Source of the DNA: Parabacteroides distasonis
GTDB lineage: Bacteria; Bacteroidota; Bacteroidia; Bacteroidales; Tannerellaceae
DNA: 64,000 nt
Direction of reading: 5' to 3'
NCBI RefSeq assembly: GCF_004793765.1
Contig: NZ_SRYM01000003.1
Span: forward strand, 1 to 64,000
The notes under the pieces are model-generated. The model worked only from the letters and a program-made list of their open reading frames with translations, was not told the DNA's origin and made no database searches. The position numbers were made by a program, and so were the translations under genes. The first letter of the stretch is position 1; each line of letters opens with the position of its first letter. Of this stretch, positions 1-64,000 are shown piece after piece.

Positions 1-49
1 TGGGCCAAATTTATTTAATGTTTAACTAGTCCCTATTTTTTATGGGACA

Positions 50-580
50 CTAATGGGTCATCATATTCAACAAATCAACCGAGTCGTCATACACATCCGG
101 TTTCAGATGCTCTTTCTGACTATCCAGATTTTCCCGGAGATCCTTGGCCAACCCCGATGTCAGATTCGCGAAGTTATTGATATAATTCAGAGGGTTCAAG
201 ATACGGTCCACCAAACCTTGAGTCAATTGTCCTACGGTAGCCATCCGTTCCTTACGGACCAGCTCGTCCTGCGCCTCACCCAAGGCTTTCAATGCGGCCG
301 CCAATTTCTCGGATTCCTCTTGGATCGCGTCTTTCTCCGAACGGATCTCCTGCGTACGCTCCTCTACCTCTTTTACCAAATACTCTTTTTGTTTGAGTTT
401 CCGCTTGAAAACCAACTTAGAGATCTGGCAAAACAGAATCAAGAAAAGCAATCCGATCCATTCTTGATGACCGAACTTCACAGATACACAAATACCGACC
501 AAGCTACCCAGCGTAACCCGCTCGCAAAGTTTAATCCGCCTTTTTAACCGATCGATCTCGGTATGTAAATCCTGTATCAT
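50..580 (-). CDS. Truncated histidine-kinase-like membrane protein, dimerisation part only
   Basis: 176 residues. Two hydrophobic stretches (about residues 22-36 and 41-57) are followed by a coiled coil (about 65-112) and a DHp-like helix with the NPLNYINNF signature of sensor kinases. The phospho-acceptor position of the usual HEIxNPLN box is Asp125 and the next Glu is Arg, so phosphotransfer by the normal route is not expected. The protein stops soon after the DHp helix and has no ATPase domain. It is a paralogue of the next gene upstream in transcription, 15 bp away, and is the last gene of a minus-strand operon. The 49 bp left in the window show no continuation of the ATPase domain. It may act as a dimerisation partner or be a decaying copy. 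Confidence 0.75.
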   Translation of the reverse strand: MIQDLHTEIDRLKRRIKLCERVTLGSLVGICVSVKFGHQEWIGLLFLILFCQISKLVFKRKLKQKEYLVKEVEERTQEIRSEKDAIQEESEKLAAALKALGEAQDELVRKERMATVGQLTQGLVDRILNPLNYINNFANLTSGLAKDLRENLDSQKEHLKPDVYDDSVDLLNMMTH

Positions 581-595
581 GATGAACCTCCTTTC

Positions 596-1696
596 CTAAC
601 TATAAATAGGCAACGTAATCGTAACTTCCGTATATTTATCTTTCTCCGACTCGATAGCGATCGTACCCTTATGGTTCAAAACGACCTCCCGACTCAAGTA
701 AAGACCTGTTCCTGCCGCTTCCGCGGTCGGTTTGGTGGTAAAGAACGGAGAAAAGACTTTCGTCTTTATCGTTTCTTCTATACCGACGCCATTATCACGG
801 ATAACCACTTGCAACTTATCCGCTTGAATACGCAATACCAACGAGACAGAAGGTTGATATCCCGGTTCCCCGAGCTTTTTCAAGACCGCATATATACTAT
901 TATCCAATATCTGCGACAAGGCTTTTCCCATCTGATCGATATTCACCTCGATTGTCAACGGTACGGAAAGCCCGGAGAATGATAGATCTACTTGATTCTT
1001 CTCGATCTCCTTCGCGTAATTCTTTCGCAAGATATCCAGATTGACCTTACATAAATCATTAATATCCACGCAGGTTCGATTCGCCGAATGATCTTTCAGC
1101 AATTCTTCCATCGCTTTTACGATTCGCACCGTGTTATCACCATGCTTGGCGATCTTATCCAGATTGCCGGTCAAAAGAACCAGCAGTTCTTGCGTATCAT
1201 TATAATTATCGTGTTTACCGGTCTCTTCGTCCTCATCGATATTCTGCTTGATATCTTTCGCTAATGCAGCAGACAAATGAGCGAAGTTATTGATATAATT
1301 CAAGGGATTCAAGATACGATCCACCAGACCTTTCGTTAATTGGCCGATCGATGCCAGACGTTCCTTACGAACCAACTCGTCTTGAGCGTCCGCCAAGGCA
1401 GAAAGGGCACGGGATAGTTTCTCCGACTCCGCTTGCATCGCATCCCGCTGGAAACGCAATTCCATCGTCCGCTGCTCCACGAGATTAGAGACGAACTGTC
1501 TTTTTCGCAGACGGAATTGCGTATAATACTTTAACAAGAATAGAAGGACTACGGCTCCCACCAAATAATAAACCAGTTCTTCCTTCTTCTGGTAAACCGC
1601 CAAGGCGATCCACGCCGTCCCGATCACGGTCAGCGTCTCGATCACCCGCATCCTCCAGCGAAGGCTTTCCAGTTGTTTGATATTTATGTCACCCAT
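596..1696 (-). CDS. Histidine-kinase-like membrane protein lacking the phospho-acceptor His
   Basis: 366 residues. Two N-terminal membrane segments (about 19-34 and 42-57), a coiled coil (about 66-112), a DHp-like region with DRILNPLNYINNF, and a C-terminal HATPase_c domain. The ATPase motifs look intact: an N-box (LSQILDNSIYAV), DNGVGI (G1), an F-box (VFSPFFTTKP) and GTGLYLS (G2). In related kinases the H-box reads HEIxNPLN; here His is Asp126 and Glu is Arg127, as in the neighbouring paralogue. ATP binding without autophosphorylation on His is therefore the likely state. It lies 17 bp after the outer-membrane barrel gene, and no response regulator is nearby. This is either a pseudokinase sensor or one using another acceptor. 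Confidence 0.85.
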   Translation of the reverse strand: MGDINIKQLESLRWRMRVIETLTVIGTAWIALAVYQKKEELVYYLVGAVVLLFLLKYYTQFRLRKRQFVSNLVEQRTMELRFQRDAMQAESEKLSRALSALADAQDELVRKERLASIGQLTKGLVDRILNPLNYINNFAHLSAALAKDIKQNIDEDEETGKHDNYNDTQELLVLLTGNLDKIAKHGDNTVRIVKAMEELLKDHSANRTCVDINDLCKVNLDILRKNYAKEIEKNQVDLSFSGLSVPLTIEVNIDQMGKALSQILDNSIYAVLKKLGEPGYQPSVSLVLRIQADKLQVVIRDNGVGIEETIKTKVFSPFFTTKPTAEAAGTGLYLSREVVLNHKGTIAIESEKDKYTEVTITLPIYS

Positions 1697-1713
1697 CCTT
1701 CCTATTTCAAGTG

Positions 1714-3513
1714 TTAGAAATTGATATTTACGCCAATCATCGCACTAAAGCTTTGCAAAGGATATCCGTAATATACCTCATACTTCTGGCAAAGGATATT
1801 ATTCAATTTTGCGTAAACACCAAAGGTATCGTTGAAGGTATAGGTACCTGTTAGGTTTAGCTCGTTGATGTTGTTCATCTTATACTCGCCCGCTCCACCT
1901 AATTGGGTATAACGTCCAGTAGCCAAATAATAGTCCAGCAATACGGAGACATTCTTTACCGGACGAACCGTCAAGCCTGCCGTCACTTCCATCTCAGGTT
2001 TGCCCCAAGCATGGGCTAGTTCCCCGTTAGCTTCCCCACCAATCCATGTATCACCAAAATTCGCTTTCCAATTATTATATACTCCCTTTAAAGACACATC
2101 GAACAATTGTTGATAACTATACTTCAAGTTAGCGCCAATAAAAAGCTGTTTCGTATCAATATCAGACATAGCCTCGCTGAAATTCCCGAAGTGATCTCTA
2201 TCATAAATTCTCGACGGCAAGAAAAGCACATCGCTACTCGTTATCTTATAACCGGCGAACACATCGAACCAAAAACCAGGAGCCACGCCACTCTTTATAC
2301 CTAAAGTAGCATCCAACCAATTACGGGAGGGGGCGATCTCTTCTGTAGGATTTACATAACGATTCACCAAAGAGGTCTCATACATACTATTGGAATATAA
2401 CTTACCACCAGCGTTTAAGTAAAGCAAGGTCTTATCTGCCACCTCTATGTCTGCCGCAATATTGGGTGAAGCCATGAACTTACTATTATCACCGGTCACC
2501 AACATCACATTAGCACCCAATTTCAAGTTCCAGCTATCCCCCTCCACCTTATAATATGGGGAAAGGATTACTTCCGCATGATTCTCGAACTCATAAGTAT
2601 AATAGGTACCTGATGTAGTTTCTTTTTTTCCGGGTAAACTATAGTTGAAATACTCTACCTGTCCACCCAAGCCAATCCGCATATTCCCGTTAAAACCGGC
2701 ATTCAAATCGAATTTAGCGTCAAAAGTATGTTCCGTAGGACCATCCGCTGGTTTGCCCAACCCGTATTTATGCGAGAAATTTATATAGCCCAAATCCAGT
2801 AAGTACCCGAACGGTGCGTCTTCCTTCGACTCAAATCCGATATTAGCAGCTATCGTCTGGTTTACTTGATTTGTTTCTCGATCCGCTCTATTTAATAAAT
2901 CCGAGTTTGTAGCACTTGATGTTACATCAATAGGCAGCCCATAATAATTAAACGCCGAATACCCGTACTTCGCACCGATACTAAATATCGTCTTATCAAA
3001 AACATGCTTGAAATTGATGCCTCCCAGATTATCGTTGATCTTCGCCTTTACCTTCTCATCGTCCATCTGGATATATTTCACCTTTCCATTCGTAGAACGA
3101 TGTGAATACCAAATATTCAACTTATCCTTTTCGGTACTCAAGATATGATATCCCAAATCACCATTTATATTTAGATAGGTACCGATACCAAAGTTAAAAT
3201 ATCCCCGGCGCTTGTTGTAATCCATCTGCGTCATGATATTTCCAGAAGGCAACAAGCTAATCTCCTTCTGAGGATCGGCGGCGATCGTATAATTCGAGTA
3301 ATCGATCGGGATCTTACGAACCTCCGGCTCTTTCACCACGGGAAGCGTATTTACCTTGCTAGCGTCCTGCACGGAAGGATCATACTCCCGTTCAAGCGTC
3401 ATCTCTCGGTTCAGGTTCTTTTCTTTCGTAACATCCTCTTGCGCACTCGCAGCAGCAGCCGAACCCAGCAAAGCTACCACACACAACACCTTTACATTAT
3501 ATATAGTCTTCAT
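1714..3513 (-). CDS. Outer-membrane beta-barrel protein, TonB-receptor-like without plug
   Basis: 599 residues with a Sec signal peptide ending near AAAASAQ. After a short periplasmic stretch rich in charged residues the sequence alternates aromatic and polar residues in the manner of a large beta-barrel and ends in an aromatic-flanked strand, NINF, typical of BAM substrates. I see no carboxypeptidase-like N-domain and no TonB-plug motif, so active TonB-dependent import is doubtful even though relatives are often labelled that way. The start lies 9 bp after the stop of the TPR gene and the kinase-like gene follows 17 bp later, so the four genes probably form one transcript. The substrate is unknown. 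Confidence 0.7.
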   Translation of the reverse strand: MKTIYNVKVLCVVALLGSAAAASAQEDVTKEKNLNREMTLEREYDPSVQDASKVNTLPVVKEPEVRKIPIDYSNYTIAADPQKEISLLPSGNIMTQMDYNKRRGYFNFGIGTYLNINGDLGYHILSTEKDKLNIWYSHRSTNGKVKYIQMDDEKVKAKINDNLGGINFKHVFDKTIFSIGAKYGYSAFNYYGLPIDVTSSATNSDLLNRADRETNQVNQTIAANIGFESKEDAPFGYLLDLGYINFSHKYGLGKPADGPTEHTFDAKFDLNAGFNGNMRIGLGGQVEYFNYSLPGKKETTSGTYYTYEFENHAEVILSPYYKVEGDSWNLKLGANVMLVTGDNSKFMASPNIAADIEVADKTLLYLNAGGKLYSNSMYETSLVNRYVNPTEEIAPSRNWLDATLGIKSGVAPGFWFDVFAGYKITSSDVLFLPSRIYDRDHFGNFSEAMSDIDTKQLFIGANLKYSYQQLFDVSLKGVYNNWKANFGDTWIGGEANGELAHAWGKPEMEVTAGLTVRPVKNVSVLLDYYLATGRYTQLGGAGEYKMNNINELNLTGTYTFNDTFGVYAKLNNILCQKYEVYYGYPLQSFSAMIGVNINF

Positions 3514-3522
3514 CGCTTTCTT

Positions 3523-6500
3523 TTATTTCTTTAGTTTACCCAATCTGTCTTCGATCATCGCGGCGATCTCATCATCGCCCTTGTAGTTGTTTTGCAAACT
3601 GGTCAGATATTGACGAGCTTGGAAATCATCACCTTGGCGGATATAAATATCAGCCAACAAGATAAAGCCCCGTGCCAACCAATATTGGTGAGGCGTACCG
3701 TTCTCGATGAAGTTCATCAAGACAGTCTCAGCATTCTTATCATCCTTATTATCATAATACAATTGAGCCAATAGATATTTAGCCTCCGCCCCGTGTATCG
3801 TACGGGTATCCTTGCTGATCTCCTTCAAGTCGGCCAACGCCTTGTTCTCCTGCTTTAAGCTAATATAAGCCTTCGCACGGACATAACGGGCCTCGGACAT
3901 AATCTCGGGAGATAGCTTCGGTTCCTTCAGCAAATCGTTGGCAGCAAGCAAAGCCTCTTGCGGCTGGCCTGTCAACTCGGCGCAACGCATCAAACCCAAT
4001 TTAGCAGCCTCTTTATTCTCAGGATTCTCCGCCACCGTCTGTAGATGTTTGAAACTTTCCATAGCGGAGGCGTAATCCTTATCCAGATACTCGATCTCAG
4101 CTTTACGAGCCCAAGACTCTTCCCTGAATTTCGTATCACCGCTCTCCAATACCAACGAGAACAGACGTTTCGCCTCCTCCAGATCTTTCTTGGCAAAAGC
4201 GATACTTGCCAAATAGAAATTAGCGTTCGAGCTAAACGCTCCCTGCGGGAAAGTTTGCAAATAATTCGTCAAACTACGACGGGCGCCCTCATTATCGCCT
4301 CGCATAAATAACTTCTCGGCCGCCAAATAGGTCAAGGAGTCTTGCTCACTCACCTCGAAACGAACATTTCCACCTAATGTATTTGCATAGGCGGCAAACG
4401 AATTGATATCGTTTAACTCGATATATACGGACTTCAAGTCTTGCAAGGCCACTTTCGCCTCCTCGCTACCCGGATAATTGCTAATCACGCTCTTATAAGC
4501 CTCGGCCGCTTTCTCCGGTTGATTGTCGTTGAAATAAATCAAACCAAGCTGTACGCCGGCCTTACGAGCCAGACTGCTTTGCGGGAAATCACGCATCAAT
4601 TGCTCAAAGCTTGCCGCAGCCGCTTGATTATTATCCAATAACACGTAAGAACGTCCTTTCTCGAACAAGGCATCATCTACATATTGTGATTCCGGGAACT
4701 CACGGATCAAGCGATCCATCACGCTGATCTTTCCCTTATAATCTTTCTGTAATCCCAGCAAGAAACCCTTCTGATACACCGAATAATCTCCGGCGGACGG
4801 TTGCAATTGCGCCGCACGGGTATAATTCTCCTCTGCCATAGCGAACTGACGGTTATGGAATAAACAATCGCCGATACGATTATAAGCGTCCGCATAAGCC
4901 GGAGCCTGCTGATTGCTTTCCAGATTCACGTATTGACGGAAGCGATTCAACGCCTCGCCATACTCTTTCAATTTGAAGTAGCTGTAACCTAAATTATAAT
5001 GTGCCAAGGCATACATATCCGTATTACGTTGGCGGGTATTATTTAAATACGTGCGATAATCGGAAATCGCCTTGTTATACTCACCTTGGCGATAATAAGA
5101 TTCCCCACGCCAGAAATAAGCGTCGTTACGAGATTCTAGATTATAAGCACCCAATGAAATCGCACGGCTGAAAAAATCAACCGACTTATCCAATTCCATA
5201 TTCGTGAACGCCTGCGTTCCCAACTGAAATAAGATATCTTGCTTTGCCTCCAATATCTTCGTACTCGGGTGCTTGATCTTATCGATAGAGTTCAGAGCTG
5301 CTTGATAATTCTTGGTAGTCAAATAAACCTCTACCAAATAATCGTTTACCTTATCGGCATATTTGGAATTCGGAAAATCATTCAAGAATTCCTCGAAGAT
5401 TGTCACCGACTCACCAAAGCCAGTGAAAGCGGTCTCATGAATCAATAAAGCGTAATTATACATAGCCGCCTCTTTCACTTGCTTATCGAAAGAAGAGGTA
5501 GCGGCAGCCTCGAAGGCCATACGGGCGTTGTTCTTATCTTTCAATTTTAGATAACTTTGTCCCAGATACAAATAAGCGTTCTGCGAAAGGGCATCGTTCT
5601 CACGTACAGTCCGCCCCAAAGCGTTCACGGTACTGCTGTAGTTACCCTTGTTATAATAACATACCCCCAAGATGTACAAGTCGCCCCTCAGCGGATCACT
5701 TGTAGAGGATACATATTTACTCAGCATATTAATAGCTTGATTCTCATTTTCCAAATGATAGTAAGCATTACCCATGATACGATAAACCTCGCTATTGTTC
5801 TCGCTATCGGGATAAGAGGCAAGCAGTTCCTTGCCTTCGCTGATCACTTTCTCGTATTTATTCTGGATAAAATAAATTTGCGTGATGTAGTACAAAGAGC
5901 GCTCCTTATAGTCAGGCAAATCCTTCAAGCGGGTAAATTCCACCAAGGCATTGTTGTATTTACCTGTCGCATAATTAATATAAGCGACATAATAGGTAGA
6001 CGCTTCCCGGTACCTCGTTCCAATCTGCTCGATCCGTGCAAAATAACCATAGGCCCTCTCCATATCCCCGGTTTGTAAAAAGGAATAAGCCAAACGGAAA
6101 CAATAGGCTTCCTGTTGTTCCGAACTTAACATATCAATGTTAGATTCGTTAAACCAAAAGATAGCTTTCTGATACTCTCCCCGTCCGAAATGGGCAGACC
6201 CAATCAAGAAATTCACCTCGTCCACATGACGGGAAGCCGGATACACATCCAAATAATCTTTCAATAACTCAACGGCATTGGGACGACCTTGCTCATAAGC
6301 CGAATAGACCAACATATAATCGGCTTCTTGAATCAAGTCGGCATCCGTGGAATGCTGTTTATATGCCTCCAGCTTATCGATACAACCTGAATAATTCTTC
6401 AAACTAAACAACTCCTTGCCTTCGACAAACAAACGGTTTGGCGCATCAAATTGATACGATTTCTGCCCGCTAGCCATGTGGCTGCCTACTACCAAACACA

Positions 6501-6525
6501 GCGGAATAAGTATTCTTTTCATCAC
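3523..6525 (-). CDS. Large periplasmic TPR-repeat protein
   Basis: 1000 residues with an N-terminal signal peptide ending near SHMASGQ. The rest is almost entirely tetratricopeptide-like helical pairs, with recurrent patterns such as A-x-Y-x-L-G-x-x-Y and FPxSxxAxxA, the latter typical of the YbgF/BamD-like class of envelope TPR proteins. It is the first gene of a four-gene minus-strand operon with the outer-membrane barrel (9 bp gap) and the two kinase-like proteins. I infer a scaffold in the periplasm that assembles or links an outer-membrane complex. The start is either of two consecutive ATG codons. No enzymatic motif is visible. Confidence 0.8.
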   Translation of the reverse strand: MMKRILIPLCLVVGSHMASGQKSYQFDAPNRLFVEGKELFSLKNYSGCIDKLEAYKQHSTDADLIQEADYMLVYSAYEQGRPNAVELLKDYLDVYPASRHVDEVNFLIGSAHFGRGEYQKAIFWFNESNIDMLSSEQQEAYCFRLAYSFLQTGDMERAYGYFARIEQIGTRYREASTYYVAYINYATGKYNNALVEFTRLKDLPDYKERSLYYITQIYFIQNKYEKVISEGKELLASYPDSENNSEVYRIMGNAYYHLENENQAINMLSKYVSSTSDPLRGDLYILGVCYYNKGNYSSTVNALGRTVRENDALSQNAYLYLGQSYLKLKDKNNARMAFEAAATSSFDKQVKEAAMYNYALLIHETAFTGFGESVTIFEEFLNDFPNSKYADKVNDYLVEVYLTTKNYQAALNSIDKIKHPSTKILEAKQDILFQLGTQAFTNMELDKSVDFFSRAISLGAYNLESRNDAYFWRGESYYRQGEYNKAISDYRTYLNNTRQRNTDMYALAHYNLGYSYFKLKEYGEALNRFRQYVNLESNQQAPAYADAYNRIGDCLFHNRQFAMAEENYTRAAQLQPSAGDYSVYQKGFLLGLQKDYKGKISVMDRLIREFPESQYVDDALFEKGRSYVLLDNNQAAAASFEQLMRDFPQSSLARKAGVQLGLIYFNDNQPEKAAEAYKSVISNYPGSEEAKVALQDLKSVYIELNDINSFAAYANTLGGNVRFEVSEQDSLTYLAAEKLFMRGDNEGARRSLTNYLQTFPQGAFSSNANFYLASIAFAKKDLEEAKRLFSLVLESGDTKFREESWARKAEIEYLDKDYASAMESFKHLQTVAENPENKEAAKLGLMRCAELTGQPQEALLAANDLLKEPKLSPEIMSEARYVRAKAYISLKQENKALADLKEISKDTRTIHGAEAKYLLAQLYYDNKDDKNAETVLMNFIENGTPHQYWLARGFILLADIYIRQGDDFQARQYLTSLQNNYKGDDEIAAMIEDRLGKLKK

Positions 6526-6578
6526 TCATTTGCTTTTTAATACAAGCACTTACATCAGTGCCTATTCGTTCTAAATCG

Positions 6579-6586
6579 CAAATATA
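6579..6586 (-). promoter_or_regulatory. Bacteroidetes -7 element for the TPR operon
   Basis: On the minus strand this reads TATATTTG, a perfect match to the TAnnTTTG -7 box, about 55 bp before the TPR gene start. The nearest upstream TTTG (6603-6606 on the complement) is 16 bp away, shorter than the usual 19-21 bp, so the -33 box is uncertain. Confidence 0.5.
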
Positions 6587-6618
6587 AGTAATAAGTGCCA
6601 AACAAAAGGCAAGTTCTA

Positions 6619-7140
6619 TTAATATTTACCAAGATAGATCGGTACCGCCTTCCGAATAGAGCCCAAACCGAAGTCTTCAGGATCCACATCCTCCGGGCGA
6701 AGAAGCACGATCTCTGCGGCATCATCTTCCGCATGCACGTTATTGAAATCATCTACCAAGCACTCATAAAACATGTCCAACGTATGCACCTCAAAGCCGG
6801 AATACATATATAAATTAGGCAAGGAAAATAAATAACGGCAATTCCGAATATGCAACCCCGTTTCCTCTCTTATTTCCCGGTAAGCGGCCTCCTCTCCCGA
6901 CTCAAACATATCGACAAAGCCGCCAGGTAAATCCAATGTACCTCTAGCCGGCTCTTTCCCCCGACGAACCAACAATAGCTCTCCCTTAGCATTCTTTATA
7001 AAACAAGCGACAGCCGATGATGGATTGAAATAATAAACAAAACCGCATGCCATACATTTTTTCGCTTTCTCGTTATGTTCCACGAATGCCTTTGCCCCAC
7101 AAACCGGGCAAAACTGAAATTGATAGAACGGATGTCTCAT
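6619..7140 (-). CDS. NUDIX hydrolase with N-terminal zinc ribbon
   Basis: 173 residues. A zinc ribbon (CPVCG near residue 11 and CMACG near residue 33) precedes the NUDIX fold. The NUDIX box is complete: GGFVDMFESGEEAAYREIREETGL matches Gx5Ex7REUxEExGU, with the metal-binding Glu residues in REIREE. The ribbon resembles that of NADH pyrophosphatase (NudC), but the C-terminal NudC signature is not evident, so the substrate (a nucleoside diphosphate linked to X) cannot be named. It is transcribed as a single gene: a 92-bp gap with a promoter separates it from the TPR operon downstream, and a terminator hairpin lies upstream. Confidence 0.85.
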   Translation of the reverse strand: MRHPFYQFQFCPVCGAKAFVEHNEKAKKCMACGFVYYFNPSSAVACFIKNAKGELLLVRRGKEPARGTLDLPGGFVDMFESGEEAAYREIREETGLHIRNCRYLFSLPNLYMYSGFEVHTLDMFYECLVDDFNNVHAEDDAAEIVLLRPEDVDPEDFGLGSIRKAVPIYLGKY

Positions 7141-7172
7141 ACTTCTATGATTAAAATTCTATTAAAAACAAC

Positions 7173-7198
7173 AAGCCGCATCTAAATAGATGCGGCTT
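7173..7198 (-). terminator. Terminator hairpin after the ROK kinase gene
   Basis: A 12-bp perfect inverted repeat (AAGCCGCATCTA and its complement, with 2 bases between the arms) is followed on the minus strand by TGTTGTTTTTA. It sits 45 bp after the ROK stop codon. Confidence 0.8.
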
Positions 7199-7242
7199 GC
7201 CTTATTTTACTGATATTTTTAACGTTACACGTAAAATAAAAT

Positions 7243-8229
7243 TTAGACTTCCAAACCAGCGCTTTGGTCTCTCACTTCCCAGCCCAAAGCACTCGCTCCT
7301 AATACGGCTGCGTCGCTCTCTTTCAATTGAGAGAATAATAATTTAGTCTTACCCGCGAATACTTTCAACATATTCTTCTCCATCGCACGCTTGATCGGGT
7401 TCATGATCAAATCGCCTGCTTTCGTAAGACCACCGAATAAAATAATAGCCTCCGGACTAGAAAATGCCACGAAATCAGCAAAAGCCTCACCCAACATCGT
7501 ACCTGTAGCCTCAAAGATCTCAAGAGCGATCTTATCATTCTTCATAGCTGCGTCATACACGTCTTTTGAAGTGATTTCATCCGGGTCTAAATCACGAAGG
7601 ACACTCTCGTCCTTACGGATCTCCAGATATTCACGAGCTGTACGAGCCACACCAGTAGCTGAAGCATAAGCCTCCAGACATCCTTGGCGACCACAACCGC
7701 ACTGCCGACCGTTGTTACGACGCATGATAACATGCCCCAACTCACCAGCAAAACCGTCATGTCCGTATACCAAGTTACCACCGACTACAATACCGCTACC
7801 CACACCGGTACCCAAAGTGATTACAATAAAATCTTTCATACCGCGAGCAGCTCCGTAAGTCATCTCACCGATAGCGGCAGCGTTGGCATCGTTTGTTAAA
7901 GCAACAGGAATACCATCGATCTGTTCGCTTATCAATTGAGCCAAAGGAATTTTACCTTTCCAAGGCAAATTCGGAGCGAATTCAATGCAACCATTAAAAA
8001 AGTTCCCATTCGGGGCACCAACTCCCACACCTTTGATCTTATCCGTGCCTCCGGCCTGATCGATGACAGATCTCAACCCTTTAGCCAATTCTGCTACATA
8101 GTCATTAACGTCGGCGTATTTACCAGTCTTAATTGATCCACTATACAAGATTGTTCCTCTTGCGTCAACTACACCAAAAACAGTATTGGTACCACCTATA
8201 TCGATACCCACTACATAAGGCTTCTCCAT
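7243..8229 (-). CDS. ROK-family glucokinase-type sugar kinase
   Basis: 328 residues. An ATP-binding motif lies at the N terminus (GIDIGGTNT), then the catalytic segment LTNDANAAAIGE with the base Asp, a glycine-rich phosphate loop (GTGVGSGIVV), and the ROK zinc site GHVIMRRNNGRQCGCGRQGCLE with its CxCGxxGC cysteines. The family phosphorylates glucose or related hexoses with ATP, or acts as a repressor; no helix-turn-helix is present here, so an enzyme is expected. I chose the ATG at 8229 (MEKPYVVGID) rather than the longer open frame to 8304, because a -7 promoter box lies at 8275-8282 inside the extension. A terminator follows the gene. Confidence 0.9.
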   Translation of the reverse strand: MEKPYVVGIDIGGTNTVFGVVDARGTILYSGSIKTGKYADVNDYVAELAKGLRSVIDQAGGTDKIKGVGVGAPNGNFFNGCIEFAPNLPWKGKIPLAQLISEQIDGIPVALTNDANAAAIGEMTYGAARGMKDFIVITLGTGVGSGIVVGGNLVYGHDGFAGELGHVIMRRNNGRQCGCGRQGCLEAYASATGVARTAREYLEIRKDESVLRDLDPDEITSKDVYDAAMKNDKIALEIFEATGTMLGEAFADFVAFSSPEAIILFGGLTKAGDLIMNPIKRAMEKNMLKVFAGKTKLLFSQLKESDAAVLGASALGWEVRDQSAGLEV

Positions 8230-8274
8230 GATTTTATATTTAGGATTAATAATGATTTTCCTCTTTCTAGGTAG

Positions 8275-8282
8275 CAAATATA
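8275..8282 (-). promoter_or_regulatory. -7 element for the ROK kinase gene
   Basis: TATATTTG on the minus strand, 46 bp before the chosen ATG. It supports the shorter start for the kinase. No good TTTG -33 box was seen. Confidence 0.5.
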
Positions 8283-8404
8283 AGAGGTTTAACACAAGTT
8301 GCAATACGATTTGAAGAAAATTTTACAGATTCCTATCATTTTATCTCCTTTTTTCGAAAACTTATGTTAAGCAACATTGTTATATAATAATGGGGGAATT
8401 ATCG

Positions 8405-8776
8405 CTAGGGTAATATCTCGATCCAGTAGTCATCCGGATCATTAATAAAATACAATCCCATCTCGGTATTCTCGAAGCAAACCGCTCCCATTTCCTTATG
8501 GTATTTACGTACCTCATCATAATCGCCGGCTACCCGGAAACAAAGATGGCTCTCATTGTCGCCTAACTCATAAGGTTCTTTCCGATCACGCAGCCAAGTC
8601 AACTCCATCAAGAAACCTGTTTGCTCATCCGTTAAATAGACCAATATAAAAGAACCGTCTTCCGCAACTTTTCGATAATGCTCTCTCAACCCCAACGCTT
8701 TGTTATAAAAAGCGATACTTTTCTCCAAATCCAACACATTAATGTTGAAATGATCAAATCTACCTTTAACTTCCAT
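8405..8776 (-). CDS. Glyoxalase/VOC-fold protein, lactoylglutathione-lyase-like
   Basis: 123 residues forming two beta-alpha-beta-beta-beta repeats. The expected metal ligands are in place: His9 (FDHFNINV), a Glu in the first repeat (MELTW), His77 (ESHLCFRV) and a Glu near the C terminus (YWIEILP). The length fits single-domain GloA-type enzymes, which isomerise the hemithioacetal of methylglyoxal. Bacteroidales often lack glutathione, so the true thiol or substrate is open. It is 49 bp from the metallo-hydrolase gene on the same strand, perhaps co-transcribed. Confidence 0.8.
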   Translation of the reverse strand: MEVKGRFDHFNINVLDLEKSIAFYNKALGLREHYRKVAEDGSFILVYLTDEQTGFLMELTWLRDRKEPYELGDNESHLCFRVAGDYDEVRKYHKEMGAVCFENTEMGLYFINDPDDYWIEILP

Positions 8777-8824
8777 ACCTAAATAAATTTATATGTTTTC
8801 AAAAACCTATACATTAACAATATA

Positions 8825-9547
8825 TCATATATCGGTTCCTTCGCCCGGAACAGACAAGACAACATACCGGCAACCTTTCGACTCAGCATACGGAGCAAAA
8901 GCCATGACCTCCGCCGGACGTTCCCAGAAATGCATCGGCACAAAGACACCGGTCTTTATCCGGTCGATGAATTGTTGGGCACCTCGCATGAAGTCGGTTC
9001 CTAAACGAGGATCTACCGGAAACATGACAACATCCATCGCCTGCGTATATTTCGCTATTATATCCAGTTCTTTCAGGAAATTCCCTTCAGCCTTCGCAAC
9101 TTCCTGTGGAGTAGACTCATCTTTCCAATGCCAGTTATTCAAGTCTCCGGCATGAAATATCTGTTTACCTTGCGTCTCAATCAAAAAAGAGATACCGACA
9201 TCAGTCGATCCAAACGCCCTAATCATTAAATGCTCATCTTGATACACATCTCCCTTCTTCATATAAAAAGCGTCCTCGGCTTTTGCACAGCGGCGTTTCA
9301 AGATATCCTTGGAGAAAATATATTTGATATCGTCTTTCTCTGCCTTCCATTTCAACACGTCTGGATTAAAATGATCCGGATGGAAATGCGAAGACAATAT
9401 ATATAATGTACCCAGACACCTCAACAACTCTCCACACACAAACGCTCTAGCCAGATCTGTATCCGTATCTTTGAAGTAATCAATCAAGATAGAAAAACCT
9501 TCGGCCTCTACAACAAAGCCACTATGATAAATATATGTCAGTCTCAT
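8825..9547 (-). CDS. Metallo-beta-lactamase-fold hydrolase
   Basis: 240 residues. The signature SHFHPDHF (about residues 53-60) gives the HxHxDH zinc ligands, with further ligands at HAGDLN (about 132) and MHFW (about 205). There is no signal peptide, so it is cytoplasmic. It resembles the small UlaG/YtnP-type hydrolases; the substrate cannot be deduced. A glyoxalase-fold gene follows 48 bp downstream. A hydroxyacylglutathione-hydrolase role would pair well with that neighbour, but the sequence lacks an obvious glyoxalase II C-domain, so I leave it general. Confidence 0.8.
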   Translation of the reverse strand: MRLTYIYHSGFVVEAEGFSILIDYFKDTDTDLARAFVCGELLRCLGTLYILSSHFHPDHFNPDVLKWKAEKDDIKYIFSKDILKRRCAKAEDAFYMKKGDVYQDEHLMIRAFGSTDVGISFLIETQGKQIFHAGDLNNWHWKDESTPQEVAKAEGNFLKELDIIAKYTQAMDVVMFPVDPRLGTDFMRGAQQFIDRIKTGVFVPMHFWERPAEVMAFAPYAESKGCRYVVLSVPGEGTDI

Positions 9548-9709
9548 CCTATTCTTTGTTTCACTTGTTCTTCTTTCTCTCAGTACCCATAGAGGTAAAT
9601 CCCTTTATATAAAATTTAAATCTATACACTTAACAAACTATTTATTCCATTAACCATATATTGCCATCGACATGTCAAGCCTCCCTCTATCGGGCATCGC
9701 AAGCGATCA

Positions 9710-9882
9710 TTAGTCGTATGCGTAGAAATAATCATCGAACTCTGCGCCCCCATCACCCCGTGCCGTCTTAATACCAGCAAGATCACTTTCCGCTCTTCGG
9801 ACCTACTACCCTTAGAGCATTGGCCGTTCAGGCAGAGGAGGTATTGAGAAGGTATGGCCTCGATATTCGGTTTCTCTTCCAC
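9710..9882 (-). pseudogene. Internally deleted remnant of a DUF6078-like gene
   Basis: The first 25 codons (start at 9882) read MEEKPNIEAIPSQYLLCLNG and continue QCSKG, which resembles the Cys-containing N terminus of DUF6078 proteins as I recall them. The open frame then drifts without family features to 9622. In another frame the codons just before 9710 read GAEFDDYFYAYD and stop, like the acidic, aromatic C terminus of the same family. The simplest reading is a gene that lost most of its middle and is now frameshifted. Function of the family is unknown. Confidence 0.45.
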
Positions 9883-10030
9883 ATTATATAATATACATAT
9901 TGGTTTTCACGGATGGAACAACCGTCATTTCTACAAATGTACGATAAAATCGCCACACAGCAATAGATAGAAATCCCTTGTATGACAAGAAACAATCTAT
10001 ACCTTATATATAAAGGTTTCTCAGATACGT
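9883..10030. other. Intergenic, no feature seen
   Basis: AT-rich stretch between the DUF6078-like remnant and a degraded open frame. I found no RNA gene, terminator or clear promoter. Confidence 0.4.
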
Positions 10031-10405
10031 TTGAGAGAATATTATTTTATCGAATTTGTACGAGACATCAAGACATTAGGAGGCTGTGGGCTCAAGTTCT
10101 TCAATCAGGAGGTGCACTTCCTGCGAGTAATTACACATAATAAGTGGACTCTTAATCCAGGAGCAGGTGTAACATTTTGCAATATGTATTATACAAATGC
10201 TCGAAAAAGAGATGTGATCGTGAATTATAACACATCAAGTAGTTCTCGTGTAGAATTTGAATGCTAGGAAGAATCGGTAACCATCCACCTCTCCAGCCCT
10301 ACGGAGAAGAAGATCAAGTGTACCGACATAGAGTTCAACGGGGAAATCATCCTATGGAGCAGTCTGGTTCGAATTAACAGAATAGGATTTATCGCTAAGA
10401 AATGA
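10031..10405 (+). pseudogene. Possible decayed gene with an in-frame TAG
   Basis: A 78-codon open frame ends at a TAG (10265-10267), and the same frame then stays open for 45 more codons to a TGA at 10403-10405. The second part (SVTIHLSSPTEKKIKCTDIE) alternates like a beta-sandwich edge and looks coding. I do not recognise the family. Either a degraded gene or chance; no start signal was found. Confidence 0.25.
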
Positions 10406-10412
10406 CTAACCT

Positions 10413-10428
10413 AAACGATCGTTTAAAC
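10413..10428. promoter_or_regulatory. Operator-like palindrome, copy 1
   Basis: AAACGATCGTTTAAAC. It contains a 14-bp perfect palindrome (TAAACGATCGTTTA, 10412-10425), as expected for a dimeric repressor of the LacI kind. A copy with one change lies 175 bp downstream. Confidence 0.45.
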
Positions 10429-10587
10429 AATCCATTTTATTCATGGAAATAGAAAGAATCGACTCTAATAGTATTTACGAGAAGATCAGAAGCTATCTAG
10501 CATTGTAAAAAGGGGATACGCAAAAAAAATTAATAAAAAAGTTGTAAGTATCAAAAAAAAAAGCAGATCTTTGAAAACGCAAGATTT

Positions 10588-10603
10588 AAACGATGGTTTA
10601 AAC
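10588..10603. promoter_or_regulatory. Operator-like palindrome, copy 2
   Basis: AAACGATGGTTTAAAC, 15 of 16 bases identical to the copy at 10413. It lies just past the putative -7 box at 10566-10573, where a bound repressor would block transcription. Confidence 0.45.
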
Positions 10604-10816
10604 TAGTCGTTTCTTTGAAATTATGAGAAAACTGGATAGATAGCCTATCCACAAATCACTCATAACGAACAAATTACACGATTAATAACACACATACATG
10701 TTTACCAAGTAAAAAAGTAAATAATAGAGAGTGTGCTTATTAAGCAGATAGAGTGTGAATTTAGAAATAGAGCAATTTATATTTTTTAGTTTATAACACC
10801 TTAAATTCTAATTTGT

Positions 10817-13800
10817 ATGAGCAATGTTGTATCATGGAAGCCTTTCCTTTTAGGAGCTTCTTTTCTTCTGTACGGAGCCGGAACGGCTTTAGCTACAGAA
10901 ACGGATCATTTGTATCCAACATCCAGCACAGGACTTATGAGCGTACAGCAAAATGGGCGGCAAGTAACCTGTACTATCGTAGATAAATCCGGTCCTATCC
11001 TTGGAGCTAACGTAGTCGTAAAAGGAACTACTATTGGAAACATCTCGGACATGGACGGTCGTGCCATAATCGACAATGTGCCCGCAAACGCAGTCTTAGT
11101 AGTATCTTATATTGGATACGTAACTCAAGAAGTGCATCTTAAAGGAAACCAAACCTCTATCAAAATTACGTTAGTGGAAGATTCTCAAGCCTTGGACGAG
11201 GTAGTCGTAACGGGTTATAGTACCCAAGCGAAGAAAGACATCACCGGATCCGTGGCTGTAGTCGCTACAGACGACTTGAAAGAGACGCCGGTATCCAACT
11301 TTGCCGAGGCTTTGCAAGGCAAGGCAGCCGGTGTATTCGTACAGGCTGGTGGCGGTCCGTTGGGTGAGACTACGATCCGTATCCGTGGCGTAGGATCCGT
11401 GAATGGTTCCGACCCATTAGTGATCGTGGACGGTGTATCTGGCGTAGATATCGATGCCGTAAACCCGAACGATATCGAATCCATGCAAATCTTAAAGGAT
11501 GCAGCTGCTTCCGCCATCTATGGTGCGAAAGGAGCGAATGGCGTTATCATCATCACGACTAAGCAAGGAAAGAAAAACGATAAGGTGAAAGTCTCTTATA
11601 ATGGTTACTTCGGCGTGGCGAAGATGGCGAACGACGGCTATGGTCTATTGAACGCTTGGGAAGCCATGGAGTTCCAAGAGGAAGGACAACGAAATGCGCT
11701 CAAATACCGAAATACACTTTACTCACATTCTCAGTTTGGTACAATTGGCGCTGACGGCTTAGGGCATCTAACAATGCCTTATGCCATTAAGCCAAATGGT
11801 TTGTCAAAAGAACAAGTCATCGAGCAATTCGGTTCGATCGACGCTTGGAAGGCATCTTATAAAGATAATGGAAAGAACACATGGTCTCGTTCCGCTTATT
11901 ATCAAATGTTAGAAGATGGATATTCGGAAGCGGAGGCTCGTAAAGGAACAGATTGGTACGATGAAGTTGTGCAGACTGGAAAAGTACAGGACCATCAAGT
12001 ATCTGTAACCGGTGGTGGAGAAAAAGCGACTTACGCCATGGGATTGGGTTATATGAACCGCGAGGGAACAATTAAAGAATCATGGTTCCGCCGTTATTCC
12101 TTACGTGTCAATACAAACTTCATGCCCAACAAATATTTCTCTATCGGGCAGAACACCAATATCGCAATCATTGAGAATTCCGGTGAACGTGGTCGCCAAG
12201 GTGATGATAACACGTTCGGCAAAACTTTCTCCATCCAACCTTGGGTACCTATCTATACGATTGGAGGAGACTATTCTGGCTCACAAAACTCTGAGGGAGG
12301 GCGTGCTAATACAGCTGTTCAGACCGTAGACAACGAAAAAGACAATCGTCGCCGTTTCTTACGTGCGCAATCCATGATCTATGGAGAGATCAAGCCGCTA
12401 GAAGACCTTGGAGAAGACTTGAAGATCCGTACGCAATTCAGTGCCACGTTAATGGGCAGTTGGGACTATTGGATGAACAAACGTACGATCATGACGAATA
12501 AGGAGGGGGCTTCTAATAACAGTTTCTACGAACGCGCTGACTATCGCCTAGGATACCAATGGACAAACACGATCACTTACAACAAGACGATCAACGAAGA
12601 TCACAAAATCGGAGTTGTACTAGGTAGCGAGGCTATTCGTGAAGGTCTAGGTCGCTGGATCCAGGCGAGCCGTATTGATTACGTATTCGAGGATAATCCA
12701 AACTTCTGGACAATAGCTAATGGCTCTACCAACAATAAGGATAATAATGGAAACAAAAACAATACGACTACGATGTTCGGTATCTTCGGTCGTGCTGATT
12801 ATGCTTATCAAGGTAAGTATTTGGCCACTGTTACCGTCCGTCGAGACGCATCTTCTCGCTTCTCCGAAAAAAATCGTTGGGGAACATTCCCTTCTATTTC
12901 TTTAGGCTGGCGTATGTCTGATGAGAAATTCATGGAGAAAACTCGTTCATGGTTAGACGACTTGAAGATTCGCGCAGGTTACGGTACGACAGGAAACTCA
13001 AATATCGATCCCTATAACTGGGCTTTCCAATATGGTACGGCAAACAAGTACTTATACAGCATAACAGGTTCTGATACAGACGTGGCTCAAGGATTCGGCG
13101 TGACCAACCTAGGAGATATCGAAGCAAAATGGGAAACTTCCAAGATGTTAAATACAGGATTTGATCTAACTACATTAGATCAACGCTTGAACATCAACTT
13201 CGACTGGTATCTGAAGAAGACTTCCGGTATGTTGATTGACGCAAACTGGTCTGCCTTAGCAGGTAATGCCAGCAAGCCCAAGATCAATATCGGAGATATG
13301 GAGAATAGAGGTATTGATTTGAACATGACTTGGAGGGATAAGGTAGGAGACTTCGACTATTCAATCGGTCTAAATCTTTCCCACTACAAAAACAAACTTA
13401 CCGAAATCGGTACAGACGCAGGTATTTTCACGGGTACACGTATATCAAACATGAACGTATTGATGAAAGGTCATGCGGTAGGTATGTTCCACGGTTATCA
13501 ATTAGACGGCATCTATAAGAGTGAGGACGAAGTCAGAAACTATAAGAACGACAATGGACAAACAGTATTACCTTTCACGGTAAGTGACCCTGAGAAATTG
13601 ATCGCTAGTGATTTCGTAGGAAAGTACAAGGTAAAAGATATAAACAACGATGGTAAGATCGATGCTGATGACCGTACATTCATCGGTAATCCGCATCCGG
13701 ATTTGACAGGAGGCTTGAACCTAAGTTTAGGCTGGAAAGGTTTCGACTTAAGTACTTATTTATACTTCTCCATCGGTAACGACATCTTTGCCATGTATAA

Positions 13801-14224
13801 ATATTATACCCATTATGGAGCATTACAATCCGCTTATTCAAAGGATCGCCGCGACAACTCTTGGCATCCGGAGACAAATCCGGACGGAATCTACCAGATG
13901 TGGGCTACCGTAGGAGGTGAAGGAGACTTAGCGGCTAACCAATCCAACTCGGGTTATATCGAAGATGGTTCGTTTTTGCGTATGCAAACTTTGACTTTAG
14001 GTTATACGCTTCCCAAGAAGATCCTCAACAAAATCAAGATGGAGAAGATCCGTGTTTATGGGCAAGTCGCAAACGTATTTACCATCACTGGATATTCAGG
14101 ACTGGATCCACAGGTACGCACGGATAACGGTTCCGGAGGTTCTAACGACCGAAATATGGGTACGGACTTTGGCTCATACGGTATGCCACGTCAATTCATC
14201 CTTGGTGTAAACGTGACATTCTAG
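10817..14224 (+). CDS. SusC-like TonB-dependent outer-membrane transporter, pair 1
   Basis: 1135 residues. Signal peptide (to about residue 27), carboxypeptidase-regulatory-like domain (about 50-120, with GANVVVKGTTIGNISDMDG), TonB box region (DEVVVTGY, near 130), plug domain with the SusC signature (IRGVGSVNGSDPLVIVDG), then a large barrel ending in an aromatic-flanked strand (ILGVNVTF). It imports an oligosaccharide or other nutrient across the outer membrane with the SusD-like lipoprotein 36 bp downstream. There is no N-terminal STN domain, so direct anti-sigma signalling is not expected. No glycoside hydrolase accompanies the pair, so the substrate is unknown. Confidence 0.95.
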   Translation: MSNVVSWKPFLLGASFLLYGAGTALATETDHLYPTSSTGLMSVQQNGRQVTCTIVDKSGPILGANVVVKGTTIGNISDMDGRAIIDNVPANAVLVVSYIGYVTQEVHLKGNQTSIKITLVEDSQALDEVVVTGYSTQAKKDITGSVAVVATDDLKETPVSNFAEALQGKAAGVFVQAGGGPLGETTIRIRGVGSVNGSDPLVIVDGVSGVDIDAVNPNDIESMQILKDAAASAIYGAKGANGVIIITTKQGKKNDKVKVSYNGYFGVAKMANDGYGLLNAWEAMEFQEEGQRNALKYRNTLYSHSQFGTIGADGLGHLTMPYAIKPNGLSKEQVIEQFGSIDAWKASYKDNGKNTWSRSAYYQMLEDGYSEAEARKGTDWYDEVVQTGKVQDHQVSVTGGGEKATYAMGLGYMNREGTIKESWFRRYSLRVNTNFMPNKYFSIGQNTNIAIIENSGERGRQGDDNTFGKTFSIQPWVPIYTIGGDYSGSQNSEGGRANTAVQTVDNEKDNRRRFLRAQSMIYGEIKPLEDLGEDLKIRTQFSATLMGSWDYWMNKRTIMTNKEGASNNSFYERADYRLGYQWTNTITYNKTINEDHKIGVVLGSEAIREGLGRWIQASRIDYVFEDNPNFWTIANGSTNNKDNNGNKNNTTTMFGIFGRADYAYQGKYLATVTVRRDASSRFSEKNRWGTFPSISLGWRMSDEKFMEKTRSWLDDLKIRAGYGTTGNSNIDPYNWAFQYGTANKYLYSITGSDTDVAQGFGVTNLGDIEAKWETSKMLNTGFDLTTLDQRLNINFDWYLKKTSGMLIDANWSALAGNASKPKINIGDMENRGIDLNMTWRDKVGDFDYSIGLNLSHYKNKLTEIGTDAGIFTGTRISNMNVLMKGHAVGMFHGYQLDGIYKSEDEVRNYKNDNGQTVLPFTVSDPEKLIASDFVGKYKVKDINNDGKIDADDRTFIGNPHPDLTGGLNLSLGWKGFDLSTYLYFSIGNDIFAMYKYYTHYGALQSAYSKDRRDNSWHPETNPDGIYQMWATVGGEGDLAANQSNSGYIEDGSFLRMQTLTLGYTLPKKILNKIKMEKIRVYGQVANVFTITGYSGLDPQVRTDNGSGGSNDRNMGTDFGSYGMPRQFILGVNVTF

Positions 14225-14260
14225 TAGAATGATAATTGAAAACAATTAAATTTAAACACA

Positions 14261-16123
14261 ATGAAGAAACTATTTATATATGCGGCGATCGTCGCTGCGG
14301 CAACGGGAGGCATGACATCTTGCTCTGACTTCCTAAATGTGGAACCGGCAGGAAAGGTGAGCGAACCTGACTTCTTGACACAATCCGGTGTTACCCAGCT
14401 AATGACGGGTATGTATGCCACACTGCATGATTACACTGGAGATGACTATTGGCAAAGTCTTAGTAACTATGTCTACGGTGATATTATGGGCGGAAGTGCC
14501 AATAAAGGATCCAACTTCACGGACCAACCGGATTTCACAAGTTTGGAGACTTACACGTTCACGACAGACAATAGTTATTTAAATAACAAATGGAGAAGCT
14601 GTTATAACGGTGTTTTTATGGCAAACAACGTGATAAATGTAGCAAATAAAGGCGAGGAAGCAAATTCTTTATCTACCATCGCTGGCGAAAGCAAGGACTT
14701 TTTGACCGAGACAATCGCCCAGGCTCGCTTCTTCCGTGCGTTTTGGCACTTTGAGGCAGTCAAGATCTTTGGAGCAGCTATTCCTTACGTTACAGACAAG
14801 GATTTGGCCGAAAGCGTAAACCCCCAAGTATCCAACGTAGACGAAAGTGGAAATTATATATATATTTGGGATAATATCGCAGAGGATTTCCAATATGCTT
14901 ATGAAAATCTACCCAACACATGGTCTACAGATAAAGGACGTGTAAACAAATGGGCTGCCGCCGCTTTCCTTGCGAAGTTGAGAATCTACCAATCTTCGCC
15001 CTACAACGGAACAAACGGAACAAGCAACCATTGGGTCGAAGCAAAAACCATCCTTGAAGATGTTATGACAAATGGCAAAGACAATAACGGTACGAAATAC
15101 CAGTTAGCGGAAAACTACGAGAAATTATATCTCGCCGGCGAGTCTGACTGGACTGGAGAATCCGTTTTTGACATCCAAATGGCTATTTCAGGTACACAAA
15201 CAAACACCAATGCGATTAACGGTGCTCCTCACGTAGGTTTCCAAGGAGCATTAGGTACAGGAGGTTGGGGATTCTATCAACCATCTTATGACATGGTCAA
15301 CTCTCATATCGTAAATGAGTCTGGTTTACCAGAAATGAATAACGCTTATCAAAATGTAGCACCTCTAACTACGATAGATAAAGCATCTGTACCTCACACA
15401 GATCTAACGGTATATACCGACCCTCGTTTGGACTTTACCGTAGGGCGTTTCAACGTGCCTTATTGGGATTGGTCTATTCCTACAACCATCTCTGGCTGGA
15501 TTCGTGAGCTTTCTAACGGTGGACCGTATTTGCACAAGAAAAATATTCCTCGGAAAGCAGACCAAGGAAGTCTATCCGTATCGACTGAAAGTGCGTCATC
15601 GGCCAAGAATTTCCACTTAATCCGTTATGCTGACGTATTATTATGGTATGCTGAAACATTGATAGAGACAGGTAAACCACAAGAGGCCGGTCAATATATC
15701 AATCAAATCCGTGAACGTGCGGCTAAAGCTTATGTTCACGCAGCGGATGAGACAACAATGGCTGAGGCTACATCTCCTTATATATTTGATAATAAGATCA
15801 GTGGAACACAAGGTGTGAACGCAGCGGCAAACTATCGTATCGGTCTATATCCGGCTTCACAGTTCGCTACCAAAGAATCGGCTACCAAAGCTTTACGTTG
15901 GGAACGTAAAATCGAAATGGCATTGGAAGGTCATCGTTGGTTTGATTTGGTACGTTGGAATATCGCCGCAGATGAGCTGAATAACTTTGTCTCTTATGAA
16001 TCTAAGTATTTGGGTAAGTACATAAATAAATATTATAACCCGAAATGGGCAACTTTACCCATTCCTCAAAAACAGATCCAGCTGATGAATGGTATTTTGG
16101 TTCAAAACGAAAACTGGAAATAA
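14261..16123 (+). CDS. SusD/RagB-like surface lipoprotein, pair 1
   Basis: 620 residues. Lipobox MTSCSDFLNVEP puts the lipidated Cys near residue 21. The helical RagB/SusD fold is recognisable from an N-terminal TPR-like half (FFRAFWHFEAVKIFG) and the C-terminal signature RWERKIEMALEGHRWFDLVRW. It binds the ligand at the cell surface and closes over the SusC barrel encoded just upstream. The reading frame is intact and longer than many SusD proteins. A strong terminator follows, so the pair forms a two-gene unit. Confidence 0.95.
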   Translation: MKKLFIYAAIVAAATGGMTSCSDFLNVEPAGKVSEPDFLTQSGVTQLMTGMYATLHDYTGDDYWQSLSNYVYGDIMGGSANKGSNFTDQPDFTSLETYTFTTDNSYLNNKWRSCYNGVFMANNVINVANKGEEANSLSTIAGESKDFLTETIAQARFFRAFWHFEAVKIFGAAIPYVTDKDLAESVNPQVSNVDESGNYIYIWDNIAEDFQYAYENLPNTWSTDKGRVNKWAAAAFLAKLRIYQSSPYNGTNGTSNHWVEAKTILEDVMTNGKDNNGTKYQLAENYEKLYLAGESDWTGESVFDIQMAISGTQTNTNAINGAPHVGFQGALGTGGWGFYQPSYDMVNSHIVNESGLPEMNNAYQNVAPLTTIDKASVPHTDLTVYTDPRLDFTVGRFNVPYWDWSIPTTISGWIRELSNGGPYLHKKNIPRKADQGSLSVSTESASSAKNFHLIRYADVLLWYAETLIETGKPQEAGQYINQIRERAAKAYVHAADETTMAEATSPYIFDNKISGTQGVNAAANYRIGLYPASQFATKESATKALRWERKIEMALEGHRWFDLVRWNIAADELNNFVSYESKYLGKYINKYYNPKWATLPIPQKQIQLMNGILVQNENWK

Positions 16124-16148
16124 TCAATTAGGTTAACTATTTTAAGCG

Positions 16149-16182
16149 GCCGGGCATGTTGATATGCCCGGCTTGCTTTTTT
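16149..16182 (+). terminator. Terminator after SusC/SusD pair 1
   Basis: A 9-bp GC-rich stem (GCCGGGCAT, 16149-16157, with 16164-16172) and a 6-base loop are followed by TTGCTTTTTT. Confidence 0.9.
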
Positions 16183-16236
16183 AACTTTCTAGCGAAGTCC
16201 ATACACAGACAGTGCAACCAATCAAAACAATTACCA

Positions 16237-16328
16237 AACGCAGTACTACTGCCTAGGGCAAGTAATATATACTGCGTTAGCCAAGTCGGTATATATTACT
16301 TGCCCTAGGCAGTATCTTCCACAAAAAG
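16237..16328. repeat. Intergenic array of four 23-bp units containing a 26-bp perfect inverted repeat
   Basis: Units start at 16237, 16260, 16283 and 16306 and share columns (for example AAGT at the start of units 2 and 3, and a G/C-rich end). The core forms a perfect 26-bp inverted repeat (16247-16272 with 16289-16314) around a 16-base loop. There is no T-tract, so it is not a normal terminator. It is one of at least seven such arrays in the window. Confidence 0.6.
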
Positions 16329-16401
16329 AATACTGAAATTCTTTTGGGCACAATTCCCCTGTTTTTATGACTCCTAATGCCCCTATTTCCGACAAAAATA
16401 C

Positions 16402-16409
16402 TATCTTTG
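16402..16409 (+). promoter_or_regulatory. -7 element upstream of the first membrane/CxxCH module
   Basis: TATCTTTG, a perfect TAnnTTTG box, 36 bp before the ATG at 16446. A TTTG at the right distance upstream was not found. Confidence 0.5.
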
Positions 16410-16445
16410 TTATAGGTTAAATCATTAAAAAAGTATTTTCCACTC

Positions 16446-18185
16446 ATGAGATATAAACAAACATTCTTCGGTTTGATCCTGTTTATCCTATTAGTTTTTT
16501 TCTTGCAAATAACCAGCAAGTTTCATTTCTTTTATATCGAGCAGCTTCAACTATTCCAATTTTCCGGAGACTATCTTGCGGATAAAATCAGTTATCCGGG
16601 AGGTTTATCTTCGGTCATCGGGGAATTTTTGACACAATTCTTTATCACCCCTTATCTCGGCCCCATTATCTTTGCCGCATTGCTTACCGGCATAGGGCTT
16701 ACCATGAGGACTGTCGTAAGACAAATCACCCCGGAAAAAGAATTGTATCTGATTTACTTACTCCCCGTCTTATCCTTATTATTGGCTCAATACGATTTCA
16801 ATTACTTACTACAAGGAACAGTGGCCTTTTTAATTTGCCTACTTTGTTTGAATGGGTGGATACGGATCAATAACTTTCGATTCCGATTATTTACGGCTCT
16901 ATTTATCACACCTCTACTTTTCTGGATAGGAGGGCCTATAGCCGGATTATTCACGGTCTGCGCATTCATCAAGGAATTATTCGGCCAATTCAAACAAGGA
17001 GTTATCTTCTTGGTGATCCCCATCGAGTTTACACTCATAGCGACCGGTAGCGTATGGGCGACAGTCGTCACCGATTATCATTTCGCATTCCTACCGGATG
17101 CCTATTATCATCCGATCTTACAAGCTCCGAATGTCATATATTTTTCCTGGGTCAGTTTGCCGCTTTCGCTGATCTTCGCATTCACATGGCCCAAAGGCAC
17201 TTCGAAAAAGAGAGATAGGATAGAGGTATCCGTACAACTTATCATAATTCTCGCACTTTGCAGGTTCGGGATACCAAGATATAATGATCAAAAATCTTAT
17301 CAACTAAAGGAACTAGATTATTATGCCCGAAACGGACAATGGAATCAAATCATCCGGAACTGCCAAGGTCCGATCAAGAATTACTTATACTTGACTTACC
17401 TAAACAACGCCCTTGCAGAGAAAGGCGAGTTAGGAAACCAAATGTTCGCATTCGATCAACACGGACCTCAAGGATTATTAGCCTCTTGGAATAAGACTTC
17501 TTCCGTATCGACCTTACTTAGCGACACCTATTTTACGCTTGGAGAAATCGCCTTATCGCAAGAGATGGCATTTGAAGGATATGTCACCGTGATCGGGGCC
17601 GGTAATCCCCGGAACCTACAACGCCTAGTCCAAACCAACTTGATTTACGGTACATATCCAATCGCAGAGAAGTACATCGATATATTAGAGAAAACTTACG
17701 CTTATCATGATTGGGCGAAACGACATAGGGAATTCCTATATAATGATAAAGCCATAGAAGAAGATCCGGTACTGGGGCTTAAACGAAAAGGACTTCCCCT
17801 TCGTAACAACCTTTCCGGTGTAAACGGGTTAGAACATGATTTATTGATCCGGGCAGAACAAAACCCGGAGAATCAGATTCCCATCCAATTTGCCGGAGCC
17901 ATCTACCTTTTATCCAAGGATATGAAATCTTTCCAGACATTCATTGAGAAATATTACGGAACATCTACACTTCCTTCCCTTCCGACGAGTTTCCAGGAAG
18001 CGGTTATTTTACTAGCCGAGAAAGACTCGGATTATTGGAGACGGTTCAACGTGTCCGAAAATGTCATCCGGAAATTCACAGGTTACAGGAATCTTGTATT
18101 GCAGAACCGGAATAACCCACAGCTACCCCAATTGATAAAAAACTCTTTTGGAGACACCTATTGGTCTTATTACCTTCTTAAATGA
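16446..18185 (+). CDS. Polytopic membrane protein with soluble helical C-half (DUF6057-like), copy 1
   Basis: 579 residues. The first 280 or so hold about eight to nine membrane segments (for example GLILFILLVFFLQI, IIFAALLTGIGL, LSLIFAFTW); the remainder is soluble and helical, TPR-like. A conserved stretch in the C-half, YAYHDWAKRHREFLYND, recurs in the second copy at 19701-21473. The family is of unknown function; I recall the label DUF6057 but could not check it. The CxxCH lipoprotein starts 9 bp downstream, so the two are co-translated and probably work together at the envelope. A -7 promoter box and a 23-bp repeat array separate it from the SusC/SusD unit. Confidence 0.7.
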   Translation: MRYKQTFFGLILFILLVFFLQITSKFHFFYIEQLQLFQFSGDYLADKISYPGGLSSVIGEFLTQFFITPYLGPIIFAALLTGIGLTMRTVVRQITPEKELYLIYLLPVLSLLLAQYDFNYLLQGTVAFLICLLCLNGWIRINNFRFRLFTALFITPLLFWIGGPIAGLFTVCAFIKELFGQFKQGVIFLVIPIEFTLIATGSVWATVVTDYHFAFLPDAYYHPILQAPNVIYFSWVSLPLSLIFAFTWPKGTSKKRDRIEVSVQLIIILALCRFGIPRYNDQKSYQLKELDYYARNGQWNQIIRNCQGPIKNYLYLTYLNNALAEKGELGNQMFAFDQHGPQGLLASWNKTSSVSTLLSDTYFTLGEIALSQEMAFEGYVTVIGAGNPRNLQRLVQTNLIYGTYPIAEKYIDILEKTYAYHDWAKRHREFLYNDKAIEEDPVLGLKRKGLPLRNNLSGVNGLEHDLLIRAEQNPENQIPIQFAGAIYLLSKDMKSFQTFIEKYYGTSTLPSLPTSFQEAVILLAEKDSDYWRRFNVSENVIRKFTGYRNLVLQNRNNPQLPQLIKNSFGDTYWSYYLLK

Positions 18186-18194
18186 TTCATTGCC

Positions 18195-19664
18195 ATGAAA
18201 AAGTACTATCTATATATTATATGTGTATGCTTTATCGTACTGGGGATATTTTCATGTTCAGACACGATTCCGGTAAGCAAGGAAACCTCAGAGAAACCGA
18301 TATTATACCCAGATTACGCAAATGTAACGATACCGAATAATATCGCTCCTCTGAATTTTAAGATACAGAATGCACATACGGAAGCGTTCGCTGTTTTCTG
18401 TTTTGAGGAAGTGAAGTTGCAGGTGAAAGAAAAAAAGGGGCAATTCCATATTCCTGCCGCCAACTGGAAAAAGCTACTTAAGAAAGCGACAGGCAAAACG
18501 ATACAAGTAAAACTTTATGCGAAGGATAAGGAATGGCTGAGCTATCCGGAATTCTCGTTGTTTATCGCACAGGAACCTATGGACTCCTATCTAGCCTACC
18601 GTCTGATAGAGCCCGGATATGAACTTTGGAACCAGATGGGTATTTACCAACGGAGCCTGGAAACCTACGAACAAAGTCCCATCATGGAAAATAAACACAG
18701 TGGACAAAATTGCATGAATTGCCATTCATTTTGTATGCAAAACCCCAACAAGCTGTTATTCCACATGAGAGATAAATACGCCGGGACTTACTTAATAGAC
18801 GGAGGTAAAATAGAGAAATTAAACACGAAAACGGAGCAAACGATTTCCCCCTTGGTGTATCCCTCTTGGCATCCTTCCGGGAAATACGTGGCATTCTCGG
18901 TAAACCAAACGAGCCAGAGCTTTCATTCCAATGACAAAAACAGGATCGAGGTTTTCGATAGCCAATCGGATGTAGTGGTATACGATACCGAGAAACATGA
19001 GATCATCAGTACTCCCGCCATTCGTACGAAAGAGGCTTTTGAGACATTCCCTACCTTTTCTCCCGACGGAAAAACGCTTTATTTCTGTACCGCCGAGGCA
19101 CGTTCGATGCCCCACGAGTATTCGGAGGTAAAGTATAATCTTTGCTCCATAGCGTTTGATCCGGTAACAAGGAGTTTCGGATCAAAGATAGACACATTAT
19201 ATAATGTACGAGAGAATGGAAAAAGTGTCTCTTTTCCCCGTGTCTCTCCCGACGGGAAATTCTTGTTATTCACCTTATCGGGCTACGGGAACTTCTCTAT
19301 CTGGCATAAAGACGCTGATTTATATCTTCTGGATATCGAGAGTGGTTTTTTCCATCCCTTACGAAACGCGAACAGCACAGACACGGAGAGTTATCATTCA
19401 TGGAGTAGCAACAGCCGATGGATCGTTTTCAGCAGCCGACGAATCGACGGATTATATACCCGACCTTATTTCGCCTATATCGACGAGAACGGAAATGCCT
19501 CCAAACCGTTCCTATTACCACAGGAAGATACGGATTTCTACCACCGGTTCATGAAATCATATAACATACCCGAATTTATCACGGGAAAAGTATCATCTAA
19601 CATACGGAAAATCAGCAAACTTGCCAAGGAAAGCAAGGGGGTTGACGTTACTTATCATAAATAG
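18195..19664 (+). CDS. Lipoprotein with one CxxCH motif and a TolB-like propeller, copy 1
   Basis: 489 residues. Lipobox GIFSCSD places the lipidated Cys at residue 21. An N-terminal domain (PDYANVTIPNNIAPLNF) precedes a single CMNCH motif at residues 173-177, the signature for covalent heme c attachment. The C-terminal half has PD40/TolB-like blades (FSPDGKTLYF, VSPDGKFLLF, WSSNSRWIVFSSRR). It is paired with the polytopic membrane protein 9 bp upstream. One heme on a surface or periplasmic propeller suggests electron transfer or a structural heme; the role is unknown. No cytochrome c maturation genes are in the window. Confidence 0.75.
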   Translation: MKKYYLYIICVCFIVLGIFSCSDTIPVSKETSEKPILYPDYANVTIPNNIAPLNFKIQNAHTEAFAVFCFEEVKLQVKEKKGQFHIPAANWKKLLKKATGKTIQVKLYAKDKEWLSYPEFSLFIAQEPMDSYLAYRLIEPGYELWNQMGIYQRSLETYEQSPIMENKHSGQNCMNCHSFCMQNPNKLLFHMRDKYAGTYLIDGGKIEKLNTKTEQTISPLVYPSWHPSGKYVAFSVNQTSQSFHSNDKNRIEVFDSQSDVVVYDTEKHEIISTPAIRTKEAFETFPTFSPDGKTLYFCTAEARSMPHEYSEVKYNLCSIAFDPVTRSFGSKIDTLYNVRENGKSVSFPRVSPDGKFLLFTLSGYGNFSIWHKDADLYLLDIESGFFHPLRNANSTDTESYHSWSSNSRWIVFSSRRIDGLYTRPYFAYIDENGNASKPFLLPQEDTDFYHRFMKSYNIPEFITGKVSSNIRKISKLAKESKGVDVTYHK

Positions 19665-19700
19665 ATCGAATCTGGGAAACATACATAAAGTAAAAAGAAC

Positions 19701-21473
19701 ATGAATAACTCAAGCAAAAAGATCATACCTATTCTTCTGCTCTTATTGTGCACCTGCCTTCTGGGGTTACATTTACAAGCCACTCAAGAAGCAACCTTCT
19801 TCTACCGGGAACAACAGCAGATCTTCCTGTTCGATAGTGAATATGTATTGAATATACTTAAGACAATTGGAGGATTGGCTACGATTTGTTCCCAATTTAT
19901 TATACAGTTCTTCAAGGTGCCGCTGATCGGATCGCTGGTGACTGCCTTGATCGGTGGAGTCTCTGGTTGGTTATTCTGGCTGACCTTACGAAAGATACAT
20001 CCGGCATTATATCTTATGCCCTTGGCCTTTCTCCCCATCCTATTCCAATATCTTTACCTAATGAAAGATAGCTATCATTATGAAGGACTGACAGCCATGT
20101 TGTTTTGGTCATTGGCGCTTAACGTATATAGTTACAGCGCACGAAGATTTAATTGGACGTACCGTACCTTAATTGGTTGCTTGCTGGCTATCGGATTGTT
20201 TTACACGATGGGATCTGTAGCTATATTATTCGTCCTTAGCAGCTTACTATTTGACGTATTACAAAAAAGCGAACGTTGGTACGCAAGCTTCATCCCGTTG
20301 CTGCTGCTACTTATCGTAGGCTCCCTATGTGTCTTAGGAGGCAGTAAACCCGATTATGACTATGTATTTTGGATGAAAGATTACGTAGAATATTTCATTG
20401 AGCTGGAACCATTCTACGGCTTCTCTTGGCAAGTAGCGCTACTCGTTATGTTTCTATTCTTCCTATCACGTTATTTAGATCACATAAAAACCTATTTAAA
20501 AGCTTTAGTAGCCGTAGCACTACTTGCCTTATCCGGTATGTATTATACGCAAACGGCTCTTCAACAGAGGAATAAAGATTTCTATACGTTGATGCAAATG
20601 TTTCATTACATAGATACCGAGCAATGGGACGCCATAATCTCATCCGCCGATCTGAACTATAATAACTACTTACACCTGAATTGCCTAAACCTTGCCTTAT
20701 CGCATAAAGGGGTGATACAGACTGATTTATTCAAATACCCGCAAAGCGGAATACAATCTTTGGTCTCAAAGTATCAAGCGCATATAGAAGAAAGTTTCCT
20801 ATTCAGCCAGATATACTACCATGTAGGAATCACGTCTTTGGCATACAATTTCGCTTTTGGTACCTCGGTGGGAATTACACACGGCAGTCCCGTCATGACC
20901 AAATTATTAATAAAATCCCATTTGATATACGGACAGTATCCCGCAGCCGAGAAGTTTATATCCCTATTGGAAAAGACATGGGCCTATCATGAATGGGCCT
21001 CCTCGCAACGAAAGTTCTTATATAATGACCTAGCGGTGGAGAACGACCCGGAATTAGGGACAAAAAGAAAAAGTCTATCCAGCGACAAAGACCTTTTCGC
21101 CAATATAATCGGATTGTTTGATAACTTGATGATTATATTGGAAGAGAATCCCCAGAATAAAGCCGCGTTGGATTATACGATCGGCATATTATTATTATCG
21201 AAAGACCTGCCCGCTATAAAAATGTTTGTTGAAAGATTCAGTGGAACGGAAGTACTCCCTACATTGCCCGAGCCTTTGCAACAGGCCGTGATCTCTTATG
21301 CGGAGCATGATCCGGATTATTGCCGCAAGTATGGGGTAACCGATAAAGTCCTGTCCGAGTTCTCGCTATTCAAGCAACGTGTATTGGGGCTAAGGCATGC
21401 CCGACAAGATATAGCGGCTGGAATAGCCGACTATCGACCTACTTTTTGGTACTATTTGATACTCTCAAAATAA
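19701..21473 (+). CDS. Polytopic membrane protein with soluble helical C-half (DUF6057-like), copy 2
   Basis: 590 residues, paralogue of the protein at 16446-18185. Several membrane segments fill about the first 285 residues, followed by a helical soluble region with AYHEWASSQRKFLYNDLA, the counterpart of the conserved stretch in copy 1. The C-half is better conserved than the membrane part. It starts 36 bp after the first CxxCH lipoprotein and is followed after 8 bp by the second, so all four genes may be one transcript. Function unknown; the repeated gene order implies that each membrane protein has its own lipoprotein partner. Confidence 0.7.
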   Translation: MNNSSKKIIPILLLLLCTCLLGLHLQATQEATFFYREQQQIFLFDSEYVLNILKTIGGLATICSQFIIQFFKVPLIGSLVTALIGGVSGWLFWLTLRKIHPALYLMPLAFLPILFQYLYLMKDSYHYEGLTAMLFWSLALNVYSYSARRFNWTYRTLIGCLLAIGLFYTMGSVAILFVLSSLLFDVLQKSERWYASFIPLLLLLIVGSLCVLGGSKPDYDYVFWMKDYVEYFIELEPFYGFSWQVALLVMFLFFLSRYLDHIKTYLKALVAVALLALSGMYYTQTALQQRNKDFYTLMQMFHYIDTEQWDAIISSADLNYNNYLHLNCLNLALSHKGVIQTDLFKYPQSGIQSLVSKYQAHIEESFLFSQIYYHVGITSLAYNFAFGTSVGITHGSPVMTKLLIKSHLIYGQYPAAEKFISLLEKTWAYHEWASSQRKFLYNDLAVENDPELGTKRKSLSSDKDLFANIIGLFDNLMIILEENPQNKAALDYTIGILLLSKDLPAIKMFVERFSGTEVLPTLPEPLQQAVISYAEHDPDYCRKYGVTDKVLSEFSLFKQRVLGLRHARQDIAAGIADYRPTFWYYLILSK

Positions 21474-21481
21474 AAACACAT

Positions 21482-22960
21482 ATGGAAAAACAGACTTACA
21501 CGAATACAAACCGATATTTTTTCCTTTTTCTCATCGCCTTGATGGTTTCATGCTCCAAAAGTGACATACAGATCACCAAGAGCTTAAATGAGGAAATAAC
21601 CATTTATCCGGATTACAAGGATGTAACCATTCCTGTAAACATCGCCCCACTCAATTTCTCTATCGCCGATAGCAGTGAGCACTGTCTCATCATTAAAGGG
21701 GAAAAGACCCAATTCCAAGTTTATAGTGATGAGGGGCTCTTTGAGATCCCACAAAAGAGATGGAAAGCCTTATTGAAAGAGAATGCCGGAAAGCAAATAA
21801 AACTGACCATCGCTAAACGCATACAGGGCCAATGGAATGCCTATATACCTTTTCATATGGACATCGTAAATGATTCCATTGATAAATATATAGCCTATCG
21901 CTTATTAGCCTTGAGCAATGATATGTGGAACAGGATGGGCATCTATCAACGAAACTTGGAGAATTATGACCAAAGCGTGATTTACGAGAACAGCTTAACC
22001 GACTATAATTGTGTAAACTGCCACACGTTTTCCTCCGGGAACCCGGACAAAATGATTTTCCATATGCGAGGCAAACACGCCGGTTCCGTACTGATTGATG
22101 GAAAGAAAATAACCAAGATAAATACCAAGACACCCGAGACTGTCTCAAACTTTGTATACATGTATTGGCATCCGAATGGTAACTATCTGGCGGCCACCGT
22201 ATGCGATACCTACCAAAACTTCTTCATCAATAATCCCAATACGCTGGAAGTGTTGGATCATAACTCCGATATCGTGATCTACGACGTGAAGAAGAACGAG
22301 ATATTCTCTTGCGAAGCGTTAAATTCCAAAGACGCGTGGCAAATATTCCCCGCATTCTCTCCCGACGGAAAGAGCCTCTATTTCAGCTCGACCGCCGCCG
22401 TAGATTCTATTTCCAAGAACTTCAGACAAATGACCTATAGCCTATGTCGTGTAGACTTTGACCCGGAAACCCGTACTCTAGGCCAGCAAGTAGATACTTT
22501 ATATAATGGCCGGACCAACCACAAAAGCGTATCCTTTCCTCGGATCTCACCCGATGGTAAATATCTGGCTTTCACCTTACAGGAATATGGCGGCTTCGGT
22601 GTTTGGCATAAAGATGCCGAACTATATATGATCCGGCTATCCGACGGAAAGACGTACCCGCTGACCGAGGCGAACAGCCCCGAAGGAGAAAGCTATCATT
22701 CATGGAGCCGCAACAACCGTTGGATGGTATTCAGCAGCCGCAGATTGGATGGATTATACACGCGTCCGTTCTTCACCTATATCGATGATAGCGGTACGGC
22801 CCATAAACCATTCCTCCTGCCGCAAAGAAATCCCGTAAAATATTATAAAGACCTGTTGTGGACTTACAATCTCCCGGAGTTTATACAAGAAAAGGTCCAA
22901 ATAGACACGCATGCCGTGATGGAAACAATGAGAAATACAAAAGGAATCCATGTAAAATAA
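21482..22960 (+). CDS. Lipoprotein with one CxxCH motif and a TolB-like propeller, copy 2
   Basis: 492 residues, paralogue of the product of 18195-19664. Lipobox LMVSCSKS; heme-type CVNCH at residues 177-181; then TolB-like blades (FSPDGKSLYF, ISPDGKYLAF, WSRNNRWMVFSSRR). The open frame could begin at 21446 inside the previous gene, but that adds a non-signal leader; the ATG at 21482 gives a normal lipoprotein signal and leaves an 8-bp gap. Conservation of CxxCH and its surroundings in both copies argues that the motif is functional. See copy 1 for role. Confidence 0.75.
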   Translation: MEKQTYTNTNRYFFLFLIALMVSCSKSDIQITKSLNEEITIYPDYKDVTIPVNIAPLNFSIADSSEHCLIIKGEKTQFQVYSDEGLFEIPQKRWKALLKENAGKQIKLTIAKRIQGQWNAYIPFHMDIVNDSIDKYIAYRLLALSNDMWNRMGIYQRNLENYDQSVIYENSLTDYNCVNCHTFSSGNPDKMIFHMRGKHAGSVLIDGKKITKINTKTPETVSNFVYMYWHPNGNYLAATVCDTYQNFFINNPNTLEVLDHNSDIVIYDVKKNEIFSCEALNSKDAWQIFPAFSPDGKSLYFSSTAAVDSISKNFRQMTYSLCRVDFDPETRTLGQQVDTLYNGRTNHKSVSFPRISPDGKYLAFTLQEYGGFGVWHKDAELYMIRLSDGKTYPLTEANSPEGESYHSWSRNNRWMVFSSRRLDGLYTRPFFTYIDDSGTAHKPFLLPQRNPVKYYKDLLWTYNLPEFIQEKVQIDTHAVMETMRNTKGIHVK

Positions 22961-23311
22961 GAACAATAGCTAGGGTGGGCGAAAGGAGATAAGGATGTCT
23001 GTTTGGTTAAATCAACCCACCCTGCTATGATCTGTTTGTTCACTCTTTTATCGCCACCGATAATGAAAATAGAGCGTTTCAAATCAACGCCCATATCTCC
23101 ATTCGTTGTATTCATAAAATAAGAACAAACTCTCGGCAATCAGATTTCACTCTTTAGTGAAACAAACATATGTAATCTGCGTTTATAGATTATCAAATAC
23201 CTCTTTAAAAACCTGAGGCAAAAATAAACTATTCTGACAGATAAATAGGCCTGCAAATATTCACATTTCATTCACAACACACACCAAAACGTCCATTTAT
23301 CCTAGGAAGGA
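22961..23311. other. Intergenic region with a bulged hairpin and 14-bp direct repeats
   Basis: An inverted repeat (22966-22979 with 23016-23028, one bulged base, core AGGGTGGG/CCCACCCT) has a 36-base loop and no T-tract. The 14-mer TAAAATAAGAACAA occurs at 22953-22966, overlapping the stop of the preceding gene, and again at 23115-23128, so the 148 bp between may be an insertion or a duplication scar. No gene was identified; a minus-strand open frame here lacks family features. Confidence 0.4.
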
Positions 23312-24493
23312 TCACAATTTAACATTTAAACGTTCCATCATCATTCCAGTCTTCTCCCTCGCCTCCGTCACATCCAAACCACGGGCCAGCAAGACGGCCA
23401 TACGACGATGTCCGTGCACTTCCGGTTTTCCAAAGAAACGCATCTGCGTATCGGGTTGCTCCAAGACCTTATCCAGATTGCCCAAAGCCAACCGGTCACT
23501 ATCCCCTTCCACTACGACGGCACGGGAAGCTCCCGCTCCGTGAAACGCAATATTAGGGATCGGCAAGCCCAGCACCGCACGAGCGTGCAAAGCAAATTGA
23601 GACAAATCCTGTGTAATCATCGTCACCATTCCGGTATCGTGCGGACGGGGGGAAACCTCGCTGAATATAACATCGTCTCCCTTGATGAATAATTCCACGC
23701 CGAAAATGCCACGTCCGCCTAAGGCCTCGGTGATCTTACCGGCGATCTCACGGGCTTTCGCTTTAGCGGCAAGGCTCATGGCTTGCGGTTGCCAAGACTC
23801 ACGGTAATCACCATCCACCTGAACATGTCCCACGGGTTCCAAGAAAGACGTTCCTCCGATATGACGAACCGTCAGCTGGGTAATCTCATAGTCGAAATCC
23901 ACGAAGCCTTCCACGATCACCTTACCCGCTCCCGCACGTCCGCCCTCTTGGGCGTACTGCCAAGCATGATCGATATCCTTTTCCTTGCGAACCACGCTCT
24001 GCCCGTGTCCGCTCGAGCTCATGATCGGCTTCACCACGCAAGGCATACCGATTACCTTCACCGCTTCCTTGAATTCCTCCTCGGTCTCGGCGAAACGATA
24101 CGGCGAGGTAGGCAAGCCCAGCTCCTCGGCCGCCAAGCGGCGGATTCCCTCACGGTTCATCGTCAGCCAAGTGGCACGGGCGGTAGGAATCACATGGTAT
24201 CCCTCTTCCTCCAGTTCCATCAAGGTACGGGTAGCGATCGCCTCCACCTCCGGCACGATATAATCCGGTTTCTCTTTCTCGATGATCTCCCGCAAGGCAT
24301 CGCCATCCAGCATGGAGACCACATAGGAACGATGCGCCACCTGCATGGCCGGAGCGTCCGGATACTTATCCAAGGCGATTACCTCCACGCCATAACGCTG
24401 CAACTCTATTACAAACTCTTTCCCCAATTCACCCGAGCCACAGAGCACTACTTTAGTTGCCGTAGCCGATTTGGGCGTACCAATTGTTACCAT
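23312..24493 (-). CDS. purT: Formate-dependent phosphoribosylglycinamide formyltransferase (PurT)
   Basis: 393 residues, full length. ATP-grasp enzyme that makes formyl-GAR from GAR, formate and ATP in purine synthesis. An N-terminal Rossmann-like domain ([13 protein letters not shown]) is followed by the ATP-grasp domain with [18 protein letters not shown] and the metal-binding [24 protein letters not shown], both diagnostic of PurT as against PurK. Cytoplasmic. It is transcribed alone, with a -7 promoter at 24522-24529, and is divergent from the ABC efflux operon. Confidence 0.95.
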
Positions 24494-24521
24494 AAATCTT
24501 TCTGTTATTTGAATTCTGCCA

Positions 24522-24529
24522 CAAAGGTA
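24522..24529 (-). promoter_or_regulatory. -7 element for purT
   Basis: TACCTTTG on the minus strand, 28 bp before the purT ATG. A fitting -33 TTTG was not found. Confidence 0.45.
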
Positions 24530-24593
24530 AGGGTTTAGATAAAGATAGCCTAGGGCTTTTCCCTTTATCTATTAAGAGGAAGAAGCACAGACA

Positions 24594-24681
24594 TTCATTA
24601 TCCACCAACTGTTGGACGATCATCCACCAATTGATAGATGATCTTCTAACAGCCGTTGGATGATCATGCAACAGCCATTAG
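24594..24681. repeat. Intergenic array of four 22-bp units
   Basis: Units start at 24594, 24616, 24638 and 24660. The last three begin AYGATC, and units 3 and 4 share AACAGCCRTTRG at their end; units 1 and 2 share ATCCACCAA. The array lies in the divergent gap between purT and the efflux operon. Confidence 0.6.
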
Positions 24682-24799
24682 AAGATGAATACATATAGTC
24701 CCGGCACTTAGACTGACGGCTCGTATGGCCTAATAGATATTGATAAGAGAGCTAAGCCTATTCTATCAAAACCTTTTGTTAATATTGTATAATTACAAC

Positions 24800-24818
24800 T
24801 ACCTTGTGATACAAGGTA
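24800..24818. promoter_or_regulatory. Operator-like palindrome upstream of the efflux operon
   Basis: TACCTTGT-GAT-ACAAGGTA, a perfect 8-bp inverted repeat with a 3-base centre. It covers the place where the -33 box of the promoter (-7 at 24832-24839) should lie, which suits a repressor site. PadR- or TetR-type regulators use sites of this shape; no regulator gene is adjacent. Confidence 0.5.
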
Positions 24819-24831
24819 TCTTAGTAAAACA

Positions 24832-24839
24832 TATCTTTG
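24832..24839 (+). promoter_or_regulatory. -7 element for the ABC efflux operon
   Basis: TATCTTTG, 82 bp before the ATPase gene and 13 bp after the palindrome at 24800-24818. Confidence 0.5.
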
Positions 24840-24921
24840 TGCCCAGATGATAAAAGTGTTCGCCAGCAGCGTAACTTATTTAGTAAACTGTACGTCTAAT
24901 ATATTAAAGTAACTACATAAT

Positions 24922-25608
24922 ATGATGATTCAACTGAGAGGAATAAACAAAACGTACTTTAATGGAGCCCCACTGCACGTTTTGAAAGGTATCGACCTGG
25001 ATATAGAGAAAGGAGAGATGGTATCTATCATGGGAGCGTCCGGTTCCGGTAAGTCAACCTTATTGAATATCTTGGGAATATTGGATACGTACGACACGGG
25101 CACCTACCAATTAAACGGACAGTTGATTCAGAATCTCAGCGAAAGTCGTGCCGCCGAGCTCCGGAACCGGATGATCGGCTTCATATTCCAATCTTTTAAC
25201 TTAATCTCATTCAAGAATGCCATGGAGAACGTCGCCCTCCCACTCTATTATCAAGGGGTCAGCCGTAAAAAGAGGAATGCCATGGCACTGGAATATTTGG
25301 ACATGGTGGGATTGAAAGATTGGGCGGAGCATATGCCAAATGAGATGTCCGGCGGACAGAAGCAACGGGTAGCGATCGCCCGGGCCTTGATAGCGAAACC
25401 CCAAATCATATTGGCCGACGAGCCGACCGGAGCGTTGGATAGCAAGACGACCGTGGAAGTAATGGAACTACTACGCAAGGTAAACCTAGAAGGTATGACC
25501 ATGGTGATCGTTACCCACGAACCCTCCGTAGCGGAGGCTACAGACCGGATTATCCGGGTTAAGGACGGGTTGATTGAACGTATCGAAAAAGAAGAGAATC
25601 ATGTTTGA
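24922..25608 (+). CDS. ABC transporter ATPase, MacB/LolD type
   Basis: 228 residues. Walker A GASGSGKST (about 37-45), Q-loop FQSFNL, ABC signature MSGGQKQR, Walker B IILADEP and the H-loop VTHEP are all present. The length and motifs fit the MacB/LolD group that drives mechanotransmission permeases rather than importers. It is the first gene of a five-gene operon and overlaps the first permease by 8 bp, so translation is coupled. The likely role is powering export of a drug, peptide or lipid-like substrate through the adaptor and TolC proteins encoded downstream. Confidence 0.92.
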   Translation: MMIQLRGINKTYFNGAPLHVLKGIDLDIEKGEMVSIMGASGSGKSTLLNILGILDTYDTGTYQLNGQLIQNLSESRAAELRNRMIGFIFQSFNLISFKNAMENVALPLYYQGVSRKKRNAMALEYLDMVGLKDWAEHMPNEMSGGQKQRVAIARALIAKPQIILADEPTGALDSKTTVEVMELLRKVNLEGMTMVIVTHEPSVAEATDRIIRVKDGLIERIEKEENHV

Positions 25609-26875
25609 CTTTGATAATTTCAGGGAAATATGGAGCACCATCAAAAAGAATAAGCTCCGTACCTTCTTGACCGGCTTCTCGGTCTCATGGGGTATTTTCA
25701 TGTTGATCGTGTTACTGGGAGCGGGAAACGGGTTGCGCAATGGTATCATGTACAACTTCAGGAATATGTCTACCAACCGGGTCGAGGTATGGACACGCTA
25801 TACCACCAAGCCTTGGAAAGGTATGCAATCCAACCGTAGCATCAGTTTCAAGGAAGAGGACTTAAGCGCCTTGAAGAGAGACCTCAAGGAAGTAGATCTC
25901 TGCTCGGCTACCATTTCCCACAATGACACGATCACTTACAACGAGGAATATGTGACAGGACAGACCAATGGCGTATATCCGGACCATGCCCCCATCAATT
26001 ACGTGAATGTAGAGACGCGTAACGGTCGCTTCATCAATGAACAGGACATGAGGGACCGAAGAAAGGTGATCGTGATCAGTCCCCGTATGGCCGAGATCTT
26101 GTTTCGTGACGAGAAGCCGCTGGGTAAATACGTGAAATGCGGGAATATGATGTATCAAGTAGTCGGCGTGTATAACGACGATGACAAAAGCAATAACGCT
26201 CCCGCTTACATCCCATTCTCCGTAACCCAATTACTATATAATAAAGGATACGGCTTCGGATCGCTAACGTTTACCTTGAAAGGGGTAACTACCGAAGAGG
26301 AGAATAAGACCTTCGAGGAACGTTTCCGGAAATGGATGGCACGTCGCCACCAATTCGATCCGACAGACAAGAACGCTATCGGTATGTGGAACATGGCGAA
26401 TGAGTTCCTCATGTTCGACAATATGCTGAACGGGATTACTTTATTTATCTGGATTATCGGCATCGGAACCTTGATGGCAGGAATCGTGGGAGTGAGCAAC
26501 ATCATGCTGATCACCGTACGGGAACGTACCCGAGAGTTCGGCATACGCAAGGCTTTGGGAGCAAAGCCCGGCTCGATATTGGCATTAGTGATAGCCGAGT
26601 CCATCCTTGTAACAGCCGTCTTCGGCTATGTCGGGATGATCATGGGGATCGGGATTACGGAACTAATCAATCACGCCATGGAAATGGCCCAAGCCGGGGC
26701 CCAGTCTGGAGGGAATATGGGAGAGGACACAACGGTCTTCCGCAACCCGACCGTCAACCTGGCGATAGCTAGCTCAGCTACGGTCTTGATCATCATAGCC
26801 GGCGTATTGGCGGGTTATTTCCCGGCTCGCAAGGCGGTAAAAGTCACGGCTATCGAAGCCATGAGAACGGAATAA
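25601..26875 (+). CDS. MacB-like ABC permease 1 (FtsX fold)
   Basis: 424 residues. One N-terminal membrane helix (FSVSWGIFMLIVLLGAG), a periplasmic domain of about 230 residues (MacB_PCD type) and three C-terminal helices with the FtsX signature GVSNIMLITVRERTREFGIR. The ATG at 25601 overlaps the end of the ATPase gene; a longer frame from 25574 would overlap more and lacks support. It is a paralogue of the next gene, and the two probably form a heterodimer with the ATPase. Confidence 0.9.
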   Translation: MFDFDNFREIWSTIKKNKLRTFLTGFSVSWGIFMLIVLLGAGNGLRNGIMYNFRNMSTNRVEVWTRYTTKPWKGMQSNRSISFKEEDLSALKRDLKEVDLCSATISHNDTITYNEEYVTGQTNGVYPDHAPINYVNVETRNGRFINEQDMRDRRKVIVISPRMAEILFRDEKPLGKYVKCGNMMYQVVGVYNDDDKSNNAPAYIPFSVTQLLYNKGYGFGSLTFTLKGVTTEEENKTFEERFRKWMARRHQFDPTDKNAIGMWNMANEFLMFDNMLNGITLFIWIIGIGTLMAGIVGVSNIMLITVRERTREFGIRKALGAKPGSILALVIAESILVTAVFGYVGMIMGIGITELINHAMEMAQAGAQSGGNMGEDTTVFRNPTVNLAIASSATVLIIIAGVLAGYFPARKAVKVTAIEAMRTE

Positions 26876-26896
26876 TAATAAATAAAGAAAAGAACC

Positions 26897-28156
26897 ATGT
26901 TTGACATAGACAGATGGACAGAGATATGGGTGACGATCACCCGAAACAAGACGCGCAGCTTGTTAACCTGCTTCGGTGTATTTTGGGGCATCCTGATGTT
27001 GGTGATTCTATTGGGGGCCGGAAACGGGATGAAGAACGCCATGTTCTCGAATATCAACGGATTTGCCACGAACTCCGCCTTCTTTTTTTCCGACCGGACC
27101 AGCGAATCGTACAAAGGCTTTAACAAGGGACGCCAATGGGACATGCGAAATCGGGACGTGGAAAGCATCCGGAAACAGGTGAAGGACATCGAGGCCGTCT
27201 CCCCCATCATCTGGGGAAATAGCTCGGACAAGAATATCGTTTTCGGCCAATTAAGCGGTACTTATAACGTAAAAGGGGTACAGCCCGATTATTTCAAGAT
27301 CGAGACCCAACAGCTTTATTACGGACGGTTGCTAAACGAGATCGACGAGATCGAGAAGCGTAAGGTTTGTTTGATCGGTGCCAAGGTGAACGAGGTATTG
27401 TTCAAGGGAAAGGATCCTTGCGGGAAATATATCCGGGTAAACGGGATTTACTACCAAGTGGTAGGCGTCACGAAGCAACGGGCTTCTAGCGTCAATATCG
27501 GCGGACGGGCCGAGGAAAGCGTATTCCTCCCTTTCAGCACCATGCAACAGACGCTGAACCAAGGGGATATCATTCACTTCTTGTGCGTGAGCGCCAAACC
27601 CGGCTATAAGATCGATCCGGTGATCACGCAGATCAAGGATATCATAAAGAGCCAGAACCAGATCTCTCCTACCGACCCGCAGGCCGTGACGGTGATCAAC
27701 TTGGCGGCTCAGTTCGAGACCTTCAATATGTTATTTATCGGTATCGACATCTTGATCTGGCTCGTGGGTATGGGTACGTTATTGGCGGGTATCATCGGTG
27801 TAAGTAATATCATGATGGTAACGGTCAAGGAGCGTACCCGGGAAATCGGCGTACGCAGGGCTATCGGAGCGAAACCTTGGAACATCATCTCGCAGATCAT
27901 GAGCGAGAGTCTGCTACTTACGGCCTTAGCGGGTTTGTTGGGGTTAAGCGCCGGGGTATTCCTGCTCGATCTGGTAGATAAGATCATGAGTGCCCAGCCG
28001 GCTTCCAACGGAACCATGATGGAGCATCCGGAGGTAAGCATCCAGATCGCAGTAGCGGCCACGGTGATCTTATTATTCAGCGGTCTGCTGGCCGGGCTGA
28101 TCCCCGCATGGCGAGCTATGCAGATCAAGGCGATAGATGCCATACGAGAAGAATAA
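26897..28156 (+). CDS. MacB-like ABC permease 2 (FtsX fold)
   Basis: 419 residues, same topology as permease 1: an N-terminal helix (CFGVFWGILMLVILLGAG), a periplasmic domain and three C-terminal helices with GVSNIMMVTVKERTREIGVR. It follows permease 1 by 21 bp. Two separate half-permeases plus a separate ATPase replace the single fused MacB of E. coli; this is a common arrangement in Bacteroidetes. Confidence 0.9.
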   Translation: MFDIDRWTEIWVTITRNKTRSLLTCFGVFWGILMLVILLGAGNGMKNAMFSNINGFATNSAFFFSDRTSESYKGFNKGRQWDMRNRDVESIRKQVKDIEAVSPIIWGNSSDKNIVFGQLSGTYNVKGVQPDYFKIETQQLYYGRLLNEIDEIEKRKVCLIGAKVNEVLFKGKDPCGKYIRVNGIYYQVVGVTKQRASSVNIGGRAEESVFLPFSTMQQTLNQGDIIHFLCVSAKPGYKIDPVITQIKDIIKSQNQISPTDPQAVTVINLAAQFETFNMLFIGIDILIWLVGMGTLLAGIIGVSNIMMVTVKERTREIGVRRAIGAKPWNIISQIMSESLLLTALAGLLGLSAGVFLLDLVDKIMSAQPASNGTMMEHPEVSIQIAVAATVILLFSGLLAGLIPAWRAMQIKAIDAIREE

Positions 28157-28189
28157 ACAACAATTGTCAATTAATAAAACTATATAATC

Positions 28190-29311
28190 ATGAAGAATCG
28201 CATTGTAAAAAAGATCCTGCGTATCATTTTATTAGTACTTGTAGGAGCAGCGGTAATCGGCACATTCTATTTCTTATGGAAGAAAGCGCAACCGGTCATC
28301 ACCGTTTATGAGATCGTAACCCCTGAAAAAGGAGATGTGGAAACCAAGACAGTCGCTACCGGAAACGTAGAGCCTCGTTTCGAAGTGGAGATCAAGCCGC
28401 AGATTTCCGGTATCATCTCCGAGCTGAAGAAAGAAGCGGGGCAGATGGTCCAAGCGGGAGAGATTATCGCCATTATCAAGGTAATCCCTGAGATGGTACA
28501 GCTCAACAGCGCCGAGTCGCGCGTGAACCTTGCCAATATCTCTTTAAAGCAAGTGGAAGAGACTTATAAGCGGGATACGCAATTATTTAAGCAAGGTGTT
28601 ATCGCCCAAGAAGATTTCGATCTTTCCAAGGCGAACTACCTGAAAGCCGTGGAGGAAAAAAATAACGCGCAAAGTGCCTTGGAGATTATCCGCGACGGTA
28701 TAGCCAAGAACTCCAATGTGTCCAGTACGACCCAAATCCGTAGTACCATTACTGGGATGATCTTGGATATCCCCGTTAAAGTAGGTAACTCGGTTATCCA
28801 AGCGAATAATTTCAATGATGGTACAACGATCGCTACCGTAGCCAACATGAACGACATGATCTTCAAAGGAAACGTAGACGAGACCGAGATCGGACGCATC
28901 CACGAGGGAATGCCGATCAAATTGACCGTCGGTGCCATGGAAAGCCGTTCATTTGACGCTTTGCTGGAATATGTATCGCCCAAGGGAGTAGACAAGAATG
29001 GAGCCATTCAATTTGAGATCAAGGCGGCCGTAACGATCCCCGAAGATGCTTTCATCCGTGCGGGCTATAGCGCCAACGCCGAGATCGTGCTAAAACGTGC
29101 GGAAGACGTGCTTACGATCCCGGAAAGCACAGTCGAGTTCCAAGGGGATTCCGCATTCGTTCAGTTAGTTAAACAAGAGCAACCTGAACAAGTCTTCGAG
29201 AAACATCCCGTAAAGGTAGGTCTGTCCGACGGTATCAAGATCGAGATTCAAGAAGGATTGGCCGCAACCGATAAAGTCCGGGGCGCAGCAATTGATCCGA
29301 ATAAGAAATAA
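28190..29311 (+). CDS. Periplasmic adaptor (HlyD/MacA-type membrane fusion protein)
   Basis: 373 residues. An N-terminal membrane anchor (IILLVLVGAAVIGTFYFLW), a lipoyl-like half motif (VEPRFEVEIKPQISGIISEL), a helical hairpin of about 80 residues, the second lipoyl half (STITGMILDIPVKVGNSV) and a beta-barrel domain. The adaptor bridges the inner-membrane ABC complex to TolC. It lies 33 bp after permease 2 and 12 bp before the TolC gene. Confidence 0.9.
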   Translation: MKNRIVKKILRIILLVLVGAAVIGTFYFLWKKAQPVITVYEIVTPEKGDVETKTVATGNVEPRFEVEIKPQISGIISELKKEAGQMVQAGEIIAIIKVIPEMVQLNSAESRVNLANISLKQVEETYKRDTQLFKQGVIAQEDFDLSKANYLKAVEEKNNAQSALEIIRDGIAKNSNVSSTTQIRSTITGMILDIPVKVGNSVIQANNFNDGTTIATVANMNDMIFKGNVDETEIGRIHEGMPIKLTVGAMESRSFDALLEYVSPKGVDKNGAIQFEIKAAVTIPEDAFIRAGYSANAEIVLKRAEDVLTIPESTVEFQGDSAFVQLVKQEQPEQVFEKHPVKVGLSDGIKIEIQEGLAATDKVRGAAIDPNKK

Positions 29312-29323
29312 AAGAAAGATTGT

Positions 29324-30682
29324 ATGATGAGAAGAAATTTATATATGCTGGCAATCGCTTCCCTCCTGTCCGGAAACTATGTTTTCGCTCAAGATACGGT
29401 GAAGCAATGGAGTCTGGAGGAGTGCATCCAATATGCCATCGAGCATAATATCGACTTAAAGCAAAAGGAGCAGGAACAGGAAAGCCGAAAAGTAGACTTA
29501 CATACCAGTAAATACAGCTGGCTCCCGGCCTTAAACGGCAGTCTTGGACAGAGCTTCCAGTTCGGACGCTCCACGTCTAAATCCGGGGTGATCGTGGACC
29601 AGAACGCCGCCAATTCCACATTGGGGATCAATCTGGACATGCCTTTATTCGACGGGTTAAAAATACCGAACGATATCGCCGCCCGCAAACTTGATCTAAA
29701 AGCGTCTATCGAGAACTTGAATAAGGCGAGAGAAGACCTATCCATCAATATAGCTTCCTACTACCTGCAAGTACTTTATAATAAAGAGCTACTGAAAATA
29801 GCGCAACTACAAGTGGAACTAGACAAAGAGCAGGTGAATAAAACGGAGGCCATGGTGAACGCCGGAAAGGTGCCTCTTTCCCAACTGTATGATATCAAGG
29901 CCCAATTAGCGAAAGATGAGGTCACGCTCACCGAGTCGCAAAACAATGTGAACCTCGCTTTACTGGATCTGGCGCAAAGTCTGGAACTAGAGCGAAGCGA
30001 CCGGAATTTCGATATACAGACTCCTGTAATTGAAGATGCGGTGGCTGATAATATGAGCAGTATCCTACCTCCGGAAAACATTTACGATCATGCGGTTACG
30101 TTCAAGCCTCAGATCAAGGAACAACAGTATTTGCTAGAGAGCCAAAAGAAAATGTTGCGTGTCGCGCAAGCGGGCTATTACCCCAAGTTAAATTTCGGGG
30201 CTAGTTACAGCAATGGATATTATCATTCTACTTCCGGAGGTGAATTTGCCGATACGCGTTCCTTTAGCGAGCAGTTTAAGCAGAATGGGCAAAAGATCAT
30301 CGGATTCTCATTGAGTATTCCACTTTTCAACCGCTTCCAAGTACGCAATAGCGTTCGTACCGCAAGGATCAACATTATCAACCGGGAATTGCTGATGGAA
30401 AATACAAAGAAAACATTATACAAGGAAATCCAGCAAGCGTACTACAACGCAACAGCTTCCCAAGAGAAATATACGGCTTCCGACAAATCCGTCACGGCGA
30501 GCAAGGAGGCGTTCAATTATGCCCAAGAGCGTTACAACGCAGGTAAAAGCACTGTCTTTGAATTTAATGAGGCTAAAACAAAATACGCGCAAAGTCTAGC
30601 GGAACAGGCACAGGCCAAATATGATTTTATCTTCCGTACGAAGATTCTAGATTTCTATAATGGCAACCCGATCCGTCTATAA
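29324..30682 (+). CDS. TolC-family outer-membrane efflux channel
   Basis: 452 residues with a signal peptide ending near VFAQ. Two long helical outer-membrane-efflux repeats are visible, each with the usual Ala/Gln-rich coiled coil (AREDLSINIASYYLQVLYN in the first, TLYKEIQQAYYNATASQEKY in the second) and the NAGKVPLSQL and NAGKSTVFEF turns. It forms the trimeric exit duct for the ABC efflux complex encoded just upstream. A strong terminator follows, so it ends the operon. Confidence 0.93.
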   Translation: MMRRNLYMLAIASLLSGNYVFAQDTVKQWSLEECIQYAIEHNIDLKQKEQEQESRKVDLHTSKYSWLPALNGSLGQSFQFGRSTSKSGVIVDQNAANSTLGINLDMPLFDGLKIPNDIAARKLDLKASIENLNKAREDLSINIASYYLQVLYNKELLKIAQLQVELDKEQVNKTEAMVNAGKVPLSQLYDIKAQLAKDEVTLTESQNNVNLALLDLAQSLELERSDRNFDIQTPVIEDAVADNMSSILPPENIYDHAVTFKPQIKEQQYLLESQKKMLRVAQAGYYPKLNFGASYSNGYYHSTSGGEFADTRSFSEQFKQNGQKIIGFSLSIPLFNRFQVRNSVRTARINIINRELLMENTKKTLYKEIQQAYYNATASQEKYTASDKSVTASKEAFNYAQERYNAGKSTVFEFNEAKTKYAQSLAEQAQAKYDFIFRTKILDFYNGNPIRL

Positions 30683-30727
30683 ACGTTAATTAACACAGCA
30701 CTTTTTTTCATTATACACACAAAGTTT

Positions 30728-30760
30728 AAGGGAAGATGTCCTTTATGGACATCTTCCCTT
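30728..30760 (+). terminator. Terminator hairpin after the efflux operon
   Basis: A 14-bp perfect stem (AAGGGAAGATGTCC, 30728-30741, with 30747-30760) and a 5-base loop. It would stop both the efflux transcript and, if the neighbouring promoter were inverted, its leftward transcript. Confidence 0.85.
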
Positions 30761-30780
30761 TCAGCATCCATTAAGGCATT

Positions 30781-30797
30781 TAGTCTGCACAGAACTA
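30781..30797 (+). repeat. Left inverted repeat of a putative invertible promoter
   Basis: TAGTCTGCACAGAACTA. It matches the reverse complement of 31034-31050 at 16 of 17 bases. Confidence 0.55.
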
Positions 30798-30943
30798 TGT
30801 TTAACAGCATAATTAACAGACAGATAGCTAAGACCAAAAACCCTCCTGCCAGTTATCATAATGCAACAAGATCCCCAGTACAACTAAATTGAATTTGGCA
30901 ATATCAATCAATATTATATTAGTTTTAGAATGTTTTATAACAG

Positions 30944-30976
30944 TTTGCTTTTTTATAATAAAAATTAGTATATTTG
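30944..30976 (+). promoter_or_regulatory. Promoter of SusC/SusD pair 2
   Basis: A TTTG box (30944-30947) is 21 bp from TATATTTG (30969-30976), matching the Bacteroidetes TTTG-N19-21-TAnnTTTG consensus. It lies between the inverted repeats and points toward the SusC gene, so this sequence is in the ON state. Confidence 0.75.
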
Positions 30977-31033
30977 CGGCTGTGATTTTCAGGAGTCTTG
31001 GTGTGTACATTTTTTTGATAAGTATTTTAACTG

Positions 31034-31050
31034 TAGTTCTGTGCAAACTA
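31034..31050 (-). repeat. Right inverted repeat of a putative invertible promoter
   Basis: TAGTTCTGTGCAAACTA, inverted copy of 30781-30797 with one mismatch. The 236 bp between the arms hold the promoter. Confidence 0.55.
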
Positions 31051-31101
31051 TGGGTCTCTTGAAAAAATACTGTGTGTCTAATTAACAAACAAATTCATTC
31101 T

Positions 31102-34100
31102 ATGAAGCACAAATTAACGCTTGTACTACTCTCATTCTTTCTGGGAGTGCAGTGTATGGTCGCCCAGCAAATGAAGGTGACCGGTGTAGTGATTAATGAA
31201 GATGATGGGGAGCCTGTTATAGGTGCATCCATCGTAGTAAAAGGAACCACTATTGGAACCATTACCGATTTAGATGGTAAATTTGAGTTAGAAACTCAGA
31301 AAGATGCTAAGCTAATTATTTCTTATGTAGGTTTACGGACTCAAGAAACTACAGCTCAGCAAAACATGAGAATTGTTCTTTCTTCAGATTCTCAAGCTAT
31401 AGATGAAGTTGTTGTCGTAGCTTATGGTACCGCAAAGAAAAGTTCTTTTACAGGTTCCGCATCCACGGTGGGTGCCGCTTTGATGGACAAACGTCCATTG
31501 AGTAACGCCCTCTCCGCATTAGAAGGAAACACTTCCGGAGTACAAATGACTTCCTCTATCGGACAACCGGGAGAAGCTGCCAAGGTAACGATCCGTGGTT
31601 TTGGTTCAGTAAACGCAGATAATGCTCCTTTATATGTAGTGGATGGTGCCATCTTCAGTGGTGATATCTCTTCTATCAGCCCATCTGATATCGAATCAAT
31701 GACAATTTTAAAAGATGCCGCTTCTACATCTTTGTATGGATCTAGCGCAGGTAACGGTGTGGTTTTGATCACGACTAAGAAAGGTTCTAGCAGCAGTGGC
31801 GCAGGTGTTACCTTGAGTATCTCACAAGGTTGGTCTAGCAGAGCTTATAACGATTACGCAAAAGTAGGTGTATACGATTATTATCCTTTGCAATGGCAAA
31901 TGTTGAGAAACGCAAATATGTCACTCGGACAAAGTGCTGCCGACGCTGCCGCTAATGCTTCTAAAGATATTATCAACAAATTAAAATATAATCCTTTCGT
32001 AGGAATCGCCAATGATGCGATCGTGGGCACAGACGGTTTATTGAATCCATCAGCCTCGGCTTTAAAATGGGGTGAGGACCTTGATTGGGAAGATGCCGCT
32101 TACCGTACCGGACATCGCCAAGAATATAATGTAAGCTACAATACAAAAACAGAAAAGAGCGACACATATGCTTCCATAGGCTATCTGAATGATAAGGGAT
32201 ATATGATTAAGACAGACTTTGAGCGTTACAACGCACGCTTGAACTATAATATCTATCCGGTGAAATGGTTCAAGAGTGGATTGAATTTAGGTTTAAGTCG
32301 TACAAACTCCAATTATTCTACTTCTACTTCTAGCAACTCCGCTGGTTATGGTAACTTATCTCGTTTCATTCGTTCTATGGCACCGATCTATCCGGTACAT
32401 AAGCATGATATTGAGACAGGGGCTTATTTGGATAAAGAAGGAAACGTAGTTACTGATCCGGCTTTATATACCTACGATTATGAAGGAGCCCGTATCTCCA
32501 GCAATGGACGCGACGGTATCGCTGAGGCCCTGTGGAACGATCGCTTGATGTCTACCACAAACTCTAGTGCCCGTACTTATGTAACGATCACTCCGATCGA
32601 AGGATTGAATTTAACAGTGAACTACGCATTTGACAATAAGGATGAACGCCGTAGAGTATATGAGAACCCAGAGGTAGGTGACGGAACCGCAGGACCGGGA
32701 CGTTTGAACATCCGAAATAGAAACTTCTTAACACAGACATTCAACCAGTTGATTAATTACACAAAGACTTTTGGTAAGCATAACATCGAAGCTTTGTTAG
32801 GCCATGAGAACTATAGCTACCGTTTACAATATAACTACGGTATGAAGACTAATGAGATCGTTTCCGGAACGTATGAGTACAGTAACTTCGTAAGCATAAG
32901 CTCAATGGATTCTTATACACGCGAATATAAGAAAGAAGGATACTTCGCTCGTTTGAACTATGATTTCGATGATAAATATTATGTAACAGCCTCGTATCGT
33001 CGTGACGGTTCCTCTCGCTTTAGCAAGGATAACCGTTGGGGTAACTTCTGGTCATTCGGAGCATCTTGGCGTATCAGCCAAGAAGATTTCATGGAAAACT
33101 TGACTTGGGTGGACAATTTGAAACTGAGGGCATCCTACGGTGAAACCGGAAACGATGCCATCTATTATACAGATGATGACACACAACAGGATTACTATCC
33201 TTATCAAACCTTGTATAATTTGGGTATCAACAACGGTTTGGAAGCAGGTCTCTACTTCCCGACTATGGCAAACAATAATTTGAAATGGGAGACACAGGTT
33301 TCTACCGATGTCGCTTTAGAATTCGGATTGTTCGGTCGCTTGAATGGTACGGTCGAGTTCTTCCGTAAGGCCTCCAGAGACTTGTTATTCAATGTTAGCC
33401 AACCGTTATCCAGTGGTGTCGAAAAGATCGTACAAAACATTGGTAAAGTTCGTAACCAAGGGGTGGAAATCGACTTAAACTACCAAGTATTAAAATCAAA
33501 AGATTGGAAATTATCAGTCGGCGCAAACGCTACATTCATCAATAATAAGGTGACTCGTCTGCCTGATGCCAACCGGAAAGATGGTATCATCAAAGACTCT
33601 AAGAAATTGATGGAGGGACATTCAATCTATGAGTTCTGGTTACGTCAATGGTGGGGTGTTAATCCTGATAACGGAGATGGATTGTATATCTTTGATGCCG
33701 AAAACAACACCGATGCGAATGGTAATATTAAAGATGCGGTAAAAAAGACACTTGTAGAGAAAGATGGTCAAGTATTGACAAACTCTTATAGCTATGCGAA
33801 ATATGATTTCAGTGGTTCTGCCGTTCCGAAAGTATATGGTGGTTTCAATATCAATTTGAGCTATAAGGCATTCGACCTTTCTACCGTATTCTCTTATTCA
33901 TTAGGAGGCAAGGTGCTTGACTCGAGTTATAGAGGATTGATGGATGTAGGTGAGTTCGGTTATGCGATGTCACCGGATCTACATAACGCATGGACAACTC
34001 CGGGCCAGATCACAGATGTACCTCGTTTGGACAATAACTCAGGTCATGCGACTAGCATTGGACAATCCTATTCTACACGTTGGTTGACAAACGCAAATTA

Positions 34101-34317
34101 CTTGAACTTGCGTACTGTCACTTTGGCTTACAACTTGCCTAAGTCTATCCTAAACGTTATCAACATCAAGAGTGCACGCGTCAATGTCAGCGCAGAGAAC
34201 TTATTCATGTTGAAAGCCCGTCAAGGTCTGAATCCGCAAGCTAACTATGCCGGAGTATCTTACAATGAATATATGCCGGCTAAGAACTTTACGATCGGTT
34301 TAAATGTATCGTTCTAA
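31102..34317 (+). CDS. SusC-like TonB-dependent outer-membrane transporter, pair 2
   Basis: 1071 residues. Signal peptide ending near CMVAQQ, carboxypeptidase-regulatory-like domain (VIGASIVVKGTTIGTITDLDG), TonB-box region DEVVVVAYG, plug (IRGFGSVNADNAPLYVVDGA) and a barrel ending FTIGLNVSF. The ATG at 31102 gives a normal signal peptide; the longer frame from 31072 adds ten residues before it. The SusD partner starts 30 bp downstream. Its promoter appears invertible, so expression is probably phase-variable. The substrate is unknown; an S9 peptidase follows after a terminator, which hints at peptides or a RagAB-like role. Confidence 0.95.
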   Translation: MKHKLTLVLLSFFLGVQCMVAQQMKVTGVVINEDDGEPVIGASIVVKGTTIGTITDLDGKFELETQKDAKLIISYVGLRTQETTAQQNMRIVLSSDSQAIDEVVVVAYGTAKKSSFTGSASTVGAALMDKRPLSNALSALEGNTSGVQMTSSIGQPGEAAKVTIRGFGSVNADNAPLYVVDGAIFSGDISSISPSDIESMTILKDAASTSLYGSSAGNGVVLITTKKGSSSSGAGVTLSISQGWSSRAYNDYAKVGVYDYYPLQWQMLRNANMSLGQSAADAAANASKDIINKLKYNPFVGIANDAIVGTDGLLNPSASALKWGEDLDWEDAAYRTGHRQEYNVSYNTKTEKSDTYASIGYLNDKGYMIKTDFERYNARLNYNIYPVKWFKSGLNLGLSRTNSNYSTSTSSNSAGYGNLSRFIRSMAPIYPVHKHDIETGAYLDKEGNVVTDPALYTYDYEGARISSNGRDGIAEALWNDRLMSTTNSSARTYVTITPIEGLNLTVNYAFDNKDERRRVYENPEVGDGTAGPGRLNIRNRNFLTQTFNQLINYTKTFGKHNIEALLGHENYSYRLQYNYGMKTNEIVSGTYEYSNFVSISSMDSYTREYKKEGYFARLNYDFDDKYYVTASYRRDGSSRFSKDNRWGNFWSFGASWRISQEDFMENLTWVDNLKLRASYGETGNDAIYYTDDDTQQDYYPYQTLYNLGINNGLEAGLYFPTMANNNLKWETQVSTDVALEFGLFGRLNGTVEFFRKASRDLLFNVSQPLSSGVEKIVQNIGKVRNQGVEIDLNYQVLKSKDWKLSVGANATFINNKVTRLPDANRKDGIIKDSKKLMEGHSIYEFWLRQWWGVNPDNGDGLYIFDAENNTDANGNIKDAVKKTLVEKDGQVLTNSYSYAKYDFSGSAVPKVYGGFNINLSYKAFDLSTVFSYSLGGKVLDSSYRGLMDVGEFGYAMSPDLHNAWTTPGQITDVPRLDNNSGHATSIGQSYSTRWLTNANYLNLRTVTLAYNLPKSILNVINIKSARVNVSAENLFMLKARQGLNPQANYAGVSYNEYMPAKNFTIGLNVSF

Positions 34318-34347
34318 ATTCATAATACATCAAACAAAGGAAAAGAT

Positions 34348-35868
34348 ATGAAAAATATACAATTATTCAAACACATCGCAGCAGGACTGCTTCTAAGTGG
34401 CTCGCTTATCGGCACAAGCTGTTCCAGCGATTATATGGATACAATCCCAACCGAGAACGTTTCATTCACGACAGTATCCACTTCGCTCGACAATCTTTAT
34501 CTTGCACTGAACGGTATTCATCGTAAGATGGTATCTCAAGACTTAGGCAACCAAGGTTTGGGAGGTGAACCCGGTTTCATCATCGGTCGAGAAGCGTTGG
34601 CTGATGATTTGACATGGGACACGCAGACTTGGCATCAAGGTTTCTTAAACTGGAGTTATCCAACGAACGCAACAAGTTCGTACAACTCCGGTGAGTGGGA
34701 AACTTATTATAAGTTCATTTTGAATGCAAACAACATCTTGAAAGCGTTGAATGATAACTTTAGCGATGAGTCAAAACTCACAGATAGCGAAAAAGCGCTT
34801 GCGAACCATATCAAGGGCGAGTGTTTGGCAATTCGTGCATGGAGTCATTTCAATCTAGTACAATATTATGCGAAACCATATCGTAACGGACAGGACAACT
34901 CTCAACCGGGAGTTCCTTATCGTACGAGTCCGGAAATCGAGCCTATGGCACGTAATACGGTAGAAGAGGTGTACACGAAGATTCACGGGGACTTAGACGA
35001 AGCGTTGAACTTATTGGCAGACTATGAGCCAAATGATAAGAATCATTATAGCCTAGCATCGGTTTACGGATTGAAAGCACGTGCTCTTCTGACTCAACAG
35101 AAATACGCAGACGCAGCTACGGCCGCAGTGAATTCTATCAATGAAGCAGAGAAAGATGGCTGTAAGATCATGTCTCAGTCTGAATTGATGAATGGTTTCG
35201 CTAATATCACTTCCGCTACGAAAGAGGCTATGTATGCCGCTATGACGCAGAATGACCAAACGGTTTATTTCTACTCTTTCTATGCGTATATGTCTTGGAA
35301 CTTCAACTCCAGCTCTATCCGCACAGGTATCAAATGTATCAGCCAAAGTACTTACGACTTAATGTCGCCAACCGATCTTCGCCGTCAATGGTGGGATCCG
35401 ACAGGAAAGGCAGAAGTGCCCGCAACTTCTTACAACCAGCGTGTTTATCAGAACCGCAAGTTCACGGCACGCTCTACAGCTGATGCTGTAGGTGATTTTG
35501 CCTTCATGCGTATCAGCGAAATGTACTTGACAGCAGCCGAGGCTTTCGCTCGTTCCAATCAAGACGCAAAAGCAAAGGAATATTTGCAAGCCTTGTTGAA
35601 AGAACGTGATCCAGAGTACAAGGATTTGGGTAACACAGGCGCAAAACTAGCGGATGAGATCATGACACATCGCCGTATCGAACTTTGGGGCGAAGGTTTC
35701 CGTTGGTTCGACTTGAAACGTCTAGGTTTGCCATTGGATAGAACCGGTTCTAATTTTGACGCTACTTTCTGTGGCTTCTTGCACAAGGATCCGAATGCTG
35801 ATGGCTGGATCTTCGAGATTCCAAAAAAGGAAACAGATTTCAACGACTTGATCGAAAAGAACTATTAA
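34348..35868 (+). CDS. SusD/RagB-like surface lipoprotein, pair 2
   Basis: 506 residues. Lipobox IGTSCSSDYMD; the helical RagB/SusD fold is shown by AIRAWSHFNLVQYYAKPY in the N-half and RRIELWGEGFRWFDLKRLG near the C terminus. It works with the SusC barrel encoded 30 bp upstream. A terminator follows 32 bp after the stop. Confidence 0.95.
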   Translation: MKNIQLFKHIAAGLLLSGSLIGTSCSSDYMDTIPTENVSFTTVSTSLDNLYLALNGIHRKMVSQDLGNQGLGGEPGFIIGREALADDLTWDTQTWHQGFLNWSYPTNATSSYNSGEWETYYKFILNANNILKALNDNFSDESKLTDSEKALANHIKGECLAIRAWSHFNLVQYYAKPYRNGQDNSQPGVPYRTSPEIEPMARNTVEEVYTKIHGDLDEALNLLADYEPNDKNHYSLASVYGLKARALLTQQKYADAATAAVNSINEAEKDGCKIMSQSELMNGFANITSATKEAMYAAMTQNDQTVYFYSFYAYMSWNFNSSSIRTGIKCISQSTYDLMSPTDLRRQWWDPTGKAEVPATSYNQRVYQNRKFTARSTADAVGDFAFMRISEMYLTAAEAFARSNQDAKAKEYLQALLKERDPEYKDLGNTGAKLADEIMTHRRIELWGEGFRWFDLKRLGLPLDRTGSNFDATFCGFLHKDPNADGWIFEIPKKETDFNDLIEKNY

Positions 35869-35899
35869 CACTCTTTTTACGTTAACTTACATTAATCAC

Positions 35900-35939
35900 A
35901 ATCCCCAAAGTATACTTTAACAGGTTATCTTTGGGGATT
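35900..35939 (+). terminator. Terminator after SusC/SusD pair 2
   Basis: An 11-bp stem (AATCCCCAAAG, 35900-35910, with 35929-35939) with an 18-base loop, ending in TTTCTTA. Confidence 0.75.
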
Positions 35940-35955
35940 TCTTATATCACTATTT

Positions 35956-38373
35956 ATGAAAACAAATCATTTATTTTCAGCTCTGCTCTCTTTAGCGCTT
36001 ATATGCCCTGGAATAGCGCAAGAAACACATTATCAACGTCCTCCTGCAGTTATCGAAGAAGTGGCCTTGGCCAAGCTTTCTCCTATCATCCGAATTAGTG
36101 ATAACAATCAGTGGGCACTCCAGTTAGAGCGTTCCCCGTACCGGTCTATCGCCAAGCTTGCGCAACCGGAGCTTAAATTAGCGGGAATGCGTATCAGTCC
36201 CGAAACATTCAATACGAGCCGGCAAGCCGAATATACGGGTGCCAGTTTAATGAACATCGCTACTCAAGAAGAAATCAAGATAGAAGGAATTCCTGACAAT
36301 GCGGTAATCACAGAAGCCTCATTCTCTCCTTCATCCAATAAGGTAGCTCTATTCGTGGAAGAAGCGGATGGCGTATACCTTTATATCTGTACCCCGGAAC
36401 AGCCCGTAGCACAGAAAGTAAGTACCCGTAAAATCAACGCAACAAGTGGAGCGGAGATCTTATGGATTAGCGACAATGAATTTATTACGCTTATGGTTCC
36501 GGAAAACAGGGAGAAGGCACCAGAGAAACCCACAGTCCCATCCGGGCCCATCATTCAAGAAAGTACTGGAAAGGTGATGCCCGCCCGTACCTATCAAGAC
36601 TTACTCAAAAATCCGTACGACGAGCAACTATTCGACTATTATTTCACCGCTCAATTGGTACGCATAAAAGAAGGTGCTGTGTACGAGATCGGAAAACCGG
36701 CAATCTACGGCAGTACACTTTCATTATCCCCGGATAAATCTTTGCTACTTATCGCGACAGTCCATCGTCCGTATTCCTATCAAGTACCGGTATATAACTT
36801 TCCACAAAAGTTCGAGGTTATCGACTTACAAGGTAATTCCATTTATACGTTAGCGGATAATCCAACCATTAATATACCGATGGGATATGACACGACCTCG
36901 CCTTATCCCCGCCAATTCGGATGGAGATCGGATAAACCAGCTACCGTTTACTGGGCGGAAGCACAAGATAAAGGAGATCCTAAGCAAAACAAGACTGATT
37001 TCATGGATATTATCTACCAAATAAGCTATCCGTTCAACAGCGAGAAACAGGAAGTCGCAAAGACAGAGAAACGTTTCCGCAACATCCTGTGGAATGACGA
37101 TGCTTTCGCTTTATTGATCGAGACTTCCCGGGAGACTCGAAAAAACAGGACATTTACTTTTAAGCCTTGCTCTTCTGAGTCTCCGGTTCTATTATTCGAT
37201 GTATCCACCGACGATAATTACAACAATCCGGGAAATCCACTTACGGTTAAAAATGCGTATGGTAAATATATCGTATATACCAATAAAGCCCACAATGAGT
37301 TATTGATGCTTGCCCAAGGTGCCTCTCCTAAAGGGGATATGCCTTACCTTAGCCGTTACAATTTGAAAACAAAAAAGAACACAGAACTTTGGCGCTGCGA
37401 GGACGGATATTATGAGACCATCCTAAAGGTAGCGAATCCGGAAAAGCTGCAATTGATCACTTCACGTCAATCCATTACAGAACCGGCAAATCTCTGCTCT
37501 CGTGACTTGAAAAAGAAAAAATTCGCTCAATTGACTCATTTCGCCAATCCATACCCGGCCATGGCAAACGTTAATAAACAAAAGATTAAATATAAACGTG
37601 CGGATGGTTTGGATCTAACAGCGACTGTATATCTCCCAGCCGGATATGATAAAGCGAAAGACGGTCCATTACCTGTCTTAATGTGGGCCTACCCGAGAGA
37701 ATATAAAACGAAAGCCGAAGCTTCACAAGTACGGGGTTCTCAATACATGTTTACGAATATCAACTATGGTTCTCCTGTCTATTGGGCCCTACGGGGATTC
37801 TGTATAATGGAAAATGTTGAAATGCCGATCGTTAGTACCAGCGAGGGAGCGGAGCCAAACGATGATTTCATCGAGCAATTGACAATGAATGCCGAGGCGG
37901 CCGTAAAAGTTATTTCCGAGATGGGTGTGGGCGATCCGAATCGTGTAGCTGTAGGAGGACATTCCTATGGAGCTTTCATGACAGCGAATCTATTAACACA
38001 TACCAAGCTGTTCAAAGCCGGCATCGCACGTAGCGGAGCTTACAACCGTACGCTTACCCCGTTCGGCTTCCAAACAGAGACCCGTACTTATTGGGAAGTA
38101 CCGGAAATATATAATGCCATGTCGCCATTCATGTCTGCCGATAAACTACATGGAGCTCTATTAATCATACATGGTGAGATGGATAACAACTCCGGAACCT
38201 TTCCGATCCAATCCGAGCGCCTGTTCAGTGCCCTAAAAGGGCACGGGGCGATCGCACGTTATGTGGTATTGCCCTATGAGAGTCATGGCTACGCCGCCAA
38301 AGAGAACATATTACATCTATTGTATGAATGTGACCTATGGCTGGATCGTTACGTCAAGAACGCAAAAAAGTAA
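35956..38373 (+). CDS. Secreted S9-family serine peptidase (prolyl-oligopeptidase type)
   Basis: 805 residues with a signal peptide ending near PGIAQE. The N-terminal two thirds is propeller-like; the C-terminal third is an alpha/beta hydrolase. The catalytic triad can be placed: Ser670 in GGHSYGAF, Asp743 in HGEMDNN and His777 in ESHGY. The TNINYGSPVYWALRG segment is typical of glutamyl-endopeptidase-like members of S9. It acts in the periplasm or at the surface, cutting peptides. It lies 87 bp after SusD with a terminator between, so it is probably transcribed from its own promoter or by read-through. Confidence 0.88.
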   Translation: MKTNHLFSALLSLALICPGIAQETHYQRPPAVIEEVALAKLSPIIRISDNNQWALQLERSPYRSIAKLAQPELKLAGMRISPETFNTSRQAEYTGASLMNIATQEEIKIEGIPDNAVITEASFSPSSNKVALFVEEADGVYLYICTPEQPVAQKVSTRKINATSGAEILWISDNEFITLMVPENREKAPEKPTVPSGPIIQESTGKVMPARTYQDLLKNPYDEQLFDYYFTAQLVRIKEGAVYEIGKPAIYGSTLSLSPDKSLLLIATVHRPYSYQVPVYNFPQKFEVIDLQGNSIYTLADNPTINIPMGYDTTSPYPRQFGWRSDKPATVYWAEAQDKGDPKQNKTDFMDIIYQISYPFNSEKQEVAKTEKRFRNILWNDDAFALLIETSRETRKNRTFTFKPCSSESPVLLFDVSTDDNYNNPGNPLTVKNAYGKYIVYTNKAHNELLMLAQGASPKGDMPYLSRYNLKTKKNTELWRCEDGYYETILKVANPEKLQLITSRQSITEPANLCSRDLKKKKFAQLTHFANPYPAMANVNKQKIKYKRADGLDLTATVYLPAGYDKAKDGPLPVLMWAYPREYKTKAEASQVRGSQYMFTNINYGSPVYWALRGFCIMENVEMPIVSTSEGAEPNDDFIEQLTMNAEAAVKVISEMGVGDPNRVAVGGHSYGAFMTANLLTHTKLFKAGIARSGAYNRTLTPFGFQTETRTYWEVPEIYNAMSPFMSADKLHGALLIIHGEMDNNSGTFPIQSERLFSALKGHGAIARYVVLPYESHGYAAKENILHLLYECDLWLDRYVKNAKK

Positions 38374-38390
38374 GTAGTACTGACTTTGTC

Positions 38391-38459
38391 AATGAAGTAT
38401 ATATCCTCTGACAGGAAAAGTATATTTCCTCTAACCAATGAAGTATATCTTCTATGAGG
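38391..38459. repeat. Intergenic array of three 23-bp units
   Basis: Units start at 38391, 38414 and 38437, and each carries AAGTATAT (at 38395, 38418 and 38441, exactly 23 bp apart) followed by a CTTCT or CCTCT motif. It lies just after the S9 peptidase stop and before a second array of different sequence. Confidence 0.55.
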
Positions 38460-38490
38460 AAGCCAGCCGGCAGCCACCAATTGCCCTAAA

Positions 38491-38582
38491 ACAACGATGC
38501 CCATCGTAAGGTTATAAGAATGCCCATCGTAAACTCCTTACAATGGGCATTCTTAACTCCTTATGATGGGCATTCAAAGAAA
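38491..38582. repeat. Intergenic array of four 23-bp units, ATGCCCAT type
   Basis: Units start at 38491, 38514, 38537 and 38560. The core is ATGCCCATCGTAA in units 1 and 2 and the inverted form ATGGGCATTC in units 3 and 4, joined by ACTCCTTA. The same core and period occur at 59109-59200. It lies between convergent genes. Confidence 0.65.
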
Positions 38583-38600
38583 GCCCTATCTGAGATTCGT

Positions 38601-39413
38601 TTATTTCAGCAATGAACAAGGACAAAGATGATCCTTCTCGATATCCTTGAAATAGTTATAAGTACCCACCTTAAGATCTGCGCAAGCCGCCTCATCGCAA
38701 ACAATGATTCCTTTCGGATGCAACTGCAAAGCGGTAATTGTCCACATTTGGTTCACGGCACCCTCAACGGCTTGTTGCAACGCACGAGCCTTGTTATGAC
38801 CATTTACCATGATCAATACCTCCTTAGCGTCAAGAACCGTACCTACACCAACCGTTACAGAAGTCTTTGGAACTTTATTCACGTCATTATCAAAGAAACG
38901 GGAGTTAGCGATAATCGTATCCGTAGTTAACGTCTTGACACGTGTACGAGAACTTAAGGATGAACCCGGCTCGTTGAATGCGATATGGCCGTCAGGACCG
39001 ATACCACCCAAGAACAGGTCTACGCCACCGACCGCTTTCATGCGAGCCTCATAAGATGCACACTCTGCCTCCAAATCCTCAGCGTTACCATTCAAGATAT
39101 TTACGTTCTCTGGTTTGATATCGATATGACTGAAGAAATTATTCCACATGAACGAATGATAGCTTTCCGGATGATCTTTCGGAAGACCGACATATTCATC
39201 CATATTGAAAGTGATCACATTCTGGAACGATACAACCCCCTGCTTATTCAATTCAATCAGGTTCTTGTACATACCCAGCGGAGAAGATCCTGTAGGCAAG
39301 CCCAGTACGAATGGTTTTTCAGCGGTTGGATTCGCAGCTTTAATCTTCGCCGCTACATAATTGGCAGCCCATTTTGAGAGTTGCTCGTAATTAGGTTCGA
39401 TAATTAGTCTCAT
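38601..39413 (-). CDS. nagB: Glucosamine-6-phosphate deaminase
   Basis: 270 residues. It converts glucosamine-6-phosphate to fructose-6-phosphate and ammonia, linking amino-sugar use to glycolysis. Motifs: [12 protein letters not shown] (phosphate site), FNMDEYVGL with the catalytic Asp, and [17 protein letters not shown] with the active-site His and Glu. The ATG at 39413 (MRLIIEPNY) matches the family start; the longer frame to 39449 adds a leader with no support. The flavodiiron gene lies 45 bp upstream on the same strand. Confidence 0.95.
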
Positions 39414-39458
39414 AACGTTATGTTTTTTAAATGAAAGTTGTTGGATCAACTTCCTTGT

Positions 39459-40670
39459 TTATAAATTAGATTTGTCGTTAATAGTCTTCAAATTCTCAGC
39501 CATTTCCTTACCCAATGCTAAGCACTCCTCGTATTTAGTTGCGCTTAAACCTTGCTTCTGCTCAACCGGCATACCAACCGTCTCCCACTTCATCTTCTCG
39601 CCAAAAGCCGCCAAACGTTTTACGGCGGCTCCAGCCCATGTGAAAGACCCGAAATAACCGAAAACACGATTTTTCACCTCACGTAACTCGATCTTGCTCA
39701 ACACAGCTTCCACCTCAGGGAATAATTGATTGCTATAAGTCGGGCTACCTACAATCACTCCTTTATATTTGAACACATCTTTCAAGATATAAGAAGAAGG
39801 GCTTTTGCTAACATTATGCATCACGATATTCTTGATACCATTATCAGCCAAAGAGGCGGCGATCGCCTCTGCCATCTGTTCCGTGTTACCATACATGCTG
39901 CCATAAATAATAACCACACCTTCCTCACCTTCGTAGCGGCTCATACGATCATAGATATCGATCGCTTTCGACGCATATTCACGCCAAACAGGTCCATGGG
40001 TAGAGCAAATCGTCTGGATATCTAAGCCTGAAAGCTTTTGTAATGCCCTTTGTACCGGACTTCCATATTTTCCGACAATGTTGGAGTAATAGCGAATCAT
40101 CTCTTCCCAATAATGCTCTACATTCATCTCCGCATCGATCACGCCACCATCCAACGTGCCATACGTACCGAACGCATCCGCAGAGAATAAGATTTTATCC
40201 GTAACGTCATAAGTAACCATCACTTCCGGCCAATGCACCATAGGAGCCATATAAAAGGCAAGCTCATGACGGCCAGTATGTAAAGTATCACCCTCTTTCA
40301 CCTCATATAAGCCTTCCTTGATGCCATGATATCCATCCAGCATCCCGAAAGTCTTATTATTTCCGACAATCCGCACGTCCGGATATTGCTGACGCAACAA
40401 ACGGATACTACCCGCATGATCCGGCTCCATATGATTTACCACAAGATAATCCAAAGAACGTCCGTCCAAAGCATCCGCTACTTTTTTCAAGAAAATATCA
40501 GAGTAACAAACATCGACCGTATCGATCAATACGGTTTTCTCGTCTACGATCAAGTACGAGTTATAGGAAACGCCGTATGGCAACGGCCACATATTCTCGA
40601 AGAGGGCCTTTTGACGGTCATTAACTCCTACATAATAAACTTTATCCGCAATTTCTTTTAACTTGTACAT
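39459..40670 (-). CDS. Flavodiiron protein (A-type flavoprotein, FprA-like)
   Basis: 403 residues. An N-terminal metallo-beta-lactamase-like domain with the diiron ligands in HMEPDHAGS (about residues 80-88) and further His residues, then a flavodoxin domain with the FMN phosphate loop YGSMYGNTEQMA (about 260). The family reduces O2 to water or NO to N2O and protects anaerobes. There is no rubredoxin domain, so a separate electron donor is needed. I chose the ATG at 40670 (MYKLKEIAD); the longer frame reads through an AT-rich repeat. Confidence 0.92.
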   Translation of the reverse strand: MYKLKEIADKVYYVGVNDRQKALFENMWPLPYGVSYNSYLIVDEKTVLIDTVDVCYSDIFLKKVADALDGRSLDYLVVNHMEPDHAGSIRLLRQQYPDVRIVGNNKTFGMLDGYHGIKEGLYEVKEGDTLHTGRHELAFYMAPMVHWPEVMVTYDVTDKILFSADAFGTYGTLDGGVIDAEMNVEHYWEEMIRYYSNIVGKYGSPVQRALQKLSGLDIQTICSTHGPVWREYASKAIDIYDRMSRYEGEEGVVIIYGSMYGNTEQMAEAIAASLADNGIKNIVMHNVSKSPSSYILKDVFKYKGVIVGSPTYSNQLFPEVEAVLSKIELREVKNRVFGYFGSFTWAGAAVKRLAAFGEKMKWETVGMPVEQKQGLSATKYEECLALGKEMAENLKTINDKSNL

Positions 40671-40690
40671 CTTTTTAATTGATAATTGAT

Positions 40691-40751
40691 AATTAAAAAT
40701 TGAAAATAACAAAGCGTGTGCTCTCTAATTTTCAATTTTCAATTTTTAATT
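40691..40751. repeat. AT-rich inverted repeat overlapping the lgt 3' end
   Basis: Perfect 17-bp arms (40691-40707 and 40735-40751) built of AATTGAAAAT-type words. The right arm encodes the last residues of Lgt (GKLKIEN). A related element lies at 41577-41613, on the other side of lgt. Confidence 0.6.
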
Positions 40752-41565
40752 TTCCATTTCTTAGCGCTCTCCAGACAAACCAGCACCCTGCCAAAACAAA
40801 CGGGATGCTTAACCATTGCCCCATATTCAACATCATTTCAGCCTCGAAAGGCTCTTGGTCATTTTTTACGAATTCTATGAAGAAACGAGACCCGAATACG
40901 CATATCATAAATACGCCGAAGATAAATCCTTGCTTTTTCCATGCCTCTTTCTTGAAATATAACCACATACAGATAACGAATGTCACCAGATAGCAAGCGG
41001 CCTCATACAATTGCGTCGGATGGCTCGGAGCAGAAAAAATAGGTTCAGCCCCCATTCTCCATGCGTATAAATTATCGATAAAACGAAATCCCCAAGGCAA
41101 ATCAGTGGAATGACCGTAAATCTCATGATTCATCAAGTTTCCCAAACGAATCATAGCAGCCACCAATCCTGTCGGAACCACCAACTTATCGAAAGCCCAT
41201 AACATACTTTTATGGCTTACTCGCTTAGAGTAAAAATAAATGGCGATAATTATACCTAACGTACCACCATGGCTAGCCAATCCTCCCTCCCAGATCTTGA
41301 GAATCTCGACAGGGTTGGCTAAATAATATTCCGGCGCATAAAACAAACAATGCCCCAAACGGGCACCAATCACCGTACCGAGCATCGTATAAATCAAAAG
41401 GGAATCGATCCATGCGGGCGGCAGTCTCTCCTTTTTCCACATCCGCTCTACAATCATATAGCCAATAGCGAAACCGATCGCAAAAGCCAATCCATACCAG
41501 CGAATCTCCCGGGAACCGATAGTAAAGATAGCGGGATCGGCAGTCCATGTAATAAAATCAAGCAT
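40732..41565 (-). CDS. lgt: Prolipoprotein diacylglyceryl transferase
   Basis: 277 residues and about seven membrane helices. It transfers diacylglycerol to the lipobox Cys of prolipoproteins, the first step for the many lipoproteins encoded in this window. Diagnostic motifs are GARLGHCLFY and RLGNLMNHEIYG, the latter carrying essential residues of the family, and SHPTQLYEA. The C-terminal tail GKLKIEN is encoded inside an AT-rich repeat, so the extreme C terminus is probably a late addition. Confidence 0.94.
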   Translation of the reverse strand: MLDFITWTADPAIFTIGSREIRWYGLAFAIGFAIGYMIVERMWKKERLPPAWIDSLLIYTMLGTVIGARLGHCLFYAPEYYLANPVEILKIWEGGLASHGGTLGIIIAIYFYSKRVSHKSMLWAFDKLVVPTGLVAAMIRLGNLMNHEIYGHSTDLPWGFRFIDNLYAWRMGAEPIFSAPSHPTQLYEAACYLVTFVICMWLYFKKEAWKKQGFIFGVFMICVFGSRFFIEFVKNDQEPFEAEMMLNMGQWLSIPFVLAGCWFVWRALRNGKLKIEN

Positions 41566-41576
41566 AATCCTTATTT

Positions 41577-41613
41577 AATTGAGAATTGAAAATGGAATTT
41601 TCAATTCTCAATT
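41577..41613 (-). terminator. AT-rich 17-bp hairpin after ddh
   Basis: Perfect arms AATTGAGAATTGAAAAT (41577-41593) and its complement (41597-41613) with a GGA loop, 10 bp after the ddh stop. It is of the same word family as 40691-40751, so it may be a mobile repeat acting as a terminator. Confidence 0.5.
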
Positions 41614-41622
41614 TTCAATTAT

Positions 41623-42519
41623 TTAAACGAGTCTTCTAATTAAGTTCTCTCTCTCGCCGTACAGCATATCGATTATCGGCAACTCGATCATCGTATACGC
41701 ACCCGGTTGTTGCTTCAAGCTCGCACGGGCGACAGAAACCAAGATTTGAGCAGTCAAGGCAGGGTTATTGATCTTCATATCGAATTCGATCAACTGGTTC
41801 TGAGTCTTACCCGATACACCTTTACGAACCAAATTCACGCCATGTCCCATGTCCAGCAGATTATCGACACATTCAACCTGCATTACATGAGTCTCATCAT
41901 GAGCGAAATAATCATCCGCCTTGATAGCGGCAGACACTTGCTTGAAATCGTATCCGTCTTCTACCTCAATATAAACCATACGACGGTGCACGCCCGTTCC
42001 CAAAGGAATCGTCATACTTAAAGCCGCCTTCACGCCTTCGATAGCCTTCACGGCAACCGTATGCCCCATACTCATTCCCGGACCAAAGTTCGTATAAGTA
42101 ATACCTTTCGGCACCATCGCCTCTAACAAAGCACGTACCACAGAGTCGCTTCCCGGATCCCAACCGGCAGAAATTACAGCTACCGTATTATGAGCCTTCG
42201 CTACAGCATCCAAAGAACGACGTAAGTCCACGATACCTCCGTGGATGTCGAAACTATCGACCGTATTGATGCCTAAAGCCAAAATCTCTTTCGCATGCTC
42301 TTCCACGCTGCGTGTAGGAGTAGCCAAAACCGCTACGTCAACCTGATCTAACTTGGTGACGCTATCAGTAACCGTGTATGCCTTCAACTCGTCCGGAATA
42401 TCATTCGGATTACGACGAATAACACCTGCTACCTCAAAATCCGGGGCAGCTTCAAGGGCCTCTAACACATATTTCCCGATGTTGCCATAACCTACGATGG
42501 CAGCTCTAATTTTCTTCAT
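41623..42519 (-). CDS. ddh: meso-Diaminopimelate dehydrogenase
   Basis: 298 residues. NADPH-dependent enzyme making meso-diaminopimelate directly from tetrahydrodipicolinate and ammonia, for lysine and peptidoglycan. An N-terminal Rossmann motif (AAIVGYGNIGKYVLEAL) precedes substrate-site segments SFDIHGG, SAGWDPGSDSV and NFGPGMSMGHTVAVK, the last highly characteristic of Ddh. Cytoplasmic. A -7 promoter lies at 42548-42555. Confidence 0.95.
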   Translation of the reverse strand: MKKIRAAIVGYGNIGKYVLEALEAAPDFEVAGVIRRNPNDIPDELKAYTVTDSVTKLDQVDVAVLATPTRSVEEHAKEILALGINTVDSFDIHGGIVDLRRSLDAVAKAHNTVAVISAGWDPGSDSVVRALLEAMVPKGITYTNFGPGMSMGHTVAVKAIEGVKAALSMTIPLGTGVHRRMVYIEVEDGYDFKQVSAAIKADDYFAHDETHVMQVECVDNLLDMGHGVNLVRKGVSGKTQNQLIEFDMKINNPALTAQILVSVARASLKQQPGAYTMIELPIIDMLYGERENLIRRLV

Positions 42520-42547
42520 ATTCTAGTTTTTACTTTTCAACCAACCG

Positions 42548-42555
42548 CAAAGTTA
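42548..42555 (-). promoter_or_regulatory. -7 element for ddh
   Basis: TAACTTTG on the minus strand, 28 bp before the ddh ATG; fits TAnnTTTG. Confidence 0.45.
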
Positions 42556-42622
42556 GATATAATTTAGAGCTTTAACAATAAGGAATACAGTTTTTATATC
42601 ATTTTCAGAATGATATAGATCT

Positions 42623-43624
42623 TCACTCTTTCACGAATGAATCCGGATAGGAAGTAAGCTGCTCTACACCGGCTTTCGTGCGAATCCAAGTATCAAAAGA
42701 GCGTGTGCCTTCATTCAGTTCGATCACCCTAGCACCATTCGTCAAATGATTGTATTCCGTGTTTCCCCCAGTAAAACGGCCGTAAGCCAATAGGACATCA
42801 TGCCAGCAAACCGCATAATCGTCATCATGATCATGACCGACAAATATACCCATCACGTCCCCATTCTCCTTAATAGCCGTAAACAAACCGGAATTCAAGG
42901 CCGGAGCGCATGCCTTTTCTCTACGTATGCCATATAGTTGAGCGTTCTCATCGGAAGCCGCTTGATTAAACTCCGGCAATGCGATATGGAAGAAAGCCAA
43001 AGAAGGAACCGGCTCTCCCCCGTTATTCCGGGTAAACTCAGCGCTTTTCTTACAATACCAATCGATCTGGTCACGTTTAATATAATCGTAACCTTTGATT
43101 CCTTTGATTGTTGAATAGGTATTCGAGTCGATGCAATACAAAACGCAAGCATCCTTCTTACCATCGGACGAACGTACGGTCAAGGCATAATTACCAACAC
43201 CTGAGATTTCGGGGACCTCATCCGCCGTCAAACTATACGGTAGACTTTCGGCTACTTTCAGCAACTCTTCTTTTGTCGCCCCCTGCTCATTATCATGATT
43301 TCCGAAAACAATGGAGAACGGTATTTTACGGTCGGAGACTGTTTTCAATACATTCCGCATATTTTCCAACGCAGGCTTGCTATAGATAATATCTCCCGTA
43401 AAAATCACCAAGTCCGGTTTCTCGTCATCCAATACTTGGTTCATACGCTCAAAAGCGATGTCCGAGCGAGGATCTTGCCATTTTACATGCAAGTCCGTAA
43501 ACTGTACGATCTTAAACTTCTTATCCTGATTAAACTTCAACCCCGGTTTTTGGGCAAATCCCAAAGAACTCAAGCCGGCGGCCAATAACAAGGCCCCGAC
43601 AAACATCCACTTTCTCACACTCAT
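42623..43624 (-). CDS. Secreted calcineurin-like metallophosphoesterase
   Basis: 333 residues with a signal peptide ending near LGFAQ. Metallophosphoesterase motifs in order: FTDLHV (DxH), FTGDIIY (GDxx), FGNHDNE (GNHD) and GHDHDDD (GHDH). The protein resembles the purple-acid-phosphatase-like or Icc-like enzymes of Bacteroidetes, acting in the periplasm on a phosphoester I cannot name. It follows the sugar isomerase gene by 32 bp and probably belongs to that operon. Confidence 0.88.
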   Translation of the reverse strand: MSVRKWMFVGALLLAAGLSSLGFAQKPGLKFNQDKKFKIVQFTDLHVKWQDPRSDIAFERMNQVLDDEKPDLVIFTGDIIYSKPALENMRNVLKTVSDRKIPFSIVFGNHDNEQGATKEELLKVAESLPYSLTADEVPEISGVGNYALTVRSSDGKKDACVLYCIDSNTYSTIKGIKGYDYIKRDQIDWYCKKSAEFTRNNGGEPVPSLAFFHIALPEFNQAASDENAQLYGIRREKACAPALNSGLFTAIKENGDVMGIFVGHDHDDDYAVCWHDVLLAYGRFTGGNTEYNHLTNGARVIELNEGTRSFDTWIRTKAGVEQLTSYPDSFVKE

Positions 43625-43656
43625 CGAATCTCGTATTTTTTGTAATTAATAATTAT

Positions 43657-44649
43657 TTATTCCTTCCCGAAACATGCGTCGAACGCATGTGTGGAAGGTT
43701 GGAAATCCACTTTCTTCACCAGTTCGCAAGATTCCCGTGCCCCATGTTCCCGATCCATAGCGCTATCTTCCCACTCCACGGAAAGCGGACCTTGATAGCC
43801 AATTGAATTCAAAGCACGGATAATCTCCTCAAAATTAATCTTACCTCGTCCTAAGCTACGGAAATTCCAATATCGACGTGGATCGCCGAAAGTAACATGA
43901 CCGCCGAATATACCCACCTGCTTGGGGGTATCACTCCAATATACGTCCTTCATATGCACATGAAAGATACGCTCCGGGAACTGATAGATGAAATCCACAT
44001 AGTCCACCCCTTGATATCCCAGATGACTCGGATCATAGTTAAAGCCGAAAGCAGGATGGTTATTTACCGCCTCCAATGCCCTGCGTGCGGAAAAAGTATC
44101 GAACGCAATCTCTGTAGGATGTACCTCCAACGCAAAACGCACACCCAATTTCTGAAACTCATCCAAGATGGGCGTAAAGCGACGGGCGAAATCGTCATAC
44201 CCCTTTTGTATCATAGTGTCCGTTACCGGGGGGAAAGAATACAAATAATGCCAAATAGAACTACCCGTAAAACCTACAACGGTATCGACTTCCAGCATCT
44301 TCGCCGCATGAGCGGTCCGGATCATCTCCTCGGTAGCCCGTCGGTGAACCCCTTCCGGATCACCATCTCCCCAAATATAATCCGGTAAGATCGCTTTATG
44401 ACGTTCATCGATATTATCGCAAACAGCTTGTCCTACCAAATGGGTAGAGATCGCATAAAGCCGTAAGTCATATCTCCTTAACAGATCCTTGATTCCTTGA
44501 TAATAAGCCGTGTCCGTACGTCGGACATCCACGTGATCGGGAAGTCCCAATTCCACACCGTCATATCCGAATTCTTTCGCTTTTTGACAAACTGTTTCCA
44601 GTGATAGATCTCCCCACTGGAGGGTATACAATGTTACAGGACGTGCCAT
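43657..44649 (-). CDS. Sugar phosphate isomerase/epimerase-like TIM barrel
   Basis: 330 residues. AP-endonuclease-2/xylose-isomerase-like barrel with metal-binding segments [21 protein letters not shown] and SVEWED. No signal peptide, so cytoplasmic. Such proteins with a neighbouring Gfo/Idh/MocA oxidoreductase (13 bp upstream) act on keto-sugars or inositols, for example as 2-keto-inositol or 3-keto-sugar enzymes; the exact reaction cannot be fixed. Confidence 0.85.
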
Positions 44650-44662
44650 AATAGTATTATTT

Positions 44663-45817
44663 TTAGTCGATTATTTTTATCCATTTATTCTCTGTCGATC
44701 CGGTAGCTACAATCGTCTCGATAAACCGCATGCCACGGACACCATCCTCTGCGGAAGGGAAATCCAATGTCTCAGGAGCCGGCTCCTCTCCCGCCAGAAT
44801 CGATTGCAAAGCCAAAGCGAAATTCCGATACAAATTAGCGAATGCCTCTATATAGCCTTCCGGATGCCCTCCCGGCGTACGGGAATTATGAGCGGCGATA
44901 CCCGACATATATCCATTGGAAGTACGGACGATCTCCGCCGGACGATCCGGCCAACGCATAATCATCGTATTCGGTTCTTCTTGACGCCATTCCAACCCAC
45001 CTTTCTCTCCATACACACGAATATTCAAGCCATTCTCTACGCCTACGGCGATCTGGCAAGCGGTCAACACCCCTTTCGCACCTCCCTCATAACGGATCAA
45101 TGCCGCCCCATCGTCATCCAAAAGACGATCCGGCACAAAGGTGTTCAATTCACCGCACAATTCCACGGCCTTCAGCCCGGTTATATATTCCGCCAGATTA
45201 AACGCATGCGTCCCGATATCCCCCATGCAACCAGCCTTCCCCGACCGATTGGGATCCACCCGCCAAGCCGCCTGCTTATTAACATCAGCGCAGTCATTAT
45301 ACAGCCAACCTTGAGGATATTCCACATAAATACGGCGTATCTTACCTAAATCACCCTTACGCACCCTTTCCCGAGCTTCCTTCACCATCGGGTAAGCGGT
45401 ATAAGTATGAGTCAGCATAAACAATTTTCCGGTTTCCTTCACTTTGTCACGTAATTGTTTCGCCTCATCCAAGGTATATGTCATCGGTTTATCCAGCACG
45501 ACATGAAAACCATGTTCCAACGCCATCATGGCCGGACCGAAATGCACATGATTTGGGGTAACGATAGACACAAAATCCATCCGTTCACCTTCAGGCAGGG
45601 CGACCTCTTTCTCTATCATCTCCTGATAAGATGCGTAAATACGATTATCCGGTAAAAATAAAGATTGTCCGGTAGCCAATGAATTATCGGGGCGAGAACT
45701 AAAACATCCACAGACCAATTCAATCTGTCCGTCCAAATTAGCGGCGATACGATGAACGGCCCCGATAAACGAACCTTTTCCACCGCCGACCATTCCCATT
45801 CTGATTTTTCGTTTCAT
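44663..45817 (-). CDS. Gfo/Idh/MocA-family NAD(P)-dependent oxidoreductase
   Basis: 384 residues. N-terminal Rossmann fold ([16 protein letters not shown]), the family motif VLDKPMTY with the active-site Lys, and a C-terminal alpha/beta domain with [16 protein letters not shown] holding the catalytic Asp and His. The family oxidises or epimerises sugars and inositols. I chose the ATG at 45817 ([11 protein letters not shown]). It is the first gene of a probable three-gene unit with the isomerase-like and phosphoesterase genes. Confidence 0.9.
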
Positions 45818-45972
45818 GGTATTATTCCGTTTTATTAAACTAAGGTAATTACATTGTTGATTCACAAAACTATGAAAAATAACCCGGTGTACGCCAATTT
45901 AACAGCTTAATATTTTTTAATTCACAAAATATATCGTTCCTTTGCGTAAAACATTTACCAAACACAGTAACT

Positions 45973-46932
45973 ATGAAGAAAAAAGAATTAGTGGCTATCG
46001 CCTGCCTGCTTTGTTTTTGCTCTTGTAATAGAACGGAAAAGGAAATACCTAGCCCCGACCTGCAAGAGGAATTATCACCCATACAGTTTACGATCGATTT
46101 ACAAAAGGAAATATTACCCTTTCCCGTAACCAAGAGCATCCCCGAGTTGGATATCCCTGAGCCTATTCCCCAAAATCCCAATACCGAGGAAGATCCTTCT
46201 ACACCAGATATCGATCCGGATAATTTATACAACCGGATCGATTATATCGTATACCGAAGCGGAAAACCGGACATTCTGATAAAGCATAAGCAATTCACGC
46301 CTCAAGACCAGGATTTCACAATCATTTATGATTCACTGCCCTCCGGCAACTATCATCTTTGTTTCTTAGCCCACTCAGACAAGAATATCTCCGTGTCCGG
46401 ACAAACCGCGCTATTCAGTAAAGTATCAGATACGTTTCATCTTTTTCTAACTCAAGAGGTACAAGCGGGAGAAAGAATCATTAAAGATATCACCTTACAA
46501 AGAATTGTCGGTAAAATAGAGTTCATATCCACCGATACCGTACCTAAAGCCCTAAAAAGCTTCACGATAAATGTCTCCAACTATCAAAACAAGATTGACT
46601 TAACCTCCGGGAATGGCATTTCGCAAAACACGCCTTATACACAAACCAACACTTTTAACGACTCTGATATCGGGAAAACAAAATTCACCCATTCCTTCTT
46701 CACGTTTATCCCGGCTCCGGAATTCATGCTCAAAGCACACCTCTCGGCCAAAAATCAGATAAACGAAGTAACCCGGGAAAGAGAGATTAATGACATCCTG
46801 CCTCTCATAAATCACATTATTCGTTATACCGGGATTCTCTACGCTCCAAAGGAATCAGACGACACCTTCACCCTTGATATATTAAACGGCGGCAAATGGG
46901 ATAGCCCCATTGACAAAGATCTAAATGATTAA
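45973..46932 (+). CDS. FimB/Mfa2-like lipoprotein, fimbrial anchor type
   Basis: 319 residues. Lipobox FCSCNRT (Cys near residue 18), a Pro/Asp/Glu-rich linker (about 40-80), then two beta-rich domains with LQRIVGKIEFISTD, reminiscent of Mfa2/FimB anchor proteins of Bacteroidales. No fimbrillin gene is adjacent, so it is an orphan. Family assignment is by pattern only. A perfect palindromic terminator follows 9 bp after the stop. Confidence 0.6.
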   Translation: MKKKELVAIACLLCFCSCNRTEKEIPSPDLQEELSPIQFTIDLQKEILPFPVTKSIPELDIPEPIPQNPNTEEDPSTPDIDPDNLYNRIDYIVYRSGKPDILIKHKQFTPQDQDFTIIYDSLPSGNYHLCFLAHSDKNISVSGQTALFSKVSDTFHLFLTQEVQAGERIIKDITLQRIVGKIEFISTDTVPKALKSFTINVSNYQNKIDLTSGNGISQNTPYTQTNTFNDSDIGKTKFTHSFFTFIPAPEFMLKAHLSAKNQINEVTREREINDILPLINHIIRYTGILYAPKESDDTFTLDILNGGKWDSPIDKDLND

Positions 46933-46941
46933 CACAAAACC

Positions 46942-46963
46942 GGTGTGCCAAATTTGGCACACC
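46942..46963 (+). terminator. Palindromic terminator after the FimB/Mfa2-like gene
   Basis: Perfect 22-bp palindrome (GGTGTGCCAAA and its complement, no spacer) followed after 7 bases by CTTTT. Confidence 0.65.
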
Positions 46964-46989
46964 AGCTACCTTTTCCCTAACCTTCACAC

Positions 46990-47243
46990 TTATTTTATAT
47001 CTTCTATCTTGAAGAGAGCGTTAAATCTCCATCAAACTAAAAGTCTCACGAACCTCATCCCCCGCATACCGACCAAACGTAAAGTCTCTTTCTGGGCAGT
47101 CGTCGTTTTTTTGTAAACGTCTACGGCATCCTCAGCATTTCCCTATACGCATAAAAAATTATATTTGAGACAGCTTCTTCCAAGAACTGATTCATCGTGG
47201 TAAGCTCATGAATATCGTTCTTAATGCGTAATATTTTTTGCAT
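46990..47243 (-). pseudogene. Remnant of an RsbW-like anti-sigma factor kinase gene
   Basis: From the ATG at 47243 a 40-codon frame reads MQKILRIKNDIHELTTMNQF and then LEEAVSNIIFYAYREML. The first part is like the N terminus of RsbW-type kinases and the second is the N-box of their ATPase fold (LEEAVxNxIxYAY), but the 35 or so residues expected between them are missing. After the stop at 47121 another frame reads LVGMRGMRFVRLLV, like the GGMGIxFVRxLM G-box, an in-frame TGA, and a tail ending at 46990. Together these look like one decayed gene. Confidence 0.45.
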
Positions 47244-47339
47244 ATATCCGAAAATTTTGCGCTAAAGATACTAAAAAAGAAATATCCTTTCCGTAAGATT
47301 TGTATCTTTACCTCCAAATAGTATTTAAGGTATAGAGCT

Positions 47340-47741
47340 ATGGCTAAAAGATATTTAATAAACATATGCTTATTGATCGCCGTCTTATGCGGATTCAGTA
47401 GTTGCGAGGAAGATCCGTATTATGATCCGTATGAGGAAATCACCTATGATTTATGTAATTACGTATGGACAGATTGGTTTGTCGTAGACGGTTTAGATTG
47501 TGAGCAGCAACTTACATTTAATCCAGATGGAAAAGGATGGGATACAAGAATTTATCATTACCCTAGCGGACGCATAGATCGAGAGGAAATCCCATTCTAC
47601 TGGGACTGGGACAATTATTATACCGATATACTTTATATGGACTATGAAGACGGACGAACAACACTAGAGAACGTATGGATTAGTGGCCGGACTTTTAAAT
47701 GCCTATATAATGGCGAACGGGTAACATTTAAGGCCTATTAA
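47340..47741 (+). CDS. Small acidic lipoprotein, unknown function
   Basis: 133 residues. Lipobox FSSCEED (Cys near residue 22), then a sequence rich in Trp, Tyr and Asp (YWDWDNYYTDILYMDYEDG) that alternates like a small beta-barrel or lipocalin-like sheet. I do not recognise the family. A -7-like TATCTTTA lies at 47303-47310. It stands alone between decayed genes. Confidence 0.6.
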   Translation: MAKRYLINICLLIAVLCGFSSCEEDPYYDPYEEITYDLCNYVWTDWFVVDGLDCEQQLTFNPDGKGWDTRIYHYPSGRIDREEIPFYWDWDNYYTDILYMDYEDGRTTLENVWISGRTFKCLYNGERVTFKAY

Positions 47742-47801
47742 ATAGATCTTTATTTGATAGGCCCCCCCAATAAAGGGTTATTTTCTAAACAATACATTGA
47801 G

Positions 47802-48034
47802 TTATTTACAGAGTAACCGTTCTATCTTATCCTTAAGCGGAAATAGATCGGTTTGAATGGTTCCCCACACAATCTCATCCCGAATCTGATAATATATCCA
47901 TGCACCAACACATGGCGCATGCCTATGACCTCATCCCATGCGATCCCTTGATGATCGCAAAACGCAATATCTTGTTCCTGGATCGCCTCCTGCATATGCC
48001 GTAGGCGTGTATTGTCTTTAGGCTTCTCTCTCAT
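47802..48034 (-). pseudogene. Decayed HEPN-domain (HepT-like) toxin gene
   Basis: The frame from 48034 begins MREKPKDNTRLRHMQEAI, as HepT proteins do, skips the middle of the fold (about 40 residues shorter than usual), and keeps the RNase motif RHVLVH (Rx4H). Two codons later the frame shifts: in the next frame it continues YYQIRDEIVWGTIQTDLFPL and ends KIERLLCK at 47802, the expected C terminus. So the gene has both an internal deletion and a frameshift and should be inactive. Confidence 0.75.
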
Positions 48035-48314
48035 ATACCAATATTTTATCCCGATCTACAGAAGAAACGGCAAAATCCTTCAATTGTCCTTCCTCCACCA
48101 AATCAACCTTACGATGCGACAATTGACTTAGAGCTTCCACCATACCCTCATACTTGAATAATGTAATACGAGCGTGGGAGTCAAAACGAACCAGAATATC
48201 AATATCACTATCCTTCGTCTCCTCTCCACGTGAATAGGAACCAAACACCCATGCTTTCTCTATTGATTCAAAAAGAAAAAGCCTCTTAGCTTATTAATTA
48301 AGCTGTTGTTCCAT
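48018..48314 (-). pseudogene. Decayed MNT-type nucleotidyltransferase (MntA-like) antitoxin gene
   Basis: An open frame from 48248 (GTG) gives 76 residues starting inside the active-site motif FGSYSRGEETKDSDIDIL (GSx10DxD) and ending KDFAVSSVDRDKILVYEREA. The preceding residues ESIEKAWV are in the same frame, but the N-terminal helix LINKLRGFFF is in another, the switch falling at a TTTTTCTTTTT tract (48270-48280), and a possible ATG at 48314 is in a third. The antitoxin overlaps the hepT remnant by 17 bp, as in functional pairs. Confidence 0.7.
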
Positions 48315-48489
48315 CTTTTAGAGATTACCTTGCGCAAATATAAACAATATTCCCACCACAAGAAACAACCTGCGGTAAGAAAACACTTATTTACTCTCTC
48401 TTTATACAAGAGACAAAAAAACGTTTAACAATAAGGAGATCAACTCACTTGTTTTGAGCAAGTTTGATAAAAAAGGGAGGAAACAAAAG
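48315..48489. other. Intergenic, no gene seen
   Basis: AT-rich gap between the toxin-antitoxin remnant and tRNA-Arg. No clear terminator or promoter was found. Confidence 0.4.
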
Positions 48490-48561
48490 TAGTCTCGCCG
48501 GGAATCGAACCCGGATCTAAAGTTTAGGAAACTTCTATTCTATCCGTTGAACTACAAGACC
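48490..48561 (-). tRNA. tRNA-Arg (anticodon CCT)
   Basis: A 72-base cloverleaf on the minus strand. Acceptor GGTCTTG pairs with CGAGACT (first pair G-U), anticodon loop TTCCTAA, T arm CCGGG-TTCGATT-CCCGG, discriminator A. CCA is not encoded. It reads AGG codons. Confidence 0.92.
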
Positions 48562-48774
48562 AACTCTTTTGAGATCGCAAAAGTATAATCTTTTCCTCAA
48601 ATAGGCAACCGTTATCAAATGTTTTTATATGCCCGGCAACAACGGTCACATATCTGCCAGCTGCCATCGCAACCATTGTTGTCTCTCTCGACCCTATATC
48701 ATTTCACATTCATTCCGTATTCAAACACGATCCCCTCCTTATATAAATTCGATCACGATCCTATCTATTCTATA
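48562..48774. other. Intergenic, no gene seen
   Basis: Between tRNA-Arg and a 21-bp repeat array. No feature supported. Confidence 0.4.
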
Positions 48775-48858
48775 TTCACCGCCGCTGAATGATCGTTCAC
48801 CACCAGCGAATGACCATTCAGCGGCGGTGAACGATCGTTCGGTGACAGCGAACGAAGG
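48775..48858. repeat. Intergenic array of four 21-bp units
   Basis: Units start at 48775, 48796, 48817 and 48838, each beginning TTC and containing a GAA(T/C)GA motif. Units 1 and 3 are related by inversion of the core (CACCGCCGCTGAA against TTCAGCGGCGGTG), so the array can fold into a strong hairpin. It lies 51 bp from the recO 3' end. Confidence 0.6.
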
Positions 48859-48909
48859 ATACACGATTATCCTTCATAAAATAAGAAGGTTACAAAAGAT
48901 GTATATAAA

Positions 48910-49635
48910 TCAATCAAATAAGCTTTGCATCACCGATAACGATTTGATTTCCGGGAAATCCGGGAGATGCAGACGGTAATATTCAAGAACACGATGAATA
49001 ATACGGACCCGCTCTTGACGGGAAAAACCATAAAGCGACATATTCTCAAAGCTGATACGAAGCAAACGGGAAAAGAAAGCACTCTCCACCTTATTTAAAT
49101 AATGCCGATGCATTGGGATATGATCCGTAAACACCCCATTCAACATATCGAAATAATACCCCACCCGATGTGATTCCACGTTCGGGAAAATACCGAGATA
49201 GTGGAGAAGACCTAACAAGAAAACCAAATGAAAATTAGCGATACCTTTATCCGCATACTCCAATAGATGTATAGACTCGTACAGGTAATCAAATAAACGA
49301 GGATCCGGTTCCGTATCTTTTAGAACCCTAAAAAGAACCTCCGAGAGGAAAAGCGCCAATACATTCTTAACCGGATCACAACAAACATCATTCAGCGGAA
49401 AACAAATGCGGGTCTCCTTAATCCGGTGCAAATCCCGCTTATTCAAGTGCTCCACCTCCATCTCCAGAACGGACAAAGGTATAAACAAAGCCTTCGATAC
49501 CGTGCTTTTCTTCCCACGGCTACGACTAACCAGATACGAGGCCCGGCCAAACGCCTCCGTATACATATATATAATAGAATATTTATCATTGTAAGGGATC
49601 GTATGCAAGACAATCCCCCTCGTTTTACACAACAT
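48910..49635 (-). CDS. recO: DNA repair protein RecO
   Basis: 241 residues. N-terminal OB-fold (KTRGIVLHTIPYNDKYSIIYMYTEAFGR) followed by a helical domain, as in RecO of Bacteroidetes. The Cys residues of a canonical zinc finger are not all present (FPLNDVCCDP only), which is common in this phylum. RecO loads RecA with RecR on SSB-coated DNA. It diverges from the DUF2721 gene. Confidence 0.9.
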   Translation of the reverse strand: MLCKTRGIVLHTIPYNDKYSIIYMYTEAFGRASYLVSRSRGKKSTVSKALFIPLSVLEMEVEHLNKRDLHRIKETRICFPLNDVCCDPVKNVLALFLSEVLFRVLKDTEPDPRLFDYLYESIHLLEYADKGIANFHLVFLLGLLHYLGIFPNVESHRVGYYFDMLNGVFTDHIPMHRHYLNKVESAFFSRLLRISFENMSLYGFSRQERVRIIHRVLEYYRLHLPDFPEIKSLSVMQSLFD

Positions 49636-49641
49636 AATTCA

Positions 49642-49673
49642 TATCTTTGCGACGATGATTACGAACAAAGATA
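49642..49673. promoter_or_regulatory. Divergent -7 elements between recO and the DUF2721 gene
   Basis: TATCTTTG on the plus strand (49642-49649) toward the DUF2721 gene, and TATCTTTG on the minus strand (complement at 49666-49673) toward recO. Neither has a clear -33 TTTG. Confidence 0.4.
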
Positions 49674-49713
49674 CTCAAATTAACGTTATACATATAATTT
49701 AAAGTATAGAATT

Positions 49714-50118
49714 ATGTTGGACTTAACGACCCCTTCTTTATTGTTTTCCGCCATATCATTGATACTGTTGGCCTATACGAATCGCTTCCTTTCATACGCC
49801 AGCGTAGTGCGTGCCTTGAAAGAAAAGCATCAGCAAACCCATGACCCCAAGGATATCGCCCAGATAGCGAACCTGCGGAAAAGGCTCTATCTGACCCGTT
49901 CCATGCAAATATTAGGAATACTCAGCTTGCTGCTCTGCGTGATCGCAATGTTCTTCATTTATGTATCGTGGCAGGTTTTCGCCGCATGGATATTCGGCAT
50001 AGCCTTATTGCTATTAGCGGCGTCGTTATGTGTATGTATCTGGGAAATAAATATTTCCGTTAAGGCCTTGGAAATTTATCTGGAAGATATAAGTTCTAAA
50101 GAGAAGTTAAAACAGTGA
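49714..50118 (+). CDS. DUF2721-family small membrane protein
   Basis: 134 residues with three membrane segments (SLLFSAISLILLAYTNRFL, MQILGILSLLLCVIAMFFIY and AAWIFGIALLLLAASLCVCIW). A charged loop with RSMQILG separates the first two, and the C-terminal EINIS-KALEIYLEDI is typical of DUF2721. Function unknown; inner membrane. It stands alone before the tRNA-Glu/rpsT unit. Confidence 0.75.
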   Translation: MLDLTTPSLLFSAISLILLAYTNRFLSYASVVRALKEKHQQTHDPKDIAQIANLRKRLYLTRSMQILGILSLLLCVIAMFFIYVSWQVFAAWIFGIALLLLAASLCVCIWEINISVKALEIYLEDISSKEKLKQ

Positions 50119-50145
50119 GTAGTATTAAATTTTCCTTCGAAATGT

Positions 50146-50176
50146 TTTGCCAGTTCAGAGAGATCGTCTATCTTTG
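50146..50176 (+). promoter_or_regulatory. Promoter of the tRNA-Glu/rpsT unit
   Basis: TTTG (50146-50149), 19 bp, TATCTTTG (50169-50176): a full consensus Bacteroidetes promoter, about 58 bp before the first tRNA-Glu. It lies outside the duplicated segment, so copies 2 and 3 have no promoter of this kind. Confidence 0.8.
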
Positions 50177-50234
50177 CACACGCAATCGGGAAATCATTTT
50201 CTTAGAACGTTAAAAGTGAGAACTTTGACATTTT

Positions 50235-50306
50235 GGCCCATTCGTCTATCGGCTAGGACGCAAGATTTTCATTCTTGAAAGAGGGGTTCGATTCCCCTAT
50301 GGGCTA
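50235..50306 (+). tRNA. tRNA-Glu (anticodon TTC), copy 1
   Basis: 72-base cloverleaf: acceptor GGCCCAT with ATGGGCT, anticodon loop TTTTCAT, T arm GGGG-TTCGATT-CCCC, discriminator A. Nearest to the only promoter. Confidence 0.95.
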
Positions 50307-50347
50307 CAATAAACAGGATTAAAAAACAATAAAGAGAAGATCTAGAA

Positions 50348-50602
50348 ATGGCAAATCATAAGTCATCAATCAAGAGAATCAGACAGACAAACGCAAGACG
50401 TTTGCGTAACAGATATTACGCAAAGACAGCTAGAAACGCTATGAAAGTTTTGCGCGCTACTGAAGACAAGAATGAAGCACAAGCTTTATTCCCTAAGGTA
50501 TGCTCTATGTTGGATAAGCTTGCAAAAAAGAACGTTATCCACAAGAACAAGGCCGGCAATCTGAAATCCAAGTTGGCTAAGCACGTTAATGCGTTAGCAT
50601 AA
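50348..50602 (+). CDS. rpsT: 30S ribosomal protein S20, copy 1
   Basis: 84 residues, Lys/Arg-rich, full length. [13 protein letters not shown] is the S20 N terminus, and the helical body follows. It binds 16S rRNA during small-subunit assembly. It is transcribed behind tRNA-Glu copy 1 and closed by a terminator. Its protein is identical to that of copy 2. Confidence 0.97.
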
Positions 50603-50630
50603 GCAGAAGGTAATTACTTTTACAAGTATA

Positions 50631-50660
50631 AAGCCGGACTCTCAGCAAGCCCGGCTTTTT
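50631..50660 (+). terminator. Terminator after rpsT copy 1
   Basis: Stem AAGCCGG/CCGGCTT (50631-50637 with 50651-50657) followed by TTT. Confidence 0.8.
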
Positions 50661-50669
50661 AGGCCTAAT

Positions 50670-50741
50670 GGCCCATTCGTCTATCGGCTAGGACGCAAGA
50701 TTTTCATTCTTGAAAGAGGGGTTCGATTCCCCTATGGGCTA
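50670..50741 (+). tRNA. tRNA-Glu (anticodon TTC), copy 2
   Basis: Identical to copy 1, 435 bp downstream. It follows a terminator and has no promoter of its own that I can see. Confidence 0.95.
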
Positions 50742-50782
50742 CAATAAACAGGATTAAAAAACAATAAAGAGAAGATCTAGAA

Positions 50783-51037
50783 ATGGCAAATCATAAGTCA
50801 TCAATCAAGAGAATCAGACAGACAAACGCAAGACGTTTGCGTAACAGATATTACGCAAAGACAGCTAGAAACGCTATGAAAGTTTTGCGCGCTACTGAAG
50901 ACAAGAATGAAGCACAAGCTTTATTCCCTAAGGTATGCTCTATGTTGGATAAGCTTGCAAAAAAGAACGTTATCCACAAGAACAAGGCCGGCAATCTGAA
51001 ATCCAAGTTGGCTAAGCACGTTAATGCGTTAGCATAA
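50783..51037 (+). CDS. rpsT: 30S ribosomal protein S20, copy 2
   Basis: 84 residues, same as copy 1 in protein and, as far as I compared, in DNA. Expression would depend on read-through of the terminator at 50631-50660. Confidence 0.95.
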
Positions 51038-51065
51038 GCAGAAGGTAATTACTTTTACAAGTATA

Positions 51066-51095
51066 AAGCCGGACTCTCAGCAAGCCCGGCTTTTT
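51066..51095 (+). terminator. Terminator after rpsT copy 2
   Basis: Same hairpin as at 50631-50660, 435 bp on. Confidence 0.8.
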
Positions 51096-51104
51096 AGGCC
51101 TAAT

Positions 51105-51176
51105 GGCCCATTCGTCTATCGGCTAGGACGCAAGATTTTCATTCTTGAAAGAGGGGTTCGATTCCCCTATGGGCTA
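51105..51176 (+). tRNA. tRNA-Glu (anticodon TTC), copy 3
   Basis: Identical tRNA sequence. It ends the duplicated block; the base after 51177 differs from copies 1 and 2. Confidence 0.95.
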
Positions 51177-51183
51177 CCAACCT

Positions 51184-51227
51184 AAAAAGGAGAGAGATAA
51201 GTTTATGGCTTATCTTTCTCCTTTTTT
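51184..51227 (+). terminator. Terminator after the tRNA-Glu/rpsT block
   Basis: Long stem AAAAAGGAGA..GATAAG against CTTATC..TCTCCTTTTTT with a loop of about 7 bases, ending in six Ts. Confidence 0.85.
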
Positions 51228-51290
51228 ATTATCCCTGTCCTTTTTTCGCTATTTTCACATCCCCCACTTCGCTATCTCGATAAAAACCAC

Positions 51291-51298
51291 TACATTTG
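51291..51298 (+). promoter_or_regulatory. -7 element for gyrB
   Basis: TACATTTG, 53 bp before the gyrB ATG; fits TAnnTTTG. A -33 TTTG is not obvious. Confidence 0.45.
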
Positions 51299-51324
51299 TT
51301 AGATTTTTTTGAGGACATAGATAA

Positions 51325-53307
<1,983 letters not shown>

Positions 53308-53311
53308 AATC

Positions 53312-55084
53312 ATGAAAGTCCGTCGTCCGAATCTAGAGACCCTATACAAAGAAGTTGATAATTATATACCGGCTAAAGAAAGCCTTCAACCTCCCCGAAT
53401 AGGAATATCCGCTAACCGGAGAGACGGACTTTCCTGTATAGCCGAGACCTACGTGCAAGCCGTGCTGGATGCGGGGGGAGCTCCGGTACTTATCCCGGTG
53501 ATCACGGATCTGAAAGCATTGACCGTACTGGTATCCGAACTAGACGGATTGGTTATGAGCGGGGGTGGAGACATCAATCCGCTCTATTTGCATGAGGAGC
53601 CTATCCCGCAATTGCAAGACGTAGATACGTTACGCGACGAATACGATTTGATCTTGCTTCGCTTGGCCGCTAACCGACAAATTCCGATCATGGGTATTTG
53701 CCGGGGGCATCAGATCATGAATGTAGCGTTCGGAGGAAGTGTCTATCAAGACATCCATTCACAAGCCAATCATGCTCTATTGAAACATAGCCAGACATTG
53801 GCTCGGGAATATCCGTCGCATACAGTAACACTCGAACCGGGAATGAACCGCCTACGTACCATTTTCAATGGAGAAGAACAAATCCTTGTCAACTCTTTCC
53901 ACCATCAAGCGGTAAAAGAGGTCGCACCCGGTTTTAGGGCGACAGCGACCGCTCCAGATAGAATCAATGAGGCAATGGAACATACGGAGAAAACGATATT
54001 CGGCGTACAATGGCATCCGGAGGCCATGGCTCCGCAAGGGGATGAGGACATGAAAGCCTTATTCGCTTACCATATCGAGAATGCCCGCCGTTTCGCAAAA
54101 GCCAAAACGATCCATCAACGGATCATGACGATCGATTCCCATACAGATACCCCAATGATCTTTCCCGGCGAATTTAATATCGGGGAAAAAGAAGGTGGGA
54201 AAGTGAATCTTCCTTTTATGGAAGAAGGGCGTATCGACGCAACCTTTATGGTCGCCTATATCCCGCAAGGTAAACGAGATGAGGCATCCTTACAGGCAGC
54301 GACAGCGTATGCGATAGAACGGCTGAATCAAGTAAAACGCCAGCAAACCTTACATCCGGACCGGATGGCTATAGCAACTACCCCCCAAGAGATCCGAACA
54401 ATCAAAGCGCAAGGGAAAAAAGCGATCTGTCTCGGTATCGAGAATGGGTACGCTTTAGGAAAGCAGATCGAGAACCTACGGATGTTTAAGGAGATGGGAG
54501 TCTCTTATATCACCTTATGCCATAATGGGGATAACGATATTTGTGATTCCGCTAGAGGAAAACAGGAATGGAAAGGACTAAGTCCTTTCGGTAAGGAAGT
54601 GGTAAAAGAGATGAACCGGTTAGGAATCATGGTTGATATCTCGCATGCGGCGGAAAGTACCTTTTATCAGGTAATGGAAGTGAGCGAGACGCCAATCATA
54701 GCCTCCCACTCTTCCGCACGTGCGCTTTGCGATCATCCCCGTAACTTAACAGATGATCAGCTGAAAGCACTGGCTGCTCAAGGGGGTGTCGCCCAAATCT
54801 GCCTATACAAAGGATTCATCAATAAGGAAGAGGAAAAAGCTTCTTTAAGCGACGCTATCCGCCATATCAATCATATCGTGGATTTAATCGGTATCGATCA
54901 TGTAGGAATCGGCTCGGATTTTGACGGAGACGGGGAGCTGATCGGTTGCTCGGCTACCAACGAGTTGATTAACATTACCGTCCGACTTTTAGAAGAAGGA
55001 TATACGGAAGAAGATATACGGAAAATATGGGGTGGAAACTTGCTAAGGGTTATGACCGCTATACAAGATTCCCCAAACAAATAG
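53312..55084 (+). CDS. Fused class-I glutamine-amidotransferase-like hydrolase and M19 dipeptidase, cytoplasmic copy
   Basis: 590 residues. N-half: peptidase C26 (gamma-glutamyl hydrolase/PuuD type) with nucleophile Cys130 in MGICRGHQ and His235/Glu237 in QWHPEAM. C-half: membrane/renal dipeptidase M19 with the zinc ligands His277 and Asp279 (DSHTDT), Glu377 (GIENGY), His445 (VDISHA) and His466 (IASHSS). No signal peptide is visible. The start at 53312 avoids the 8-bp overlap with gyrB that the in-frame ATG at 53300 would cause; either is possible. One chain could cut a gamma-glutamyl bond and then the remaining dipeptide, for example glutathione or similar. The paralogue follows after 22 bp. 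Confidence 0.85.
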   Translation: MKVRRPNLETLYKEVDNYIPAKESLQPPRIGISANRRDGLSCIAETYVQAVLDAGGAPVLIPVITDLKALTVLVSELDGLVMSGGGDINPLYLHEEPIPQLQDVDTLRDEYDLILLRLAANRQIPIMGICRGHQIMNVAFGGSVYQDIHSQANHALLKHSQTLAREYPSHTVTLEPGMNRLRTIFNGEEQILVNSFHHQAVKEVAPGFRATATAPDRINEAMEHTEKTIFGVQWHPEAMAPQGDEDMKALFAYHIENARRFAKAKTIHQRIMTIDSHTDTPMIFPGEFNIGEKEGGKVNLPFMEEGRIDATFMVAYIPQGKRDEASLQAATAYAIERLNQVKRQQTLHPDRMAIATTPQEIRTIKAQGKKAICLGIENGYALGKQIENLRMFKEMGVSYITLCHNGDNDICDSARGKQEWKGLSPFGKEVVKEMNRLGIMVDISHAAESTFYQVMEVSETPIIASHSSARALCDHPRNLTDDQLKALAAQGGVAQICLYKGFINKEEEKASLSDAIRHINHIVDLIGIDHVGIGSDFDGDGELIGCSATNELINITVRLLEEGYTEEDIRKIWGGNLLRVMTAIQDSPNK

Positions 55085-55106
55085 CAAACGAAAACAACTA
55101 CATATT

Positions 55107-56957
55107 ATGAAAAAGATCTTATACACAGCAATATGTGCCTGCAGCATCTTATGTGGAGCACAGGCACAGACACCCGGATCGGAAGTACCCAACATAAAAA
55201 AGCTATATGAGTTGACAGACTCTTGCGATGTAAACGTGCGGGCGCAATTCTTCCCTTTGATCGGGATCTCTGCCAGTATTTCAAATGGGGCTTCCCGAGT
55301 AGGAGCCAGCTATATCCAATCCATCGTAAAGGCAGGGGGAACTCCGGTTATCATCCCGGCTGTTACAGACGGTAAGGTACTCAGGAATATCGTATCGAAT
55401 TTAGACGGGCTAGTTCTTATAGGAGGAGCGGATGTAAACCCTCTATGGTATGAGGAGGAGCCTCGGGAAAAGCTGGAAGAAGTCGATCCGGTACGCGATT
55501 TGTATGAGTTGAAACTAATCAAGATGGCTACCGACCAAAATATTCCGGTCTTAGGTATATGCCGAGGATTGCAACTGTTGAATGTAGCGTTTGGCGGTAC
55601 GCTTTACCAAGACATCCCCTCACAACGTGGCGATCGTTCTGTCAAACATAGGCAAGATTTACCCAGTTCGTATGGCTCACATCGTGTCTTCGTTGATGCG
55701 AACTCACAGCTAGCCACTATTCTAGGGAAAGATACCTTAGCTGTAAACTCTCTTCATCATCAAGCGATCAAGGAGTTGGCGCCTATCTTTAAGGCTACCG
55801 CTTATGCGCCCGACAGTATTATCGAGGCTATCGACGCTTATCCGAACCGATCCATCATGGGAGTTCAATGGCATCCGGAAGCATTGACTTACGGAGACGA
55901 CACTACGATGTTAAAGATATTCCGCCACCTGATAGGAAAGGCCGAGACTTTCCACCAAGCCAAAGAGATGCACAAACATTTCCTTTCCGTAGATACACAT
56001 ACCGATACTCCTTTCTGGTTTAAACGTGCAGGATTCAGTATCGCCGACCGGGAACGTAACCGGGTAAACATCCCTAAGATGCAAGAAGGGAAACTAGACG
56101 GGGTGTTCCTTGCGGCCTTCATCGGACAAGGTAAACGTGATGAGGTCTCTTTACAAGAAGCCGTACAAAAAGTAACAGGCTTGATCGAGGGTATTCGCAA
56201 GCAAGCTGAATTGAATAAGGATTTATGTGGCATCGCAGTTACGAACCAAGACTTCATCCGCTTGAAGAATGAAGGAAAAAAAGCGTTCTTTATCGGTATA
56301 GAGAATGGATACGGCATAGGTAAGGACTTGGCGAATATCGCTAAGTTCAAGGCGATGGGTGTCAATTATATCACGCTCTGCCACTCCTACGATAACGACA
56401 TTTGCGACTCATCCACCCATACCAAGAAAGAGTGGGACGGTTTAAGTCCGTTTGGTGAAGAGGTCGTGAAAGAGATGAATCGCCAAGGTATCATGGTGGA
56501 TATGTCTCATGCCTCAGAAAAGTCTTTTTGGGATGTTATCAAATTGTCCAAGGCCCCGATCATCTGCTCACACTCCTCATCCATGGCGATGTGTAAGCAC
56601 GACCGTAACCTGACCGACGATCAACTAAAAGCCCTTGCCCAAAATGGAGGCGTAGCGCAAGTTTGCTTGCTCGACCGCTATATCAATGAGGATTATAAAA
56701 ACGCAAGCCTTACCGATGCGATCGAACATATCGATCATATGGTAAAAGTCGCCGGTATCGACCATGTAGGTATCGGCTCTGATTTTGATGGCGGTGGCGG
56801 AATTATCGGTTGCGAAAGTGACAACGATTTCATACAGATCACTGTTAAATTAATAGAGAAAGGATATACAGAAGAAGATATCGCCAAGATATGGGGTGGA
56901 AACTTGATGCGTGTATTAGACGAGGTTCAAGCGGCTGCCTCCGTAAAAACATTATAA
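55107..56957 (+). CDS. Fused class-I glutamine-amidotransferase-like hydrolase and M19 dipeptidase, exported copy
   Basis: 616 residues. Same two-domain order as the preceding gene but with a Sec signal peptide (MKKILYTAICACSILCGAQA). C26 nucleophile in LGICRGLQ, partners in QWHPEAL; M19 metal ligands in DTHTDTP, GIENGYGIG, VDMSHASE and ICSHSS, with GSDFDGGGG near the end. It probably acts in the periplasm, while its paralogue stays in the cytoplasm, giving the cell the same reaction in two compartments. Followed after 13 bp by the glutaminyl cyclase-like gene. Confidence 0.87.
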   Translation: MKKILYTAICACSILCGAQAQTPGSEVPNIKKLYELTDSCDVNVRAQFFPLIGISASISNGASRVGASYIQSIVKAGGTPVIIPAVTDGKVLRNIVSNLDGLVLIGGADVNPLWYEEEPREKLEEVDPVRDLYELKLIKMATDQNIPVLGICRGLQLLNVAFGGTLYQDIPSQRGDRSVKHRQDLPSSYGSHRVFVDANSQLATILGKDTLAVNSLHHQAIKELAPIFKATAYAPDSIIEAIDAYPNRSIMGVQWHPEALTYGDDTTMLKIFRHLIGKAETFHQAKEMHKHFLSVDTHTDTPFWFKRAGFSIADRERNRVNIPKMQEGKLDGVFLAAFIGQGKRDEVSLQEAVQKVTGLIEGIRKQAELNKDLCGIAVTNQDFIRLKNEGKKAFFIGIENGYGIGKDLANIAKFKAMGVNYITLCHSYDNDICDSSTHTKKEWDGLSPFGEEVVKEMNRQGIMVDMSHASEKSFWDVIKLSKAPIICSHSSSMAMCKHDRNLTDDQLKALAQNGGVAQVCLLDRYINEDYKNASLTDAIEHIDHMVKVAGIDHVGIGSDFDGGGGIIGCESDNDFIQITVKLIEKGYTEEDIAKIWGGNLMRVLDEVQAAASVKTL

Positions 56958-56970
56958 ACAAAACAGATTT

Positions 56971-57960
56971 ATGATCAGATTATTTTTTGCTTTATTGAGT
57001 TTTGCTCTTTTATCATGTGGAGCCAAAGGAACCAAAGAGACAGGTAATATGCCGGAGATCAAAAAACAACCGACCACTTCAGCTGTTCCCGATTTCAATG
57101 CGGACAGCGCTTACGCCTATGTAGCGAACCAAGTCGCTTTTGGTCCTCGTGTACCTAATACAGCGGCTCATAAAGCATGCGGGGATTACCTAGCGTCTGA
57201 ATTAAAGCGCTTTGGCGCCAAAGTCTACCAGCAAGAAGCAATACTGACCGCCTACGACGGAACGAAGCTGGAAGCGAGAAACATCATAGGCTCGTTTGAT
57301 CCGGAGAATAGTAAACGTATTTTACTATTTGCGCATTGGGACAGCCGTCCCTATTCGGACCACGATCCCGATCCCTCCAAGCACCGGACTCCATTGGACG
57401 GGGCAGACGATGGCGGTAGTGGTGTAGGTGCCTTATTGGAAATCGCCCGCCAAACCGGACAAAAAGCCCCGGGTATCGGTATCGATATTATTTTCTTCGA
57501 CGCAGAAGATTATGGTACGCCGGAATTCGTAACCGATTATACGCCGGATAGCTGGTGCCTAGGTACCCAGTTCTGGGCTAAAAATCCGCATGTCCCTAAT
57601 TATACGGCGGAATACGGGATCTTATTGGATATGGTGGGCGGCAAGAACGCCACGTTTTTCAAGGAACAACAATCCTTGCATGCGGCAGCCCCAATCGTTG
57701 AGATGGTATGGAGCGCAGCCCGTGATCTGGGATATGGCAAATATTTCATTAACGCCGCAGGTGGAGCCATCACAGACGATCACCAATATGTGATTAGCGG
57801 ACGTAATATCCCGAGTATCGACATCATCAACTACGACCCTGAGTCTCAAACAGGTTTCGCCAGTTATTGGCATACGCAAAAAGATAATATGGAGAATATA
57901 GACCGTGAGACTCTAAAAGCTGCCGGTCAAACCGTACTGGAAGTAATATACAATCGATAA
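56971..57960 (+). CDS. M28-family lipoprotein, glutaminyl-peptide cyclotransferase-like
   Basis: 329 residues. Lipobox LLSCGAK (Cys near residue 16). The metal-binding and catalytic motifs of M28 are present: FAHWDSRP, GADDGGSGVGALLE, FFDAEDYG and TDDHQYV, and SYWHTQKDNMENID near the C terminus. The LGTQFWAKN segment is typical of the bacterial glutaminyl cyclases that convert N-terminal Gln to pyroglutamate in the periplasm after signal-peptide removal. It shares an operon with the fused dipeptidases, so a role in periplasmic peptide processing is consistent. Confidence 0.87.
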   Translation: MIRLFFALLSFALLSCGAKGTKETGNMPEIKKQPTTSAVPDFNADSAYAYVANQVAFGPRVPNTAAHKACGDYLASELKRFGAKVYQQEAILTAYDGTKLEARNIIGSFDPENSKRILLFAHWDSRPYSDHDPDPSKHRTPLDGADDGGSGVGALLEIARQTGQKAPGIGIDIIFFDAEDYGTPEFVTDYTPDSWCLGTQFWAKNPHVPNYTAEYGILLDMVGGKNATFFKEQQSLHAAAPIVEMVWSAARDLGYGKYFINAAGGAITDDHQYVISGRNIPSIDIINYDPESQTGFASYWHTQKDNMENIDRETLKAAGQTVLEVIYNR

Positions 57961-57972
57961 AATACTGATAAA

Positions 57973-58398
57973 ATGACAATCAATGAACTTCAAGACAATG
58001 TAATCGAAGAATTCTCTGTCTTCGACGATTGGATGGACAAATACGCATTATTAATAGATCTAGGAAATTCTCTTCCCCCGCTTGATGAGAAATATAAAAC
58101 GGAAAGTAACTTGATCGAAGGCTGCCAAAGCCGGGTTTGGTTCCAAGCGGATTATGTGGATGGCAAGATTATTTTCCAAGGAGAAAGCGACGCCGTGATC
58201 GTAAAAGGTATCGTATCCTTGCTGATACAGATCTTATCGGGCCATACCCCTCAAGAAATCTTGGATGCGGATCTATACTTTATAGACAAGGTAGGATTAA
58301 AAGAGCATTTATCCCCTACCCGTTCCAACGGGTTGGTAGCGATGGTGAAGCAAATGCGTCTATACGCAATGGCTTACCGGACAAAGGAACAACAATAA
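57973..58398 (+). CDS. sufE: SufE-family sulfur acceptor protein
   Basis: 141 residues. The conserved acceptor Cys is in EGCQSRVW (about residue 50), and the pattern of hydrophobic residues matches SufE. It takes sulfur from the SufS desulfurase for Fe-S cluster assembly. The sufS gene is 1.2 kb away on the other strand rather than adjacent. It follows the glutaminyl cyclase-like gene by 12 bp and is the last gene of that run. Confidence 0.92.
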   Translation: MTINELQDNVIEEFSVFDDWMDKYALLIDLGNSLPPLDEKYKTESNLIEGCQSRVWFQADYVDGKIIFQGESDAVIVKGIVSLLIQILSGHTPQEILDADLYFIDKVGLKEHLSPTRSNGLVAMVKQMRLYAMAYRTKEQQ

Positions 58399-58416
58399 AA
58401 ACAGGTATTTTCACAC

Positions 58417-58480
58417 CGATATAGGCATAGACTCATACGTATATACGCATTGGGTTATGCCTATATGCGTATTAAAAGCC
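58417..58480. repeat. Intergenic array of three 21-22 bp units
   Basis: Units start at 58417, 58438 and 58460, with cores ATATAGGCAT, TATATACGCAT and TATATGCGTAT. It lies between convergent genes and its end overlaps the rnhB stop region. Confidence 0.45.
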
Positions 58481-59071
58481 GAGCGTAAGTTGCTCCGGTA
58501 ACAGTGTGAATGTCTTACGATGATAAGGTGTGATGCCGCATTCCCGGATCGCTTCCCTGTGTGCCTTGGTAGGATAGCCTTTATTGTCCAGCCAATGATA
58601 AGCGGGGTATTCCAAGGCCAATTCATTCATATAATCATCCCGATAGGTTTTAGCTAATACAGAAGCGGCAGCGATACTCAGGTATTTTCCGTCGCCTTTT
58701 ACTACGGTCGTATGCGGAATATCGGGATAAGGGGTAAAACGGTTTCCATCGATCAATAAATGTTCCGGCTGTACTTTCAATTGCTCAATCGCACGATGCA
58801 TGGCCAAGAAAGAGGCTTTCAAGATATTAATCTTATCGATCTCTTCCGGGCTAACGATACCTACCGCCCAAGCGATCGCCTCCCGTTCGATGACGGGGCG
58901 AAGCTTATACCGTTTCTTCTCGCTTAATTGTTTGCTATCGTTTAAATCCTGATTCTTGAAATCCTCCGGAAGAATCACAGCGGCGGCGAATACCGCACCC
59001 GCCAAGCAACCTCTTCCCGCCTCATCACACCCGGCCTCTATACGACCGGTTTCCATATAGGGTAATAACAT
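58472..59071 (-). CDS. rnhB: Ribonuclease HII
   Basis: 199 residues. Catalytic carboxylates are in the N-terminal [12 protein letters not shown] motif (Asp, Glu) and the later LLIDGNRF and KTYRDDYM segments. It cuts the RNA strand of RNA-DNA hybrids and starts ribonucleotide excision. It lies 127 bp after the VanZ-like gene, separated by a repeat array. Confidence 0.95.
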
Positions 59072-59108
59072 GTATCTATCTCTTTTTTATCGTAAAACAC
59101 GTCACATG

Positions 59109-59200
59109 CTTACGATGCCCATTCAAGCATCCTTACGATGGGCATCGTAAGCTCCTTTGAATGCCCATCGTAAGCTCCTTTGGATGGGCATCGTAATTTT
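59109..59200. repeat. Intergenic array of four 23-bp units, ATGCCCAT type
   Basis: Units start at 59109, 59132, 59155 and 59178. Cores are ATGCCCATTCAAG, ATGGGCATCGTAAG, ATGCCCATCGTAAG and ATGGGCATCGTAA, joined by CTCCTT, so orientation alternates. The unit matches the array at 38491-38582, some 20 kb away. Confidence 0.7.
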
Positions 59201-59606
59201 AACTATTCAAATCCTTCACAATCCAAGGGCGAAGCACGAACCAAGCGAATGCCGTAGCGGCGATCACCCCGCAAGTATTCGCCAAGAAGTCAAACCAATC
59301 CCCACCCCGGTACGTCGTACAATATTCTTGCAATATCTCAATAATCCCACTCATGGCGATCGGGCATAAAACCGCCCCGATCCAAGCATGTCCTAATACC
59401 GTCTCATACTTCCGGTGATTCCGCAAGAACTCCAGCCATAGCATACCCGACATCCCCCCATACATACAGAAATGAACCACCTTGTCCACTCCCGGGAATA
59501 ATGGGATATTATCCAACTGCGGCGGCTTAAAGAACGACAAGTAAATAACGATCACTATAATCGCCAGTGAAAACGGATATTTCTTAATATAATACATCAT
59601 ACTCAA
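59199..59606 (-). CDS. VanZ-like membrane protein
   Basis: 135 residues. Four membrane segments with a conserved FPGVDKVVHFCMYGGMSG block, SGIIEILQEY and RGGDWFDFLANTCG, as in VanZ-like proteins. Inner membrane, function unknown. Its ATG overlaps the sufS stop by 4 bp (ATGA), so translation is coupled. Confidence 0.85.
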   Translation of the reverse strand: MSMMYYIKKYPFSLAIIVIVIYLSFFKPPQLDNIPLFPGVDKVVHFCMYGGMSGMLWLEFLRNHRKYETVLGHAWIGAVLCPIAMSGIIEILQEYCTTYRGGDWFDFLANTCGVIAATAFAWFVLRPWIVKDLNS

Positions 59607-60817
59607 AACATCTTCCGAACTCGTTCCACACCTGCGATGAACGTATCGATCTCCTCTTTCGTATTATAAAAGGAGAAAGACGCCCGCACCGTACCCTCGA
59701 TCCCTAAGGTATGCATCAAAGGCTGAGCACAATGATGCCCTGTACGAACCGCTATTCCCAGACGGTCCAGCAACATCCCCATATCGTAATGATGGATATT
59801 ACCCACCAAAAAAGAAAGTACCGCTCCTTTATGATCTGCTTGTCCGAAAATACGCATCCCTTCGATCGTATTTAATCCAGCGGTCGCATATCGTAAAAGC
59901 TCATCCTCATAAGCCGCTATATTCTCTATACCGATCCGATCTACATACCGCAAGGCTTCCGCCAATGCCGTGCTACCGATATAATCCGGAGTTCCCGCCT
60001 CGAACTTAAAGGGAAGTTCATTAAAAGTTGTCTTCTCGAACGAGACCGTAGCGATCATCTCGCCACCTCCCTGATACGGAGGAAGTTTATCCAACCACTC
60101 CTCTTTGCCATACAAGACCCCGATACCCGTCGGTCCGTAAATCTTATGCCCGGAGAAAACATAGAACTCCGCATCCAAGTCCTGCACATCCACCTTCATA
60201 TGCGGAACGGCTTGAGCCCCGTCTATCAACACCGGCACGCCTTGCTCATGAGCGATCTCGATCATCGCCTTTACCGGATTTACCGTACCCAAGACATTAG
60301 ACACATGAGTCACGGAAACCAGACGAGTCTTATCCGAGAATAATTTACGATACTCATCCAGATTTAACTCCCCCTTCTCATTCATCGGGATCACTTTTAA
60401 GGTGATTCCTTTCCGGGCCGCTTGTATCTGCCAAGGAACGATATTGGAATGATGCTCCATCACGGACACGATCACCTCATCCCCAGCCGACATACATTCA
60501 TCCGTAAAGCTGGAAGCGATCAGATTGATGGATTCCGTAGTTCCCCGGGTAAAAATAATCTCGTTCGAAGAACGGGCATTCAAGAAATGCTGTACCGTTT
60601 TGCGGGCCTCCTCATGCGCCTCTGTCGCTGCTTGGCTCAAGAAATGCACACCTCGGTGGATATTCGCATTTACGTTATAATATCCATTCTCTATCTTTTC
60701 TACCACTTGACGAGGTTTCTGGGTAGTAGCGCTATTATCAAAATATATCAGCGGTTTATCGTATATTTTATGATCCAAGATCGGAAAGTCTTTTCGGATC
60801 GCTTGAACGTCTAACAT
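59603..60817 (-). CDS. sufS: SufS-type cysteine desulfurase
   Basis: 404 residues. PLP enzyme: Schiff-base Lys in SGHKIYGPTGIGVLYG, SVMEHHSNIVPWQ with the PLP-stacking His, DGAQAVPHMKVD with the pyridine-binding Asp, and the active-site Cys in RTGHHCAQPLM. It gives persulfide sulfur for Fe-S cluster assembly, passing it to SufE (encoded at 57973). It is the first gene of a unit with the VanZ-like and rnhB genes. Confidence 0.95.
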   Translation of the reverse strand: MLDVQAIRKDFPILDHKIYDKPLIYFDNSATTQKPRQVVEKIENGYYNVNANIHRGVHFLSQAATEAHEEARKTVQHFLNARSSNEIIFTRGTTESINLIASSFTDECMSAGDEVIVSVMEHHSNIVPWQIQAARKGITLKVIPMNEKGELNLDEYRKLFSDKTRLVSVTHVSNVLGTVNPVKAMIEIAHEQGVPVLIDGAQAVPHMKVDVQDLDAEFYVFSGHKIYGPTGIGVLYGKEEWLDKLPPYQGGGEMIATVSFEKTTFNELPFKFEAGTPDYIGSTALAEALRYVDRIGIENIAAYEDELLRYATAGLNTIEGMRIFGQADHKGAVLSFLVGNIHHYDMGMLLDRLGIAVRTGHHCAQPLMHTLGIEGTVRASFSFYNTKEEIDTFIAGVERVRKMF

Positions 60818-60863
60818 AGTCTTACTTCTTTTTGTCTTAAAATTACGAGAGCCAAAGATACAA

Positions 60864-60898
60864 AAAAAAGGCTTTCTCGCTGAAAGAAAGCCTTTTTT
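60864..60898 (-). terminator. Bidirectional terminator after the sulfatase gene
   Basis: Stem AAAAAAGGCTTTC (60864-60876) with its complement (60886-60898) and a 9-base loop. The minus-strand T run follows the sulfatase stop by 51 bp. Confidence 0.85.
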
Positions 60899-60948
60899 AT
60901 CATTACCTAACAGATATTACGCCTACACTTTATCCACTACTCACACGC

Positions 60949-62364
60949 CTACTTTTCTCTTCCAAAGTCAAAATACGGAGACTCTGTACGGGCGTTGTCC
61001 ATTAAGGACGCTAGTTCTTTTACCTTATCGGGATACTTCTCCGCTAGATTCGTATCCTCGTGTATATCATTACTTAAATCATACAGTTCCAATATAGTCT
61101 CACCCACGACCGGTTGCCGGATTAGTTTCCATTTACCGGAGCGCAATGCTTCCCGGCCATTCAACTCGTGAAATTCCCAGTATAAATAATCATGGGCCTG
61201 TTGATCTTTCTTTGATAACAAGGTTGGTAAGAAAGAGATTCCATCTGTCTTCTCGGGCAAGACCGTACCTGTAAGCTCCGCCAATGTCGGCATGACATCC
61301 CAGAATGCGCTTATATGATCCGATTGAGCTCCGGCCTTGATCGTACCCGGGCACCATGCCACCATCGGTATACGGATACCACCTTCATATACATCCCGTT
61401 TGATCCCCCTGAAAGGTCCGTAACTCTTGAAAAAGTCGGGATCAGCTCCACCTTCATGATGCGGGCCGTTATCGCTGGTAAAAATCACGATCGTATTCTT
61501 ATCCAAACCCAACTCTTTCAATTCAGCCATTACATCCCCCACGTATTTATCCAACCGGGAGACCATAGCGGCAAAGGAAGCTAATGGTTTCTCCGAGGTG
61601 TTATAACCGCCGTACACTTTATCAAACTTACCAATATAAGGAGTCTCCTCGAATGAGTTCTCGTACATCTTATAAATAGAATCATGAGGAAGATTCAATT
61701 CCGCATGAGGTAGCGTATAAGTAAGCATCGCAAAGAACGGTTGCTCCTTATGATCTCGGATGAACTTCAACGCTTGCTCATGAATCAAATCCTGCGAATA
61801 CGTCTCGCAAGCATTGTTCTCGTTTTCCGGAAAAAGAACCTTCTCCTCATTATGCCACAAATGATCCGGATAGAAGGAATGCGACTGCCGTTGGCAATTA
61901 TACCCATAAAACTCATCGAAACCCATCTTATTGGGAACGGAGACAGAACCCGGATATCCCAATCCCCATTTACCGAAAATACCAGTCGTATAACCGGCCG
62001 ATTTCATTAATTTACCCAACGTATAGGTATCCTCCCGCATCGGCTGTTGGCCTTCGGGCGTGATCTCCCGGTTTCCCCGGACTTGTGTATGTCCCGTATG
62101 CAATCCGGTCATCAAGGAGCAACGGGAAGGGGCACTCACCGTACATCCTGCATAATGCTGCGTAAATAACATTCCCTCCGCCGCCATCCGATCGATATTG
62201 GGAGTCTTGATAATCTGTTGGCCATAACAGCCAACATCTCCATATCCTAAGTCATCCGCTAAAATATACACAACATTCATAGGACGCTCCGGAGTTTTTT
62301 CGCAACCAGACATTCCGACAAGCAGCAATGTCCCAGATATACATAAAATCAATTGTGTTTTCAT
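60949..62364 (-). CDS. Serine-type sulfatase, lipoprotein
   Basis: 471 residues. Lipobox GMSGCEK (Cys21). The family S1 active site has Asp37 and Asp38 (LADDLGYGD) and the maturation motif SAPSR with Ser77 as the residue converted to formylglycine, so an anaerobic sulfatase-maturating enzyme (anSME) must be encoded elsewhere. Further metal-site residues: GKWGLG, TSDNGPHH and GIKRDVYEGG. It removes sulfate from a glycan at the cell surface or in the periplasm. It follows the GH31 gene by 22 bp on the same strand. Confidence 0.92.
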   Translation of the reverse strand: MKTQLILCISGTLLLVGMSGCEKTPERPMNVVYILADDLGYGDVGCYGQQIIKTPNIDRMAAEGMLFTQHYAGCTVSAPSRCSLMTGLHTGHTQVRGNREITPEGQQPMREDTYTLGKLMKSAGYTTGIFGKWGLGYPGSVSVPNKMGFDEFYGYNCQRQSHSFYPDHLWHNEEKVLFPENENNACETYSQDLIHEQALKFIRDHKEQPFFAMLTYTLPHAELNLPHDSIYKMYENSFEETPYIGKFDKVYGGYNTSEKPLASFAAMVSRLDKYVGDVMAELKELGLDKNTIVIFTSDNGPHHEGGADPDFFKSYGPFRGIKRDVYEGGIRIPMVAWCPGTIKAGAQSDHISAFWDVMPTLAELTGTVLPEKTDGISFLPTLLSKKDQQAHDYLYWEFHELNGREALRSGKWKLIRQPVVGETILELYDLSNDIHEDTNLAEKYPDKVKELASLMDNARTESPYFDFGREK

Positions 62365-62386
62365 ATACGTTATAAAATTAAAAATA

Positions 62387-64000
62387 TTAGAAATCTATTA
62401 TGATCTTCTGATCCTCATTCGTAGACAAACGGTTCGTCCGTACCTTAACCCTTCCCATACGATCCGAGGCATCGAAGTACCAACCTTCTTGTCCGGTGTT
62501 GAACGCTTCGGGGGAGATGGCAGATAGAGGCTTTCCCGCTACGGTTACGTTTGACGGGGTAGATTCCGAGCGGACATCCAATAGGTAAGTACGCTCTTGG
62601 TAACGTCCTTTATAATCTCCTTTCGCTTTCGCTATATCCACGGTGATCGTTCCTTTCTCACCTTTCGGGGCGGAAACAGAGATCAAAGTACGGGCAAATT
62701 CGCCTTCCTTATAATCACGAGTGAGGCCATCATCTTCATATAAGTTGAAAGAGGTAGTTCCGTAGGGATACAAGTCCAAGGTCAAGACATCCGCTGGCTT
62801 CTCGCCGACATAATTCATATCCGGGTACATCGGGATGATGGCACCTTGACGGATAAATACCGGGCAAATATCTAGTTTAGCCTCATATTTATCCAACCAC
62901 TTGCCACCCTCGTATGTCTTTCCAGTCCAATAATCGTACCATTCTCCGGCAGGGAAGTAAATACTATCGCGTACGTTCTTCCGGGTATATACAGGGGCAA
63001 CCATCATCCACTCGCCACTCATAAATTGATATTGGGTAGTCGTATCACGGGTAACCACGTCGTCCGGGAATTCCAGTACCATAGCACGGGCCATCGGTAC
63101 ACCGGTCGTATGCGCCTCATGACAATAGGTATAGGCGTACGGGTTCAGACGCATCTTCAGCTTTAAGAACTTACGGTTGATATCCGTGTACGGATGTCCA
63201 TATACCCAAGGCTGACGGTCGGCATCTGCCCAGCCACTCATGGTCATAAAGATCGGGGTGAAGACCTTCCATTGCAAGTCGCGAGTATAGGTCTTCGGAG
63301 AACCGCCGAAGATACCGTCCACATCGCTGGTAGCGGCGTTCATGGCAGAAAGTCCGGCACCCGTGATCGTTGGGATATGGTAACGAATATAATCCCAGTT
63401 GCTCACTTGGTCACCACTCCATACCGTAGAATACCGTTGGGTTCCGGCCCAACCGCAAACAGCCCATACGAAACCCCGTTCGTTCGTATTGTTCTCGATC
63501 CCCTCGAATGCGGATTTACAGCCGTTCAAGGCAAACTCATAGCCTTCTCCAACCCAAGCCACATCCAATTTACACAGGCGGGTACCACATTTACCTACCT
63601 CGTAGGCAATCTTATCTACACCATTCTCTGTCCACAAGCCCGTATGGAAGCCTCGTTTACCTAATTCCATAACGACTGAATCCAATTTCACATAGCCACA
63701 ACCATAACCATCGTTCGGCAAGATCCAGCCACGGGGCATATCATATTCCACGTATTTATCAGCAACTTGACCGATTACGTCCGGGGTAGATTGAGGCCAT
63801 CCGGTTCGCTGTTCCCCTTTGTTATAGCAGTCAGCGTCTCCCATCGTAAGCATCCACATCGCCGGCATAAAAGGTTTTCCTGTGATATCCGTATAGTCGT
63901 TCAATAGGTCTTTCAGCGAAGGGCCATAGAAGTAGAACGCATCAAAGCGATTCTCGTTATGCGTTAACTGACTGGTGAAGCCCATCAGCTTAAAACCATC
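62387..64000 (-). CDS. Glycoside hydrolase family 31 enzyme, N-terminus outside the window
   Basis: About 537 residues visible; the frame stays open to the window end. The GH31 barrel is shown by the substrate-site segment GKPFMPAMWMLTMGDADC, the nucleophile Asp in CKLDVAWVGEGYE, and the acid/base Asp in WSGDQVSNWDYI. A C-terminal beta-sandwich follows, with PVFIRQGAIIPMYP typical of GH31. Members act on alpha-linked glucose, xylose or galactose; the specificity cannot be read here. With the sulfatase 22 bp downstream it suggests breakdown of a sulfated glycan. Confidence 0.88.
   Translation of the reverse strand, partial: DGFKLMGFTSQLTHNENRFDAFYFYGPSLKDLLNDYTDITGKPFMPAMWMLTMGDADCYNKGEQRTGWPQSTPDVIGQVADKYVEYDMPRGWILPNDGYGCGYVKLDSVVMELGKRGFHTGLWTENGVDKIAYEVGKCGTRLCKLDVAWVGEGYEFALNGCKSAFEGIENNTNERGFVWAVCGWAGTQRYSTVWSGDQVSNWDYIRYHIPTITGAGLSAMNAATSDVDGIFGGSPKTYTRDLQWKVFTPIFMTMSGWADADRQPWVYGHPYTDINRKFLKLKMRLNPYAYTYCHEAHTTGVPMARAMVLEFPDDVVTRDTTTQYQFMSGEWMMVAPVYTRKNVRDSIYFPAGEWYDYWTGKTYEGGKWLDKYEAKLDICPVFIRQGAIIPMYPDMNYVGEKPADVLTLDLYPYGTTSFNLYEDDGLTRDYKEGEFARTLISVSAPKGEKGTITVDIAKAKGDYKGRYQERTYLLDVRSESTPSNVTVAGKPLSAISPEAFNTGQEGWYFDASDRMGRVKVRTNRLSTNEDQKIIIDF

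Follow-up and report, generated by a model that had tools for sequence, protein, structure and literature searches.

A co-inherited DUF6057 membrane protein and CxNCH lipoprotein with a predicted propeller fold form a conserved envelope module in Bacteroidales

A membrane protein of the Pfam family DUF6057 and a lipoprotein carrying a single CxNCH motif form a real, conserved and co-inherited envelope module, and the pairing of the two genes is well supported. The module was studied from two adjoining copies in a 64,000-nucleotide stretch of Parabacteroides distasonis (assembly GCF_004793765.1, contig NZ_SRYM01000003.1, positions 1-64,000, forward strand), referred to here as the window. The first-pass annotation had proposed a dedicated two-protein module, and the conservation of the motif, the co-occurrence of the two genes and their adjacency all favoured this proposal. 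Our preferred reading, with a probability of about 0.5, is that the two proteins form a dedicated periplasmic complex, probably heme-bearing through a CcsA-type synthase, which was recruited by some glycan-use loci.

The four open reading frames of the two pairs were found in tandem as previously annotated, with the membrane protein preceding the lipoprotein in both pairs (Table 1), and with gaps of 9 bp in pair 1 and 8 bp in pair 2. A single CxxCH at the same place in both lipoproteins was likewise confirmed, as one CMNCH and one CVNCH at equivalent positions. Lipoprotein 1 consists, in this order, of a signal with the lipobox cysteine, an N-terminal beta domain and the predicted propeller. 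The start of lipoprotein 2 was taken as the ATG at 21482; the mechanical list of open reading frames has a TTG at 21446. Both membrane proteins matched Pfam DUF6057 over their full length and above the gathering score, and Pfam assigns this family no function. The two lipoproteins were 49% identical (233/477 aligned positions) and the two DUF6057 proteins 31% identical (179/571).

Table 1. Position of the module genes and of neighbouring features in the window
Feature	Position	Strand	Evidence
SusC-type TonB-dependent transporter (context, upstream)	10817..14224	+	TIGR04056, 842 bits vs cut-off 368
SusD-type lipoprotein (context, upstream)	14261..16123	+	PF07980, E=1.7e-38
Terminator-like hairpin and T-run, between SusD and pair 1	16148..16173	+	Pattern scan, 11 pairs, 7 GC
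DUF6057 protein 1, 579 aa	16446..18185	+	PF19529, E=1.8e-175, 585 bits vs cut-off 29.8
CxNCH propeller (predicted) lipoprotein 1, 489 aa	18195..19664	+	Lipobox Cys21, C173-M-N-C176-H177, His190, Arg192
CMNCH codons, lipoprotein 1 residues 173-177	18711..18725	+	Sequence; DSSP of model, strand 173-179
DUF6057 protein 2, 590 aa	19701..21473	+	PF19529, E=1.3e-147, 494 bits vs cut-off 29.8
CxNCH propeller (predicted) lipoprotein 2, 492 aa, CVNCH	21482..22960	+	PD40, E=2.2e-17

In the source genome, five strong matches to the lipoprotein were detected, together with a sixth, weak match confined to the propeller, and six DUF6057 genes. All five strong lipoproteins (5/5) adjoined a DUF6057 gene, two of them in the window and one each on contigs C155, C22 and C113; the DUF6057 gene of C113 was split into two frames, and the sixth DUF6057 gene (C158) stood alone. 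The best 80 relatives in a contig scan were all from records named Bacteroidota, and a DUF6057 match was present in 76 of these 80 loci. For two of the four loci without a match (L026 and L058) the locus starts at the lipoprotein, while in L059 a gene of the SusD cluster lies about 118 bp upstream of the lipoprotein and in L045 a GH123 glycosidase gene ends 1 bp before it. A GH123 gene also took the place of DUF6057 in L056, 3 bp ahead of the lipoprotein, with a shortened DUF6057 on the opposite strand.

The co-occurrence was quantified in 198 genomes of the order that were not selected by the motif, with cut-offs of E 1e-30 and 1e-8. Both families were present in 20 genomes, the lipoprotein only in one (G278, 82% complete), DUF6057 only in one (G158, 61% complete), and neither in 176 (Fisher p 3e-25). 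A same-strand DUF6057 gene was found within 600 bp of 40 of the 47 lipoprotein matches, with DUF6057 first in 36 cases and second in 4. Some of the seven matches lacking such a neighbour were fragments, and three genomes (G202, G177 and G255) each had one lipoprotein and one DUF6057 gene which were not linked. In a phylum-wide sample of 148 genomes, strong matches of both families were confined to the same three genomes (the source genome, G039 and G078), where they were adjacent; the other 50 of the 53 genomes with a match to the lipoprotein profile had weak matches to the propeller only, and 7 of the 10 genomes with a DUF6057 match fell below the DUF6057 cut-off. The joint occurrence of the two genes elsewhere, on which the earlier proposal had depended, was thus borne out.

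Partner fidelity was assessed with 74 pairs, drawn from 86 DUF6057-first pairs in 84 loci, the remainder being too short. The mirror-tree correlation of the two partner trees (FastTree) was 0.889, against a maximum of 0.219 in 500 permutations, a value that is due in part to common species history. The nearest neighbour was identical in both trees for 59 of the 74 pairs, as it was for 11 of 13 tandem-array members (the exceptions being L081_p2 and L090_p3). For L080, L084 and L090, first pairs grouped with first pairs and second pairs with second pairs in both trees. These comparisons show computationally that paralogues of the same genome keep their own partners. The window pairs had been described as a duplication, a description which needs revision: a quick tree built from 39 of the 74 lipoproteins joined pair 1 to Parabacteroides copies and pair 2 to copies from Bacteroidaceae/Prevotellaceae, both in starred clades. 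The two window DUF6057 proteins likewise had different nearest neighbours. Because the pairs sit in different supported clades, a recent tandem duplication was ruled out, and the window holds two paralogous modules that adjoin each other.

The CxNCH motif was present once in every lipoprotein of a 96-row set (96/96), composed of the five source-genome copies and 91 open reading frames from pattern-fetched loci; the fetch pattern included part of the motif, and 8 of the 96 rows carried Ile or Leu where it permitted only Met or Val. In a profile search yielding 36 unique open reading frames, which again include two source-genome copies, the motif occurred once in all 34 that reach it, the other two being fragments. 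This conservation is more than chance, and it answers the doubt, raised at the outset, as to whether the CxxCH is kept among homologues. Cys173, Asn175, Cys176, His177, His190 and Arg192 were invariant in an 89-row alignment (89/89) with a mean column identity of 51%. His190 lies 13 residues past the histidine of the CxxCH, and among the 34 profile-found sequences position 190 was His in 32 and Gln in one (L174), with L148 ending too early. A cysteine at the lipobox position was found in 92 of the 96 rows and was absent from the C113 copy of the source genome. A lipobox regular expression matched 57 of the 96 lipoproteins, with a mean of 0.58 Asp/Glu at positions +2 to +6, and at least 2 of 12 printed matches were misplaced; given these misplaced matches, no claim is made for a surface-export signal as a sign of surface exposure.

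The lipoprotein is predicted to adopt a TolB-like propeller fold, and the AlphaFold2 model of lipoprotein 1 was confident in this respect (pLDDT 95). The CxxCH had been placed after an N-terminal domain and ahead of the propeller, whereas the model puts it inside the first propeller blade. In the DSSP assignment the motif forms part of strand 173-179, which adjoins strand 186-192, and the invariant His190 is on this next strand. Read from the strand order, the CxNCH strand is the innermost of predicted blade 1; this placement is based on the predicted structure together with a by-eye alignment of inner strands, and in a sequence-profile search for a blade-1 origin of the segment the signal was not above shuffles. 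In the same alignment by eye, the Cys-His dyad falls where blades 2-4 have Tyr/Phe-Pro and blade 5 has Tyr-His, which suggests that the motif lies in ordinary propeller architecture. No helix of four or more residues was assigned between residues 98 and 337 of the model, and after the last propeller strand there is only a short helix at 470-479. The model shows no helical cytochrome c fold around the CxxCH, of which there is one in the 489-residue chain. A CxxCH borne on a strand, as modelled here, is unusual.

As in c-type cytochromes, the CxxCH is found in an exported protein, and on balance a covalent heme on the lipoprotein is slightly more likely than not. A link to cytochrome c maturation genes had been suggested as a check. 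A CcsA-family match was indeed found in the source genome (PF01578, contig C122, E=4.5e-36), but CcsA was present in all 148 sampled genomes (148/148); its presence therefore cannot discriminate and carries little weight by itself. In PMC8112865, CcsBA attached heme to CXXCH peptides of 9 to 20 residues in a reconstitution, and required both thiols and the histidine of the short peptide, no more. PMC10663686 was a further source. In the model, alternation along the strand should turn Cys173 and Cys176 to opposite sides, which would be an unfavourable arrangement from which to link both cysteines to one heme by thioether bonds. A serious rival to heme is a non-heme site, in which Cys173, His177 and His190, with Asn175 and Arg192, would act as a metal-binding or thiol site and the CxxCH would be fortuitous. 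Strands 173-179 and 186-192 are equal in length with a short turn between them, and if read as an antiparallel hairpin they would bring Cys173, Asn175, His177, His190 and Arg192 to one face and Cys176 to the other; the ordinary propeller architecture around the motif is also consistent with such a site. However, Cys176 is as invariant as the others (89/89 and 96/96) and would not be needed by a site of Cys173, His177 and His190, and, going by PMC8112865, an exported CxxCH should serve as a heme substrate wherever the cell has CcsA; we regard the non-heme site as rather unlikely. A structural TolB-like scaffold devoid of cofactor, with the conserved Cys and His as packing residues, is hard to reconcile with six invariant positions in an alignment of 51% mean identity, and appears improbable.

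The role of DUF6057 was considered from its topology and its variants. By hydropathy of a 72-row alignment, about eight helices are predicted in the first 280 residues, followed by a soluble half of about 300 residues. In three loci, a DUF6057 protein without the membrane half stands beside a CxNCH lipoprotein, with matches covering positions 286-567 (L079), 301-567 (L088) and 282-567 (L098) and, as judged by eye, a lipoprotein-type signal at the start. Because natural membrane-less DUF6057 lipoproteins exist, the soluble half is suggested to be periplasmic, although an even helix count of eight with a cytoplasmic N-terminus would place it in the cytoplasm; the count is itself uncertain. In the same 72-row alignment no Cys column exceeded 40%, and only one His column exceeded 50% (56%). 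Electron transfer through the multi-helix partner, one of the roles first suggested, is disfavoured by these few conserved Cys and His and by the natural forms without a membrane half. About eight membrane helices would suit DUF6057 as an electron carrier, quinol-oxidising or with heme b, that supplies the lipoprotein, but the sparse ligand columns and the membrane-less forms that still pair with the lipoprotein make this a highly improbable role. A glycosyltransferase of GT-C type was also considered for the membrane half, because its first loop is long and STT3 gave a weak match (17.8 bits vs cut-off 450); nothing else supports it and it was rejected.

By analogy with CcmI/NrfG, DUF6057 might be a dedicated assembly factor, whose tethered TPR-like domain would hold the apoprotein for heme attachment. 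Such a function is compatible with heme and not exclusive of the DUF6057-lipoprotein complex. The fidelity of partners in the trees and the occurrence of the soluble half on its own are in line with it, as are sub-threshold TPR matches (TPR_12 E=0.034, TPR_19 E=0.066) from two of the eight soluble halves searched and the one protein found at E=0.12 in a comparison with solved structures, which we take to be a TPR protein. Against it, few DUF6057 members gave any TPR match and all were below the cut-off, no internal repeats were detected in DUF6057 by self-comparison, and a chaperone need not stay polytopic in most copies; an assembly role is considered unlikely. The polytopic partner, and the sigma/FecR-like genes near some modules, could also fit a heme-based or redox sensor, in which the propeller would read a gas, a redox state or a ligand and signal through the membrane half of DUF6057. 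The membrane-less variants do not suit this arrangement, and no signalling domain was found by Pfam in either protein, which leaves a sensor quite unlikely.

The module is over-represented beside glycan-import genes, though in a minority of arrays. Of 60 DUF6057 arrays, 13 had a SusD gene among the three nearest same-strand genes upstream, compared with 6 of 343 other genes (p 7e-8), where the 60 arrays are those with sufficient upstream sequence, the 343 controls come from the same loci, and related genomes are non-independent; the remaining 47 of the 60 arrays were not behind SusD. Across the 4.2 Mb of the source genome there are 21 SusD matches. In the window, SusD ends 322 bp upstream of pair 1, and since a terminator-like hairpin intervenes, the SusCD genes may be transcribed separately from the pairs, although the scan overall returned 6 such sites against 5.9 in shuffled sequence. 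Glycosidase genes adjoining the lipoprotein were confirmed by Pfam as GH123 (L045, L056) and GH127 (L053), and the remaining enzyme labels of neighbouring genes were assigned by eye. Some modules lie near sigma/FecR-like genes, also named by eye. An inverted repeat upstream of pair 1 was rejected as a common regulatory element, as it was absent from the other 82 of the 83 upstream regions. Different repeats, of 22 and 18 nt, were observed in the upstream regions of L081 and L036. To our knowledge, redox proteins are not usual beside glycan-import genes.

In the periplasmic complex that we prefer, the lipoprotein would leave the cytoplasm unfolded and then be lipidated, would probably gain one covalent heme at the CxNCH from a CcsA-type synthase, and would next fold into a six-bladed propeller of TolB-like type. 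The motif would then occupy the innermost strand of blade 1, where the neighbouring His190 is the candidate second heme ligand. DUF6057 would hold the lipoprotein by its periplasmic soluble half and would usually be anchored in the inner membrane by its N-terminal helix bundle. The copies of the module may have specialised partner by partner, some of them being recruited to SusCD/glycosidase loci, where the heme propeller would most likely bind a substrate or a partner protein and carry out one-electron chemistry or redox-dependent binding. The most specific form of this reading is advanced tentatively, at a little less than even odds: a heme c protein with the CxxCH on the innermost blade strand and a bis-His pair (His177, His190) from one hairpin, held by DUF6057 as a new periplasmic partner family and serving as a redox accessory in Bacteroidales glycan-use loci.

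The system as a whole had been described as one that could not be named. A family name does exist for the membrane partner, but no paper naming DUF6057 or PF19529 was found in open-licence PubMed Central, and there was no relevant title on the pair or on heme propellers among the matches listed there. Since no paper naming DUF6057 was found, neither its constant partner nor the form without a membrane half appears to have been described. An uncharacterised Pfam family gains a fixed partner and a probable membrane side, within an apparently undescribed Bacteroidales envelope module present in up to several copies per genome. If the heme is real, the lipoprotein would place covalent heme in a new structural context.

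Several known systems resemble parts of the module. PorE of the type IX secretion system (T9SS) combines a TPR part with a PD40 propeller in a single protein, but the window lipoproteins scored 18.9 and 19.2 bits with NF052230, against a cut-off of 600. CcmI/NrfG is a TPR partner of apocytochrome at the membrane, while DUF6057 has no TPR match above the cut-off. The propeller of hydrazine synthase alpha (5c2v_A) is similar to that of the lipoprotein, with 12% identity. According to PMC12758564 and PMC12607021, that protein carries its CxxCH motifs in separate domains after the propeller, and His587 belongs to the motif that binds heme alpha-I. Its heme domains follow a six-bladed propeller, whereas the motif of the lipoprotein is predicted inside blade 1, and the common fold shows no common function. 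With TolB of the Tol-Pal system, the lipoproteins scored 45.6 and 39.2 bits (TIGR02800, cut-off 343), and they differ from TolB/PD40 propellers in having a lipobox, a CxNCH placed by the model on blade 1, and another partner.

Two or three pairs of a DUF6057 (PF19529) membrane protein gene and a CxNCH propeller lipoprotein gene were found in tandem at seven loci of other genomes (L080, L081, L084, L086, L090, L093 and L098). As tandem arrays are thus also present in other genomes, the side-by-side placement of these modules is a recurrent arrangement.

Directly 3' of the lipoprotein gene, and on the same strand, lay a gene whose product combines a chorismatase domain (FkbO/Hyg5-like) with a RidA-like domain, at L026, L030, L080, L081, L082, L084, L086 and L093; these domains were identified by Pfam in the L081 copy only, the remaining loci being assigned by similarity. 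Directly 5' of the DUF6057 gene, L080 carried a DUF4369 protein gene, and L084 and L090 had genes resembling it in the same setting, with the Pfam label applying to L080 only.

The perfect inverted repeat preceding pair 1 had a single other match in the genome, a weak one on contig C66 (3 mismatches), and this particular repeat was not seen in the other 82 of 83 upstream regions of DUF6057 genes. Elsewhere in the window, three tRNA-Glu(ttc) genes were spaced exactly 435 bases apart, start to start.

In the P. distasonis genome itself, the split DUF6057 gene on contig C113 adjoined a lipoprotein gene with an intact frame, whose product was without the lipobox cysteine. The solitary DUF6057 copy on C158 was divergent (21% identity to the first DUF6057 protein of the window). 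C39-peptidase ABC exporters were encoded near two pairs of this genome, and at L015 a HlyD-type gene was located directly upstream of the pair.

Coordinates of features in and around the DUF6057-lipoprotein modules
Feature	Locus	Position	Detail
Perfect inverted repeat	window	16247-16314	upstream of pair 1; arms 26 nt, spacer 16 nt
tRNA-Glu(ttc) genes	window	50235-51179	
DUF4369 protein gene	L080	2443-3036	directly 5' of DUF6057, behind SusD-cluster gene
DUF6057 gene	L016 (C113)	8257-10102	broken into two reading frames
DUF6057 gene	L018 (C158)	8191-9924	no lipoprotein neighbour
C39-peptidase ABC exporter	L015	3668-7188	
C39-peptidase ABC exporter	L016	13766-15973
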